Of a DNA stretch of 64,000 bases, positions 1-64,000 are shown one piece after another. Below the pieces are notes generated by a model. It saw nothing but the letters and a program-made list of their open reading frames with translations. It ran no database searches and was not told where the DNA came from. The position numbers and the translations under genes were made by a program. The DNA is taken from positions 253,428,739 through 253,492,738 of the forward strand of contig JALIGW010000002.1 in assembly GCA_023053685.1 (NCBI GenBank), given 5' to 3'. Positions within the stretch are counted from its first letter, which is position 1. Each line of letters begins with the position of its first letter. Source of the DNA: Diadophis punctatus similis (lineage: Eukaryota > Chordata > Lepidosauria > Squamata > Dipsadidae).

Positions 1-16
1 CATCACAACTGTAACA

Positions 17-262
17 TTTATTTATTTATTTGTGAGATTTATATACCGCCTCACAGTGCAAGCACTCTCTAAGCGGTTTACACCAGTAAGCAATGTATAT
101 TTACATTGCCCCCAATAATCTGGGTCCTCATTTTACCTACCTCGGAAGGATGGAAGGCTGAGTCAACCCTGAGCCGGTGAGATTTGAACAGCTGACCTGC
201 GGATCAGTGTCAGCTAAAGTGGCCTGCAGTACCTGCCTCTAACCGCTGCGCCACCCCGGCTC
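17..262 (-). mobile_element. Sauria-type SINE
   Basis: Read on the minus strand, it has a tRNA-like head (GGTGGCGCAGCGGTTAGAG), a central block ending in GTAAAATGAGGACCCAGATT, and a tail (AAACCGCTTAGAG, GCGGTATATAAAT) followed by (AAAT)n. This is the layout of squamate Sauria SINEs, whose tail matches Bov-B LINEs. The tail is a slightly divergent subfamily compared with the copies at 34169 and 47193. Confidence 0.85.
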
Positions 263-263
263 T

Positions 264-530
264 TCAAAATCTGAGCATTTAGCAACCAGCGTGAAATTAC
301 GATGGTTTGCAGGGTCCCATGAACACCGTATGCAACTTCTTCCGACAAGCCAAGTCAGTGAGGGAAGCCGGATTCACTTAACAACCGACTGGTTCACTTA
401 GCCACCGCAGCGATTCGCTTAACAACTGGGGCAAAAAGACCCTAAAATTGGACGTGACTCACTTAACAACCTTGCTTAACGATAGAAATTCCGGTTCCAA
501 TTGTGCTCGTAGGTTGAGGGCTAGTGGTGA
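264..530 (-). mobile_element. Tc1/mariner-like MITE, truncated
   Basis: It shares the internal phrases of the other copies (CACTTAACAAC, GACAAGC..AGTCA, GCTTAAC), ending with a decayed terminal repeat near 515-530. The other terminus is missing at the junction with the SINE. It belongs to the family whose ends read CAGGTAGTCCTCGACTTAC. Confidence 0.6.
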
Positions 531-1210
531 GGAATTTTTTCACCTTGGGAAATGCCTGCTTAATTAATCTGCTCCATTTTCCAATTATATATAAGGCCTT
601 GTGAGAAAAAAAAGAGCGTGCCGCACCATTCCCATTTGCAGATCTGGTGCAAGAGATGTTGTAAACCGTTTTATGCAAATGAAAGCACACCTCTGCATCA
701 CAATCCTTATTTGGGGGCAAGAACGCCGAGTACAAAAAGAATAGATATTTCTGATCACAGGATGTCACGTTTCTTACTTTGAGTGGTTTTAAAATTAGGC
801 TTATTTTAGCCTTTAGAAATCGTTTTGCAAAAACATCTAGTCTACCAACAGAAGGGGCATTTGAAATAAAACAAGATGTGAAGGGTTGAGCAGGCAAATG
901 AATTTTGATTTCAGGCAGCAAAACAGTTACTACTGGCCTGTTTCACAACTTAAAATTATGGACGCAGTATTCCTGCCAGGGAAATGAGTGATTTAAGAAT
1001 GTTATTATAATAGATATGCATTACACAGGCATGCTATGACTTTCCAGTTTCCGTCTCCAATTCAAGGGATCAGATAATAAGCGATAATGATAAATTTCTC
1101 CCCGTGTGCCTGCATTCTGGTCTAGATCAAAATGAATATTCTTGGGGTGGGCGGCTGGTCTCAATTTTATGCAGTGTTTTAGGAGCTTTATTCAAGAAAG
1201 AAAATAGGGA
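531..1210. other. No recognised feature
   Basis: AT-rich sequence with no convincing exon or repeat. The 152-residue open frame at 463-921 on the minus strand overlaps the MITE and has no recognisable domain. If the PBX assignment is right, this is deep intron 2 sequence. Confidence 0.5.
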
Positions 1211-1397
<187 letters not shown>

Positions 1398-1425
1398 GTA
1401 TTTAAATTATTTAATAAATTGAGTA

Positions 1426-1893
1426 CCATATTTTTCGGAGTATAAGACGCACCTTAGTTTTTGGGGAGGAAAATAGGGGGGGAAATCTGCCTACCAGGTA
1501 TTCATCTGGCTAGCGTCCTTAGTCTGGTCAGCTTCAGCACATTATTTTATCTCCTGGTTAAGACTTAAAAAAACCTTCTTCTGAGAGAATAACAATGAAA
1601 GAGCCTGCAAGCCAGTAAGAGCTGGGAAGATCGTTAGCACCTGGTTAGGGCTGGAAAAAACCTTATTCGGAGCAAGCAGAGCAATGATAAAAAACCCTGC
1701 AAAGACTTAGGGCTGGAAAAACATTCTTTGGAGAGAGTAACAATGAAAGAGCCTGCAAGGTAAGAGCCGGGAAGATCTGTTAGCACCTAGTTAGGGCTGG
1801 AAAAAAAAGCTACATTCGAAGTATAAGACGCAGCCAAATTTTCAGCCACTTTTAGGGAGGAAAAAGGTGCGTCTTATACTCAGAAAAATACGG
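1426..1893. mobile_element. MITE with GTATAAGACGCACC termini, TA duplication
   Basis: Inverted ends (CCATATTTTTCGGAGTATAAG at left, its near complement ending AATACGG at right) flanked by TA on both sides (1424-1425 and 1894-1895). The interior contains a repeated block (GAGCCTGCAAG, CTGGTTAGGGCTGGAAAAA). The TA duplication points to a Tc1/mariner-type non-autonomous element. A second copy is at 37204-37527. Confidence 0.75.
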
Positions 1894-3822
1894 TATTTGA
1901 ATAAATAAAACAAATGTTGTGCACTATGAAGGGGCCAGCTGGGTCCTTCCATAAAGGTCCTAAAGACTGTAACAATGGTGCTTTTCAAAAGGAAAAAATG
2001 TGCAATTTAAAAGACTAGGGTCAAAATAGCACCAGAGTTCATCTTCACATAAAGTTCATCCATGCATTTTAAATACATGGCATCTTCCATTGTTTTTCAT
2101 TGGTCATCGTTTTTTTAGCATTCTAGCCTTCATATGTTCAGGGGTTAGTGAATGTTTGCTAGGGGTTGACATCAAAATCTAGCAGCAAAGTGTACCCTGA
2201 GCTTCCCTGCCAATGAGAAAGGAGTGGGGTGTTAAAGAGAAATTTTAATAATAATTGAAAAATCTTGGCCGGCATTTAGAAAATCTGACAAAATTTCCAT
2301 CTGTCAATTGAAACGACATCAGGGCTTGGATCCACACATACATTACACCAGTTGGGAAGAACTCGATGCGTATGAAAGCCAGCACTAGCTAAAGAACTGG
2401 CAGCTGTGACTCCATATTGTTGTGTAGGAAGTTAGCACCTCCCTCCCTCCTAGAGGAATAGAATATTTTAAGAAATATTTTTTTTAAAAAAAGGCAGAAT
2501 ATTATATAGAATATCCCTAGAGAAATGGAGAAACATGCTTTTAGGCAGGAAAGAGACTCACTCCTAATAGCCCCCACCTTTGTTAATAGCCTGGACCAGT
2601 CTATTCTACATAACAAAGATCTATCCCCTTCAGCTCCAGGGTGATGGGATTAAGACCTTCACCCTTAGGACATGATAGGATTAGCCCTCTACCCATCTCA
2701 GCAATGGTACCTGGGAAGATTACATCAGCCAAGCCTGGGACTCAGGACAGCCTACAGAGTTGCCCCAGCATGCCCCTGGGAGTCTGACAGCCAATGGGAT
2801 ACATTTCTGTACAGGAACAGGAAACTCTTAAGGTGGGGCCCAACAGAGGGTATAAAACAGGCACTCTCAGCATCTCAGGTCCTTTTCTCTTCAACCAACA
2901 TCTGGAAGCATGTGATCCACCTTTTCTGTTCAGGAGCTCATGCCATGTGCTCCTGTCCACTACTAAACCTTCTTTCCAAGCAACTTCCATGAATCCAGTG
3001 TCTTTTTCCCCACTTGGAACTGAACTCAGAAGGATATTCCTTACAACAGTTGTGAATAGATAACAACAACGTATCTAGACAAAGGCACAGATGCAATTTG
3101 TTTGATCTGTGTGCTGTGGTTTGTAAACCATGACTTATAGCTGTAGAGAATATCTTGAATAAAGCCAACTCTGGTTGATTCAACAACCGGTTCAATGAAA
3201 GCAAAAAAGAGTTTTTGTTTAACAGGCTTAGTTGGTTGAGTCACTCAGCCACTTGGGCTGAATTCTAAAGACAGATTAATTATGAAGTTAAGTCAAAAGC
3301 AGTTTGAGCAACAACAATCCCCTTACTCCACCCTCCTGCTGAAGTTGTTTTTCAACTTTTTGCAAAGCACGAGTTGCTTGTCTCAAGTTGTACATTTTAA
3401 ACAAGGGTTTAAGGGAGGGCCGTTCAAGCCTGCAACAGAAATGCAGATCATATACCTTGTGCAAAGAGAAAGGTGGAAAAATGGATGACCGAGGACTGAA
3501 ACACAATGCTTCAACTCCAGAGAAGAACATCTATCAAGTCCAGTGCCAAGTTGGGAGGAAGCCAAGAACATCCCACAGGAAAAGGGAAAAAAAAAAAACA
3601 CCACAGGAGTAAATTTTGTTTGCAATGCTGCTATTATTAAATACTAGACAACTCGTGACCTGTGGGGTCATTGTTCCAGAGATATTTCCTTACCAGATCT
3701 CTCAATATTGGCCTTTAACAATGGCAGAGTTTCTAATGTATACTTGAAAACGTCTTAAAAATTCAAGGAGACATTCAGAGATGTGTCTGCCTTGAAAATA
3801 GCCCATAACGAACTGTATAGTG
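1894..3822. other. Intronic sequence, nothing recognised
   Basis: No exon with plausible splice sites and family resemblance and no familiar repeat boundaries were found. Several 60-110 residue open frames overlap on both strands at 2672-3612 without domains, as expected by chance. Confidence 0.4.
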
Positions 3823-4977
3823 CAGGGTCTGCGACCCACTACCGGGCCACGGGCTAATCGCTACTGGGCCGTGAGGGGGGGCCGGCCAGTGTGTGCGCCT
3901 CCGCACATGTACATGGTCCCACTCGCCTGAGTGTTATAACTAAAGTGACCAGATTTTTTTTTCTTCAAGCGGGACACCATTGACGGGGGTGGGTTTCTCC
4001 ATTTGAGTTTTGCCCTCTGCGCATGCGCAGAACGCTGCGCATGCGCAGAGGGCAAAACAGCAAATGTCGGCGTCCAGGTGAGGTGGGGGGGAGGGGGGGA
4101 GGGGGGACGCGGGAGGCCACTGTACGTCCTACCTACCTGGGACTTTTCCCGGTAGCTTCAGTCGCGTTCCTTGCTAATAGCGTCCAGAGCAGAGTAGCCC
4201 CTCCCAGAAGATCACGAGACGTTATCTTTTGGAAGAGGCTGCTCTGCTCTGGGCGCCAATTAGCAAGGAACGCGACTGAAGCTACCGGGAAAAGTCCTAG
4301 GTAGGACGCGCGCCCCGTCCCGTCCTCCAGTCCTGCCCTGCCCCCCCAACCCCCAGCGCGAGACGCGCGTCCTACCTGGGACTTTTCCCGGTAGCTTCAG
4401 TCGCGTTCCTTGCTAATTAGCGCCCAGAGCAGAGCAGCCCCTCCCAGAAGATAACGTCTCGCGATCTTCTGGGAGGGGCTGCTCTGCTCTGGACGCTATT
4501 AGCAAGGAACTCGACTGGAGCTGCTACCGGGAAAAGTCTTAGGTAGGACGCGCGCCCCGCCCTGCCCCGCCCCTTTTGCCGCGGCACACTTAGCATGGCC
4601 TCATGGGACAAGTGCAAAGTGGCGCTCCCCCCCCCCAGGGTTCGCTCTGCCCCGCCCCGCGCCACCCTGTGAATAGAGGGGACTGAATCGGAAGCCTGTC
4701 GCTCGGGCGCGCGTCTGGCTGGAGGAAGAAGCGGGGGCTCAAAAATCGGGACTTTTTAAGAGGGCGGGCGGGACGCGGGACAAAGCATTAAAAAGCGGGT
4801 CTGTCCCGCCAAAATCGGGACGTCTGGTCACCTTAGTTATAACGGGCGCTCGCACAAGGATCGCCGTGAACATCGCAGGCGCTTGTCCACATGCGCGCAC
4901 ACGTGCTTGCCCCTCACACAAAATCAACCCCTCTTCCCCCCTGCCCCCGCTCCGGGCCACCAACCCAGGAAAGATTG
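3823..4977. mobile_element. Degenerate hAT-like element hosting a younger insertion
   Basis: The left end resembles a hAT terminus followed by GGGCCACGGGCTAATCGC. The right part (CTCCGGGCCACCAACCCAGG, then GATTGGGGA) resembles the GGGGATTGGGGACCCCTG end seen at 33305, but is cut off by the L2 copy. The interior is split by the element at 3941-4835. Low confidence because the right terminus is lost. Confidence 0.35.
3941..4835. mobile_element. hAT-like non-autonomous element, GTGACCAGA family, copy 1
   Basis: The ends are TAAAGTGACCAGA and TCTGGTCACCTTA, flanked by a perfect 8-bp duplication GTTATAAC (3933-3940 and 4836-4843), the hAT signature. The left subterminal region carries a palindrome built from TGCGCATGCGCAGA. 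The interior has two successive large inverted repeats (about 4127-4305 and 4368-4548) made of a GC-rich fragment containing CAGTCGCGTTCCTTGCTAAT. It carries no transposase. The same termini, with different interiors, occur at 42158-43146 and 59616-61030. Confidence 0.88.
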
Positions 4978-5586
4978 GGGAATTAATTTAATTTATTGTA
5001 TTTCTATGCCGCCAAACTCTCGAAGGACTCTGGGCGGCTTACAACAGGATATAGAAAATACATTTGAAAACATCATAAAAGATTTAAAAAGTTAAAAATC
5101 ACATACATACATATCATTCAAGGCCGGACCTCGTAAATTGCGAGATCAATGGCCCCAAGCCTGCCGGAAAAGCCAGGTCTTCAATGCTTTCCGGAAGGCC
5201 AATAGAGTGGGGGCAGTCCGGATATCAGGGGGTAGTTGGTTCCAGAGAGCCGGGGCAGCCACAGAGAAGGCCCTTCCCCGCAGGCCCGCCAGCTGACACT
5301 GTTTAGCTGACGGGACCTGGAGGAGACCAACTCTGTGGGATCTTACAGGTCGCTGGGAGCTATGAGGTAGAAGGCGGTTTCAAAGATAACCTGGCCCTGA
5401 GCCATATAGGGCTTTAAAGGTGATAACCAGCACCTTGAATTGAGCCCGGAGACCAATAGGAAGCCAGTGCAGCTCGCGGAGGATTGGTGTAATGTGGGTG
5501 TACCTAGGTGCACCCACAACCACTCGCGTGGCTGCATTCTGGACTAATTGTAGTCTCCGAACACTGTAGAGTGCATTGCAATAATG
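4978..5586 (-). mobile_element. L2-clade LINE, 3' fragment
   Basis: On the minus strand it encodes the decayed C-terminal region of an L2 ORF2 (QLVQNAATRVVVGAPRYTH, HWLPIGLRAQFKVL, FKALYGSGPGYL), followed by a 3'UTR ending in the ATGCCGCC-type tail and AT-rich end near 4980. It is 5' truncated in the reverse transcriptase region and abuts the hAT element at 5595. Confidence 0.85.
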
Positions 5587-5594
5587 GTATAGCT

Positions 5595-6025
5595 TAGTGA
5601 TGGCGAACCTATGGCACGCGTGCCACAGGTGGCACACGGAGCCATATCTGCCGGCACGCAAGCCGTTGCCCTAGCTTAGTTCCAAAGCGCATGTGTGCAC
5701 CAGCCAGCTGATTTTCGGTTCACGGGGAGGCTCTGGGAGGGTGTTTTTGGCTTCTGGAGGGCCTCCGGGGGCCGGGGGAGGGCATTTTTGCTCTCCTCAG
5801 GCTCTAGAGAAGCCTCTGGAGCCTGGGGAGGGCGAAAAACGGGCCTCTGCCCACCGGAAGTCAGGAAACGGGCCATTTCCAGCCTCCAGAGGGCCTCCGG
5901 GGGGTGGGGGAAGCTGTTTTCGCCCTCCCCAGACATTGAATTATGGGTGTGGGCACTCGCGCGTGTGCGATAGCAGGCGCGCACGCGCTTTCGGCACCTG
6001 AGGAAAAAAAGGTTCGCCATCACTG
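5595..6025 (+). mobile_element. hAT-like MITE, GTGATGGCGAACC family
   Basis: Terminal inverted repeats TAGTGATGGCGAACC and GGTTCGCCATCACTG, with 8-bp flanks GTATAGCT and GTATAGCA (one mismatch). The interior is GC-rich with repeated GGGAGGGC phrases. It has no coding capacity. Other copies are at 12189-12724 and 63815 onward. Confidence 0.88.
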
Positions 6026-6268
6026 GTATAGCACATCAAACATTAAGAACTGACCACAGGAAATACTTTGCAACATTTTGTGTTAGGTTCATAAATTGTT
6101 TCATACAATTGGCCAAATTTCAATTCCATGGGAGTTCACTGGTCCCATATTTTGGACAAGTTCTGTAAGCTGGCCCACTTGAGGTATCCTGGTTCAAAAA
6201 CTTCTGCCCTACGATACACTGTTTTGCCCAGTTAAAGGTTACAGAATGAGATTTTTAGTGCTATATAG

Positions 6269-6396
6269 CAGTGTTTCTTAACCTTGGCAACTTTGAAGAC
6301 TTGTGGACTTCAACTTCCAGAAATCCCCAGCCAGCATGGCTGGCTGAGGAATTCTGAAAACTGAACTCCACAAGTTGCCAAGCTTGAAGTCTCCTG
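6269..6396. mobile_element. Palindromic hAT-like MITE (about 130 bp)
   Basis: It begins CAGTGTTTCTTAACCTTGGC, and its second half is an imperfect reverse complement of the first. The flanks CTATATAG and GTATATAG form an 8-bp duplication with one mismatch. Confidence 0.85.
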
Positions 6397-6553
6397 GTAT
6401 ATAGATATCTCATTGTCACAAAATACTAAAATATAACTTGACAATAATGCCCACTGCTGTTTTCTTTACTTTTATAGGAGTCTTCTGAAAACTCAAACTT
6501 GTTTAAGATACTTCAAATAAGAGAATACTAAGAATACCCTTAAGATTCTAGAA

Positions 6554-6688
6554 CAGTGTTTCTCAACCTTGGCAGTTTGAAGATGTGTGGACTTCAACTC
6601 CCAAAATTCCACAGCCAGCAACGCTGGCTGTGGAATTCTGGGAGTTGAAGTCCACACATCTTCAAACTGCCAAGGTTGAGAAACATTG
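6554..6688. mobile_element. Palindromic hAT-like MITE, near-perfect copy
   Basis: A 135-bp near-perfect palindrome beginning CAGTGTTTCTCAACCTTGGC and flanked by a perfect 8-bp duplication TTCTAGAA (6546-6553 and 6689-6696). The low arm divergence suggests a young copy. Confidence 0.93.
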
Positions 6689-6756
6689 TTCTAGAAGCTC
6701 CTGCCTGCTATTCAGATGTCCACAATCAAATTAATGTGGTACTTTTTGACACAATA

Positions 6757-7425
6757 TGGGTCGTCCTCGACTTATGCAACAGTTCATTTAGTCAGCATTC
6801 AAAGTGACCATGGCACCAAAAAAAGCGACCCACAACAGGTTTTGCCACTTTGTTGCGCATCCCCACGGTCCCATAATCAAAATTCAGATGCTTAGCAACC
6901 GACTCGTATTTATGATGGTTGCAGTGTCCCGGGGTCATGTGATCTCTATGTGTTCTCTATGGCACCAAAAAGCCAAACAAGGAATAATGGATGGAAGCTG
7001 ACCAAGGGGAGATTCAACCTAGAAGTGAGGAGAAACTTTCTGACGGTGAGAGCGATCAACCAGTGGAACAGCTTTGCCAGCGGAGGTTGTGAGAGCCCCA
7101 ACGCTTGCGACCTTCAAGGAGAGACTGGACTGCCATCTGTCTCAAAGGGTGTAGGAACTCCTGCTTGAGCAGGGGGTTGGACTAGATGACCTACAAGGTC
7201 CCTTCCAACTCTAATAATAAATCTAAATCTAAATCTCCATTTGCAACCTTCTGACAAGCAAAAGTCAATGTGGAAGTCAGATTCACTCCACAACTTACTA
7301 ACTTAACCACTTGCAGTGATTCACTCAACAACTGTGACAAGAAAGGTTGTAAAATGGGGCAAAACTCACGTAACAACTATCTCGCTTAGCAACAGACGTT
7401 TTGGCCGTAAGTCGAGTGCTACCTG
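6757..7425 (+). mobile_element. Tc1/mariner-like MITE interrupted by CR1
   Basis: The left end TGGGTCGTCCTCGACTTATG and right end GTAAGTCGAGTGCTACCTG are flanked by TA. The interior follows the family order (CATCCCCACGGTCC, GTGTCCCGGGGTCATGTGAT, then CACTTGCAGTGATTCACTC) but is split by the CR1 fragment at 6950-7236. Confidence 0.82.
6950..7236 (+). mobile_element. CR1 LINE, 3' fragment
   Basis: Encodes the end of CR1 ORF2 ([30 protein letters not shown]), followed by the 3'UTR hallmark GGGGTTGGACTAGATGACC and an AAATCT tail. A 1-bp frame change occurs within the coding remnant. Confidence 0.9.
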
Positions 7426-7724
7426 TAATAAAACCACTTTTACCAGAAATAAAAGTGGGAGGAGTCACTTCCACTAGGAAAAGGATCCCACGAGTCTTCA
7501 GGTTTCTAAAAAAATCTAAAAAAAAATCTTAAAAAAAAAACAAAAAAAAAAACCACATACTGAAATTTCAGACTGCCAGACTAGTGCGTCTTAGTGCTGT
7601 CGCAGGTAATAGAGAGAAATTAAACAAAGCAACACAAAGCTTTGCCGCATGCAGAGTCAGATCTCTTTGGTCTACCAAGTCTGGTTACTCCACCTCAAAG
7701 AATCAGAGCTTGGGAATAGACAAA

Positions 7725-7815
7725 GGTACAGGTAGACCTCAACTTAACAATCGTTCATTTGGTAACTGTTCAAAGTTACGATGGCACAAAAAAAAAAAAA
7801 GACATAGGACCGCTT
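7725..7815 (+). mobile_element. Tc1/mariner-like MITE, 5' remnant
   Basis: It starts ACAGGTAGACCTCAACTTAAC and continues with the family phrase GTTCATTTGGTAACTGTTCA, then ends after an A-run. Only the first part of the element remains. Confidence 0.6.
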
Positions 7816-7909
7816 CTCATGCCAACTGCTTTCTTTAGAAGTACACCCACCTACTCAGAAAATGTTTTAAAACAGACACAGGCTTTAGGGCATAGAGAAT
7901 ATTCTAGAG

Positions 7910-8046
7910 AGGTGTTTTTTCAATCTTGGCAACTTGAAGATGTTGGACTTCAACTCCCAGAATTCCTCAGCCAGCATGGTGGTACCTGGGCAATTCTGAG
8001 AGTTGAAGTCCGCCGATCTTCAAGTTGCCACGGTTGAGAAGTATTG
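7910..8046. mobile_element. Palindromic hAT-like MITE
   Basis: Arms around GACTTCAACTCCCAGAATTC, flanked by TTCTAGAG on both sides (7902-7909 and 8047-8054), a perfect 8-bp duplication. Confidence 0.85.
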
Positions 8047-8305
8047 TTCTAGAGGACATCAAGGTACATCCTCACTTTTTGATGGCAGTCAGTTGATGAA
8101 GGACAACAGCAGCTGTCTTTTTAGAACATCCCCCTCACACTTTCCAAATTTTAACACCCCCCAAGTTCCTCAAGACTGGTTACTCCTTGATCAAAAGTAA
8201 TTTTACAGCAACAGTTCAATGACCTACCCAACCAAAGGTCTTCTACTTGGAGATCTCTAAGTTTGGGAACGAACCCTTTCCAGAGCTCCAAGAGATCACT
8301 TAGAC

Positions 8306-8564
8306 CAGGGTTCTCCAACCTTGGCAAGTTTAAGACTTGTGGACTTCAACTCCCAGAATTCCTCAGCCAGCTTTGCTTTGTGGGGATCCTGACAAAGAAG
8401 AGCATTTTTTTCTTCCAAGTCAAAGGGGAGAAGAAAGAAGTTCTAGATCAGGCAACATTAAGACTTGTGGACTTCAGCTCAACTTGTGGACTTCAATGGC
8501 TGGCTGAGGAATTCTGGGAGTTGAAGTCTACAAGTCTTAAACCTGCCAAGGTTGGAGAACCCTG
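8306..8564. mobile_element. Palindromic hAT-like MITE with internal expansion
   Basis: The ends are CAGGGTTCTCCAACCTTGGC and its complement, with flanks ACTTAGAC/CCTTAGAC. The two arms are separated by about 130 bp of extra sequence, partly a rearranged duplicate of the arm, so the usual 130-bp palindrome is here about 260 bp. Confidence 0.75.
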
Positions 8565-8600
8565 CCTTAGACAGATATTCCTAATATGATGGGTTACTAG

Positions 8601-9029
8601 TAGTCCTCAACCTACAACCATAATCCAGCCTGGAAATTATAGTTATTAGTCACAACGTTTGTAAAGCAGCCCATCACATGACCAACCCAATATATGACCT
8701 ATTTTTGTGGTGGCCGTTAAGCCAATGCTACGGTCATTAAACAAACTCATTGCGTGCTATGAGCCAGTTTTTGCCATTAACCAGAAATAAATGCTGGTTT
8801 CCCACAAAAAAATGTCATAAACCACAATCATGTGCCTCCAGGAGACTCGAAACCACTGTAAATGTGGGCTGGTTGCCAAGCACCCAAAATGTAGTCACAG
8901 TTCTTTTGGTGAGGGTGGGGTGCGGTTGGCCATTATAAATTTGAAACTGGATCCTAGATACCTTTTGGGAGGTCCACTATAATTTTGAACTGTTGCTAAG
9001 CGACCGGTCATAAGTCAAGGATTTATCTG
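8601..9029 (+). mobile_element. Diverged Tc1/mariner-like MITE
   Basis: The left end GTAGTCCTCAACCTACAACC and right end GTCATAAGTCAAGGATTTAT are flanked by TA. Internal similarity to the other copies is weak, so this is an old copy or a related subfamily. Confidence 0.55.
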
Positions 9030-9870
9030 TATCTCTTCTTGGCAATCTCCCATGTTTCTCGGCTGAAAACTGAACAAAGACATACTCCCTTCGCAAGCCA
9101 GCTCTCTTGCAATATCAGATTGCCTATGGTTACCAGGCTACTGCTTCAACACAAGACCACGCAGAAAATGCGGAGTAATACCTCAGAAAATACACAGACG
9201 TGGTGGAGAAGAAGTTCCCTACGTTGCCTTGAGGAATCAAAACCAGCGTAGTTATGCAAAATTACAAGCAATTTTTCCTACTTCTTGGCCCAGAAGGATA
9301 ATTTCTGCCAGGGAGGCTTCGCGCAGAGTACACCCCGTTCCCCTGGATTTGGCAGGGGTGGGGCCAGGCTCCAGACTGCCCAGAGGGCACCCCAAGAGGG
9401 CAGGGAGGAAGATTCAAAACCAATAAATAAAAGTATGCGCAATTAACGTCATAAAGCAAGAGGGGAGGAAATAATATACATCCTGACTTGGCACGTACAC
9501 CCAACAAGCCCAGATATATTATAGCTGATTTGTACACTTGATAATATGGTTTTAATTTGCATGCCACTACTCGACTTCGGGGTAGCCTACAGCAAAATAG
9601 AAATAGGCCCACATCTGCAACAACGCAGAGATCATAAAAACGTATAAAAGACAAGCAACAGAAGAGGACAACGTAATAAAAAAAAGCAGCAACCCCCAGA
9701 GCAAAAAAGACACAATTTAAAGATGACTTTTTTACTGCCCTTTCAGCTGCCAAACCAAACATGACACCATTTCTGAAGGAAACCATCATTTCTACTCCAG
9801 CCCAAGTAGATCTGTATCAATATTTTAACAGAGAATCAGGGTGACTTTAAACCATGTGTGCTTTTGAGCC
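9030..9870. other. Single-copy-looking intronic sequence
   Basis: No repeat recognised. A 175-residue open frame on the minus strand (9262-9789) is rich in F, L and C, but shows no domain, splice context or compositional sign of coding. I do not call it a gene. Confidence 0.4.
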
Positions 9871-9877
9871 AGAATAA

Positions 9878-9965
9878 CTTGGCAACTTTTAAGTCTTGTG
9901 GACTTCAACTCCCAGAAATCCCTAGCCAGCCATTGAAGTCCACAAGTTGAGTTGAAGTCCACAAA
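9878..9965. mobile_element. Half palindromic hAT-like MITE, rearranged
   Basis: Contains GGACTTCAACTCCCAGAAAT and then short duplicated inverted pieces of the same arm (GAAGTCCACAA) rather than a full second arm. It abuts the tail of the L2 copy. Confidence 0.6.
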
Positions 9966-10795
9966 TTTAATTTAATTTAATTTAATTTAATTTAATGGAT
10001 TTCTATGCCGCCCACTCCCTGGGGACTCTGGGCGGCTCACAGCATGTTAGATTCCATTACAAGTAAAATGCAATAATTAAAATATAAACAATATCAATAC
10101 AATAATTAAAAAATACAACAAATACAAAAGTTAAAAAGAGTATCTCATTACCATCATGGGGGGAGACCCTTATTTCATCTAATTGGTCCCACTTTCACCC
10201 CGCCTGCCGGAAGAGCCAAGTTTTTATTGCTTTCCGGAAGGCCAGTAGGGTAGGAATGGTCCTGATATCCGGGGGAAGCTGGTTCCACAGGGAGGGAGCT
10301 CCCACAGAGAAGGCCCTCCCCCTAGGCCCCGCCAGCCGACATTGTTTGGTCGACGGGACCTGGAGGAGGCCGACTCTGTGGGCCCTAACCGGTCGTATGG
10401 AGGTATGCGGCAGGATGCGGTCCCGAAGATAACCTGGCCCTGAACCATGTAGGGCTTTAAAGGTAACGACCAACACCTTAAATTGGATCCGGAGACTAAT
10501 GGGCAGCCAATGCAGCTGGCGGAGGATCGGTGTTACGTGGGTGCATCTGGGTACACCCACCACAGCTCACGCAGCTGCATTTTGCACCAATTGTAGTTGC
10601 CGGACACTCTTCAAGGGTAGCCCCATGTAGAGCGCATTACAGTAATCCAGCCGTGAGGTGATAAGGGCATGAATGACTGTGAGAAGTGCCTCCTTCTCCA
10701 AGTAGGGTCGCAACTGGTGCACAAGACGTACCTGTGCAAAGGTCCCCCTACCCACAGCTGAAAGATGTTGTTCCAATTTTAGCTGTGTTAATGTT
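9966..10795 (-). mobile_element. L2-clade LINE, 5'-truncated
   Basis: Minus-strand reading gives the end of the L2 reverse transcriptase and C-terminal domain: LEQHLSAVGRGTFAQVRL, LDYCNALYMGLPLKSVRQL, HWLPISLRIQFKVL, and the terminal AFRKAIKTWLFRQAG before a stop. One frameshift splits the frame at about 10565. The 3' end has GCCGCCC and an (AAATT)n-like tail at about 9966-9996. Confidence 0.92.
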
Positions 10796-10799
10796 GAAT

Positions 10800-10954
10800 G
10801 CCTGGATGCCGCCATTTAAGTTCTTTTGCCCTCTGCGCATGCGCAAAGCATTCTGCATGCGCAGAGGGTAAAAGAACCCAAATGGCAGCGGCAGGGTGGG
10901 TCGCGGTGGGGTCGCGGGGGCGGGTCGCGGCATTAGAAAGGTTGGGAATCGCTG
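10800..10954 (+). mobile_element. SPIN-like hAT, 3' end fragment
   Basis: The last 35 bp (GGGTCGCGGCATTAGAAAGG, then TTGGGAATCGCTG) match, from memory, the 3' terminus of SPIN_NA-type hAT elements. Upstream lies a palindrome of GCGCATGCGCA repeats. The 5' end is missing, and the fragment abuts a CR1 copy directly. Confidence 0.65.
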
Positions 10955-11392
10955 CTAGAAAGGGTGCAGAGAAGAGCAACAAAAATGATTAGGGGACTGA
11001 AGGCTAAAACATATGAAGAACGGTTGCAGGAACTGGGTATGTCTAGTTTGATGAAAAGAAGGACCAGGGGAGACATGATAGCAGTGTTCCAATATCTCAG
11101 GGGTCGCCACAAAGAAGAAGAGGGAGTCAGGCTGTTCTCCAAAGCACCTGAGGGCAGGACAAGAAGCAATGGGTGGAAACTAATCAAGGAGAGAAGCAAC
11201 TTAGAACTAAGGAGAAATTTCCTGACAGTTAGAACAATTAATCAGTGGAACAGCTTGCCTCCAGAAGTTGTGAATGCTCCAACACTGGAAGTTTTTAAGA
11301 AGGTGTTAGATAATCATTTGTCTGAAGTGGTGTAGGGTTTCCTGCCTAAGCAGGGGGTTGGACTAGAAGACCTCCAAGGTCCCTTCCAACTC

Positions 11393-11430
<38 letters not shown>
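10955..11430 (+). mobile_element. CR1 LINE, 3' fragment with (TTG)n tail
   Basis: Encodes CR1 ORF2 C-terminus ([56 protein letters not shown]) to a stop after LSEVV. It then has the 3'UTR hallmark GGGGTTGGACTAGAAGACC and a 38-bp (GTT)n run. It is 5' truncated. Confidence 0.93.
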
Positions 11431-11432
<2 letters not shown>

Positions 11433-11553
11433 ATTACCTTCAATACTTAATTTTCAAGACAGAACATTCCTACATGAGCCCTCAAATGTCCCAGCATCTC
11501 TAGAAATTTAAAAGTTAAGACATGTGCCTTGACTTTGCCAGAACTAGGAACTA

Positions 11554-11943
11554 TGGGTAGTCTTACAACAGTTCATTTAGCGACCGTTCAAAGTTATAAC
11601 TGCACCGGAAAAAGGGACTTACGACCGTTTTTCACACTTGTGAACATTTTAGCATTCCCATGGGTCCCGTGATCAAAATTCAGACACTTGGCAACGGGCA
11701 TGTATTTAGGATAGTCCCAGTGTCCTGGGGTCATGTGATCCCCTTTTGCGACCTTCTGACAAGCAAAGTCAATGGGGAAGCCAGATTCACTTAACAACCG
11801 GATTATTAACTTAACAATTGCCATGATTCACTTAACAACTATGGCAAGAAAAGTCGTAAAATGGGGCAAAACTCACTTAACCAATGTCTCCCTTAGCAAC
11901 ATAAATTTCGGGTTCAATTACGGTCATAGGTCAAGGAAATTGT
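11554..11943 (+). mobile_element. Tc1/mariner-like MITE, full length
   Basis: About 390 bp from TGGGTAGTCTTACAACAG to GGTCATAGGTCAAGG, flanked by TA. The interior has the family order GTTCATTTAGCGACCGTTC, GTGATCAAAATTCAG, GTCCTGGGGTCATGTGATC, TTCACTTAACAAC. Confidence 0.8.
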
Positions 11944-11947
11944 TATG

Positions 11948-12046
11948 TTGTTTGACATCGCACGCACGTGCGGGATGGCGCACGCGAGCAAATTGCCGTG
12001 TTTTGTGACGCGCGCGCACTCACATTTCCGGTGCTGGGCGAACCGT
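11948..12046. mobile_element. Short hAT-like element
   Basis: A 99-bp GC-rich segment (CGCACGCACGTGCG, GACGCGCGCGCACTCACA) flanked by perfect 8-bp TTGTTATG repeats (11940-11947 and 12047-12054). The terminal repeats are poorly matched, so the superfamily call rests on the duplication. Confidence 0.5.
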
Positions 12047-12188
12047 TTGTTATGGTATGTGAAGCCTACCTCTGAACACATCTATCTATAGAACATTCCT
12101 CCAGAAGTCTTGAAGATCATTTAGGGGAGAAACTTGACAAGAGTCAATGGAATCTTCTCAGTGAGCATGGCCTTCCCTTGAACTAGAG

Positions 12189-12724
12189 CAGTGATGGCGA
12201 ACCTATGGCACGCGTGCCACAGGTGGCACGCAGAGCCATATCGGAGGGCACGCGAGGCGTTGCCCTGTCAGCTCCATGGCAAACCGGAAGTTCGGAAAAA
12301 CGCACTTCCGGTTTGCCGTTGTGCTGTTTTTCACACTCCGGAGGGTTCAGGGAAGCTTCCTGAAGCCCCGGAATGCAAAAAACGATGAAACGGGCAAACC
12401 GGAAGTTCGGAAAACGCACTTCCGGTTTGCCATTGGGCTGTTTTTAGCACTCCGGAGGGTTCAGAGAAGCTTCCTGAAGCCCCAGAATGCAAAAAATGAC
12501 GAAACGGACAAACCAGAAGTGCGTTTTCCGAACTTCCGGTTTGCCCGTTTCGTTGTTTTTTACCGTCCCAGGCTTCGGTAAGGTCTTTGCGCGGGGGTGG
12601 GGGTGTGCGCACATGCGCAGGGGGCAGCATGGGGGGGGTTGTGCGCATGCGTGGGGGGGAGGGAATGGGTGTGGGCACCCCCCCCCCTTTTGGCACCCGA
12701 ACCAAAAAAGGTTTGCCATCACTG
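12189..12724 (+). mobile_element. hAT-like MITE, GTGATGGCGAACC family
   Basis: The ends are CAGTGATGGCGAACC and GGTTTGCCATCACTG, with a perfect 8-bp duplication AACTAGAG (12181-12188 and 12725-12732). The interior has tandem and inverted copies of an ACTTCCGGTTTGCC block of about 130 bp, which opens spurious frames on both strands. Confidence 0.93.
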
Positions 12725-12870
12725 AACTAGAGTCTCATTCCAGCCATTTTTATTCAGGTTTTTTTTTAATGGCAAAGTCATGAAACGTGACTTACTCGAG
12801 ATAAGAGAAAGCAGCAGATTTCTGGATGTTGTTCTGGATTTCTGTACGGTTGTACATTGTGCTTGTGGAG

Positions 12871-12932
12871 CAGGGGTGGGTTCCACTTACCTTCGCCACT
12901 GGTTCGCATCGTGATATTTCGCGTGCGCACAC

Positions 12933-12971
<39 letters not shown>

Positions 12972-13594
12972 GTGTTCTTATATGCTGCCCTACTCCCTGA
13001 GGACTCAGGGCGGCGTACAACATTTAGAGAACAGCTAAACAATATAAAATTTAAAAACAGTATTAAAAAGAATTTTAAATATATATAAAACCATACATAC
13101 ATGGGGGAGACCTAGGATGTAAAATTGTCTCAGTCACCCCACCTGCAGGAAAAGCCATGTCTTGATGGCTTTTCAGAAGGCCAGCAAGGTGGGGATAATT
13201 CGGGTCTCTGGAGGTAGTTGGTTCCAGAGAGCGGGGGCTCCCACAGAGAAGGCCCTCCCCCTAGGCCCCGCCAGCCGGCATTGTTTGGTTGCCTTGCTCC
13301 GCTCACACGCACACATGCATCCCCTCGTGCGATTTTGCTTCTGCGCATGCTCAGAGGCAGGAATGAGCCTGAAACACAGCTGAGGAACTGATCAGCTGTG
13401 CTTCGGGCGAAGAAATAAAGGTGAGAATTCACCCGCGGACGGGCGGGCCCTTTTTCAAGTCGTGGAAGCGGAAAAATTCGCACAAAATCCCAAAAAAAGA
13501 TGGTGGCGTGCAGGACCGGCACCGACAGTGACGTCACCAGCGGGTCGCTACCGGTTTGGGCGATCCGGTCTGAACCGGGAGGAACCCACCCCTG
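12871..13594. mobile_element. hAT-like MITE, GTGGGTTCC family, hosting an L2 fragment
   Basis: The ends are CAGGGGTGGGTTCC and GGAACCCACCCCTG, with a perfect 8-bp duplication TTGTGGAG (12863-12870 and 13595-13602). The right side contains GCTACCGGTTTGGGCGATCC. An L2 3' piece interrupts it at about 12930-13291. Confidence 0.92.
12930..13291 (-). mobile_element. L2-clade LINE 3' end inside the hAT element
   Basis: On the minus strand it reads from the CAATGCCGGCTGGCGGG phrase and the last L2 codons to a 3'UTR ending TGCTGCCCTAC-type and an (AAAT)n tail at 12932-12970. It is 5' truncated. Confidence 0.85.
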
Positions 13595-13602
13595 TTGTGG
13601 AG

Positions 13603-14205
13603 TGATTTTTAATAACTCACACAATTGGTCTTAGTTATCCCTTTAAAATGAACCGGCTGAATTGGTGTGACAAGGTAATGACTTTTTCACATTGGAACAA
13701 TGCACCTAGGAAGATTTGGTTCATGAAATTTATCAAAGGACTACAATTCAATGCTATCCGGTCAGGCTGCCTTTTTATATTGGAGCTTATTTTTTTGCAA
13801 AAGTTCAGAAAAATCCAAACGAGCCGAATACATGTTCCCCAAAATGTTATAATCCTTAGCTCTTTTCCTTCTTGCAAATCTTGATCCAAACTAAACAGCT
13901 TAAAACCAGAGAGCTTATGTGGCTTTCGAAAGTCCTGATTACAGTGCCAAATTTCAATGTGTAATAAAGCCCAACATGAAAGCAATAAAATATACGGAGA
14001 GTGATTACATTAAACTGCGCACATCCACATAACCCCCCGGAGTTCAGCTTGAGAAAGACACAACTTTTAAAATTATTTTTGACTTATTCATTTACATTTC
14101 TCTTAATTCCACTGCTTTTGGAGGGAATGCACACTGAAACAAACTGAGTGAAAGCACCCTTGTTCTAAATTTTATAGTTTATTTCTATAAAGTAGTCATC
14201 TCTAA
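13603..14205. other. Intronic sequence, nothing recognised
   Basis: AT-rich and apparently unique. A phrase around 13875-13915 (AGCTTAAAACCAGAGAGCTT) is weakly reminiscent of 17830-17870, but too short to call a repeat. Confidence 0.4.
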
Positions 14206-14225
14206 CTTAGCACTGTCTGGGATGA

Positions 14226-14480
14226 GTATTTCTCAAACTCTGTAACTTTAAGATGTGCTGGCTGGGGAATTCTGGGAGTTGAAGTCCATCCATCTTAAAG
14301 TTGCAGAATTTGAGAGACTTGGCTGACAGTGGAACAAGTTGCCTCCAGAAGTTATGAATGCTCCAACACTGGAAGTTTTTAAGTATATGTTGGATAACCA
14401 TTTGTCTGAAATGGTGTAGGGTTTCCTGCCTAAGCAGGGGGTTGGACTAGAAGACCTCCAAGGTCCCTTCCAACTCTTGT
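14226..14480 (+). mobile_element. Palindromic MITE remnant joined to a CR1 3' end
   Basis: 14226-14320 is a shortened palindromic MITE (TTCTGGGAGTTGAAGTCC with flanking TTAAAGTTGC). From 14321 the sequence is CR1 coding end (QWNKLPPEVMNAPTLEVF-like) and 3'UTR with GGGGTTGGACTAGAAGACC. Confidence 0.75.
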
Positions 14481-14639
14481 TATTCTATCCCCAGAATGCT
14501 CAAGCAGACTTTTGCAGATGTGGGATTTTTGGGGGGAGTGAGGGGTGCCTTTAAATCAGTCATATCTCCTAGTGCCTCTAAGTCCCTGCAGTTTTCTTGG
14601 CAACATTTTCAAAAATGGTATTTCTTTGTCTTTTTCTTT

Positions 14640-14768
14640 GTAAGGCTGAGAGAGAGAGAGAGATTGGCCTAAAATCACCCAGCTGGTTTTGTGTCTAAGG
14701 CAAGAGTGGAATTTAAGAGTCACCCCAGCTTCTACTTCACTGCCTTTAACCACCAGGTCAAACTGGCT
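14640..14768 (-). mobile_element. CORE-SINE (MIR-like) fragment
   Basis: Contains CACCCAGCTGGTTTTGTGTC and the tRNA-head remnant at CACTGCCTTTAACCACCAGG, the reverse complement of a MIR-like core plus tRNA head. The same family occurs at 29175-29400. Confidence 0.6.
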
Positions 14769-14780
14769 TCTTGTCTAGAC

Positions 14781-14903
14781 CAGGGGTCTCTAACTTTGGC
14801 AACTTTAAGACTTGTGGACTTCAACTCCCAGAATTCCACTTGTTATGGAATTCTGGGAGTTGAAGTCCACAAGTCTTAAAATTGCCAAGGTTGGAGATCC
14901 CTG
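14781..14903. mobile_element. Palindromic hAT-like MITE
   Basis: The ends CAGGGGTCTCTAACTTTGGC and GGAGATCCCTG, with flanks GTCTAGAC/GTCTAGAG (7 of 8). The arms are nearly perfect. Confidence 0.88.
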
Positions 14904-15847
14904 GTCTAGAGGGTGGCATGTTTTTAAGTGGTATGAGCTGTACTAGCAATTCAAGGTCACCTCGGTATTTTTATGCTGGATAAAAATACAACCGAAATAC
15001 CACATGTACAATTGGGATATATAAGCAGCTACAGACACAGACAGAATGATACACAGGCATAAATGTAAACTGTAATGTAACTGCAGTTTGGACTGCATAG
15101 TCCTTTTTAATCCAAATCTTAATTTTAAATTAATCTTCCATATTCCTGCCTTTATTATTTTTACAAATAACTAAAGGCGGCAAACTTATCTACAAACTTA
15201 AAACACCACTGTCATATATGTGTTTACTGGGAAGAAAGAAAGCCCCCTTCAATTCAATGGCACCTTTGAGTTAATTGATTATTGTGATGTAACTTTATCA
15301 ATAACTTTATCACATGCATTAGAAAGGCATTCTAAGTAAATAGAGCTCTAGAAACATGTTAACAAGAAAAAAATAGGAAGTCAATAAAACTGTGCAGTAT
15401 AAATTAAAAATCAAGAAAAGAACACCGGCAAGGAAAATCAGATTTCAGAAGAAATGTTGATAATATATCGATAGAAATATTGGTAAAACCATCATAGTAT
15501 TTATTTATAAAATTTATAGGCCGCCCATCTTACTTCCAGGTAAGTCTGGCCTGCTTACAATTACTATTAATAATAATAGATGTTTTTCCCCCATTGGCTT
15601 CATATTTGGGCTGCAATAAATCTGGATGAGTTCCCACTTTCTCTGGTCTGCCATCCAGGGATCATCTGGAATTCTACAGCCCAGATATGATGCCCCTCAC
15701 TCTTTCTAACTAGGTTTAGTTTGCAAGAAACTAGCAACCTTCAGAGAGGGAATGATCACTTAACAGAGAGCAATAACCCTAAACTCTTTCTTCAAACTTT
15801 CTGACCCAGATCCCAGTTAGTCAGGCTGAAGGCTCAGATTCACTGTG

Positions 15848-15892
<45 letters not shown>

Positions 15893-16932
15893 TCCTCCTC
15901 CTCCCTCCCCCCCCACCTCCACTTACAAAACAACTTCCAGAAATAGCAATGTCCCCCCCATTCTTCCAAAAAAAGTCAAAACACTCAGCAATGAAGCCCT
16001 GGTGATATGAGTCTACTAAGAATGAGGTGAGAACTGCTTACAGATCCTGGATCCACCCTCTGAAATAAAATCATGTAGCAACACATATGTAATACCATTC
16101 ATAGACTATACAGGGCACATCTCGGAGACTTATTTTTCTATTTTGGCTGCCCGAGAGGCCCAGATCTCAGTGGCTTAGATGAACTTCTCATGACAACTTG
16201 GAAAGATGATCCCTTCCCTTCCCTTAATCCCTTCCCCTAATCCCCCCCTCTTTCACTTTTTAATCTAGGGAAAGTGCAAATTCAAACAGCTGGAGAAAGA
16301 CCATTTCTCCTCTTCTCTCACTCGCACAATCACTCGCATCACACCACCCGTACCACAACACCCGTACCGGTATCCTTAAGCCACTCACACCCGACTCATC
16401 GTGCAAACGTCCCCCAAATCAGGGTCAATGTTGACAATCGAGCAAGGGAGATGAACATTTCCAACCCGCCGAGGAGAGGAGGAGGTTGGCGGCTCTTGCA
16501 GACAAAAGATCCAGGTGTTTCCAGAGGCCTCTCGCCCCGTTTCCCAAGCAAGATTGACAGACACAAAAAGAGTAATAGGCAATCCCTTCCCCTCCAGAAT
16601 GCAACCCCCCCCCAATGGGGGTTTAAGGAAGAAAGCAGAGGAGGAAGGCGGGAGGAGAAAGAAGTGAGAAAGAAAACCAGGCAGACGGCAAAGAAATTCC
16701 AGACACGCCAACGTCAAGATGGCGTAGAAACAGCAGGCCTCTGAAGAGAAAAATGCCCACTCTTCTTTCTCTCTTGCGCACCCCATTCTCCGAACCCCCA
16801 AACCGTCGAATTCCCGAAGGAAAAAAAGAAGCATTTTCCTAATAGGCGGAAATAATGCTCTTGCCGGTTGCTTAGAAAATCAGCAATCAAACCCCCCACC
16901 CCCTGATCAAGACCCCAGACTCAAAACAATAC
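14904..16932. other. PBX2 intron 2, proximal part
   Basis: Mostly unrecognised sequence directly downstream of exon 2 in gene orientation. It includes a (CT)n run at about 15850-15890 and an old L2-like 3' tip at about 15500-15560 (ATAGGCCGCCCATCTTAC). Open frames at 16274-16834 on both strands are overlapping and lack domains. Confidence 0.5.
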
Positions 16933-17006
16933 CTGTTTTTTCTTTGATTTCACAAAGGACGGTGAAGAGAGCCGGTTTCATGCGGTGACAATTCAGCGTG
17001 TGTTTC
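16933..17006 (-). CDS. PBX2: PBX2 exon 2 (PBC-A domain)
   Basis: A 74-bp internal exon too short for ordinary ORF scanning. Read on the minus strand, the acceptor is TTTCAACTGCAG and the donor is ACAG/GTATTG. It begins with one base completing the split lysine codon from exon 1 and encodes KHT followed by [19 protein letters not shown] and KT, then one base of the next codon. This is the start of the PBC-A domain, the surface through which PBX proteins bind MEIS/PREP partners, and is almost invariant among PBX1-4. The phases (2 in, 1 out) join exactly to the exon at 19439-19644. Two residues differ from the usual vertebrate text (KHT for KHA; FTV for FSV or FNV), from memory of the family. 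Intron 1 is 2.4 kb. No exon 3 can be seen to the left, so intron 2 must exceed 16.9 kb or the gene is broken by rearrangement. Identity as PBX2, rather than another paralog, rests on the C4-like exon in the same window. Confidence 0.93.
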
Positions 17007-17489
17007 CTGCAGTTGAAACAGTGGAAGAAAGAGAGCAGATAAAGCCATTTGGTTCCGTTTCTGTCGTTTCAAGAAAAGGGAGAATCTTTGTGTCCACCGT
17101 CGCTCATAGGCCTCGCTCGGCTGAATTAATCCGTTTCCACGTCTAGCAGAGTTTCTCCCCCCCCCCGACCCCCCCCCAGCAATTCCCAATGTAATTCCAA
17201 CATCCGGATTTCCCCAGCAATGAAAAAAAAAAACCCCATGCATTTCCTTCCATTATGGAACGGTTTGTCCAAATGATGGGATGCGTTCCACAGGCAGGGA
17301 AATGGGAAAAGTTTTTCTTTCAAGAACTTTTTCATAATAACCACAAAATAATAAACTCTATATTCATCGCCTGCCAGGTCTATACAGAGGAGCAGTAAAA
17401 GCCGAAGTTTGTGTGTTGTTGCAGCTTTTATGTTTTTATCCATTTTTCTGCTTGATTCAGTGTTATACACACACACACACACACACACA

Positions 17490-17538
<49 letters not shown>

Positions 17539-19438
17539 CTTCCTGATACAAAAGGGCCCTCCATGAAATAAGATTCTCCATTTTGCATACACAATTCTAA
17601 AGAATAACCCAATACACAAAGTATTGTAATTGGGTTTGGGGTTTTGTTTTGTTTTTTGTAAATTAAAACCATCTAAAAAGAGAACGAAGATCTGAATCTT
17701 AGATAACATTGATGCATACAAATACATCTTTAAGCAAAACCACAAAGGGCGAATCTCTTATTATCCCCAAAATGGAGGGTAACCACACTCGAAATTATGA
17801 ACCTTCCCACACTAAAAGCACAACTTTTGCAATCCAAACTTAACATCTTAAAACCGAAAGCCTGTTTTCTCTTTGGAGTCTTACAAGCTTCAGCACCCAG
17901 CAATTCAACATAAAAACTCCTCGTGCAGAGCCTGCTATTCAATTTACTGGGACTCGTATTAGATTTAATAGACACAAAGCCACAAGTCTTAGTAAAATAC
18001 ACCCTTGAGGAACCATCCAAATATACCATATTCCTTCTTTTTGGCTGGCACCTCACAAGGGTTAAGTAGCATAGCCTACTCACTAGCATAGTTAAGTACT
18101 CGCCACTCACAGCAACAATCCTAATTGAAAAACAAATACCTTCCAGGAACTGCAATCCATCTTCTGAAGCAAACTAATGTACTACAAAGCTCTTCACACA
18201 CAACAGAGCTTCAAAACACATCGTGGCAAAACAATGGCTCTTTAAAGATTGCCAGGAAATAAACTAGTTTTAAAGAAAACCGCAACCTGAATCCACCCAA
18301 AGTAAAAAATTCGGAAGTCGCAACCTTAATACCAGGCCAGGGTTGCACTCCAGATCAGAAGGTACACATGCAAAAAAAATTACTGAGTATAACCACCAAT
18401 ACTAAAGTGTAACAAGAGAAGCTCTGATTCTCCATCAGAAGAGGAGAACAGAATAGATAGATATAGGCACAAGATGTTTAGAAAGAAAATTGTGTGGAAA
18501 GTCAAGAAGCAAAAAGAGGGTGAATGGTTAATTTGGGGGAGAGGATCCCATAATTTTTTTTTCTAATCAGCTCTTAGATCTGAAGTGCTAAGGGTTCAAT
18601 CCCTATTTATTTCTCTCGCTGTTGCAGACAGATCCACTGAGTTTTTTTATATCTGTATCTAAATGCTATCTTACGGTTTCCTCAAGCCAACAGCTGTTTT
18701 TATTACTGCAAATATTTTCTGCTGCGCCTGCAAATCAGTTTGCCCAGTAGATTGCAGGTAAAGCCCCCAAACCATCTCAGGATCCATTTCCCATTTCCTT
18801 CCTCTTTGTATCCTAAATGCCAGATCCAGAAGGCCCAATAACCCTGCCTGCTTGCTTGTTAATCAAGTTCTTTTTATCCCACAAACCCCTCACCTCTTCC
18901 CAACAATGAATAAAAATAAAAACTTGCTCTGTATTTCCAAGCCTCCCCGATGAAACTCCCCCCCTGAAGTTCCCCAAAAGTGACCCCCTTCTTTGCAAAG
19001 CCCACCTTTCTCCTCTCCCCCCCCCTTTTAAAGAATACCCCTTTCTCCAGAACTTTCAGTTCTACTTTCTGTCCCAAAGGTGGAATTTGGCTTCTAGGAG
19101 CCGATCAAGGCCAGGTTGTTCAGAGCACCCCCTAAAAGTGCCTGGGTCGGGAACCCCCGTCCCACGCCTGGATTTCCAAAGTCTCCACCCGGCGCTCCTT
19201 TCCAATCAGCCACTCAAAGGGGGAAAAAAAAAACCTCGCGGGGAAGCTGAGCCGGCAAACCCACCGCAGGGCCTTCCAGATCCCCGGTTTCGACAAGTCG
19301 GTGAGGCTTTGCCAAGAGTTTGCACCCCTCTCCCCGCACGACACACAAAGGGAGCCCTCCCGCCCCAACTTTCCAGGGCCGCCCCCCTCCCCCTCCCTTT
19401 CGCCCCGGCCGTCCAAAGACTCGAGAAGGAGAACCAAC
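17007..19438. other. PBX2 intron 1
   Basis: 2.4 kb between the two PBX exons. It contains an (AC)n run at about 17466-17491 followed by a (CT)n run at 17497-17536, and otherwise no recognisable transposons, in contrast to the rest of the window. A 141-residue open frame at 17730-18155 on the minus strand shows no domain. Confidence 0.7.
17466..17536. repeat. (AC)n(CT)n compound microsatellite
   Basis: About 26 bp of AC followed by about 40 bp of CT inside PBX2 intron 1. Confidence 0.95.
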
Positions 19439-20560
19439 TTTGCTTGCGCTTCGTCCAAGCTTTGATCGGTGATGGTCATGATCTGCTGGAGGATGTCGCC
19501 GATGTCTTGCTTCCTGGGCTCTCCGTTATCCGAAGGGGGCTCGTGAAGAGGGTGGGGGGTCATGGCTTGGACCCCCTGGACCGAGGGGTGCCCCGCGATC
19601 CCCACCGCCCCCCGCGCTTGGATCAGCCTGCCTGGATCATCCATGCTCGGCGAAGGGATTCCCTCCCCCCCCCGCGCGCGTCCACGGCGAGCCGGGAGCG
19701 ATCGAGGAAGCGATGGGGCTGGCTGGCGGGCGGGCGAGCGAGCGAGCGAGCCCCGGCGGCGGGAGGACGGGCCGCCCGAGACGGAAGGGCGACGCTGGAG
19801 AAAGAAAGGCTGGCGCGCTAGTCCATCTCGGCGGTGCGCTCCCACGGCCCCTTCCTTGGAGACTTTGGGACTGGAAAATGGAGTCCCGCACAAGGGCTGG
19901 AGGAGGAGGAGGAGGGAGGAGGAGGAGCTGAGAAGGGGGAGGGAAAAGAAGAGAAGGAAAAAGGAGGAGAGGAGCTCAGCTTCCCCCTTCCCCCCCCCTT
20001 TCTCCTCCTCCTCCTCCTTCGGCGCCTCCTCCCCTGCTCTTGGTGCGCCCAGGCGGAGAGGCGCAAACTGTGCTTTTATCTATTTGCTGCCCTCCGCTGG
20101 CTTGGGAGAAGCAAAACGCCGGGAGCCGCCGAGCAGCCCCGCTCCTCCAGAGCCGGTGCTCCTCCAGAGCCGACCGGCTTCCTCACGGAGGCGGAGAAGC
20201 GCCCAAACCAAAGGAAAAAGAAGCGGAGGAGCCGCGGGGGCCCTTTGCGCCTTTCGTGGAGCGCAGGGCTGGAGCGCTTTTAACGTTAACGCTTCCCCCC
20301 CACCCCCGCTTCCCGGCGGGACTGCGATCTAGGAAGCGAATCTTTCGGGATCGCCGGCTAGCCTTCCGCCTTCCCGCTGAAGATCCCCAAGACACACACA
20401 CACACACAAACACAAGCACATACACAAGCGGCGGCGCCACCCCCAAATTGAGATCTGCTGTTTGCGGAAAAGTGGCGCTGGCTTTGGCTTGGAGGGGACA
20501 GTTTTTTTTTCATCCACCCAATCGGTCCGCTTGTCGCGCTGAACTACGGCTTCTTTATTT
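19130..20560 (-). promoter_or_regulatory. PBX2 CpG-island promoter and 5'UTR region
   Basis: A sharp rise in G+C and CpG over about 1.4 kb centred on and upstream (to the right) of PBX2 exon 1, giving long open frames on all strands by composition alone. It holds polypurine blocks (about 19895-19985) and a short (CA)n at about 20394-20410. Housekeeping-like PBX promoters are CpG islands of this kind. The transcription start cannot be fixed from sequence; no TATA box is obvious. Confidence 0.75.
19439..19644 (-). CDS. PBX2: PBX2 exon 1 (N-terminus of PBX homeobox cofactor)
   Basis: Start codon at 19644 (minus strand). The exon encodes 68 full codons plus two bases. It opens [10 protein letters not shown], has a variable linker including [11 protein letters not shown], then enters the strongly conserved PBC segment [17 protein letters not shown] followed by SLDEAQA. 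PBX proteins are TALE-class homeodomain cofactors that partner HOX and MEIS/PREP proteins on DNA in the nucleus; this exon carries only the N-terminal leader and the first part of PBC-A. The MDD start and leader look like a mixture of PBX1/PBX3 and non-mammalian PBX2 leaders, so the paralog is not certain from this exon alone. The donor is AAA/GTTGGT, a weak but GT-containing site in exactly the phase required by exon 2; the frame stays open past it, so it is not forced by a stop. The start is chosen because the conserved leader begins there; the open frame extends upstream only through GC-rich 5'UTR. Confidence 0.92.
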
Positions 20561-20653
20561 GCGTTTTGAAATCAAAGCCACACTTGGCGGTGTGTAGGTG
20601 AAACGGGAGCCTGCCCGATGCTTGTACGGTAGAGGGATGCTCTTCTGCCGCTG

Positions 20654-20853
<200 letters not shown>

Positions 20854-20869
20854 TCTTATCACACTGTTA

Positions 20870-21705
20870 AAAAAAGATGTGGAGACTCTAGAAAGAGTGC
20901 AGAGAAGAACAACAAAGATGATCAGGGGACTGGAGACCAGAACATATGAAGAACAGTTACAGGAACTGGGCATGGCTAGTCTAGTGAAGAGAAGGACCAG
21001 GGGAGGCATGATACCACTGTTCCAATATTTGAGGGGCTGCCACAAAGAGGAGGAGGGGGTCAAGCTATTTTCCAAAGCACCCGAAGGCCAGACAAGGAAT
21101 AATGGATGGAAGGAGAGATTCAACCTAGAAATAAGGAGAAATTTTCTGACAGTGAGAACAATCAACCGATGGAACAGCTTGCCTTCAGAAGCTGTGAGAG
21201 CTTCATCACTGGAGGCTTTCAAGAAGAGACTGGACTGCCATCTGTCAGAAATGGTGTAGGTAGGGTCTCCTGCTTGGGTGGGGGGTTGGACTAGATGACC
21301 TACAACAAGGGTGTCAAACTCAATTTCATTGAGGGCCGCATCAGGGTTGTGTTTTACCTCAGGGGGCTGCGGGAGGCATGGCCAGGGTGGGTGTGGCCAG
21401 CTCGACATTCCTTGTGCCGGGGGGGGGGGTGCACCTGTGGTGGGCCGACCACTCTGCCAGTGAAAACAGGCTCCCAAGCTCCATTTTCAGCTGCAACGGC
21501 CTCCTGCAACCCTCTGCCAGCAAAAATGGAGCTCGGGAGGGCCACGCTGTTTTCGCTGGCAGATGCACCACGGGCCGGTCCTTCGCTGTTTCCAGGGCAG
21601 TCCCATGGGCCAGATCTAAGCACCCCGTGGGCCGAATCCGGCCCCCGGGCCTTGAGTTTGACACCCCTTACCTACAAAGGTATCTTCCAACTCTGTTATT
21701 CTGTT
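20870..21705 (+). mobile_element. CR1 LINE, 3' fragment, split by a hAT MITE
   Basis: ORF2 end (KDVETLERVQRRTTKMIRGL, NFLTVRTINRWNSLPSEAV) to the stop after LSEMV, then 3'UTR GGGGTTGGACTAGATGACC. The 3'UTR is interrupted at 21306-21669 and resumes with TATCTTCCAACTCTGTTATTC. Confidence 0.93.
21306..21669 (+). mobile_element. hAT-like MITE, GTGTCAAACTC family
   Basis: The ends AAGGGTGTCAAACTCAATTT and CTTGAGTTTGACACCCCTT, with perfect 8-bp flanks ACCTACAA (21298-21305 and 21670-21677). The GC-rich interior opens frames on both strands. Second copy at 48264-48607. Confidence 0.92.
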
Positions 21706-21954
21706 AAATTTTCATGGGTGCTTGTACGCCACCCAAAGTCGCATTCAGTGAAATGGGAGCCCATATAGTGTTTTTTAAAAATAATAAATAAAAGTAAGCT
21801 GCAAACCATGGTTTACATCTGTAGTCATTGGGCTGAGAGACCTTTATCCCATGCACGCGCAAACTGAAATATACACATTATGGCTTTTTGGGATGTGCCA
21901 GCCCAGGGACTCTGAGGTTGTACATTGCACTGAACTAGAGTTGGCTTAATCATA
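21706..21954. other. Unassigned, possibly an old repeat tail
   Basis: Contains TGTACGCCACCCAAAGTCGC and AATAATAAATAAA, reminiscent of an L2-like 3' tip, then a phrase with ACCATGGTTTAC seen elsewhere in unrecognised parts of the window (for example 22385). Confidence 0.35.
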
Positions 21955-21962
21955 GTTTACTT

Positions 21963-22333
21963 CAGAGGTGGGTTCCTTCCAGTTCAGACCGGTTTACCCA
22001 AACCAGTAGCAAGCTGCTGGTAACGTCACGATGACATCACCGAACCGGTTCTGTCGGTGCCGGTCTGTGGATGCCGCCATCTTTTTTTTGGAATTTTTAA
22101 AGAATTTTTTTTGTGGCATATTTTTTCCATTTTTTTTCTTCTGCACATGCGCAGAAGCAGAATTTCCGGCACTGTGTATGCATCACCTTCTTGTTTTTGG
22201 CTTTTTAAAATCTTTTTACCAATTTTTAGCACTGTGCATGTGCGCGCGCGCCCATGAGGTGCGCCCACAAGGTGCGCCCATGCGGCATGGGAGAAAGCGA
22301 ACCGGCAGCGAGGTAAGTTAGAACCCACCCCTG
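21963..22333. mobile_element. hAT-like MITE, GTGGGTTCC family
   Basis: The ends CAGAGGTGGGTTCC and GAACCCACCCCTG, with perfect 8-bp flanks GTTTACTT (21955-21962 and 22334-22341). The interior has ACCGGTTTACCC, T-runs and CTGCACATGCGCAGAAGC. Confidence 0.93.
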
Positions 22334-22341
22334 GTTTACTT

Positions 22342-23220
22342 GGTAAATTACAGTTGAGTGGGTCCACATAGCACTAAGGGTGTTAATCATGGTTTACAGA
22401 CCAGACGAACCTAAGCAACGTCTGTAGTTTTGAAGCTTGTTTCCAAAACTGCAAAGAATTCCACTTGGTTAGCATCCTGATGATGTTACCTAGCTGGGTG
22501 ATGAAAAGTTTTCAAGCAAACAACCAGGTTCCGAGAGCACCAAAGACTCCACAGTTCAAGCCTGAACTGCCGATATTCTTTTCTATTCCAAAAAAAAAAA
22601 TCATATGCTTAGCCTTTGCCCTAAATCTAGTTTGTAAGAGTAGTGCAGCAGCTATAAAGATATATGTTTGCCAAAGCAAAAATTAAAAAAACCCTCTGCA
22701 TGAATGAAGTCCGCTAAATTCAAGTTTATAGTTTAAAACAAGCTTTCCCAATCCCATACAAGTATAAAAGAACCACAACATTAAATACTAGGTATTAAAT
22801 TTTAACAATTTTTTGTATGATGGCTTTCATCATCATAAAAAAAGATATCAGGTTTTGAATCTTCATGTTTTTACAAGCAGATGTTAAATCCAAAGGGATA
22901 AACGCCAACCTTCTGGAGGCTGAGAAACAAAACTGGTTGATGAGTCTAGGATAATTTTTGTATCAATGTATGCAAATCAGACCCGGGTTTTTTCCCCTAG
23001 CATTTGTACGATTCAGAAAACTTGTTAGGACAAAGGATTTGGAATGTTAGGATTTGAAGATTCCTGTCAGCTTACAACAGCTTAAAGCATACAAAATAAT
23101 CGTCAGACGCATGAAAACAGAACAATCTGAGAGAATAGATCAGAGCAGTAATGTTTATTGCTACTTGCCTGTTTACAAGAATCTTGCCGGACTAACTCTA
23201 CTCACTACACAACAACTAGA
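22342..23220. other. Mostly unassigned; possible Penelope-like remnant
   Basis: 22470-22550 contains CTGATGATGTTACCTAGCTG and GAAAAGTTTTCAAGC, a phrase I associate with Penelope-like 3' ends in squamates; this is a weak call. The remainder is AT-rich with no feature seen. Confidence 0.3.
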
Positions 23221-23221
23221 T

Positions 23222-23349
23222 CAGGGGTCTTCAACCTTGGCAACTTTAAGATTTGTGGACTTCAACTCCCAGAATTCCTCAGCCAGTTTTGCTGGCTGAG
23301 GAATTCTGGGAGTTGAAGTCCACAAAGTTGCCATGTTTGGAGACCCCTG
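23222..23349. mobile_element. Palindromic hAT-like MITE
   Basis: The ends CAGGGGTCTTCAACCTTGGC and GGAGACCCCTG, with flanks AACTAGAT/AACTACAT (7 of 8). The inner palindrome TTCCTCAGCCAG..CTGGCTGAGGAA is perfect. Confidence 0.9.
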
Positions 23350-23660
23350 AACTACATAAGGATTCCCCAAGAGGTATTTTTTTGGGTGTGTGTGTCTGTT
23401 TTATGTCATTTCCTCCCTTTCAGCAATTCCAGGCTAGCCAGTCTCTTAAGTGCTCCTTCCACTTCAGCTGCAGATTGCATCACATCATAAAAAAATGCAA
23501 CTCAACCCAAGTAACTTAGTACAAGACAATAAACAATAATGTAAGAACAGTGTCGAAGCAATATATTGAAATAATGGATGCCAAAGATTTAATTTCTAAA
23601 AAGTCTCCAGAAGAGAATATCTTTGGTTTAATTTTGGACAGCCATACCAAGGGAGCCAAG

Positions 23661-24067
23661 CAGTGGTGGGATTCAGCCGGTTCAGGCTGGTTCGAGCGAA
23701 CCGGTAGTTAAATTGCTGGCTGGCCCCACCCCGCCCCTTCCAGGAGTGCCACGCGCCCCATTTTGGCTCCCAGGTAAGTGCAGGGAGATCTACTAGGCCC
23801 CAAACAGGGTGCAGTGTGTGTGTGTGGTGCCCCCCCCGTGGCCCATTTTCCCTCCCAGGAGGCTGCAGGGAGGCCTACTAGGCCCAAAACAGAGCACGGG
23901 AGGGGGGCAGCACGTCCCTCTCCCACGGCCCATTTTTGCTCTCAGGGGGGTGCAGGAAGCCGAGTGCTGCCTGTCACACACCCTGGCCAAGCCCACCATG
24001 GCCATGCCCACCCAGCCGATCATTAAGTCAGAGAACTGGTTGTTAAATTATTTGAATTCCACCACTG
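23661..24067. mobile_element. hAT-like MITE, GTGGGATTC variant
   Basis: The ends CAGTGGTGGGATTC and GAATTCCACCACTG, with perfect 8-bp flanks GAGCCAAG (23653-23660 and 24068-24075). It has AACCGGTAGTTAAATT near the left end and AACTGGTTGTTAAATT near the right. Related to, but distinct from, the GTGGGTTCC group. Confidence 0.93.
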
Positions 24068-24086
24068 GAGCCAAGTGTTCCTGCAA

Positions 24087-24241
24087 AGGATAGGATAGGA
24101 TAGGATAGGATAGGATAGGATAGGATAGGATAGGATAGGATAGGATAGGATAGAAAATAGGATAGAAAATAGGATAGGAATGGGATAGAAGAGAAGAGAA
24201 GAAGAGAAGAGAAGAGAAGAGAAGAGAAGAGAAGAGAAGAG
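24087..24241. repeat. (GGATA)n then (GAGAA)n microsatellite
   Basis: About 85 bp of GGATA pentamers with point variants, then about 50 bp of GAGAA pentamers, ending where a CR1 3' end begins. Confidence 0.95.
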
Positions 24242-24315
24242 AGCTGGAAGGGACCTTCGAGATCTTCTAGTCCAGCCCCTTGCTCAAGCAGGAGACCCTA
24301 TACTATTTCTGGCAC
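24241..24315 (-). mobile_element. CR1 LINE 3' tip
   Basis: The reverse complement of the CR1 3'UTR (GAAGGGACCTTCGAGATC, CTTCTAGTCCAGCCCCTTGC, CTCAAGCAGGAGACCC). The microsatellite at 24087-24241 sits exactly at its 3' terminus. Confidence 0.8.
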
Positions 24316-24965
24316 ATGGCTGAAATATCTTAGTCCCAAGCCACGTTGGGCATTATGAGTCAAACGTTGTGATGCCGTGTACAACTGAGAGATAGTAGTG
24401 GGGAATATCGGCAACAGCACTGCAATTTCCCAGGGAGGAGGCAGCACATTCCAGAGAGGGTCCCAACACAAGAGACTGCACTGTCCTGAACTGGCTGAGG
24501 GAGGGAGGGAGGGAGGGAGGGAGGGAGGAAAAGGTTCAGGGTAGAGACACAGCCTAGAATTTCCCAGGGTATATCTATTAGGTTAGAAGGCTATAGCTTT
24601 AGTCTGGCCAGATTCTGTCTATCAGACCTAAGCAAATAAAGAAGTGGACTTGATTGGGCTTCACTGTGTCATCTTTGGGCTTAGGCCTGAAGTAGCCATT
24701 TCAGTTTCCCCCAGAAACCTATTAGCAGCCAATGCAGCGCCTGCACGACGGGCATACTGCAGCTTCTGGGTGGTCTTCAAAGGCAGCCCCATGTAGAGTA
24801 CATCGCAGAAGTCTAACCAAGCAGCAATAAGGGCACAAGTATTTTGTAGCCAGGTCCTCCTGCTTTAAGAAGGACCACTCGGCATCTAGCTTCTACCACC
24901 TGTGAATCCAAGAGAACCCCCAATTCACAGACTTGCTACTTTATGGGAAGTGCATTGTGTTTGGG
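24316..24965 (-). mobile_element. Ancient L2-like LINE remnant
   Basis: The minus strand around 24780-24820 reads LDFCDVLYMGLPLK, matching the L2 LDYCNALYMGLPLK motif. The neighbouring phrase AGCCAATGCAGCGCC also fits an L2 order. It is heavily decayed with no open frame, and includes a (GGGA)n tract at about 24498-24530. Confidence 0.5.
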
Positions 24966-25350
24966 ACGCTGGAACCAGCAGAGGACAGCAAAGCACAAAG
25001 AGCTTTTAGCATCTTTCATCCCATCCAGACCTCCACATCTGTTGAACAAGAATTTGGTGACCTCTGCAGCTGGTACTCGGAAGGCAATGTAATGATGCAC
25101 TTCTAGTATTGGACGGCCTCTCCCGGAAGCTTCATATTAAACGGGAAGAGCAAACCCTGCAGTAGCCCCTCGACAAGAGCACCCACAAGTTGGAACGATC
25201 GACTGAAGTAGGGAGTGTCTCTGATCCCCAACTCTTAAAAGCAACTCCGAAGGGTATTGTGGTACTGTGATAACAAAAATCAACAAGAGTTGTCGTAATG
25301 GGGTGTCCTATCCCATCCAGATCCCAAAACTGTAAAGATCACTCAGTAGG
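24966..25350. other. Unassigned
   Basis: No recognisable coding segment or repeat. It may be the more 5' part of the decayed L2 to its left, but no motif confirms this. Confidence 0.35.
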
Positions 25351-25745
25351 TTTCTTTTTTAAAAATAATTTTTATTGAACTTTACAAATTTAAAAACAAA
25401 GCAACATACAGAAAAACAACAACATAAAAAACAAACATATAAAGCACACATACATAAAGTATAATTCCACTAATACAGCTTTCTGTCATTGGAATTTCCC
25501 TTCTCAATTCTACGTTTTCCTAATTATGGCTATTGTTTTATACAAACATTTTTTAATCTCTACTTATTCATTATATACACTATTAACTATTAGCTAATAA
25601 TTATATACTATTATACACATTATATACTATTATATACATTATCTTACAACCATCAAGGTTTAAGGTTGCATCTATCACATTTTTCCTTCTTTATAACCTT
25701 TATAATATTTCATATTTATCTTGAGTCACACATTAATTTTACTTT
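25351..25745 (-). mobile_element. AT-rich LINE-like 3' region
   Basis: On the minus strand it ends TTCAATAAAAATTATT followed by AAAAAAGAAA, like an L1-type 3'UTR and A-tail. A comparable stretch occurs at 29925-30080. No coding part is present, so the family is a guess. Confidence 0.35.
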
Positions 25746-25777
25746 TCTTTTCGAGCGTTTCGAATTCGTAGGCAGCG

Positions 25778-25903
25778 TTTCTGAATCTTAACAACTCTAA
25801 GATGCGTGGACTTCAACACCCAGAATTCTCCTCCCACCCCCAGCTGAGGAATTCTGGGAGTTGAAGTCCATGCATTTTAATAGTTGCCAATTTTTGAGAA
25901 AAA
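25778..25903. mobile_element. Palindromic hAT-like MITE, old copy
   Basis: Contains GGACTTCAACACCCAGAATT and the complementary AATTCTGGGAGTTGAAGTCC, with decayed ends near GCGTTTCTGAATCTT and TTTTTGAGAAA. Confidence 0.7.
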
Positions 25904-25909
25904 CCTATA

Positions 25910-26284
25910 CAGGTAGTCCTCGACTTCCGACCACAGTCGAGCCCAACATTTCTATCGCTAAGTGAGACATTTGTTAACTTTGCCCCCAAAATAAGACCTT
26001 TCTTGCCACAGTTGTTAAGTGAATCACTATAGTTGTTAAGTTAATGACATGGTTGTTAAGTGAATCTGGCTTTCCCCATTGACTTTTGCTTGTCAGAAGG
26101 CTGCAAAAGGTGATCACATGACCCCGGGACACTGCAACCATTATAAATATCAGCCAGTTGCCAAGCGTCTGAATTTGGATTATGTGACCATGGGGATGTT
26201 GCTCGCAAGTGTGAAAAACGCTCATAAGTCACTTTTCCAGTGCTGTTGTAACTTTGAGCAGTCACTAAATGAACTGTTGTCAGT
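25910..26284 (-). mobile_element. Tc1/mariner-like MITE, one end lost
   Basis: The left end CAGGTAGTCCTCGACTTCC is preceded by TA. It is the reverse orientation of the 11554 copy (GTTGTTAAGTGAATCACTAT, CTTGTCAGAAGGCTGC, ACATGACCCCGGGACACTGC). It stops after AAATGAACTGTTGTCA without the final terminal repeat. Confidence 0.78.
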
Positions 26285-26685
26285 AATGGCTTCACTTGGC
26301 CAGAAAAATTTGGTTTCTCCAACTCAGTTTCTGGAATTTCATGATGCAGTGATTATATTCACGGAAGAGGCTTCACCTACTTATTAAATTAATTCATTCT
26401 CTGGATTTTGCACAGCCCTGTACATTAAGTAACCAAAAGGCTACTTCAACAGATTTGTCCTGCCTATGGATTTTTCAGACCGCTAATATTGGAGAGCTTT
26501 TTCAGGAATAACAATAGAAAGCTAACTAGACTCCTTCGGGCTTGCCGAGTCTTGGATCAGGTGAGTATCGCCTCTCTTCTTTGAGAGAAATTACTGTATG
26601 TGCATTCAGAGAAATAATAGGCAAACAGGAAGCTCTACCTTATACTAAGAAAAACCACGGTATGATAGAGTTCCGTATTGACTCT
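26285..26685. other. Unassigned
   Basis: No exon or repeat identified. The phrase GGATCAGGTGAGTATC contains a splice-donor-like string, but the reading frames beside it are short and carry no domain. Confidence 0.35.
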
Positions 26686-26689
26686 TCTG

Positions 26690-26850
26690 AATACCCAGCT
26701 GCTGTGGCCTAGAGGTAGATCTCTTGCCTCACAATCAGGAGGTTGTGAGTTCGATCCTAGGTAGAGGCAGATGTAAGGGTCTCCTGCTTGGGCAGGGAGT
26801 TGGACTAGATGACCTGCAAGGTCCCTTCCAACTCTGTTAACTGAATATAC
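26690..26850 (+). mobile_element. tRNA-derived SINE with CR1 tail
   Basis: The head has an A-box-like TGGCCTAGAGGTAG and a B-box-like GAGTTCGATCCTAGG (RNA polymerase III internal promoter). It runs straight into the CR1 3' end GGGAGTTGGACTAGATGACC and CTTCCAACTCTGTTA. A tRNA head fused to a LINE 3' tail is the architecture of a CR1-mobilised SINE. Confidence 0.8.
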
Positions 26851-27267
26851 TGTATATACTTTCTTGTAAATGAATGATATCTGCTCTTCAGATGCTGTGC
26901 AAAGAAAAATCAGCTGCAGATTGATGCAATTTGTGAATGTCAGTTGGGTCACAAGGCAGTTTGTTCAATTTTGGTTGAATGGGTAGTGTGAATTCAGCCA
27001 TTGTGGTTTAAGTGGTTCATAGTTTCATGCATTGTTCAGACCTAGATGTTTATAATTTGTGCAATGTATTATAGTTAGTCCAGCCACAATTCGGCATGTT
27101 GGTTTTCTTTATTTACCAACATGTCTGCCACTTATTCTTCTGATGTACCAAGACAATGATGGTGTATTCCAAATTCTTCCCACCTGGTGCTCTTCAAATC
27201 TGTTGAATTTTTAAAATTCCTGGCCAGTATCATGGGAGAATGATCGTAATTCATCAGCAAAAGAATA
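26851..27267. other. Unassigned
   Basis: AT-rich with repeated TGGTTTAAG/GGTTCATAG phrases. No supported feature. Confidence 0.35.
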
Positions 27268-27581
<314 letters not shown>

Positions 27582-28265
27582 AGTTGGAAGTGACCTTGGA
27601 GGTCTTCTAGTCCAACCCCCTGCTTAGGCATGAAACCCACCTTTTTAAAAACTTCCAGTGTTGGAGCATTCACAACTTTTTGAGGCAAGTTGTTCCACTG
27701 ATTAATTGTTCTAACTGTCAGGAAATTTCTCCTTAGTTCTAGGTTGCTTCTCTCCTTGATTAGTTTCCACCCATTGCTTCTTGTTCTACCCTCAGGTGCT
27801 TTGGAGAATAGTTTGACTCCCTCTTCTTTGTGGCGACCCCTGAGATATTGGAACACTGCTATCATGTCTCCCCTGGTCCTTCTTTTCATTAAACTAGACA
27901 TACCCAGTTCCTGCAAATGTCCTTCATATGTTTTAGCCTCCAGTCCCCTAATCATCTTTGTTGCTCTTCTTTGCATTCTTTCTAGAGTCACAACATCCTT
28001 TTTACATCGTGGCGACCAAAACTGTATGCAGTATTCCAAGTGTGGCCTTACCAAGGCATTATAAAGTGGTGTTAACACTTTGCGTGATCTTGATTCTATC
28101 CCTCTGTTAATGCAGCCTAGAACTGTGTTGGCTTTTTTGGCAGCTGCTGCACACTGCTGGCTCATATTTAAATGGTTGTCCACTAGGACTCCAAGATCCC
28201 TCTCACAGTTACTACTATTGAGCAAGGTATCACATATACTGTACCTGTGCATTTTGTTTTTCTTG
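27582..28265 (-). mobile_element. CR1 LINE, longer 3' copy
   Basis: A single open minus-strand frame covers the last third of CR1 ORF2: [95 protein letters not shown]. The 3'UTR then leads into the microsatellite. It is 5' truncated within the reverse transcriptase; the frame still being open suggests a recent insertion. Confidence 0.95.
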
Positions 28266-28304
28266 CCTAAATTTTGTTTACTAGGCTCTTCAAAACATGC
28301 CCCA

Positions 28305-28480
28305 AAGGTGCTTTTTCAAAAGGGCAACTGGACTTCCTTTGTTTTTTCTTCAAGACGTTTAGTTTCTCCTCCAAGAAGCTTCCGCAGTTTATTGAAGAAC
28401 TGCAGACATTTCTTGGCAAGAAGTGAAACGCCTTCAAGGAAAAACAAAGGAAGTTCAGTTGTGTTTTGAAAAAAACATCT
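28305..28480. mobile_element. Inverted-repeat element (MITE-like)
   Basis: The left arm (GCAACTGGACTTCCTTTG, CTTCAAGACG) is answered by the right arm (CGCCTTCAAGG, CAAAGGAAGTTCAGTTG). The inner part (AGAAGCTTCCGCAGTT/AACTGCAG) is also partly complementary. No target duplication could be fixed. Confidence 0.6.
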
Positions 28481-28703
28481 TTGTAAACAACAATCATGAC
28501 CTGGACGGCTGAGAATCTCCATAGATACTATTCAAAACATGTTTGAGAAAAGATTGGTCGTTAGATACCTCATGCTAGTGTTTTAAGGTGTCATTTATGT
28601 GACATGGGTGATGTAGAAATGTGATAAAGAAACAAACAAACAAACAAAAGTAAATAAGACATTTGAGTGTTTTTTGACTCATATGATTCTGGCATGTCCA
28701 AGT

Positions 28704-29138
28704 CAGGGGTGGGTTCCTACCGGTGCGGTCCAGTGCGTAGCTCCGGTAGGGACCTGCCAATAACCCAATTTGCACGCGACTGCTCCGGTACCGTCTCCAC
28801 CAGGCAGTCGCGCGCATGGCCATCTTTTTTTCCGAATTTTTGGGTGATTTTGCTTCTGCACATGCGCGGAAGCAAAATTGCACCAAAATCTTGCGAGGGG
28901 ACGCGCGCGCGAGAGAGATTTCAGCAAGATTTTGCTTCTGCGCATGTGCGGAAGCAAAATTGCGCTGAAATCTCTCGCGCGTGTGCATCCCCTCGTGAGA
29001 TTTTGGCGAGATTTTGCTTCCGTGCATGCGCAGAAGCAAAATTGCGCGAGGGGCTCACGTGCATAGCACAAGCGCGCACGAAGCATGAAGAAACGCGGAG
29101 CAGTGCACCGGTCTCGGTAAGTGAGCAATTCACCCCTG
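28704..29138. mobile_element. hAT-like MITE, GTGGGTTCC family
   Basis: The left end CAGGGGTGGGTTCCTACCGG and right end AATTCACCCCTG, with perfect 8-bp flanks GTCCAAGT (28696-28703 and 29139-29146). The interior holds four alternating-orientation copies of a GATTTTGCTTCTGCGCATG block. Confidence 0.93.
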
Positions 29139-29174
29139 GTCCAAGTTGCTTTGATGTTAATGTAGCCTTTTTTC

Positions 29175-29400
29175 CCCCATGTTTGTGCCTTCAAGTCAGT
29201 GTTGACTCTGGACAAGTGCCTGGACAAGTTTTCTTCCAGTTTTCTTGGCAAGATTTCAGAAGTGGCTTGCATTGCCTGATTCCTAGGGCTGAGAAAGAGG
29301 GACTGGCCCAAGGTCACCCAGCTGGCTTTATGCTAAGGCAGGATTAGAACTCAGAGTATCACAGTTTCTAGCCTGTGGCCTTAACAACTACTACAAACAG
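29175..29400 (-). mobile_element. CORE-SINE (MIR-like)
   Basis: Contains CCCAAGGTCACCCAGCTGGC and GGATTAGAACTCAGAG (core), then the reverse complement of a tRNA head (GTGGCCTTAACAACTACTAC). It is the better preserved of two copies. Confidence 0.65.
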
Positions 29401-29411
29401 ACTCTTTAATG

Positions 29412-29537
29412 CAGTGATGGGTTCTAAATCCCATCGCTACTAGTTCGCGCGAGAAGCGTCCGGAGCGGGTGGGCGGAGCCTCCCGCCACTGCTACCGGTT
29501 CATAGAACCGTACCGAACCGGTAGCAACCCACCGCTG
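29412..29537. mobile_element. hAT-like MITE, short GTGGGTTCC variant
   Basis: 126 bp with the ends CAGTGATGGGTTC and CAACCCACCGCTG and perfect 8-bp flanks CTTTAATG (29404-29411 and 29538-29545). The subterminal TACCGGTTCATAGAACCG is itself palindromic. Confidence 0.92.
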
Positions 29538-29545
29538 CTTTAATG

Positions 29546-30800
29546 ACTGGGGGGGGGGGAGATGTAGTAGGCGAAGGTGCAACCCCGATCTTGAATTTTA
29601 TTCCTCATATATGGAATTTGACATGTTACGAAACTTTGACCTCATCAAGTCCGAAGCTTGAGAAAGAGAACTATTTTACATTGATGGAAAGACAGTTATA
29701 CGCTGATCTTAAGGAATGGATGCAGAATACATGCTTTGTCAGGCTTTGAAATGTTTTTATATTTTAAAAATGAGAAGAAGCATGTTTCTTCTAATTGTTA
29801 GAATGACTTGTTTCCACGTTATTCCATGTTTCTGTATGCTTTGGATTTAAGAATAAGTGTAAGGATTCAATTAATTTTACATTAATGTTGTGTGGATTTT
29901 TTTCTTTGTGTCTCTCCCCCCCCCCTTTTATTTTATTTTATTCTTAATAATTTTTATTCAATTTTTTAAAACAATAAAAAACAAAACATATATACATATT
30001 CACGCTTTACATTTCTGTGTCATCGGATTAAAATTGCTATGCATGTGTATAAATCTATCATATTATTATTTTAAATAATATTGGTATTTACAATTCTTTG
30101 TAAATTTACTTGTTCCTTCTAGTTTCTAGAAGGAACAAGTAAATTATAAAAAAATTATAAATTATAAAAAATTATAAAAAAATTATAAATTATAATTTTA
30201 TAATTTATAAATTATAAAAAAATTATAAATTATAAAAAAATTCCCACACTGTAAAATATTCTCTCTCTTGTCGGTTTTGTAATTCTGACATAAGTTTTGT
30301 CATTTCTGCGCAATCCATCATTATCCCCCCTTTTTATTTTAATTGCTGAAACGTATGGAGTTTTACTGTACTATCACTAACGTATCATTTTATTTTATCT
30401 TTGTTATACATCACTAATAATATTTTTAGTTCAAAATTTTACATTCCAAGCTGCTTTCAGTTTACTGTAGTCCTCTACACCCTGGCCCTTTTATTGGGTT
30501 TTTATTGTTGCTACTTTGCATAATTTTATTTTATTTTTCCCCATACCATAAACCATGTTTTAGTCTATATCCATATATCTTCTGTCAATCACCTTCCATT
30601 CAGGCAGCTGTCTTTGATAGCAACAAATGCAAGGTTTTAGTTTTTAAAAGCAGCAACAAAGAACAACCAGTATGAAACCATACAAAGAGGAGGAACTATG
30701 GCAGAAAAAAATAATACTGTGGTAAACAAAACAAAAAAAATGCCACCATTTCCTGGCAAATAGAAGGGGAAGAAAATTTTAGAAGAAAGGGAAGGGGAAG
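29546..30800. other. AT-rich region, LINE-like remnant suspected
   Basis: 29546-29760 has an open plus-strand frame ending EWMQNTCFVRL followed by a stop, which I do not recognise. 29925-30080 resembles the AT-rich L1-like 3' region at 25351. A perfect 20-bp-arm hairpin lies at 30103-30145, followed by slipped TTATAAAAAAATTATAAA repeats to about 30240. Confidence 0.4.
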
Positions 30801-31300
30801 AAATGCCGCTTTATAAAATTTTAGTAAAACCACACTTGGAATTCTGCATCCAGTTTTGGTCACCAAATTATAAAAAAAAAGATGTTGTGAATGTAGAGAA
30901 GAGCAACAAAGATGATTAGGGGACTAGAGACTAAAACATATGAAGAACGGTTGCAGGAAGGGGTGCCATGGTAGCAGTGTTTCAATATTTGAGGGGCTGC
31001 CACAAAGAAGAGGGGGGGGGGTCAACCTATTTTTCCAAGTGCCAGAAGGCAGGACAAGAAACAATGGATGGAAACTAAACAAGAGAGAAGCAACTAGAAC
31101 TAAGGAGAGATTTCCTGATAACGAGAACAATCAACCAGTGGAATGGCTTGTTTTCAGGAGTTATCAATGCTTCATCACAGGAGGCTTTCAAGAAGAGACT
31201 GGACGGCCATTTGTCTGAAGTGATATAGGGCCTCCTGCTTGAGGGTTGGGCTAGAAGACCTTCAAGGTCCCTTCCAACTCTGTTATTCTATGCTCTATGT
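30801..31300 (+). mobile_element. CR1 LINE, 3' fragment with internal deletion
   Basis: Decayed ORF2 end (HLEFCIQFWSPNYKKKDVV-like, then NNGWKLNKREATRTKERFPD) with a deletion after the AEERLQE-type segment at about 30958. It has the 3'UTR GAGGGTTGGGCTAGAAGACC and ATTCTATGCTCTATG at the end. Confidence 0.88.
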
Positions 31301-31925
31301 TCTAAATGGAATCACTGACAGATTGTGAGAGGGATCTTGGAGTCTTGGTATACAGCCAACTAAATATGAGCCAGCAGTGTGCAGCAGCAGCCAAAAAAGC
31401 CAACGCAGTCCTGAGCTGCATAAATAGAGGGATACAATCAAGGACCAGAGAGATACTAGTACCATTCTATAAAGCCTTGGTCAGACCACACCTAGAGTAC
31501 TGCATCCAGTTTTGGTCACCACACTACAAAAAAGACATTGAAACCCTAGAGAAAGTGCAGAAGAGAGCAACCAGGATGATAAAGGGTCTAGAAAATAAAA
31601 CATACAAAGAGCGGTTGCAGGAACTGAGCTTGGCCAGTCTGGCAAAGAGAAGGACCAGGGGTGACATAATAGCAGTGTTCCAATACTTGAGGGGATGCCA
31701 CAGAGAGGAGGGGAATCAGGCTGTTTTCCAAGGCACCAGAAAGCCAAACAAGGAATAATGGATGGAAGCTGACCAAGGAGAGATTCAACCTGGAAGTGAG
31801 GAGAAACTTTCTGACGGTGAGAGCGATCAACCAGTGGAACAGCTTGCCAGCGGAGGTTGTGAGAGCCCCAACACTTGCGACCTTCAAGGGGAGACTGGAC
31901 TGCCATCTGTCTCAAATGGTATAGG
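31301..31925 (+). mobile_element. CR1 LINE, second adjacent copy
   Basis: Starts at the same ORF2 position as several copies here ([19 protein letters not shown]), continues through [20 protein letters not shown] and, after a frameshift near 31740, RRNFLTVRAINQWNSLPAEV. It ends at LSQMV without the usual 3'UTR, so it is truncated at both ends. Confidence 0.92.
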
Positions 31926-32466
31926 AAATGATTCTACCTGATCAAAAAAAAAATGTTTCTACTTTTGGAGATTTTCTGAGCCACTTGATCTATAAAGCAC
32001 CCTATAAAGGTTGGGTAGGTGAATTCCCAACATACTTTTTGAAATGTACTATTAATAAAAAATATCTTATTAAATACATGGAAGTTATATTAACTATATT
32101 TAATCAATTTAATTTTAAATATAATTAGATGTAGCCAATCAAATGGAGTTTCTGCCCAAGCCCAGCCTGGTTTTCAGTGTCTGTCAACCAATATATAGCA
32201 GAAAAATCAAACACAACTTTTAGATTCTAAAAATTGCTACGTAGCTCTCAGGTATGCCTCGGACACAATGGTTGGAATGGAATAAGGGGCAGGTCAGTGG
32301 TTTAGAATTGGGAATGGACTACCCCAATGTTGTATACTATCCCCCTTGTTGATTTAACTTTCTTAGAGAATACACCATGCTTTCTACAACAACGAGAACA
32401 ATGCTTGATTAGAAGAAATTCAAATTGGAATTCAAATTGCTGAGGGTGCCACAAGAAAATCAAATA
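31926..32466. other. Unassigned
   Basis: AT-rich, no recognised feature. Confidence 0.4.
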
Positions 32467-33416
32467 CAGGCAGTTCTTAACTTATGACCAAGATTGAACC
32501 CCAAATTGTTGTTGCTAAGTGAGACATTTGTTGAGTGAGTTTTGACCCATTTTACGAACTTTCCTGCCACGGTTGTTAAGTGAATCGCTGCAGTGGTTAG
32601 GTTAGTAACATGGTTGCTCAATGAATCTGGCCTCCCCATTGACTTTGCTTGTCAGAAGGTTGCAAAAGATGATCACATGAACCTGGGACACTGCAACCGT
32701 CATAAATATGAACCAGTTGCCAAGCATCTGAAATTTGATTATGTGATCATGGGCAGCGGCCTCCAACCTTTTGGGCACCAGGGACTGGTTCCGTGAAGAA
32801 AGCTTTTATTAAAGTTTGTTGCAAAAATCAAAACCAGAAGCACACACAGATGACTGATTCAGCTGGCTTCAATAACTTCTTTATAAACATAATAATATAT
32901 ATATTTGCAATACCACAAGTAGAATTCTTCTTCAATCAGTTACAGGTAAACACAAGCAGGAGAGTTAAGTTTCATTTCAGCAGAGCAGACAAGCACAGAG
33001 AGTACAGAGTGGAGACTGGAGCCACACCCAGCCTTAAGCTTAAGCTCCAGTTTCGATTCTCTGCACAGACTTAGAAGTGTTTAACTCCCATTGGCTGATT
33101 CAGTTGCTATGCCCATTCATTGGCTGACCTTGTTAACATGGGCTCTCCCAGTTCATGAATATTCTAACAGCTTTTTCTGTGGACTGGAAGGGGTGTGGTT
33201 TTATGTGCTGCATCCTGTGGATGGGGCTTTGCTTGTTTGCGCAGCCCAGTTGCTGCCATGCCACGGCCCGGTGCCAATCCACAGACCGGGGATTGGGGAC
33301 CCCTGACCATAGGAATGTTCCAATGGTCATAAGTGTGAAAAATGGGCATAAATAAATTTTTTCAGTGCCATGATCGTAAGTTCGAACAGTCACTGTTGCA
33401 ATTCAAGGACTAGATG
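32467..33416 (-). mobile_element. Tc1/mariner-like MITE interrupted by a hAT element
   Basis: TA on both sides (32465-32466 and 33417-33418). The left end CAGGCAGTTCTTAACTTATG and right end GTTGCAATTCAAGGACTAG are decayed. The family interior is split at GATTATGTGATCATG by the element at 32754-33305 and resumes with GGTCATAAGTGTGAAAAATG. Confidence 0.8.
32754..33305. mobile_element. hAT-like element, CCAACCTTTTGGG type
   Basis: The left end CAGCGGCCTCCAACCTTTTG with CACCAGGGACTGGTTCCG and the right end CACAGACCGGGGATTGGGG with ACCCCTG are mirror-related. Flanks ATCATGGG/ACCATAGG agree at 6 of 8 positions. No transposase. Confidence 0.75.
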
Positions 33417-33789
33417 TAATTCAATATTAAGTTCATCTCTGGAAATCCAGCAAAGGATTTTAAATATTTTGAACATATAATTCACAGGCAAGGAGTCATT
33501 GGAGAAGACCCTGATGCCTGAAAAAAGGAATTTGAAAAAAGGGGGAAACTGAGGCACGAAGGTGGTGAGGTAACTATCATTGATGACACAAGAGAGAACA
33601 CACAAGAATTCAGGGATGCAATTGCCAACAAACAATCCTGGAAAAATAATACCCAATGGATCACAAAGAGTTTCAAGAGACTGAGCGACAATCCATGTGA
33701 GCCTATCCAATTGGGTTTTATTTGAGAAACCAGGGTTAACTCAACAAGGGCCTATTGCAATGTGTGAACCCAGTGGCAGCAATTATAAG
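33417..33789. other. Unassigned
   Basis: No feature supported; short frames on the minus strand lack domains. Confidence 0.4.
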
Positions 33790-34168
33790 GGGATCTCTCG
33801 CAAATTTTAGGCCTGGATAACCTTGAACTACGCCGTCTACGTTCCGACCTAAGCTTAGTACACAAGATCATCTACCTTAATGTCCTACCTGTTAACGACT
33901 ACTTTAATTTCAACCCCAATAACACTAGGGCTATCAATAGATACAAACTAAATGTATCCCGCTCTAATCTTGATTGCAGAAAATACAACTTCTGCAATAG
34001 AGTAGTAAATGTTTGGAACACTTTACCTGATCCTGTTGTTAGTTTCTCTAACCCCCATACCTTTTACCTTAATCTGTCTACTGTGGACCTTACACGTTTC
34101 TTAAGAGGTCCCTAAGGGGGCGTGCATAAGCGCACCAACGTGCCTACTGTCCCTGTCCTACTGTCTAA

Positions 34169-34528
34169 GAGCCGAGGTGGCGCAGTGGTTAAAATGCAGC
34201 ACTGCAATTCAGCAGTTCAGCTGTTCAAATCTCACCGGCTCAAGGTTGACTCAGCCTTCCATCCTTCCGAGGTGGGTAAAATGAGGACCCAGATTGTTGG
34301 GGGCAATATGCTGAACTCTGTAAACCGCTTAGAGAGGGCTGTAAAGCACTATGAAGCGGTATATAAGTCTAAGTCAGTGTTTCCCAACCTTGGCAACTTG
34401 AAGATGTCTGGACTTCAACTCCCAGAATTCCCCAGCCAGCTGGCTGGGGAATTCTGAGAGTTGAAGTCCAGACATCTTCAAGTTGCCAAGGTTGGGAAAC
34501 ACTGGTCTAAGTGCTATTGCTATTGCTA
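34169..34528 (+). mobile_element. Sauria SINE, interrupted by a palindromic MITE
   Basis: Head GAGCCGAGGTGGCGCAGTGG, middle GTAAAATGAGGACCCAGATT, and Bov-B-like tail GTAAACCGCTTAGAGAGGGC and GCTATTGCTATTGCT. The tail is split after AAGTCTAAGT and resumes after the MITE. Confidence 0.93.
34375..34504. mobile_element. Palindromic hAT-like MITE, perfect copy
   Basis: 130 bp, arms almost identical, ends CAGTGTTTCCCAACCTTGGC and its complement. The host SINE sequence GTCTAAGT is duplicated on both sides (34367-34374 and 34505-34512), giving direct proof of 8-bp target duplication for this family. Confidence 0.96.
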
Positions 34529-34636
34529 CCCATTTGTATGTACTCGTTTTATGTGTTTATGGCTATGTTTTGCTTCTTTATATCCATTTATTTGTGCCAT
34601 TTTTTTCATGTGTCCTGTTTCCTTGCACTTGTTGAC

Positions 34637-34678
34637 AAATAAATAAATAAATAAATGAATAAATAAATAAATAAATAA

Positions 34679-34717
<39 letters not shown>

Positions 34718-34718
34718 T
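34637..34718. repeat. (AAAT)n-(ACAG)n microsatellite
   Basis: About 40 bp of AAAT followed by about 42 bp of ACAG units at the 3' end of the LINE copy. Confidence 0.95.
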
Positions 34719-35261
34719 TGGACGGGAGCTGCTTCTGGTCTGTTCTTCCTTGACCAATGTTTAGCTTCTCACTCCCTCATTCACGCCATACTTACTAAGC
34801 ATACTTAACCGTCACTGAGCGATTAAGGGGCACACCCTTCATTTTTTCTTTTCAAAGAAAAAAAATGTACACACCTGCTAACTGTGGGGTTTTCCCAGCT
34901 GGGTTTAATGTCTTCTTCCTGGTTACATAAGCCACAGCACACTGAGAATTGAAACGGGTGATTTATATATATTTTTAAAAAATCTAACGTCAGCCGTCAT
35001 ATCATGACAGTGAAAACAAGGAAGAATGCAGATTATAGAAAAGATTGAACAACACTTTCTCTCTCTTCCCCCACCCCACCCACCCCTATTTGCTGAAATC
35101 TGGTGGCAAATTGCCAAGAATGGATGGTTTGGGTTATATTATTTGAATGAATTGTGCTTCAGAGCAGGCCTAATGTTTTAAAATTATGAACTGTTGATGG
35201 TTTTATAGCTACCATGCAGTTTTCCAGGCCAAAGTACAGAACTGGTTTGCAGTGAATAACA
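34719..35261. other. Apparently unique sequence
   Basis: No repeat recognised. It contains a short palindrome TTTTCTTTTCAAAGAAAAAA at about 34842. Function unknown. Confidence 0.35.
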
Positions 35262-35462
35262 GAATAAGAGTTGGAAGGGACCCTAGAGGTCTTCTAGTCC
35301 AACCCCCTGCTCAAGCAGGAAATGCTATACCGTTTCAGACAAATGGGTTGTCCAGTCTCTTCTTAAAATCCTCCAGTGATGAAGCACTCACAACGCCTGG
35401 AGGCAAGACGTTTCAATGATTAATTGTTCTCACTGTCAGGAAACTTCTCCTTAATTCTAGAA
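35262..35462 (-). mobile_element. CR1 LINE 3' fragment
   Basis: The reverse complement of CR1 3'UTR (GAGTTGGAAGGGACCCTAG, CTTCTAGTCCAACCCCCTGC) and the last codons (TTCTCCTTAATTCTAG). Confidence 0.9.
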
Positions 35463-35666
35463 CTACCTGTTTTATATTTTATTTCATTATATGGTATGAT
35501 TAATGTCAACATTGTAGATTGTCTGGAGTCCTATCAACTGAGGTGATAAGCACATCAAGTAAATGTTGTTTTTAACCATTTAGTTGTGTCCAACTCTTGG
35601 TAACTTTATACTAAATAATCTATTAAATAAGTGATATTAAATTTTAAAAAGACAGACGGTCCTAAA

Positions 35667-36637
35667 CAGTGGTGAAATCCAATTTTTTTTACTACCAGTT
35701 CTGTGGGCTTGGCTTGGTGGGCATGGTGTGGCTTGGTGGGCATGGCTTGGTGGGTTTGGCAGGGGAAGGATACTGCAAAATCTCCATTCCCACCCCACTC
35801 TGGGGCCAGCCAGAGGTGGTATTTGCCAGTTCTCCAAATTACTCAAAATTTCCGCTACCGGTTCTCTGAACTACTCAAAATTTCCGCTACCGGTTCTCCG
35901 AACTACTCAAAATTTCCGCTACCGGTTCTCCGAACTACTCAAAATTTCCACTACCCATTCTCCAAACTACTCAAAATTTCCGCTACCGGTTCTCCGAACT
36001 ACTCAAAATTTCCGCTACCGGTTCTCCGAACTACTCAAAATTTCCGCTACCGGTTCTCCGAACTACTCAAAATTTCCGCTACCCATTCTCCAAACTACTC
36101 AAAATTTCCGCTACCGGTTCTCCGAAATACTCAAAATTTCCACTAGCGGTTCTCCGAACTACTCAAAATTTCCACTACCGGTTCTCCGAACTACTCAAAA
36201 TTTCCGCTACCCATTCTCCAAACTACTCAAAATTTCCGCTACCGGTTCTCCGAACTACTCAAAATTTCCGCTACCGGTTCTCCGAACTACTCAAAATTTC
36301 CACTACCAGTTCTCCGAACTACTCAAAATTTCCACTACCCATTCTCCAAACTACTCAAAATTTCCGCTACCGGTTCTCCGAACTACTCAAAATTTCCGCT
36401 ACCGGTTCTCCGAACTACTCAAAATTTCCGCTACTGGTTCTCCGAACTACTCAAAATTTCCGCTACCCGTTCTCCGAACTACTCAAAATTTCCGCTACCG
36501 GTTCTCCGAACTACTCAAAATTTCCGCTACCGGTTCTCCGAACTACTCAAAATTTCCACTACCGGTTCTCCGAACTACTCAAAATTTCCGCTACCGGTTC
36601 TTCAGAACCTGTCAAAACCTTTTAGATTTCACCCCTG
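35667..36637. mobile_element. hAT-like MITE carrying a 32-bp minisatellite
   Basis: The ends CAGTGGTGAAATCC and GATTTCACCCCTG, with perfect 8-bp flanks GTCCTAAA (35659-35666 and 36638-36645). Almost the whole interior is the 32-bp tandem array at 35822-36612. The unit contains GCTACCGGTTCTCCG, the subterminal motif of this hAT group. Confidence 0.93.
35822..36612. repeat. 32-bp minisatellite, about 24-25 units
   Basis: Unit AACTACTCAAAATTTCCG plus CTACCGGTTCTCCG with a few variant units (TACCCATTCTCCAA recurs at intervals). Because 32 is not a multiple of 3 and the unit lacks stops in all three forward frames, it yields a spurious 368-residue frame (35728-36834). Confidence 0.97.
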
Positions 36638-36653
36638 GTCCTAAATCTAGGAG

Positions 36654-36999
36654 GGAAGGAAGCCCCATCCTGCCCATCCTGGCTGGCAGTTCTGCTCCCC
36701 TTGCTCTTCTGGGTTCCGGCATGCCAGCCACCTGGTCTTCACGCATGCAGGGGCACCAGAAACCAAAAGAACAGCCACCCGGTGTGCATGTGTGTGCCAG
36801 GAAGATGATCTTCCGGTTTCTGGCACGCGCATGAGCACCAGGCGGCTGCTCTTTCGGTTTCTGGTACTCCCACGCACGTAAAGACCAGCTGGCCGGCATG
36901 CCGGAACCCGGAAAAGCAATGGGCGATGGCTCCATGTGCCTGGAGAGATGGCTCTGTGTGCCGCTTCTGGCACGCATGCCATAGGTTCGGCATCATGGT
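36654..36999 (-). mobile_element. hAT-like MITE, GTGATGGCGAACC family, decayed
   Basis: On the minus strand it begins near ATGATGCCGAACCTATGGC and continues through GTGCCAGAAGCGGCACAC. Flanks TCTAGGAG/TCTAGAAG agree at 7 of 8. The other terminal repeat is not recognisable. Confidence 0.6.
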
Positions 37000-37009
37000 T
37001 CTAGAAGGT

Positions 37010-37090
37010 TACCAATTAATTAATTAATTAATTAATTAATTAATTAATTAATTAATTAATTAATTAATTAATTAATTAATTAATTAATTA
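37010..37090. repeat. (ATTA)n microsatellite
   Basis: About 80 bp of uninterrupted TTAA/ATTA tetramers, self-complementary and able to form a cruciform. Confidence 0.97.
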
Positions 37091-37203
37091 TGATGCGGTC
37101 TATCTCGGACCCAAGTCCAACCTGGCAGGGTTGTTGTTTCAGGAACAACTGGAGGCAGTTCTACTGATTCTGCTTTAAACCCCTGGAGAGAAGAACGGAT
37201 ATA

Positions 37204-37527
37204 CCGTATTATTCCCCCCCCCCCAAAAGAGGCTGAAAATTTGGGTGAGTCTTATACTCCAAATGTAGCTTTTTTCGAAGCTTTTTTCCCCCAGCCCTAA
37301 TGAGGTGCTAACGATCTTCCCGGCTTGTAGGATTTTTTCATTCCTACTCCCTCCAAAGAAGGTTTTTTAAAGCCCTAACCAGGGAATAAAATAATGTGCT
37401 GAAGCTGACCAGACTAAGGATGCTAGCCAGATGAATACCTGGTAGGCAGATTTTTCCCCCTATTTTCCTCCCCCAAAACTAAGGTGCGTCTTATACTCCG
37501 GTGCGTCTTATACTCCAAAACATACGG
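37204..37527. mobile_element. MITE with TATAAGACGCACC termini, TA duplication
   Basis: Shorter second copy of the element at 1426-1893, in opposite internal orientation: CCGTATTATTCCC at left, GGTGCGTCTTATACTCC and CATACGG at right, TA on both sides. Confidence 0.8.
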
Positions 37528-37845
37528 TAAATTTAAAACCTCCGGGAAAGTTTCTTGCATAACATCTATTTATACTCTCATTTCTTCCCTTTTATCTTGG
37601 CTCGGGTTTAAGTTCTTCATTTATTTTCCTTTTTTGATTCTGCCTGTTTAGCTTTTTGTCCTGCTGTTTCCTTCACTCAGCAAAGCGAAGCCCAAAAGAA
37701 AAAAAGAAAAAACTACAAACCAATCAAACATTCAGATACACCCATTGTTCTTAGCTATAGCTCCTCTTTCTTGGCAATCTTACTCAGCATGGCTGGCCCT
37801 GACACAATTGATCAGAAAAATCTTTAATACAGGTAATCTTGATTT
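37528..37845. other. Unassigned
   Basis: AT-rich, no feature supported. Confidence 0.4.
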
Positions 37846-37852
37846 ACAACCG

Positions 37853-38037
37853 TGGTGGGTTCCTACCGGTGCGGTCCACTCTATCGCACCGGTAGCGGCG
37901 GGCTGGTGACGTCACCAAGAGGTTACCGACCCAGTGCTGTTGGTTGCCAATCCCTAGGAGCCACCATCTTTTTTTCAGAATTTCTGGGCTTTTTTTTCTT
38001 CCTGCGCATGTGCGGAAGCAAAATTGCGCTGAAATCT
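37853..38037 (+). mobile_element. hAT-like MITE, GTGGGTTCC family, left part only
   Basis: Starts GTGGTGGGTTCCTACCGGTG with CGGTAGCGG and GACGTCACC, then CTGCGCATGTGCGGAAGC. It is cut off where the CR1 fragment begins. Confidence 0.75.
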
Positions 38038-38191
38038 ATTTCTGAGAGGGATCTTGGAGTCTTGGTAGACAGCCAACTAAATATGAGCCAGCAGTGTGCA
38101 GCAGCAGCCAAAAAGGCCAACACAGTTCTGAGCTGCATAAATAGATGGATACAATCAAGGACCAGAGAGGTACTAGTACCACTCTATAAAG
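38038..38191 (+). mobile_element. CR1 LINE fragment
   Basis: [20 protein letters not shown] through [11 protein letters not shown], then interrupted by the SPIN-like piece. The sequence is nearly identical to 38755-38905. Confidence 0.9.
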
Positions 38192-38320
38192 CAGTGGTTC
38201 CCAACCTGGGGGTCGGGACCCCTTTGGGGGGTCGAACGACCATTTCCCAGGGGTCGCCCTGGCGTCCTCAGCCCCCCCACTGCAACAAGCCTGGCCATCT
38301 TGCGGTGCTGAGGGCTAGGA
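38192..38320 (+). mobile_element. SPIN-like hAT, 5' end fragment
   Basis: CAGTGGTTCCCAACCTGGGG followed by GTCGGGACCCCTTTGG and GGTCGAACGACC and CAGGGGTCGCC matches, from memory, the 5' terminus of SPIN_NA-type elements. It fades into a (GGAA)n tract. No 3' end or duplication visible. Confidence 0.72.
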
Positions 38321-38332
38321 GAGGGAAGAAAA

Positions 38333-38455
38333 GGGAAGGAAGGAAGGAAGGAAGGAAGACCAGAGAGGGAGGAAGGAAGGAAGGAAGGAAGGAAGGAAGG
38401 AAGGAAGAGGAAGGAAGAGGAAGGAAGGGAAGGAGAGGAAGAAGAAGAATGTTAG
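38333..38455. repeat. (GGAA)n microsatellite
   Basis: About 120 bp of AAGG/GGAA with interruptions, between the SPIN-like piece and the next CR1 copy. Confidence 0.95.
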
Positions 38456-38519
38456 GTGGGAGGGTGAAAGGAAGGAAGCAAGGAAGAGAAAAAAGTGAGA
38501 GAGGGAAAGAAAGAAAGAG

Positions 38520-39430
38520 GAGAACTAGCAGGAGAACTAACCAAATTTGCAGATGACACCAAGCTGGCGGGAGTAGCAAACACCCCAGAGGACAGACTCA
38601 AAATCCAGAGGGACCTTGACAGACTCGAACACTGGGCCCAAACCAACAAAATGAAATTTAACACAGAGAAAAGTAAAATTCTGCACCTAGGCAAGAAGAA
38701 TCAAAAATACACATACAAACTGGGTGAAACCACACTCAATAGCAGCGATTGTGAGAGGGATCTTGGAGTCTTGGTAGACAGCCAACTAAATATGAGCCAG
38801 CAGTGTGCAGCAGCAGCCAAAAAGGCCAACACAGTTCTGAGCTGCATAAATAGAGGGATACAATCAAGGACCAGAGAGATACTAGTACCATTCTATAAAG
38901 CCTTGGTCAGACCACACCTAGAGTACTGCATCCAGTTTTGGTCACCACACTACAAAAAAGACATGGAAACCTAGAGAAAGAGGAGAAGAGAGCAACCAGG
39001 ATGATAAAGGGTCTAGAAAATAAAACATACAAAGAGCGGTTGCAGGAACTGAGCTTGGCCAGTCTGGCGAAGAGAAGGACCAGGGGTGACATGATAGCAG
39101 TGTTCCAATACTTGAGGGGATGCCACAGAGAGGAGGGGGTCAGTCTGTTCTCTATGGCACCAGAAAGCCAAACAAGGAATAATGGATGGAAGCTGACCAA
39201 GGAGAGATTCAACCTGGAAGTGAGGAGAAACTTTCTGACGGTGAGAGCGATCAACCAGTGGAACAGCTTGCCTGCGGAGGTTTTGAGAGCTCCAACACTT
39301 GCGACCTTCAAGGGGAGACTGGACTGCCATCTGTCTCAAATGATGTAGGAACTCCTGCTTGAGCAGGGGGTTGGACTAGATGACCTACATAAGATTCCTT
39401 CCAACTCTAATAATAAATCTAAAATCTAAA
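38520..39430 (+). mobile_element. CR1 LINE, longest copy in the window
   Basis: ORF2 from the catalytic region ([19 protein letters not shown], with the FADD motif typical of LINE reverse transcriptases) through [31 protein letters not shown], a small frameshift near 38970, and on to RAINQWNSLPAEVLRAPTL and LSQMM before the 3'UTR GGGGTTGGACTAGATGACC. It has a 5' truncation and a single frameshift, and is close to the parent consensus. Confidence 0.95.
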
Positions 39431-39566
39431 CATCAAGTTCAACCCTCATTGGAGTATTAGTACTTTCCCCAAGTTAAAAAAAAATCAAGACAATGAAATT
39501 TAAACTTTGCCTCTTCTTTAAGTTCTTTGAATTTCTCCAGTGTGTTGCAGAGATTTGGTCTAAGGA

Positions 39567-39705
39567 CAGGGCTGCCCATACTTGGCAACCTTAAGACTTG
39601 TGGACTTCAATTCCCAGAATTCCCCAGCCAGCATGGCGAATGGCTGAGGAATTCTGGGAATTGAATTCCACAAGTCTTAAAGTTGTCACGTTTGGATACC
39701 CCTAG
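39567..39705. mobile_element. Palindromic hAT-like MITE
   Basis: Arms GGACTTCAATTCCCAGAATT and its complement; ends decayed (CAGGGCTGCCCATACTTGGC and GGATACCCCTAG). Confidence 0.82.
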
Positions 39706-39910
39706 CTTAGGATATCCAGATTCAACTCCATTCTATTTTAGGAGATTCGCTTCAGGTTTTTTTCTTTGCAGTACACGTTTAAAAATGAGCAGAACTTTGA
39801 TAATACCATTGTTGCCACCATCTTGACTTCTTTGACCGCAACCTGTACAAACACCTACCCCAAAAAAACAAAAAACAAATGGGAACAAACCTTGTCTCTC
39901 ATAATACTTT

Positions 39911-40065
39911 AGAGCAGCTTTCCTTAACCAGGAAACCAACTTTAAGATGTATTGACAACTCCCAGAATTCCCCAACCAGCCAGCATGGCGAATGGCTGAC
40001 TGGGGAATTCTGGGAGTTGAAGTCCTCACATGGTATAAGCTGCCAAGGCTGAGAAAGACGGCATT
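39911..40065. mobile_element. Palindromic hAT-like MITE, old copy
   Basis: The left arm is partly deleted (GACAACTCCCAGAATTCC), the right arm intact (GGAATTCTGGGAGTTGAAGT, GCTGCCAAGGCTGAGAAAG). Confidence 0.75.
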
Positions 40066-40109
40066 AGTTTCAGGAGCCTATAATGTCTTCACTTGAAGAA
40101 TTAGTAACA

Positions 40110-40217
40110 CTGGCTGGCTGTCAAGTGTTCGAATTTTGATCGCATGACCATGCAGATACTGCAATGCTCATAGTTGGTAAATGAATAGTTGTAAGTTGAG
40201 GACTTCCTGTATAATAA
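40110..40217 (+). mobile_element. Tc1/mariner-like MITE, 3' remnant
   Basis: GTGTTCGAATTTTGATCGC through GAATAGTTGTAAGTTGAGG and ACTTCCTG then TA. Only the last third of the element. Confidence 0.7.
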
Positions 40218-40344
40218 CATCGGAAAGCCCCCCTCCATCCCATTACACCGTGTTTTCCATACTTTTTGAGACTGTCTGAATCAGTGGTGGCCAACCTTAA
40301 GCATACCATGCGGCAATTTTTTCACAGACAAGTTCAGATGCGCC

Positions 40345-41034
40345 TGTTGTGACCCAGCACCGCAACCCCCAGAAACACACACACACAACCGTTTGTGAGG
40401 CAAACAAAAAGGTTCCTTTTACTAATAAGGTTTCTTAGCAAAAACTCAGAGGTTTAAAAAGTCCAAAAACAACACAAACGGAAAGTCTCAAGGAATAAGG
40501 TTCTTTGGGTTACTTGAGGGTTAAATAGCACACCGACAAAAGTTCAAAGCAAGACTCATTAATTCTTCTCTTATCTGAACAACTTGGCTGGCTTCCCGGA
40601 ATAAAGCTGGCAGAAGCTGCTGTCTTCGATAAGATTCCCAAACAAACGTAGAAGTAAAACTCTGGACATGCCGCAGTCATTGATTCGTTGTTCTCAGCAG
40701 TGAGTACTAATTGCGCCGGCCTAATATAGGCACTGAAGGGCGTGGCCCAATTAGCCCTCACTGCTTCCTCCGATTAGACCGATGCTTACTCAGCCAATCC
40801 TGTCTTCTGGCTGCTCTGCGAGCTCTGGCATCCAGCATGGGTTCTTCATCTCCTGATGAAGCACTCTGCTGCGCAGGTGCAGAAGGTCCTGGGAGATCGT
40901 CCTGCTCTGGCACCGAGTCCTCATCACCAGCCGTCTCTGGTGCCAGGCACATGGGCTGGTACTGCTGCACCATGAGCGGCTCCACGTCCTCCGGATCCTC
41001 CATACTCGGCGCCGGACGCGGCCAAGGCACAACA
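40345..41034 (-). mobile_element. Solo LTR
   Basis: 690 bp bounded by the 7-bp inverted termini TGTTGTG and CACAACA and a 5-bp target duplication GCGCC (40340-40344 and 41035-41039). Minus-strand orientation is inferred from a TATA-like CCTATATTAGG at about 40724-40734 located mid-element, with U3 to its right. The U3 part holds an 80-residue open frame starting MEDPEDVEPLMV and ending in an arginine-rich tail. The 5-bp duplication fits Gypsy-type or class III endogenous elements; there are no internal genes. Confidence 0.88.
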
Positions 41035-41467
41035 GCGCCATACAACTCAAGCACATTTTTTACCCTCTTACTTTCACATTTGGGGTTGTAAAATAGAGAT
41101 GGGGCAGGATCTGCTTTGCTTAAGGGAGGAAAAGGAATAACTCAATCACGCAATTCAATTAATTAATTCACGCCATTTCAAAATTTGACAAACGTAATAT
41201 ATATTTAATCTTGAATCTGTCTTTCAATCACTCTCAATACAAAAACCACACTAGTACACTCAATAAAACAGTGCTTCAAACTCCACGCCACGATGGCTCA
41301 CTCAGAACTGACTGACCCTATCAAAAACTCGCCGCTCATTCGCACGTGACTTCAAACACATGATGTGTTGCTAGTGTGCAGTGTTTGCGATTGTTTGAGC
41401 AGGAACGCGCAATGGCAACACCGATAAAAATATTCGTACGTTTGTAAGCCCGCCTAAAGTAACATCA
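41035..41467. other. Remaining body of the outer hAT element
   Basis: Unique-looking sequence between the LTR and the L2 copy. It contains no recognised coding segment and presumably belongs to the element bounded at 40282 and 43875. Confidence 0.5.
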
Positions 41468-43497
41468 CCACCCCGTCTGACTTCAGTGAGGCAGTTGCTG
41501 TAATGTGCCGGTGCCTGGACGACATTAGGATCTGGATGGGGAGGAACAGACTCAGACTTAATCCCGACAAGACTGAGTGGCTTTGGGTATTGCCCCCTAA
41601 GGACTACGACAACTGTCCCTCCTTGGTTTTCGAGGGAGTGAAATTGACCCCCTCGGATCAGGTCCGCAACTTGGGGGTCCTCCTAGACCCACAGCTAAAA
41701 TTGGAGCATCATCTTTCTGCTGTGGCTAGGGGGGCCTTTACACAGGTTCGCCTGATGCACCAGTTGCGGCCATACCTGGAGAAGGAGGCTCTACTCACGG
41801 TCACTCATGCCCTTGTCACCTCCCGCCTGGACTACTGCAACGCGCTCTACATGGGGCTACCCTTGAAGAGTATCCGGAGACTTCAGTTGGTGCAAAATGC
41901 GGCTGCGCGTGCTGTGGTGGGTGTGCCTAGGTACACCCACGTGACACCTATACTCCGCCAGCTGCATTGGTTGCCCATCGGTCTCCGGGTCCAATTCAAG
42001 GTGTTGATCACCATCTTTAAAGCCCTTCATGGCTTAGGACCAGGCTACCTCCGGGACCGCATTCTGCCTCACACTTCCCTTCGACCGGTTAGGGCCCACA
42101 GAGTCGGCCTCCTCCAGGTCCCGTTGGCCAAACACTGCCGGCTGGTGGGCCCTAGGGTAAAGTGACCAGATTTTTTTTTAAGCGGGACGGGGGGCGGGCC
42201 CGCCTGGGCGCCATTTGTTTTTCCCTCTGCGCATGCGCAGAACGCTGCGCATGCGCAGAGGGCAAAACACAGCAAATGTTGGCGTCCAGGTGGGGGGGGA
42301 GGCAGGAGGGCGCTTGGATGCCTGGAGCTCGCGACAGGTAAGCTGCCGGCTGCCTCCTTTCCCCGTCTCCCGCCTCCCGTTCGTTGCTTGCCAGCCCGGC
42401 CGAAGGGGAGGCGGGAGGCGAGGAAAGGCCTCCCGAAGGGGAGGCGGGCTCCCGAAGGGCTGCCGGCTCCCGAAGGGGAGGCGGGAGGCCTTTCCTCGCC
42501 TCCCGCCTCCCCTTCGGGAGCCGGCAGCCCTTCGGGAGCCCGCCTCCCCTTCGGGAGGCCTTTCCTCGCCTCCTGCCTCCCCTTCGGGAGCTGCCCTGGG
42601 GCCGGGCTGGCAAGCAACGAACGGGAGGCGGGAGACGGGGAAAGGAGGCAGCCGGCAGCTTACCTGTCGCGAGCTCCAGGCATCCAAGCCCCGCGGTCTC
42701 CCGGTCGCCCACCCGGCCCCAGGGCAACGGCGGCAGCGAGGCGATGGGGGGAAGGAAGGGGAGGGGGACGAGGAAGGGCTGTTTGTGCCGCCGGAGGGGC
42801 CGCTCGTGAGCTCAAACCGGCGACGGCTCCTCGTCCCTCACCCCTCCCAACAGCAGCATCCCAACAGCAGCGGCGCCTCCGAGGGCGGGGCTAGGGATGG
42901 GGCAGGGGAAGGAGAGGAGGAGCAGCCCCCCTTCTCCCTCTCCCCAGCAGGCAGCCGCCTCGCTGAAATTCCGCCCGACTTGCTTCCGGTACCTCTCTTT
43001 TGCTTCCCCTTTTAAGGTGACCAGACGTCCCGCTGTTTCGGCATTCTTTTCAAAAAAGCGGGACTTTTTGAAAAGAATGCGGGACGCGGGACACACGCTT
43101 GAAAAGCGTGTCTGTCCCGCCAAAAGCGGGACGTCTGGTCACCTTACCCTAGGGGGAGAGCCTTCTCTGTGGCCGGCCCCGTGCTCTGGAACCAACTTCC
43201 CCCAGAGGCCCGAACTATCCCCTCTCTGCTGGCCTTCCGGAAAGCCGTTAAGACATGGCTCTTCTTGCAGGCTGGGGGTAGAGCCTAATCCACTCGAGTT
43301 CACCCCCAAGTATGTATGGTTGTTGAATGCCTGTTGGGTGATTTTAAATATTGAGTCTTTTAACTTTTATATTGCTTTTAAATATTATTTATGAATTGGT
43401 TATTCTGTATTTTTCTCTGTTGTACGCCGCCCTGAGTCCTCCGGGAGTTGGGCGGCATATAAGAATACCAAATAAATAAATAAATAAATCTCACAAG
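41468..43497 (+). mobile_element. L2-clade LINE, C-terminal half of ORF2, split
   Basis: A 220-residue open frame (41503-42165) covers the reverse transcriptase thumb and C-terminal domain: RLRLNPDKTEWLWV, NLGVLLDPQLKLEHHLSAVA, LDYCNALYMGLPLKSIRRL, HWLPIGLRVQFKVL. The hAT element at 42158-43146 splits it. The frame then resumes as ARTIPSLLAFRKAVKTWLF to a stop, and the 3'UTR ends GCCGCCCTGAGTCC with an (AAAT)n tail. It was intact over this part before the insertion. Confidence 0.94.
42158..43146. mobile_element. hAT-like non-autonomous element, GTGACCAGA family, copy 2
   Basis: The ends TAAAGTGACCAGA and TCTGGTCACCTTA, with the L2 sequence CCCTAGGG duplicated perfectly (42150-42157 and 43147-43154). 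Left palindrome of TGCGCATGCGCAGA as in the other copies. The core is a GC-rich inverted repeat: 42292-42400 is repeated in reverse at about 42610-42690, around stacked CCGAAGGGGAGGCGGGAGG units. The segment GCGACAGGTAAGCTGCC looks like an exon/donor junction, and about 42690-42900 is further unique GC-rich sequence. No transposase. Confidence 0.92.
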
Positions 43498-43574
43498 TTC
43501 CATTCTAAGGTTCAGACACTGAGAAGTTGAACATTACTGAAGGCTGTACGAATTGAACTGAGATCACTTTGGTA

Positions 43575-43734
43575 CACTGTTCCCTCTAAAGTGCACGGCC
43601 GCGTGGACGTGCACGTAATGAGAGAACGCCACGCGGAAGTTTCTAACTTCCACCCGCCATTTTCTAATTGCAGAGTCTGCGCACATGAAAAGAAAACACC
43701 GTGCGGCAGTTTTCTAATTTTACAGGGAACGTTG
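43575..43734. mobile_element. hAT-like MITE, GTTCCCTCTAAA type
   Basis: 160 bp, ends CACTGTTCCCTCTAAA and TTTTACAGGGAACGTTG, flanks CTTTGGTA/CTTTGGTG (7 of 8). Confidence 0.82.
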
Positions 43735-43883
43735 CTTTGGTGTTGAAAATATTAAGATGGATTCAGTTATGACACCTATTTTTTAAAAAATAAGTAGGCG
43801 CAAGGATGCAATGTGCCACTTGTAATCATCCAATATGCCACGTTTGGGGCATGCGCCATGGTTTGGCCACCCCTGGTCTGAAT

Positions 43884-44069
43884 CATACAGTACAGATCTG
43901 GGAGAGTAATGAATTATCCTGCCCACTTTATTCATGCTCAGAAACATCATTCCATTTGTTATAGAAAGCCAACTTTTAGGGCTAAAACCCATAGAAAGCG
44001 TAAAATGAAAGAATAGCTTGAATGACAGAGCGTGTCCAACAACAGCTTAGCAATGAGAATCTAAGACAG
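43884..44069. other. Unassigned flank
   Basis: Sequence to the right of the outer hAT element; no feature seen. Confidence 0.4.
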
Positions 44070-44265
44070 GCTGGCTCATTTTTCTTCCTCTAATTAGTCT
44101 CCTAATTACTAGGCTGTTTTGCTTAATTAAAACCACAGAGAGGCAGGAAAGGGGGGGGGATTTATTAGGGGTTCCACTCCTGTCTCCCAATCAGCGCTAA
44201 TTAATATCATCTCCAACTGCAGGCTTAATGAGCTGCTAATTAACCATGCAAGGAAAAGGATGAAT
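44070..44265. promoter_or_regulatory. Candidate conserved regulatory element with TAATTA cluster
   Basis: Single-copy-looking sequence with repeated homeodomain core sites: CTAATTAGTC, CTAATTACTAGG, CTTAATTAAAACC, CGCTAATTAATATC, GCTAATTAACC, plus CCAATCAGCG. Six or so TAATTA/TTAATTA motifs in about 180 bp in a window otherwise made of transposons suggests a bound element. The call is inference from motif density only. Confidence 0.45.
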
Positions 44266-44668
44266 CCATCTTTTCCTCACCTGCTGGGCTACGCCACTCG
44301 GCCCCAAAGAGATGGGGCTGCCCATGTTCTCCCCACCCCCCACTTCCCACCCCACCCTACTAAATGCTTCCAGACCCTCTCCCTCCACGATCTATTTCCA
44401 CACACCCTGCCAGAGGCAAAACTTTCCCAACCAGGAGTAACTTTCGTTTTTCTGCAGAGGAAGGGAATTTCCCGGTAATCATGTGAGCTGTTTTCCCGGC
44501 AGAGGGAGGCTGAGTTGTGCAGACAGTCAATAAATTAGCAGGTCAATGTCCAGTGCTGTTCTGGAGAGAGTGGGAAGAGGGAGGGGTGGCTTGGCTGGGG
44601 AGGGAGACCTTTTATCATAAGAGAGGAGGGGGAGAAAAGGTGGGCCTGCAGGTTTGCTGTGGTAAAAC
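44266..44668. other. Unassigned single-copy sequence
   Basis: Pyrimidine-rich, no repeat recognised. A plus-strand frame from the first Met (44260) has no domain. Confidence 0.4.
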
Positions 44669-44815
44669 ATAGAATAGAATAGAATAGAATAGAATAGAAT
44701 AGAATAGAATAGAATAGAATAGAATAGAATAGAATAGAATTCTTTATTGGCCAAGTGTGATTGGACACACAAGGAATTTGTCTTTGGTGCATATGCTCTC
44801 AGTGTATAAAGCACA
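44669..44815 (-). mobile_element. LINE 3' end with (AATAG)n microsatellite
   Basis: About 70 bp of AATAG pentamers joined to TTCTTTATTGGCCAAGTGTG and ACACACAAGGAATTTGTC. The same junction occurs at 51653-51830. A pentamer array seeded at the 3' end of CR1/L3-type LINEs is described in colubroid snakes. Confidence 0.8.
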
Positions 44816-45160
44816 TTTGCTGGAATTGGGTATGTCTAGTTTAATGAAAAGGAGGACCAGGGGAGACATGATAGCAGTGTTCCAATATCTCAGGGGTTGC
44901 CACAAAGAAGAGGGAGTCAAGCTATTCTCTAAAGCACCTGAGGTAGGACAAGAAGCAATGGGTGGAAACTAAACAAGGAGAGAAGTAACTTAGAACTAAG
45001 GAGAAATTTCCTGACAGTTAGAACAATTAATCAGTGGAACGACTTGCCTCCAGAAGTTGTGTGGGTGATCCAACATAGGAGATTTTAAAGAAGATGTTGG
45101 ATAACCAATCCAATCCCTGGAAATGGTATAGCATCTCCTGCTTATATTTTAAAAAAAAGA
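44816..45160 (+). mobile_element. CR1 LINE, 3' fragment
   Basis: LELGMSSLMKRRTRGDMIAV and [17 protein letters not shown], then decayed coding end and a partial 3'UTR (GGTATAGCATCTCCTGCTT). Confidence 0.9.
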
Positions 45161-45164
45161 TGTT

Positions 45165-45618
45165 GAGATTTGGTAAGGGTGCTGAAAAGAGCAACAAAGA
45201 TGATTAGGGGACTGGAGGCTAAAACATATGAAGAATGGTTGCAGGAACTGGGTATGTCTAGTTTAATGAAAAGAAGGACCAGGGGAGACATGATAGCAGT
45301 TGTTCCAATATCTCAGGGGTTGCCACAAAGAAGAGGGAGTCAAGCTATTCTCCAAAGCACCTGAGGGTAGAACAAGAAGCAATGGGTGGAAACTAATCAA
45401 GGAGAGAAGCAACCCAGAACTAAGGAGAAACTTCCCAACAGTTGGAACAATTAATCAGTGGAACTCTTTCAGAAATTGTGGGTGCTCCATCACTGGTGGC
45501 TTTTAAAGAGAGACTGGACAGCCATTTGTCTGAAATGATATTGGGTCTGCTGCTTGAGCAAGGGGCTGGACTAGAAGACCTCCAATGTCCCTTTCAACTC
45601 TGTCGTTCTGTTATTCCC
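45165..45618 (+). mobile_element. CR1 LINE, 3' fragment, second tandem copy
   Basis: KRATKMIRGLEAKTYEEWLQ, then after one frameshift GCHKEEGVKLFSKAPEGRTR and LDSHLSEMILGLL, followed by 3'UTR CTTTCAACTCTGTCGTTC. It shares the subfamily of the neighbouring copy. Confidence 0.92.
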
Positions 45619-46012
45619 CTCTGAAGCACATCCGCTTAGCTCCCCAAATCACTTAGCCTTCACATATAGATTGAGGCTTTGAGTTGGATAAAGCTGGGTT
45701 TCAGTTCAGCTTGGCTGCCAGTCAACCTAGGGAAGCTGCCTCTGCTGAATTTCTGCCTGGCATGTAGTTATTAAAAGGCACTCCGATGGGGAAGGACAGC
45801 TGGGGATCTGACCACCCCAGCCTTCAACTAATGGGAGGAAGGGGATACTTCTGCTTGTAAATGCCACATCCTACTATGCCCTTCAGGACATTGGTACAGT
45901 TTCTGGAACTCCTGTCTCTGTTGCAACTGGATGTTCTATCAATACTGACCCCAAATGACAAACCATTAACCCCTTACCGTCCATCCACCTCTGCAGTTGC
46001 TCTCATTTGAGA
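45619..46012. other. Unassigned single-copy sequence
   Basis: No repeat or exon recognised. Confidence 0.4.
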
Positions 46013-46275
46013 TTACAGGGGGTCCTCGACTTATAACCAGAGGTGGGTTCCTGCCGGAGCTGCCCAATGCGCAGCTCCGGTAGGGAGCGGCCGACTGCGC
46101 AATTTGCGCGCGACCGCTCCGGAGCCCTCTCTGCTGGTCCGTTGCGCGCGTCGCCATCTTTTTCTGTGACTTTTGGGGCGATTTTGCTTCTGCGCAAAAG
46201 CAAAATTGCGCCAAAATCTCACGAGGGGACGCGCGCGCAAGATTTTGGCGAGATTTTGCTTCTGCGCATGTTTGA
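46013..46275. mobile_element. Mariner-like MITE tip with truncated GTGGGTTCC hAT insertion
   Basis: 46013-46037 reads TACAGGGGGTCCTCGACTTA, a mariner-like MITE start. From 46038 (CAGAGGTGGGTTCCTGCCGG) a GTGGGTTCC-family element follows with GATTTTGCTTCTGCGCA blocks and stops at about 46270 without its right end. Confidence 0.7.
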
Positions 46276-46374
46276 TTAGTACACATGGTATGGCACACAC
46301 AATCAAAAGCTTAATTTTTCTTATTCTTAAGAAAAAAATTCTTATTGCGGTCAACAAGGTCCCCCAGATTTAGA

Positions 46375-46725
46375 TTTTTAGATTTATTTTAGATTTAGAT
46401 TTATTATTAGAAGGGATCTTGTAGGTCATCTAGTCCAACCCCCTGCTCAAGCAGGGGTTCCTACACCCTTTGAGACAGATGGCAGTCCAGTCTCTCCTTG
46501 AAGGTCGCAAGTGTTGGGGCTCTCACAACCTCCGCTGGCAAGCTGTTCCACTGGTTGATCACTCTCACCGTCAGGAAGTTTCTCCTCACTTCCAGGTTGA
46601 ATCTCTCCTTGGTCAGCTTCCATCCGTTATTCCTTGTTTGGCTTTCTGGTGCCATAGAGAACAGCCTGACCCCCTCCTCTCTGTGGTATCCCCTCATCAG
46701 GTTTCCCCATTCCATCTTTGGGTCC
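46375..46725 (-). mobile_element. CR1 LINE, 3' fragment
   Basis: The minus strand encodes [20 protein letters not shown] and TVRVINQWNSLPAEVVRAPT to LSQRV, then 3'UTR and an AAATCT/AAATAAATCT tail at 46375-46410. Confidence 0.93.
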
Positions 46726-47046
46726 TTCATTTTTCTATCCAGTTTCTGGGTGTTTTTCCTTGTTTAGTGTCAAGCTATTCATTTCAGCTTAAGTTTCTTC
46801 AGGATATTTTAACTCCTCTCAAGCCGTGTTTCTCACTTTCAACAAAATGGCTGGCTGGGGGAATTCTGGGAGTTGAAGTTCACCAGGGGTGGGTTCAAAC
46901 TTACCTCGCTGCCAGTTCGCTTCCTCCCGCACCGCGTGGGTGCGTCACATGGGCGCATGTGCGCTTTGCGCGAGTGTGCATGCGTAGTGACAAAAATTCC
47001 GAAAAAATTCCCCCCAAAAAGCCAAAAACAAGATGGCAATGCATGA

Positions 47047-47196
47047 GAAGAAGAAGAAGAAGAAGAAGAAGAAGAAGAAGAAGAAGAAGAAGAAGAAGAA
47101 GAAGAAGAAGAAGAAGAAGAAGAAGAGGAGGAGGAGGAGGAGGAGGAGGAGGAGGAGGAGGAGGAGGAGGAGGAGGAGGAGGAGGAGGAGGAGGAG
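47047..47196. repeat. (AGA)n-(GGA)n microsatellite
   Basis: About 80 bp of AGA then about 70 bp of GGA, directly joined to the head of the SINE. It gives long serine, arginine/glycine or proline/leucine artefact frames. Confidence 0.97.
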
Positions 47197-47428
47197 GTGG
47201 CACAGTGGTTAGAGTGCAGCACTGCAGGCTACTTCAGCTGACTGCTAGCTGCAGTCGGCAGATCGAATCTCACCAGGCTCAAGGTTGACTCAGCCTTCCA
47301 TCCTTCCGAGGTGGGTAAAATGAGGACCCAGATAGTTGGGGGCAATATGCTGACTCTGTAAACCACTTAGAGAGGGCTGTAAAAGCACTATGAAGCGGTA
47401 TATAAATCTAAGTGCTATTGCTATTGCT
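47193..47428 (+). mobile_element. Sauria SINE
   Basis: GGTGGCACAGTGGTTAGAG head, GATCGAATCTCACCAGG B-box region, GTAAAATGAGGACCCAGATA, and tail GTAAACCACTTAGAGAGGGC with GCTATTGCTATTGCT. Full length. Confidence 0.94.
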
Positions 47429-47775
47429 AAGAAAAAAACCCGGAAAAAAAATTCCCCCCCCAAAAGAAAATTCCCCAAAAAAAATTTTTCAAAAAAACTT
47501 CCAAAAAAAGATGGCGGCCTCCACGGATCGGCACCGACTGATCCGCTTCTGTGACATCATCATGATGTCACCAGTGGGTTGCTACCGGTTCGGGCGAACC
47601 GGTCCGAACCGGGAGGAACCCACCTCTGAAGTTCACCCATCTTAAAGTTCACCCATCTTGCCAAGGTTGAGAAATGATCTCCTTCAGGGGCTGAGGATGA
47701 GAAGAAAACAACTTAATACAATAACAGAATAACAGGGTTGGAAGGGACCTTGGAGATCTTCTAGTCCAGAGTTCC

Positions 47776-48003
47776 CCAATCTTTCTGACTTTGCGGACCA
47801 GTGGGGGCTGGGAGGAGAAGGGATGGTTCTGTGCAAGTGGCTGGCAAGCATGTGCAGCTCTATTGGTGTGAGCGGCATGTACGCGTGCACGCCACTCACG
47901 CAAATGGAGCACTTGTGCACTGCTCGCACAAGTGGGGATACTCATGTGTGCACTCGCATACCGTTTCCGCAACCCGGTTGCAAACAGCCCAGAGGCCCTA
48001 TAG
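47776..48003. mobile_element. Degenerate hAT-like element
   Basis: Starts GAGTTCCCCAATCTTTCTGA with GCGGACCAGTGGGGG, the layout of the CCAACCTTTTGGG-type hAT. The right end is unclear. Confidence 0.45.
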
Positions 48004-48152
48004 TCCAGGGATGGCCAAACTATGGTTCTTTGAGGACCTGTGGACTTCCACTCCCAGAATTCCTGAGCTAGCCATGCATGCATGGCTGGCTCAGGAATTC
48101 TGGGAGTGGAAGTCCATAGGTCCTCAAAGAACCATAGTTTGGCCACCCCTGC
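48004..48152. mobile_element. Palindromic hAT-like MITE, GGATGGCCAAAC type
   Basis: Near-perfect palindrome with the ends CAGGGATGGCCAAACTATGG and CCATAGTTTGGCCACCCCTG and a CATGCATGCATG centre. Flanks CCCTATAG/CCCTATAC. The termini resemble those of the large element at 40282-43875. Confidence 0.88.
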
Positions 48153-48263
48153 CCTATACCATTTCAGACAAATGATTATCCAATCTCTTCTTAAAACCCT
48201 CCACTGTTGGAGCACCCACATCTTCTGGAGGCAAGCAGTTCCACTGATTTAACTGTTCTAATG

Positions 48264-48607
48264 CAGGGGTGTCAAACTCAATTTCATTGAGGGCTGCCTC
48301 AGGGCTGTGGTTGACCTTGGGTGGGCGTGACCGACTGGATGGGTGTGGCCAACTGGGTGGGCATGGCCAGCTTGACACCACTCCCCAAACTGCTGGCATG
48401 TTTCCTCTTCGCATTGGGTAGATGGGGCCGAAGCCACGCTGGTCCAATGTTTCCTCTTTGTATTGGGTAGACAGGGGCCGAAGCGACGTGGGCCGGCCCC
48501 TTACATTTTCCAAGACGGCCCCGCAGGCCAGATCTGACATTGCGGGCCAGATCCGGATCACATCGCGGGCCAGATCCGGACCACGGGCCTTGAGTTTGAC
48601 ACCCCTC
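48264..48607 (+). mobile_element. hAT-like MITE, GTGTCAAACTC family
   Basis: The ends CAGGGGTGTCAAACTCAATT and GAGTTTGACACCCCTC, with perfect 8-bp flanks TTCTAATG (48256-48263 and 48608-48615). Confidence 0.93.
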
Positions 48608-48615
48608 TTCTAATG

Positions 48616-49164
48616 TCACCCAGGCATATTTGCACTGTGCAAGGGTATCCACAGGGTGTGATTTAAAAAAAGTCAAGATAATGGCTGCAGCAATATGATT
48701 AAAGCTTTAATCACATGGTTGCAACTGTCCTCTTGAGTTTTTGACCATCCCAGTTTACAAGCAACTAGACTGAAAGGTTGTTTTGCTTATCAACTTGTAT
48801 TTTACTCAACCATCAAGCTTAGTTTATTTTTCACAGCTGTCAAAATAACAACCAGACCTTGGCTGATCTGCTGGAATGACTCAAGTTCTCTTTTATTGCA
48901 GGGAATTTCCCTATTCCTCTACCATTGCTCAAGATTATATTGATTGTTGCTTGGATGTTATTGTCTCTCCACCCTGTGTACAGCTGAAAGTCCTCATGCA
49001 TGACCCAGGCGGAACTCCTTGAAAGTTACAGTTCCAAGTTACTAATCCATATTGATACCAGGTGTAAATGAAAGAAAGCTGACGAGAGAGGGGGAGAAGT
49101 AAAAGGTTTGGTTTGATTTGATGGTCATGCTAAAACTGTTTTTTTCCCCCTCAAATTTGACCGC
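48616..49164. other. Unassigned
   Basis: No supported exon or repeat. Confidence 0.4.
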
Positions 49165-49278
49165 TTTAAGGTGAATGGACTTCAGTTTCCAGTATTCCCG
49201 TAGCCAGTTTGCTGGCCGGGAGAATTCTGGGAGTTGAAGTCTACACATCTTAAAGCAGCCAAGTTTTAAAAACACTGC
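49165..49278. mobile_element. Palindromic hAT-like MITE, old copy
   Basis: GGACTTCAGTTTCCAGTATT paired with AGAATTCTGGGAGTTGAAGT; decayed ends. Confidence 0.72.
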
Positions 49279-49315
49279 TAAAAAGGTTAAGAGGGCTTGA
49301 ATTTACATAGCAAGA

Positions 49316-49440
49316 GCCATAGTTTGGCTTCATCTGACCCACTGAGTTGCAAACTAATGAACTTCATTGAAGGTAGTTACTACCTTAAACGAAGTTCATT
49401 AGTTTGCAACTCAGTGGGTCAAATGAAGCCAAACTATGGT
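49316..49440. repeat. 125-bp near-perfect palindrome
   Basis: The left arm (CCATAGTTTGGCTTCATCTG, ACCCACTGAGTTGCAAAC) is mirrored by the right arm (GTTTGCAACTCAGTGGGTC, AAATGAAGCCAAACTATGG) with very few mismatches. The centre GGTAGTTACTACC is also palindromic. No 8-bp or TA duplication could be assigned with confidence. Confidence 0.9.
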
Positions 49441-49564
49441 TTGTTAATGATCTGTTGCCATGTAAATGTACTACCTGGTAGTACATTGTACACAACCAGA
49501 ATTGCACCAAGCCAGTTTTTTAAATAACTAAACAAAATTTAAAGCCAGAACTGACTCTGTTCAT
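49441..49564. other. Unassigned
   Basis: Short linker with a GTAGTACATTGTAC phrase; nothing supported. Confidence 0.4.
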
Positions 49565-50088
49565 AGATACTTTACAAGAATTTTACCAGAGATACTTTAC
49601 AAGAAGAGCCCTCCACTCATCTACTCGCAACAGAATACCTTACGCAACCAGACTTGAAATCCTAGGCTTAGAAAGCTTACAACTACGTCGCCTTCGGCAC
49701 GACCTAAGCATAGCTCATAAAATTATCCGCTACAACGTCCTTCCTGTCAATGACTACTTCAGCTTCAACCACAACAATACACGAGCACATAACAGATACA
49801 AACTCGAAGTGAACCGCTCCAAACTTGACTGTAGAAAATACGACTTTAGCAACAGAGTGGTTAATGCCTGGAACTCACTACCTGACTCTGTGGTTTCGTC
49901 ACCAAACCCCCAAAACTTTACCCTAAGACTGTCCACTGATGACCTCACCCGATTCCTAAGAGGTCAGTAAGGGGCGTGCATAAGTGCACCAGCGTGCCTA
50001 CCGTCCCTGTCCTAATGTTCCCTCTTATCAGTACCCATCTTATGTATATAAACAATGTTACATCTATGTATATCACCATGTACTTGAC

Positions 50089-50171
<83 letters not shown>

Positions 50172-50172
50172 A
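49565..50172 (+). mobile_element. Rex1/CR1-group LINE, 3' fragment
   Basis: ORF2 end reads RNRIPYATRLEILGLESLQL, RRLRHDLSIAHKIIRYNVLP, SKLDCRKYDFSNRVVNAWNS and STDDLTRFLRGQ to a stop. Then GGGGCGTGCATAAGTGCACC 3'UTR and about 85 bp of (AAAT)n. The best preserved of three copies. Confidence 0.82.
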
Positions 50173-51652
50173 ATATGTGACACTAAATCACAAGCCATCA
50201 ACTGGAATAAGTCAAACTGTGGTTGGTTTGAATTAAATTGGAAGATAACTCACTGGAAGGATTTTGAAACTCTGGTTTATGGCTTCATGTGCTGAACCAA
50301 CCAATCCCATGATGGTTTGTTTGATAAACTACAATTGAACAAGCCATAGCTAATGGCAATGTGCACAACTAGCCTTAGGATGCAACATAAGCTACCACCT
50401 TTGAGTTGGACTACAGCTCCCATCGCCCTCAGCCAACTGGGGAGCATTACTCAATTCCATCAAACCTGAGGTTCTTTCAGACATCTCCACTGGATACCTC
50501 AGATAGAATTGGACAGAATTCACTGGGTAGCCGGGCTGACTTTGGTAGCTCTTGCTAAGTTTTGCTTTCTTTTCATCTGGAAATCTTCCAAGTTGTTTGA
50601 CTCACACACTGGCTCCCCTCCCCATGCTTGTCCCTGCAACTAATTGCAAAATCCTCTCGCAATCTTGGCCAGAGCTGAAGAAAGCATCGGGCAGGGCAGA
50701 CGTGGTCCAGATATGTCCTCTCAAAACCGGTTCCTTCTTTGGCTATCATGGATGGGACTTTTGATAGCGATCAGCCATCAAGCACCAAGGTGGGTAAAGG
50801 TCCCTCAAAAATACCAGCTTCTCTTCCTCAGTTATAATTCTCATCAGCAAGCTGCTGTTTTAGCGTAGCAAAGACCATCCCAGCACATGAAACCCCTCTT
50901 TGCCCGATCTTGCTAAATAATCCTTTATCTATTGGTTTCTGCTTGCCTCTGAGGTAAAGTCTTAGGGGCACAGCCTGTAAAAGAGTCTCCCGCTTTTATT
51001 TTATTTAATTCTACTTGCATGCTGTGAGTTCATAAATTCAGCTTCTGTTTTCTGTTTTCACTTGACTTAATTGTCTTTGATTTTGCTTAAGGAGGGCTGG
51101 GGGGGGGAAAGCTTGTTAGGAAACATGTTCTAGCTTCATGAACTACACGTGCTTCGTCCTTCCTTTAAAAATACAATTTCAACATCGAACTGAACGTTCT
51201 TGCATTATTAGTATTATTATTATTATGTACCCTTTTCAAGTTTTCTGTCATTTTTTTTTTGCATAGCAAGAAGTATGTGATACGTTGGTACCATAAGGGC
51301 ACCTAAATAAGGCTTTTAAAATGAAAAAGTATTAGAATATTACTGTGTATGTTTTAGCTAATGAAAACAAAATAAACCATTTCTTTTTTAAAAACTTTGT
51401 TGGGACAAAGAATGTGTGGCTTTGGTTGGCAGGGAAGTTACCCCCCAATGGTTTTACAATTCCTCTGTCCCAACAGGACCTGTTTATGAAGGAGAATTTA
51501 AGAATTTAAGAAGTAAAATGGTAGCTTAAAAAAAAACTCTATTCCTCCTTAAAACCCCTTTGATTCTTGAGGGATTTGATCTATTGGTTCCTCTAGCAAG
51601 CAGCCGAGAGGTTTCATGCAGTGCCATGTATTTTATTTTCCTATTTTGCAAG
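50173..51652. other. Longest repeat-poor stretch between the two host genes
   Basis: About 1.5 kb without clear transposons, apart from an old palindromic-MITE scrap at about 50405-50450 (GAGTTGGACTACAGCTCCC). No exon with flanking splice sites and a recognisable family was found. Open frames at 50552-50868 overlap and have no domain. Confidence 0.4.
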
Positions 51653-51830
51653 TAGAATAGAATAGAATAGAATAGAATAGAATAGAATAGAATAGAATTC
51701 TTAATTGGCCAAGTGTGATTGGACACACAAGGAATTTGTCTTTGGTGCATATGCTCTCAGTGTACATAAAAGAAAAGATACATTTGTCAAGAATCATGAG
51801 GTACAACACTTAATGATTGTCATAGGGTAC
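51653..51830 (-). mobile_element. LINE 3' end with (AATAG)n microsatellite, second copy
   Basis: AATAG pentamers (51653-51697) joined to ATTGGCCAAGTGTGATTGG, with more of the 3' region preserved than at 44669 (GGTGCATATGCTCTCAGTG, AATCATGAGGTACAACAC). Confidence 0.82.
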
Positions 51831-51899
51831 AAATAAACAATCAGGAAACAATCAGGAAATGATGTTGTAACATACATAACACAACACAACACAATACAA

Positions 51900-52290
51900 C
51901 AAGTAGTCCTCAACTTACAACCATTTGTTCAGAGACAGTTCGAAGTTACAACAGTACCTGAAAAAAAGTGACTTAGGAACATTTTTCACACTTACGACCG
52001 TTACAGTAATGCTGTGGTCACGTGATCAAAATTCAGGTGCTTGGCAACTGGCATATACTTATGACGGCTGCAGTGTCCCGGGATCACCTTTTGCCACCTT
52101 CCGACAAGCAAAGTCAACGGAGAAGCCAGTTTCATTTAACAATTGTGTTACTAACTTAAGAACTGCAGTGATTCATTTAATAACCATGGCAGCAAAGGTC
52201 ATAAAATGGGGCAAAACTCACTTAAAAACTGTCTTGTTTAGCAATGGAAATTTTTGGCTCCGTTGTAGTCATAAGTCGAGGACTTCCTGT
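51900..52290 (+). mobile_element. Tc1/mariner-like MITE, full length
   Basis: AGTAGTCCTCAACTTACAAC to GTCATAAGTCGAGGACTTCC, with the full family interior (ACAGTACCTGAAAAAAAGTG, GTCCCGGGATCACCTTTTGC). Confidence 0.88.
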
Positions 52291-52369
52291 ATTCTAATGA
52301 GATAACATGGTCACCATCATATTGCACAAACCACCAGTATAAACTGGTACAATACATGAACCCAGCCAA

Positions 52370-52440
52370 CCCGCCCTGAGTCCTTAGGGAGTAGGGCGGC
52401 ATAGAAGAATTTCCAAATAAATAAATAAATAAATAAATTT
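52370..52440 (+). mobile_element. L2 LINE 3' tip
   Basis: GCCCTGAGTCCTTAGGGAGT and GGGCGGCATAGAAG, then (AAAT)n. Only the last 70 bp. Confidence 0.75.
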
Positions 52441-52689
52441 ATTACCTTTTCAGTAAACGAAGGTTAAACAAACCATACCTCATCTGTTATGCAAACATTG
52501 TCCAGGACTGGTTCACACATTGCAATACACCATAAAGGGACTGTTTTCATGTGTCTTATGAATCAGCCAGCCTGTTTTGTCAACTATGATCTCTGGCTGA
52601 ATACAGTTAGCTGTCTAAACAATCTCTGGATCTGGCTGAGTTTTCCTGAGGCTAAGCAGCTAAGAAGCTCTGTTTGAATCCACCATTTC

Positions 52690-52755
52690 TCAACTTTTGC
52701 AAATTTAAGATAGGTGGACTTCAACTCCCAGAATTCCCCAGCCAGCCATGTCCAC
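52690..52755. mobile_element. Half of a palindromic hAT-like MITE
   Basis: GGTGGACTTCAACTCCCAGA and ATTCCCCAGCCAGCC without the second arm, replaced by the pentamer array. Confidence 0.7.
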
Positions 52756-52955
52756 ATAACATATAACATATAACATATAGCATATAGCATATAGCATATA
52801 GCATATAGCATATAGCATAGCATAGCATAGCATAGCATAGCATAGCATAGCATAGCATAGCATAGCATAGCATAGCATAGCATAGCATAGCATAGCATAG
52901 CATAGCATAGCATAGCATAGCATAGCATAACATAACATAACATAACATAACATAA
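52756..52955. repeat. (CATAG)n pentanucleotide array with heptamer edge
   Basis: About 200 bp passing from ATAACAT heptamers to CATATAG heptamers, then about 25 CATAG pentamers, and finally CATAA pentamers. Confidence 0.97.
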
Positions 52956-53690
<735 letters not shown>

Positions 53691-53975
53691 TAATATCAGA
53701 GTTGGAAGAACCTTGGAGGTCTTCTAGTCCAACCCCCTGCTTAGGCAAGAAACCCTACACCACTTCAGACAAATGGTTATCCAACATCTTGAAAACTTCC
53801 AGTGTTGGAGCATTCACAGCTTCTGGAGGCAAGTTGTTCCACTGATTAAATTGTTCTAACTGTCAGGAAATTTTTCCTTAGTTCTAATTTGCTTCTCTCC
53901 TTGATTAGTTTCCACCCATTGCTTCTTGTCCTACCCTCAGGTGCTTTGGAGAATAGCTTCACTCTCTCTTGTATC
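53691..53975 (-). mobile_element. CR1 LINE, 3' fragment
   Basis: The reverse complement of CR1 3'UTR (GTTGGAAGAACCTTGGAGGT) and coding end to GAATAGCTTCACTCTC. Confidence 0.92.
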
Positions 53976-54245
53976 TTAAAGTAGCCAAGGTTGAAAAATG
54001 GCAGAGATGGCAAAATTTAACTGCTCTAACTAAAGAAAAGAATTTATTGAACTTCGTTTTTTTCTTGGAAACCACTTCTGGACTTTATACTCGAAACAAA
54101 CAAAAAATGAAACTTTGATCTTAGGTTTTGATTAGATAAACGTGCTATTATAGAAATAGCTAGCACTTACTAAACATGTAAGATGAAAAGTTGAGATTGT
54201 GACTTCACTTTGTATTCTACTGCACCCAAAAAAGTTTCAGAACAA
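53976..54245. other. Unassigned
   Basis: AT-rich, begins with a scrap of palindromic MITE (AAAGTAGCCAAGGTTGAAAA). Nothing else supported. Confidence 0.4.
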
Positions 54246-54500
54246 CAGAATAATAGAGTTGGAAGGGACCTTGTAGGTCATCTAGTTCAACCCCCCACCC
54301 AAGCAGGAGACCCTACACCATTTTTGACAGGTGGCAGTCCAGTCTCTTCTTGAAAGCTTCCCGTGGTGAAGTTGGAAGTCCTAGCTATTTTTCCATTTCC
54401 TTTTACCTTTCAACCTTTCCCCTTCTTTTCCTTCTCCCTATCCCTTTGCTTCTATTTGTAATTTATATTATTGCAAACTTCAATAAAAAAAATAAAAAAA
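54246..54500 (-). mobile_element. CR1 3' tip and an L1-like 3' end
   Basis: 54246-54370 is the reverse complement of CR1 3'UTR (GGAAGGGACCTTGTAGGTC). 54400-54500 in the plus orientation is pyrimidine-rich and ends AAACTTCAATAAAAAAAATA, like an L1-type 3' end; family uncertain. Confidence 0.6.
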
Positions 54501-54606
54501 GAGAAACGCGGGTTTATAGGATTGTATAAACAAGGCTGGTGATACATAAGGTTGTGCTGGAGGAGTTATAGCTTATTATTAAGTCATGAATGCAAGCAGG
54601 AAAATA

Positions 54607-55200
54607 CAGATAGTCCTCACCTTACAACCATTAATTTAGCAACCAGTCGAAGTTACGGCGGCAGTGAAAAAAAGTGATGCACAACCGGTCCTCATACTTA
54701 CAACTGTCACTGCATCCCCACGACAGAGGTGGGTTCCTCCCGGTTCGGACTGGTTCTATAGAACCGTTAGTAACTTGGCGGCCTGGGTTGCTGGAACTGG
54801 CAGTGACCCAGGCCTGCCACGCCCCCGAGCTGGTGGGAAAGGTAAGTAGAACTCACCCCGCCGCCATCTTGTTTTTTGCTCCTGTGCAGAAGCTTTTTTT
54901 TAGTACTGCGCATGCGCAGAGGGTCATTTCCGGGAAGTGACGCGTGTGCGCATGCGTGAGCAAAGCGAGCGTGCGCGCACAAAACGTGCACTTCCATCAC
55001 AATGCGAACCGGTGGGGAAGGTAAGTAGAACCCACCCCAACTCCACGATCACAATATCAAACTTGGCAATCAGTGAGTTGCAGCATCATGTAATCGCCAT
55101 TAGCAATCTTCCCAGCTGCCTTCTGACAAATTCAATGGACAACTGACAACAATGGACACATTCGCTGAACAACTGCAGGATTCTCTTAACAACTAGTATG
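54607..55200 (+). mobile_element. Tc1/mariner-like MITE split by a hAT element
   Basis: CAGATAGTCCTCACCTTACA through CTGTCACTGCATCCCCACGA, then (after the insertion) TCACAATATCAAACTTGGC and CTGAACAACTGCAGG. The right terminus is lost. Confidence 0.75.
54724..55040. mobile_element. hAT-like MITE, GTGGGTTCC family
   Basis: Left end CAGAGGTGGGTTCCTCCCGG, right end AGTAGAACCCACCCCAA. Flanks CCCCACGA/CTCCACGA (7 of 8). A partial internal repeat of the right end lies at about 54843-54860. It contains ACTGCGCATGCGCAGAGGG. Confidence 0.85.
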
Positions 55201-55214
55201 AGGTTTTAGAATTT

Positions 55215-55690
55215 AGAATAACAGAGTTGGAAGGGACCTTGGAGGTCTTCTAGTCCAACCCCCTTCTCAGACAGGAAACCCTACATCACTTCAGACAAAT
55301 GGTTATCCAACATCTTCTTAAAAACTTCCAGTGTTGGAGCATTCACAACTTCTGGAGGCAAGTTGTTCCACTGATTATTTGTTCTGTCAAGAAATTTCTC
55401 CTTAGTTCTAAGTTGTTTCACTCCTTGATTAGTTTCCACCCATTGCTTCTTGTTCTACCCTCAGGTGCTTTGGAGAATAGCTTGACTCCCTCTTCTTTGT
55501 GGCAACCCCTGAGATATTGGGACACTGCAATCATGTCTCCCCTAGTCCTTCTTTTCATCAAACTAGACATACCCAGCTCCTGCAACCGTTCTTCATATGT
55601 TTTAGCCTCCAGTCCCCTAATCATCTTTGTTGCTCTTCTCTGCACTCTTTCCAGAGTCTCAACATCCTTTCTACATCGTGGCGACCAAAT
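55215..55690 (-). mobile_element. CR1 LINE, 3' fragment
   Basis: The minus strand encodes WSPRCRKDVETLERVQRRAT, KMIRGLEAKTYEERLQELGM, LMKRRTRGDMIAVSQYLRGC, then the 3'UTR. Confidence 0.95.
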
Positions 55691-56424
55691 TATTATTGTC
55701 ATTGTATGTATATACACAGTGTACCCATACAACGAAATACGATATAGCTACCTACTCGTGTACTCATACAACGAAAAACGATATAGCTTAATCCTCATCT
55801 AATCCAATGTGTAATTCAGAGTTTAAGCAATTTTGAAAAGTCCAGAATGGATATTGGTATAAAGGACTTTGAAGTTAGGAGGGGGGAAAAAGCATCAGAA
55901 TGTCTACAATTCAGCCAACATCAATATTGCGAAATTGTGGAAACCACACACACTGGTCTCCTTGAAAACTTCTTGCTTGTTTAGAATAGAAAGACCATAA
56001 ATCCAGTCCACAAACAGCATTTGATCGATTGCAACCATATCTTGGAAGGGAGTGAACCTGCCTGATTTTGCATATATGTATATGTATATATATGCATCTC
56101 TGTATACTTTGTGCCCTGGTAGATCAGATTAAATGTCTAACTCAGCTCTCTCTGAGCTCTATTCTACAGCTGTGTTAGATTACAATTTTGGCTTTCCCTG
56201 TTGGACCAAGCAAAGATCAATCAAATAAACAAAAAGAAATACGTTTGTCTTACATCCTGTCGGAACACAGTCCAGACACATTCAAAATTACAAAATAAAA
56301 ATTATGCAAAAGCAACAAGTTTAGTATGCACCACAACATCTTTCTTACAGTGTAAAAATCACAGCCATATAGTTATAAAATTGTACACAAATATACGTAC
56401 CTGATAACTACTCCATCTGCTGTA
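55691..56424. other. Unassigned; short tandem duplication
   Basis: 55718-55790 contains two copies of CATACAACGAAA(T/A)ACGATATAGCT about 45 bp apart. A dispersed-element 3' end is possible (TATTGTCATTGTATGTATAT), but I cannot name it. The rest is AT-rich. Confidence 0.35.
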
Positions 56425-56802
56425 CAGATAATCCTTGACTTACAACAGTTCATTCAGTGACTGTTCAGTGTTAACAACATCACTGAAAAAAGTGACTTAT
56501 GACCATTTTTCACACTTATGACCATTGCAGCATCCCCACGGTCACGTGATCAAAATTCGGATTCTGGGCGACTGACTCATATTTATGACGGAGTCATGTG
56601 ATCCCCTTTTGTGACCTTCTGACAAGCAAAGTCGATGGGGAAACCAGTTTCACTTAACAACCATGTTACTAACTGAAGCAACTGCGATGATTCGCTTCAC
56701 AACTGTGGCAGGAAAAATCGTAAAAGGGAGCAAAACTCACTTAATTTCAGTTAGCAACAGAAATGTTGGGCTCCATTGTTGTCGTAAGTTGATGACTACC
56801 TG
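56425..56802 (+). mobile_element. Tc1/mariner-like MITE, full length
   Basis: CAGATAATCCTTGACTTACA to CGTAAGTTGATGACTACCTG. TA precedes the left end; the right flank is TC. Confidence 0.85.
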
Positions 56803-56884
56803 TCACAAAACGGCCCATTTCGCTTTGCTAACTGCCATACTGCCGTGTACCTTTAAATTTAAATTTAATGTGAGTTTTTAGATC

Positions 56885-56955
56885 AATGTTTTTTTCAAGC
56901 TTGGCAACTTTAGGAGGTGGGGACTTCAACTCCCAGAATTCCCCAGCCAGCATGC
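56885..56955. mobile_element. Half of a palindromic hAT-like MITE
   Basis: GGGGACTTCAACTCCCAGAA and TTCCCCAGCCAGCATG, without a second arm. Confidence 0.65.
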
Positions 56956-57249
56956 TTTAGATCTTTCTTAAAAGTAGCAAGTGATGTATTGAGCAGCAAT
57001 GAGGTGAAGAAACTTGATAATTAGGGCCAAACCAAAAGGCTACCATAACAGGAGAAATAGTGGAAAAATATAGACGGACAGACAATAATAATTCCAGGAC
57101 TTTGTAGAGAGCACCCACCCAAATGTTTTGCCAAATGTCAACTTGCTGACTTGCTAGCAAAAATATGCATCATTTCCCTCAAATCCAGCTCAAACCAAGA
57201 GGATTGCAAAAGGCTACCATATCTATATCTATATATCTATATATATTTA

Positions 57250-57465
<216 letters not shown>

Positions 57466-57552
57466 TTAAAGAGAGATTTAGGGAAAGTTTTGGAAATGAT
57501 TGCAAAAGGCTACCATATATATATATTCATTTTCATTTATCAGCAAAAAATG

Positions 57553-57604
<52 letters not shown>

Positions 57605-57609
57605 GTGTG

Positions 57610-57682
<73 letters not shown>
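57553..57682. repeat. (AC)n-(TCTG)n-(TC)n-(TG)n compound microsatellite
   Basis: The AC run is followed by ATATGTGTGTG and then TG-related motifs, so the two halves are nearly self-complementary. Confidence 0.97.
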
Positions 57683-57683
<1 letters not shown>

Positions 57684-59144
57684 CATGTGTAACATTTTTT
57701 ATATATGAATGAGAGATTTAGGGAAGGTTTTGGAAATGTCAGCCATGAATTATAGCTAGAAGTGGTAACCAAAGGAAAAAAAATTGTAAGCTCTAGGAGA
57801 AAAACTTTAAAAACTTGATAATCAAGATTTTTTAAAGTGCAATTTTATTAAGAATTTGCCTTATAATAATAGCAAAATCTAATTCAGATTAAATTTTTAA
57901 AAAGAAAAGAGAAAAAGAACAGAGAAGAAAGAAAAAAAATCAGAATATAATAAAGAGAAAAAGTTTATAAAAAGTCACTTCCAAATTTTGTTGCAAGTAT
58001 AAAAAAACATTAACATAAGTAACATAAGTAAGGTTACAAATAATTACTTCTTAATTCCATATTCTATCTATCTTTTCAGTCCTGGTGTCGACAGGATGCC
58101 CAGAAGTAACAACATGTAGTAAATTCTTCTAACGATCAAATAAACCAGTTTTATATTCCTTCCTTTTACTTCTCCCAATTTTCATTTAAATGTTGTCATA
58201 GGATTTGATTTCTCTTAATTTTTTCTTAGCCCATTACACGGAGTTCTTCGTAGCTTGAAGTAAACTCACCCAATGAAGACTTTTCAAACCTGTCTTTCTA
58301 AAGGTTTCTAATAGCTTTAGAATAGTTAATAGGCAATTTCAGAAAATCTCCTCAGCCATTGCAAGTGAGATGGCTAATCCCATTGTCTCTTGCTGCTCAA
58401 ACACACAGAAAACCACTGTTTTGTGGTCTCTTTGAGCTGTCCGGAACACATATGGGCAATCTCCCATCTTCTCCATTTCTGGACAGATTCCAAGGAACTG
58501 GTCTTCTCATCAATTTCTTGATCTTTGTCAGCTCTACAAAGCAGGTTGCCATACCTCCTTCAAAACTTACTTAAAATTCCTAAGCCTTAGAAGGGGGGGG
58601 GGAACCCTTGCTAAAGGATATCACTATATATTTTTATGACTTTTTGATTGGCTGTTTTATGATCTTATCTGTGTTTAATTATTGTTTACGGCTGTGTAAA
58701 ATTACTGCAGACATTTTATTGTTGATATTGTAACACGTCAAGAATCTCTTAATTGTGGCAACTGAAAAAGAAGAAGAAATATAAATAAATAAGAGGACCA
58801 GCATGTACTCTGCAAAGTTAAAAGTTGTTGTTTCCTTATCAATCTCCTGAGCTATTTTGAGAGTGAATGGAGGTAACTCTTGTCAGCAGTGTATACTTGG
58901 ATTTTCAAAAAGCCTTAGACTAACTTCTTTATCAAAGGCTGTCAGTAAACAGAGCAGCCATGGAGATAAAAGGAACCATTTTTATACAAACTGCTCTCTT
59001 GTTAGCAAAGAAAACATAGAGGTTAAGAATTAATGGACAAGTTTTCCAATGGACTGAAGTAAAAAGTGAGCTTTGTTAAAGGTCTGCGTTGCCTTGCAAC
59101 TGGCGCCTTAATAAATGTTCTTGACTTAAAGATAAGATTAGTTA
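57683..59144. other. Unassigned AT-rich region
   Basis: Purine-rich (57895-57970) and AT-rich sequence; no exon or named repeat supported. A 71-residue plus-strand frame at 58359-58574 has no domain. Confidence 0.4.
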
Positions 59145-59615
59145 TACAATTAGTCCTCGATTTATGACCACAATTGAGCCCAACATTTCTGTTGTTAAGC
59201 AAGACAGTTGTTAAGTCAGTTTTATTCCATTTTACGACCTTTCTGGCCACAGTTGTCAAGTGAATCACTGCAGTTGTTAAGTTAGTAGCAAGGTTGTTCA
59301 ATGAATCTGGCTTCCCCACTGACTTTGTTTGTCAGAAGGTCGCAAACAGGGATCACGTGACCCCGTGGACACTGCAACCGTCATAAATATGAACTAATGC
59401 AGCGGCACGAGCTGTGGTGGGGGTACCTAGATTCACCCATGTTACACCCATACTGCGCGAGCTGCACTGGCTGCCTATTGGTCTCCGGACACAATTCAAG
59501 GTGTTGGTTATGACCTTTAAAGCCCTATATGGCTCAGGACCAGACTATCTCCGAGACCGTCTGCTACCCCACACTTCCCAGAGACCAGTAAGATCCCACA
59601 GAGTTGGGCTTCTCC

Positions 59616-61030
59616 TAAAGTGACCAGATTTTTTTTTTTAAGCGGGACACCGAAGGGGGCGGGGCCGCCTGGACGCCGGGTTTTGCCCTCTGCGCATGCG
59701 CAGAACGCTGCGCATGCGCAGAGGGCAAAAGACCGCTAATGTTGTTTCACAAGAGCCATTCGCGTGCAGGGCAATTTATAAATAGCGGCTGCCAGGTAGG
59801 GAGCCGGCCGGGGTTGCGCAGGGCTGGGGGAGGCTCGCTAGCCCGGCAGCTCCGGCCGCAGGAAAGAGGGGGGAAGGGTGCCGTACTGGGAAGGGCCAGC
59901 AGTCGCCGCCGCCTGAGGGGGCCACCCCCCCCGCCCGCCCGCCCGCTTTGCTGCAGGGGACGCTGCACCGGATCCCGAGTCGCGCCGGCTCTCCCGCGGC
60001 CACGATGCCCGCCGACCTGATGGAGAAGAGCTCCTCCTCGCCCGCGGCGGCCATCCCGGCCAGCGCCGGAGGAGTCAACGCAGGACGCCCGCCCGCCGCC
60101 CACAGCTCAGAGGCCTGCTGCTGCTGCTGCTGCGGCTGGGCCCCCAGTCCCGGCGGCGGGAAGGCTGCGGCGGCGGCCCCAGCCTGCTGAGCCAGCGCCG
60201 GCCCGAGGGTCATGGATGCGACTCCTTCGCTCGGGCCACCCCGCCCACCGCGACGCCGGCCTTTTCGAGAGGGCGGGGCTGCATCAGGCGCCTCTCCACC
60301 TTCCAGGGGCGGCCCGAGCGAAGGAGTCGCATCCATGACCCTCGGGCCGGCGCTGGCTCAGCAGGCTGGGGCCGCCGCCGCAGCCTTCCCGCCGCCGGGA
60401 CTGGGGGCCCAGCCGCAGCAGCAGCAGCAGCAGGCCTCTCAGCTGTGGGCGGCGGGCGGGCGTCCTGCGTTGACTCCTCCGGCGCTGGCCGGGATGGCCG
60501 CCGCGGGCGAGGAGGAGCTCTTCTCCATCAGGTCGGCGGGCATCGTGGCCACGGGAGAGCCGGCGCGACTCGGGATCCGGTGCAGCGTCCCCTGCAGCGA
60601 AGCGGGCGGGCGGGCGGGCGGGGTGGCCCCCTCAGGCGGCGGCGACTGCTGGCCCTTCCCAGTACGGCACCCCCCCGCTCTTTCCTGCGGCCGGAGCTGC
60701 CGGGCTAGCGAGCCTCCCCCAGCCCTGTGCAACCCCGGCCGGCTCCCTACCTGGCGGCCGCTATTTATAAACTGCCCTGCACGCGAACGGCTCTTGTGAA
60801 ACTTGCCAAACTTGTGAAGAGCCCTTGCAAAGCCGTGCCCGCCGAAAATTGTATTTGTCTTTCGCCCCCCATGAGCCGCGGCCGGCCGTCCCTGCAGGGG
60901 AGAGCCCGCCCCCCAGCCCTCCCTCGCCCCTTTCAAAAAATCGGGACTTTTTAAGAGGGCGGGCGGGACGCGGGACAAACCATTAAAAAGCGGGTCTGTC
61001 CCGCCAAAATCGGGACGTCTGGTCACCTTA
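59616..61030. mobile_element. hAT-like non-autonomous element, GTGACCAGA family, copy 3, with captured HES-like promoter
   Basis: The ends TAAAGTGACCAGA and TCTGGTCACCTTA, with the L2 sequence GCTTCTCC duplicated perfectly (59608-59615 and 61031-61038). It has the left TGCGCATGCGCAGA palindrome as in the sister copies. The core is a roughly 500-bp inverted repeat (about 59745-60240 and 60310-60815). Each arm contains GTTTCACAAGAGCC, TTCGCGTGCAGG, a TATA box (TTTATAAATAGCGGC), then about 220 bp later an ATG opening MPADLMEKSSSSPAA. This order and wording match the HES1/HES4 promoter, 5'UTR and N-terminus, as known from mammals and frogs. Further in, a CAG-repeat segment reads polyglutamine on the opposite strand (GLGAQPQQQQQQA). 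The bHLH domain is absent. No transposase. Confidence 0.9.
59745..60070 (+). pseudogene. Captured HES1/HES4-like promoter and start of exon 1 (left arm)
   Basis: TATA box at about 59777-59784, start codon at 60005, first residues MPADLMEKSSSSPAA then AIPAS. HES1-type proteins are bHLH-Orange repressors downstream of Notch; only the pre-bHLH leader is here, after which the frame runs into unrelated GC-rich sequence. The mirror copy is at about 60475-60815 on the minus strand with its start codon at 60543. Confidence 0.72.
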
Positions 61031-61371
61031 GCTTCTCCGGGTCCCGTCAGCTAAACAATGTCGGCTGGCAGGCCCACGGGGATGGGCCTTCTCTGTGGCT
61101 GCTCCGGCTCTCTGGAACCAATTGCCGCCTGAGGTCCGTACCACCCCCACCTTGTTGGCCTTCAGAAAAGCCGTTAAGACCTGGCTTTTCCGGCATGCCT
61201 GGAACTAATAACCCATAGAGAAGATGCGAGATTGTAAGGATTTTATACGTATGATATATTTTAACGTGTTTTTAGATGTTTTAGATGTTTTTATTTTTAT
61301 TTTTGTTGGTTTCTGGTTGTGAGCCGCCCAGAGTCCATGCGGAGTTGGGTGGCATATAAAACTAAACCAAA

Positions 61372-61414
<43 letters not shown>

Positions 61415-61570
61415 ATAGTTGCTAAGCAGCCAAATTTTGATGACATAACCACGGGGATGCGTCAACAGTCCTAAGTATGAAAAACAGTCAGAACAAATCA
61501 TTTTTTTTCAGTGCGGTGGTAACTTTGCCCGGTCACTAAACAAACTATTGTAAGTCGAGGACCACCTGTA

Positions 61571-61947
61571 AGCATTCAAGTGTGATAAAACGCAAATGCA
61601 ATTGTCACCAAGTTAAACTGGTGAATGTGAAAAATGTGAATGTGAAAATTAAATTGGTCAGTGGGGAATCAAATGCCAAAATGTGGTTCAGTTTAAGTAT
61701 GGAAATTGACTCAGCTGTTTTTCCCCCTCTTTCCGAGTACACAAAAGGCGTTGTGTAAGAATTTTATGTCCTTTAAAAAGTAAAAGGACAAAAACATGCA
61801 AATGCTATCCCCAAGCCAGGGAATAGCTCAGCCGATCCTTGTCACAACGGTGTTGCATCACTGCACTCAGCTGTTCTTCAGAAATGTTAAGGGTGACCCT
61901 CGGTGCCATTGAAGGTTTGCCTCACAAATGTTACCACAATGCCACAT
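61571..61947. other. Unassigned
   Basis: Upstream flank of the C4-like gene. No plausible signal-peptide exon seen. Confidence 0.4.
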
Positions 61948-62586
61948 CAGTGGTGGGTTCCTACCAGTGTGGTCCACTCTATAGCACCGGTAGCGGCCCA
62001 TTGGTGACGTCACAGTACCGGTGCGGTCGGTTGCCGGTGCCTGGGCACCGCCATTAAAAAAATTTTTTTTAAATTTTTTTTAAAAAAATTTCTTCTGCGC
62101 ATGCCCAGAAGCCGAGCTTTCGGCATTGCGCATGTGCTGCCTTCCTACCCCACAGAGAGTCCAAGCAGGGGAGGATGGCTGAGGGAGCGTGTGAGACGCT
62201 GAAAGTACGGGCGGCAGGAGCTATCTCCATTCCCCTCCCTTCAGCAGTCCGAGAAGCCACGAACGCGCGGCGATGATCCTAGGCATTTTCACACGTTTGA
62301 GGCTTCTCGAGCTGCTGAGGGGAGGGGGAACGGGTGGCAGGAGCCTAGGATCATCGAATGGGGAGAAGCATTCAGGCCGGACGGAGCCTCCTAGAAGAAC
62401 TGCTGCCACGGTCTTGCTGCTCCCACTGCGGGGGGGCTGCGTTGCGGGGGGGCAATGCCCCCCGCTTCTCCAGCTGCTGCCAAGCTCCCGAGGCCCACGC
62501 CCACACGGTCTCATGGCTGGCAAGCCACACCCACAAAATAAGCCACGCCCACAGAACGGTAGTAAAAAATTAGGAACCCACCCCTG
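61948..62586. mobile_element. hAT-like MITE, GTGGGTTCC family, long variant
   Basis: The ends CAGTGGTGGGTTCCTACC and AGGAACCCACCCCTG, with flanks TGCCACAT/TGCTACAT (7 of 8). The interior differs from other members: GC-rich, with an inverted pair ATGATCCTAGGCA / GAGCCTAGGATCAT (about 62273 and 62340) suggestive of another captured segment. Confidence 0.88.
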
Positions 62587-62888
62587 TGCTACATCTACCC
62601 TAAGGGGATTTGGGGTTCTCAGCCCCTCCCAGTAGGCATCTCAGATGCTCACAGAGTTACCCGCCAGATGCCTGCCCAGTGTGAATGCCAGTCATGTGTT
62701 TGTGGGTCACGGTTAGTCTCCACACTTTGTGTTAAAGCCATGTGGCTTACTTAGTTTTGGCTTCTCTGGTCTTGTTTTCCAATTTCCAATTTTTTCTTTT
62801 CTTTTCTGACGAGCTTGCGAAAACTTAAGCATTGAAGGGGGTTGATGGCCTTCACGGTGAAATGTTTTTGCTTTTCCCGATGCTGCAG

Positions 62889-63096
62889 GTTGCTGATAGT
62901 TGCCCCCAGCGTGGTGACAGTGGGAGCAGAGGTGCGGATTGTGCTTCAGGTTGACGACGCTCCATCGGGGCTCTCAGGCAGTGTCTTTTTCCAAAATGAG
63001 TTGAGTGGGAAAAAATGTTCTGAACAAGTATCATTCAACCTTCAGTCTGAGCCTGATGATCCGTCCAAAAAATTTGTGCAAGATGTGACCTTGAAG
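62889..63096 (+). CDS. C4: Complement C4 exon 2 (first macroglobulin domain)
   Basis: A 208-bp internal exon bounded by an acceptor (TTTTCCCGATGCTGCAG, with an upstream T-rich tract) and a consensus donor (AAG/GTAAGA). The first base completes an arginine codon begun in exon 1 (phase 2), and the exon ends in phase 0. It encodes [15 protein letters not shown], then [19 protein letters not shown], a lysine-rich turn with one cysteine (GKKCSEQ), [11 protein letters not shown] and QDVTLK. The pattern RLL..PSVV..G, VQ..D.P.G, GSVF..N, C, V.F.L.SE follows the N-terminus of the C4 beta chain; C3, C5 and A2M fit less well. C4 is a thioester complement protein secreted in plasma, cleaved by C1s or MASP2 and needed for the classical and lectin C3 convertase. 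Later exons would lie beyond the right edge. Exon 1 with the signal peptide was not found upstream. Paralog assignment is good but not proven by one exon. Confidence 0.82.
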
Positions 63097-63169
63097 GTAA
63101 GACTGGAACCCGGGAGGATTGCATGTCCCACCCCCTAGGAGAGAAAAGAAATGGATTCGCTCAGAGAAT

Positions 63170-63535
63170 AACGGAGTTGGAAGGGACCTTGGAGGTCATT
63201 TAGTTCAACCCCCTGCTCAAGCAGGAGACCCAATATCATTTCAGACAAATGGCTATCCAGTCTTTCCTTAAAAGCCTCCAGTGATGGAGCACCCCAAACC
63301 TCTGAAGGCAAATGATTCCACTGATTAATTGTTCTAACTGTCAGGAAATTTCTCCTTAGTTCTAGGTTGCTTCTCTCCTTGATTAGTTTCCATCCGTTGC
63401 TTCTTGTCCTGCCTTCTGGTGCTTTGGAGAATGGGTTGACCCCCTGTTCTTTGTGACAGCCCCTCAAATATTGGAATACCTCAATCATATCTCCCCTAGT
63501 CCTTCTTTTCATTAGACTAGCCATCATTGGATTTG
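63170..63535 (-). mobile_element. CR1 LINE, 3' fragment in C4 intron
   Basis: The minus strand encodes MASLMKRRTRGDMIEVFQYL, NGWKLIKERSNLELRRNFL, TVRTINQWNHLPSEV and LSEMI, then the 3'UTR. Confidence 0.95.
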
Positions 63536-63647
63536 TTTAGCGGTAGCTTGGTGTTACCTTCTACATCCTGGATGTCCTCCTCCAGATGTGTGAGTTTTAA
63601 CTCCTAGAACTTTTCCGAATGGCCCTGCTGGTAATTCTAGATCAGTG

Positions 63648-63770
63648 TTCCTCAGCCTTGGCAACTTCAAAATGTCTGGACTTCAGCTCCCAGAATTCCC
63701 CAGGCAGCATGGGAGTTCTGGGATGTGAAGTCCACACATGTTCAAGCTGCCAATATTGAGAAACACCGTT
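63648..63770. mobile_element. Palindromic hAT-like MITE
   Basis: CAGTGTTCCTCAGCCTTGGC at left and GCTGCCAATATTGAGAAACA at right, with CTTCAGCTCCCAGAATTCCC inside. Arms moderately diverged. Confidence 0.82.
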
Positions 63771-63814
63771 GTAGAAGTTAAAGTCTACACATTTGGAGGA
63801 TATTCAGACTAGGG

Positions 63815-64000
63815 CAGTGATGGCGAACCTTTTTTGGCTTGGGTGCCAAAAGGGTGCGCGTGCGCGCGATAGCACGCCCGCGCGTGCCCACACCCATGAT
63901 GCAATGCCCTCCCCCCATGCATGCGCATAACCCCTGTGCTGCCCCCTTGCACATGCGCACAACCCCCCCATACTGCCCCGCCCCCTGCGCATGCGCACAG
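63815..64000 (+). mobile_element. hAT-like MITE, GTGATGGCGAACC family, cut by window edge
   Basis: Starts CAGTGATGGCGAACCTTTTT and contains CATGCGCATAACCCC-type GC-rich interior with several GCATGCGCA motifs. The right end is outside the window. Confidence 0.85.

Follow-up and report, generated by a model that had tools for sequence, protein, structure and literature searches.

The window analysed here, a stretch of 64,000 nucleotides, contains at 59616-61030 an element that we call E3. The same 8 bp, GCTTCTCC, stand on both sides of it (59608-59615 and 61031-61038), a perfect target site duplication (TSD) that the original prediction had correctly pointed out together with hAT-like ends. The tips of E3 read TAAAGTGACCAGA and TAAGGTGACCAGA, and these short terminal inverted repeats (TIRs) fit YARNG, the hAT tip consensus. 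The hAT label is based on the 8-bp TSD and on this consensus rather than on a matched autonomous element; the TIR letters, when searched for in literature text, returned nothing on a related topic. The left end module (59616-59743, forward strand) consists of the TIR, a T-run, a GC-rich stretch and a 23-bp hairpin with CTGCGCATGCGCAG, and the right end module occupies 60936-61030. No transposase was found in E3: the three E3 ORFs scanned against Pfam gave zero matches, as expected of a nonautonomous element.

When the flanks of E3 were joined across the element, they aligned without a break to LINE-like copies at 5155-5538 and 10202-10581 of the same window. Hence, E3 sits in an older repeat copy, the empty form of which survives elsewhere. 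Taking E3 together with a second element, E2, the empty sites of both lie in such copies at 5153-5538 and 10198-10581. By our reading of its ORF at 41503-42165, the repeat that hosts E3 would be a LINE; Pfam returned no match for that ORF.

Ten ORFs of the window were scanned against Pfam, and two gave matches, both below the curated cut-off: DUF5575_C in ORF 31306-31758 and PBC in ORF 19132-19893 (reverse strand, E 0.0058). We take the latter to be a PBX-family exon 1; a PDB search with it gave no match, and relative to this ORF, E3 would be placed some 40 kb upstream. A tandem array of 24 copies of a 32-bp unit spans 35829-36601 in one open frame (ORF 35728-36834). Pentanucleotide arrays of ATAGA and ATAGC lie at 44669-44740 and 52812-52954, the array at 44669-44740 being of the AATAG type. 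Arrays of the AATAG type are described as expanded in advanced snakes (PMC8303610). Along with the best HES-1 match described below, the array at 44669-44740 would point to squamate DNA.

Two further elements in the window, both missed by the original prediction, have both ends in common with E3. E1 (3941-4835, forward strand) has the TSD GTTATAAC and E2 (42158-43146, forward strand) has CCCTAGGG, so that all three show the 8-bp TSD of the hAT superfamily. The left end module of E3 is common to E1 and E2, and pairwise similarity among the three is confined to the end modules, which measure some 115-158 bp on the left and 95-100 bp on the right; the likeness extends to the left-end hairpin and to a short end copy inside E2. 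Between E1 and E3, the right ends are identical at 94 of 95 positions and the left ends are about 84% alike. This pattern fits patchwork repair or end exchange, and it could also mean that one end is older than the other. Within the window, we found no further copy of the E3 junctions with another TSD. In the right end of E2 (43013-43146), the terminal repeat recurs internally in inverted orientation (TAAGGTGACCAGACGTCCCG), so that these last 134 bp look like a mini foldback element.

The interiors of the three elements are different sequences, each of them a GC-rich palindrome: 4132-4547 in E1 (85% identity), 42308-42692 in E2 (90%) and 59744-60802 in E3 (94%). Their CpG observed/expected ratios are 0.83, 0.69 and 0.82, respectively. 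There are 41 inverted-repeat rows in the window with arms no more than 1000 bp apart, 23 of them at least 80 columns long, and no compact palindrome among these 23 that reaches 85% identity is longer than the three interiors. Several shorter palindromes, of 123-160 bp, occur elsewhere in the window, and a near-perfect one of 130 bp (98%) at 34375-34504 is MITE-like. One arm of the E2 filler carries CAGGTAAG, which resembles a splice donor, and the opposite arm carries the complement. That the E1 and E2 fillers are host promoters would be conjecture.

In E3, the left arm of the palindrome (59744-60242, forward strand) and the right arm (60306-60802, reverse strand) are identical in 487 of 499 columns, with 10 mismatches and one 2-nt gap; an inverted repeat of about 500 bp had been predicted inside the ends. 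Six of the 10 mismatches are transitions at CpG. The arms are near 74% G+C, versus 45% for the window, and their CpG observed/expected ratios are 0.79 and 0.83, versus 0.51. A 63-bp spacer (60243-60305) separates them; 20 bp of it weakly resemble the right end, a marginal likeness that 19 of 2000 shuffles equalled. Both arms contain GTTTCACAAGAGCC, TTCGCGTGCAG and TATAAATA, and each has a TATA box facing inward (59777-59784, forward; 60762-60769, reverse). Downstream, at distances of 228 bp in the left arm and 226 bp in the right, are ATGs (60005, forward; 60543, reverse), each of which opens MPADLMEKSSSSPAAAIPASA. The promoter motifs, the TATA box in each arm and an ATG some 220 bp beyond it had all been anticipated, and all were confirmed.

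Does the promoter-like part of the arms derive from HES1? We compared it with a printed 117-bp fragment that we take to be the mammalian Hes1 promoter. In-frame translation of this fragment yields KLLWERKFGKFHTSRSRA, and these 18 consecutive residues are present in P0058, a Denticeps clupeoides protein labelled HES-1-B-like in which the predicted N-terminus reads through the promoter of the gene itself; this supports the name Hes1 for the fragment. It was made for a Notch reporter and is printed without the gene name (PMC4391858). The right arm of E3 (60750-60813, reverse strand) aligned to the fragment over 64 bp without a gap, with 54 of 64 positions identical, the TATA box in register and a score of 78; the left arm (59744-59796, forward strand) matched at 43 of 53 positions, with a score of 56. 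The best score was 29 among 2000 shuffles of the fragment, 32 among 2000 shuffles of the right arm and 24 among 191 background chunks of the window. Hence, the likeness is not due to chance. TTTCAC, TTCGCGTGCAG and TATA occur in the same order and spacing as in the printed fragment (PMC4391858), which bears out the motif order around the TATA box that had been claimed for the HES1 promoter. Read through, the window also shares 14 of 19 residues with P0058 around the TATA box (KFGKFH.SRSRA...IN.G).

The similarity in the right arm reaches 11 bp past the palindrome; from there, 60814-60935 fills the distance to the right end module. Within the promoter stretch, the arms differ at three sites. 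Two are CpG transitions at which the right arm has kept the printed base, and at the third, a non-CpG site, the left arm has kept it.

The start codons lead to the same gene. The first 21 codons after each ATG (60005-60067, forward strand; 60481-60543, reverse strand) encode MPADLMEKSSSSPAAAIPASA, which is identical at 20 of 21 residues to HES-1 of the python Liasis olivaceus (P0106) and at 15-19 of 21 to 14 other HES-1-type proteins, hand-picked, mostly from reptiles, among the best 120 of 3179 matches. The peptide scored 94 against python HES-1. None of 5000 shuffles exceeded 56, and none of the 2558 six-frame stretches taken from elsewhere in the window exceeded 42; again, the likeness is not due to chance. 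When the 46 residues surrounding the HES1-like start (residues 150-195 of the ORF) were used in a protein search, 19 candidates came back, none with E ≤ 10. Core promoter (54 of 64 bp) and N-terminal codons (20 of 21 residues) both resemble HES1, and within a comparison that covered squamate HES-1, HES1 is the source of the captured gene start.

The resemblance ceases at codon 21, and the exon 1 continuation of the fetched HES-1 proteins, PDKPxTAxExRK, was not found in E3. Hence, E3 holds a fragment rather than a gene. The frames opened by the HES1-like starts run for 61 codons (left) and 34 codons (right), and as they read, a HES1-coding role for them is excluded. Past codon 21, about 175 bp of each arm (60068-60242 and 60306-60480) is a second, GC-rich filler, which in the left arm reads MTLGPALAQQAG...QQQQQQASELWAAGG on the reverse strand; a protein search with it, with stops read as W, returned 1999 candidates, none with E ≤ 10. 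The original prediction of a HES promoter plus leader codons in each arm needs this one correction.

A further part of that prediction, that E3 carries a Notch-type promoter, did not survive. The Hes1 paired site combines one canonical RBPJ site with a slightly weaker reverse one 16 nt away (PMC7685452). The printed Hes1 fragment carries TGTGGGAA and the reverse partner CGTGTGAA, and with up to two mismatches allowed, it contains five RBPJ-like sites, one of them perfect. On neither strand of E3 did we find TGTGGGAA or anything within one mismatch of it, and the looser RBPJ site consensus YGTGDGAA had no match on either strand. E3 has 10 sites at exactly two mismatches from TGTGGGAA, a distance that falls in the 'low affinity' class (PMC7685452), and none of them is at the position of the paired site. 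In both arms, the reverse partner reads CTTGTGAA, one base off CGTGTGAA and three mismatches from TGTGGGAA; this change would either predate the separation of the arms or have been in the host gene already. Compared with the mammalian Hes1 promoter, then, E3 is without a consensus RBPJ site, and with the paired site intact in neither arm, we rejected the Notch-type promoter. A Notch-responsive role for the arms is not supported; as promoters, they would at most be of a basal TATA/CpG-island type.

Between its TIRs and TSDs, E3 holds host-like, non-transposon sequence (the HES1 promoter and first codons), as a Pack-TIR does. We consider it very probable that E3 is a nonautonomous hAT-type Pack element in which a HES1 piece and a second filler form an inverted duplication. 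The central proposal of the original prediction, a nonautonomous hAT with a captured HES promoter and start codon in head-to-head arms, is supported.

How might such an element arise? The captured piece would comprise the core promoter, the 5' leader and the first 21 codons of HES1, presumably the host's own. Capture may have occurred by template switching while a break in or beside the element was repaired, with the HES1 piece being joined to a second GC-rich piece to give a compound filler. Foldback priming at a broken end could have generated the palindrome, with its two inward-facing arms and 63-bp spacer. Only in the right arm does the HES1 promoter match continue for 11 bp beyond the palindrome, so this arm was probably made first, and the left arm would be a shortened mirror copy of it. 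Template-switch capture followed by foldback copying would combine two published routes. For movement, transposase would have been supplied in trans, and the finished element may have moved as a unit, with its filler already inside, or may have gained the filler after insertion. The presence of palindromic filler in all three elements with these ends, a sample drawn from one window, points to a repeatable capture-and-foldback route.

Perhaps the filler was instead added in place? A plain element would have inserted here, a break inside it would have been gap filled, and the palindrome would be single and would never have moved. Most animal Pack-TIRs are indeed single copy, which has been explained by transposition-independent gap filling (PMC8277862), and the unequal similarity of the E1 and E3 ends is what patchwork repair would give. 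However, 160 of 281 unique cases lie no more than 15 kb from their parent (PMC8277862), and we found no other HES1-like start in the window. The window extends only 2970 bp to the right of E3, so a near parent could still lie on that side. We regard in-place filling as possible, though somewhat doubtful.

The source of the captured piece could also be HES4 or another HES paralogue, as promoter and N-terminal motifs may be common to the paralogues. We think this improbable in view of the near-identity to python HES-1 and the close match to the 14 other HES-1-type proteins. These were drawn from proteins fetched with a HES1 query, and the squamate proteins compared were HES-1; within that comparison, the HES1 part of the predicted HES1/HES4-type source is upheld. 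More improbable still is that only one copy was captured and that assembly error produced the head-to-head arrangement: palindromes are sometimes misassembled, but here 10 substitutions and a 2-nt gap distinguish the arms, the right arm alone reaches deeper into the HES1 promoter, the TSD is undamaged, and the same geometry recurs in two other elements. Finally, though each arm has kept an intact TATA box and start codon, a genuine host gene start at E3 is scarcely conceivable, given the enclosing transposon ends and TSD, the LINE-like empty site, the early stops and the three ORFs without a Pfam match.

If E3 is, as we favor, a Pack element with an inverted HES1 piece, what could it produce? 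The RNA of 59811-60740 is predicted to fold at -1136.8 kcal/mol with 440 pairs, whereas 20 shuffles averaged -544. On this model, RNA transcribed through the middle of the palindrome would form a near-perfect hairpin and would not code for HES1; the predicted long stem would pair HES1 leader sequence with its antisense. One could go further and suppose that in this lineage the hAT family routinely takes up pieces of CpG-island promoters as head-to-head palindromes, scattering inward-facing promoter pairs whose read-through hairpins carry sense and antisense HES1 leader. We hold this to be unlikely. If it were true, hairpin RNAs from the scattered palindromes could enter small-RNA or editing pathways that act on the parent gene.

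Pack-hATs are already known in animals: 370 animal Pack-TIRs have been described in 100 genomes, 208 of them hAT, with four multicopy cases in reference genomes (PMC8277862). The routes proposed for them are gap filling with microhomology where an element is single copy and, where it is multicopy, fork switching followed by transposition (PMC8277862). E3 resembles them as a TIR element with a TSD that encloses non-transposon host sequence; among them, the frog element hAT-N8_XT carries 291 bp of CAPSL 5' UTR (Tan et al. 2021, PMC8277862). It differs in its core promoter and start codon, its second filler and its head-to-head palindrome, and palindromic filler is found in three of three elements of this window, whereas the main text of that study contains no word beginning 'palindrom' (PMC8277862). 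Searches of an open-access library yielded neither palindromic Pack-hATs nor this HES1 capture. The capture of promoter plus start as a palindrome looks like a new form of these elements.

Inverted duplication itself has precedents. Work in yeast supports an origin of inverted duplications by foldback priming at double-strand breaks (PMC10622511), and such duplications share with E3 a short spacer; by analogy, a similar mechanism may have acted in E3, though the yeast events are of chromosome scale and the E3 palindrome spans hundreds of base pairs inside a transposon. In Drosophila, Ssk-FB4 is a multicopy TIR element with long inverted repeats that contains a gene and its 5' upstream region (PMC8277862). 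Both Ssk-FB4 and E3 have captured a gene 5' region, but the inverted repeats of Ssk-FB4 are those of the transposon, whereas those of E3 are the captured host-like sequence itself. E3 thus provides a clear animal case of a cut-and-paste element that holds more than a stray gene fragment: its cargo is the TATA core promoter of a named developmental regulator together with the leader and the start codon.
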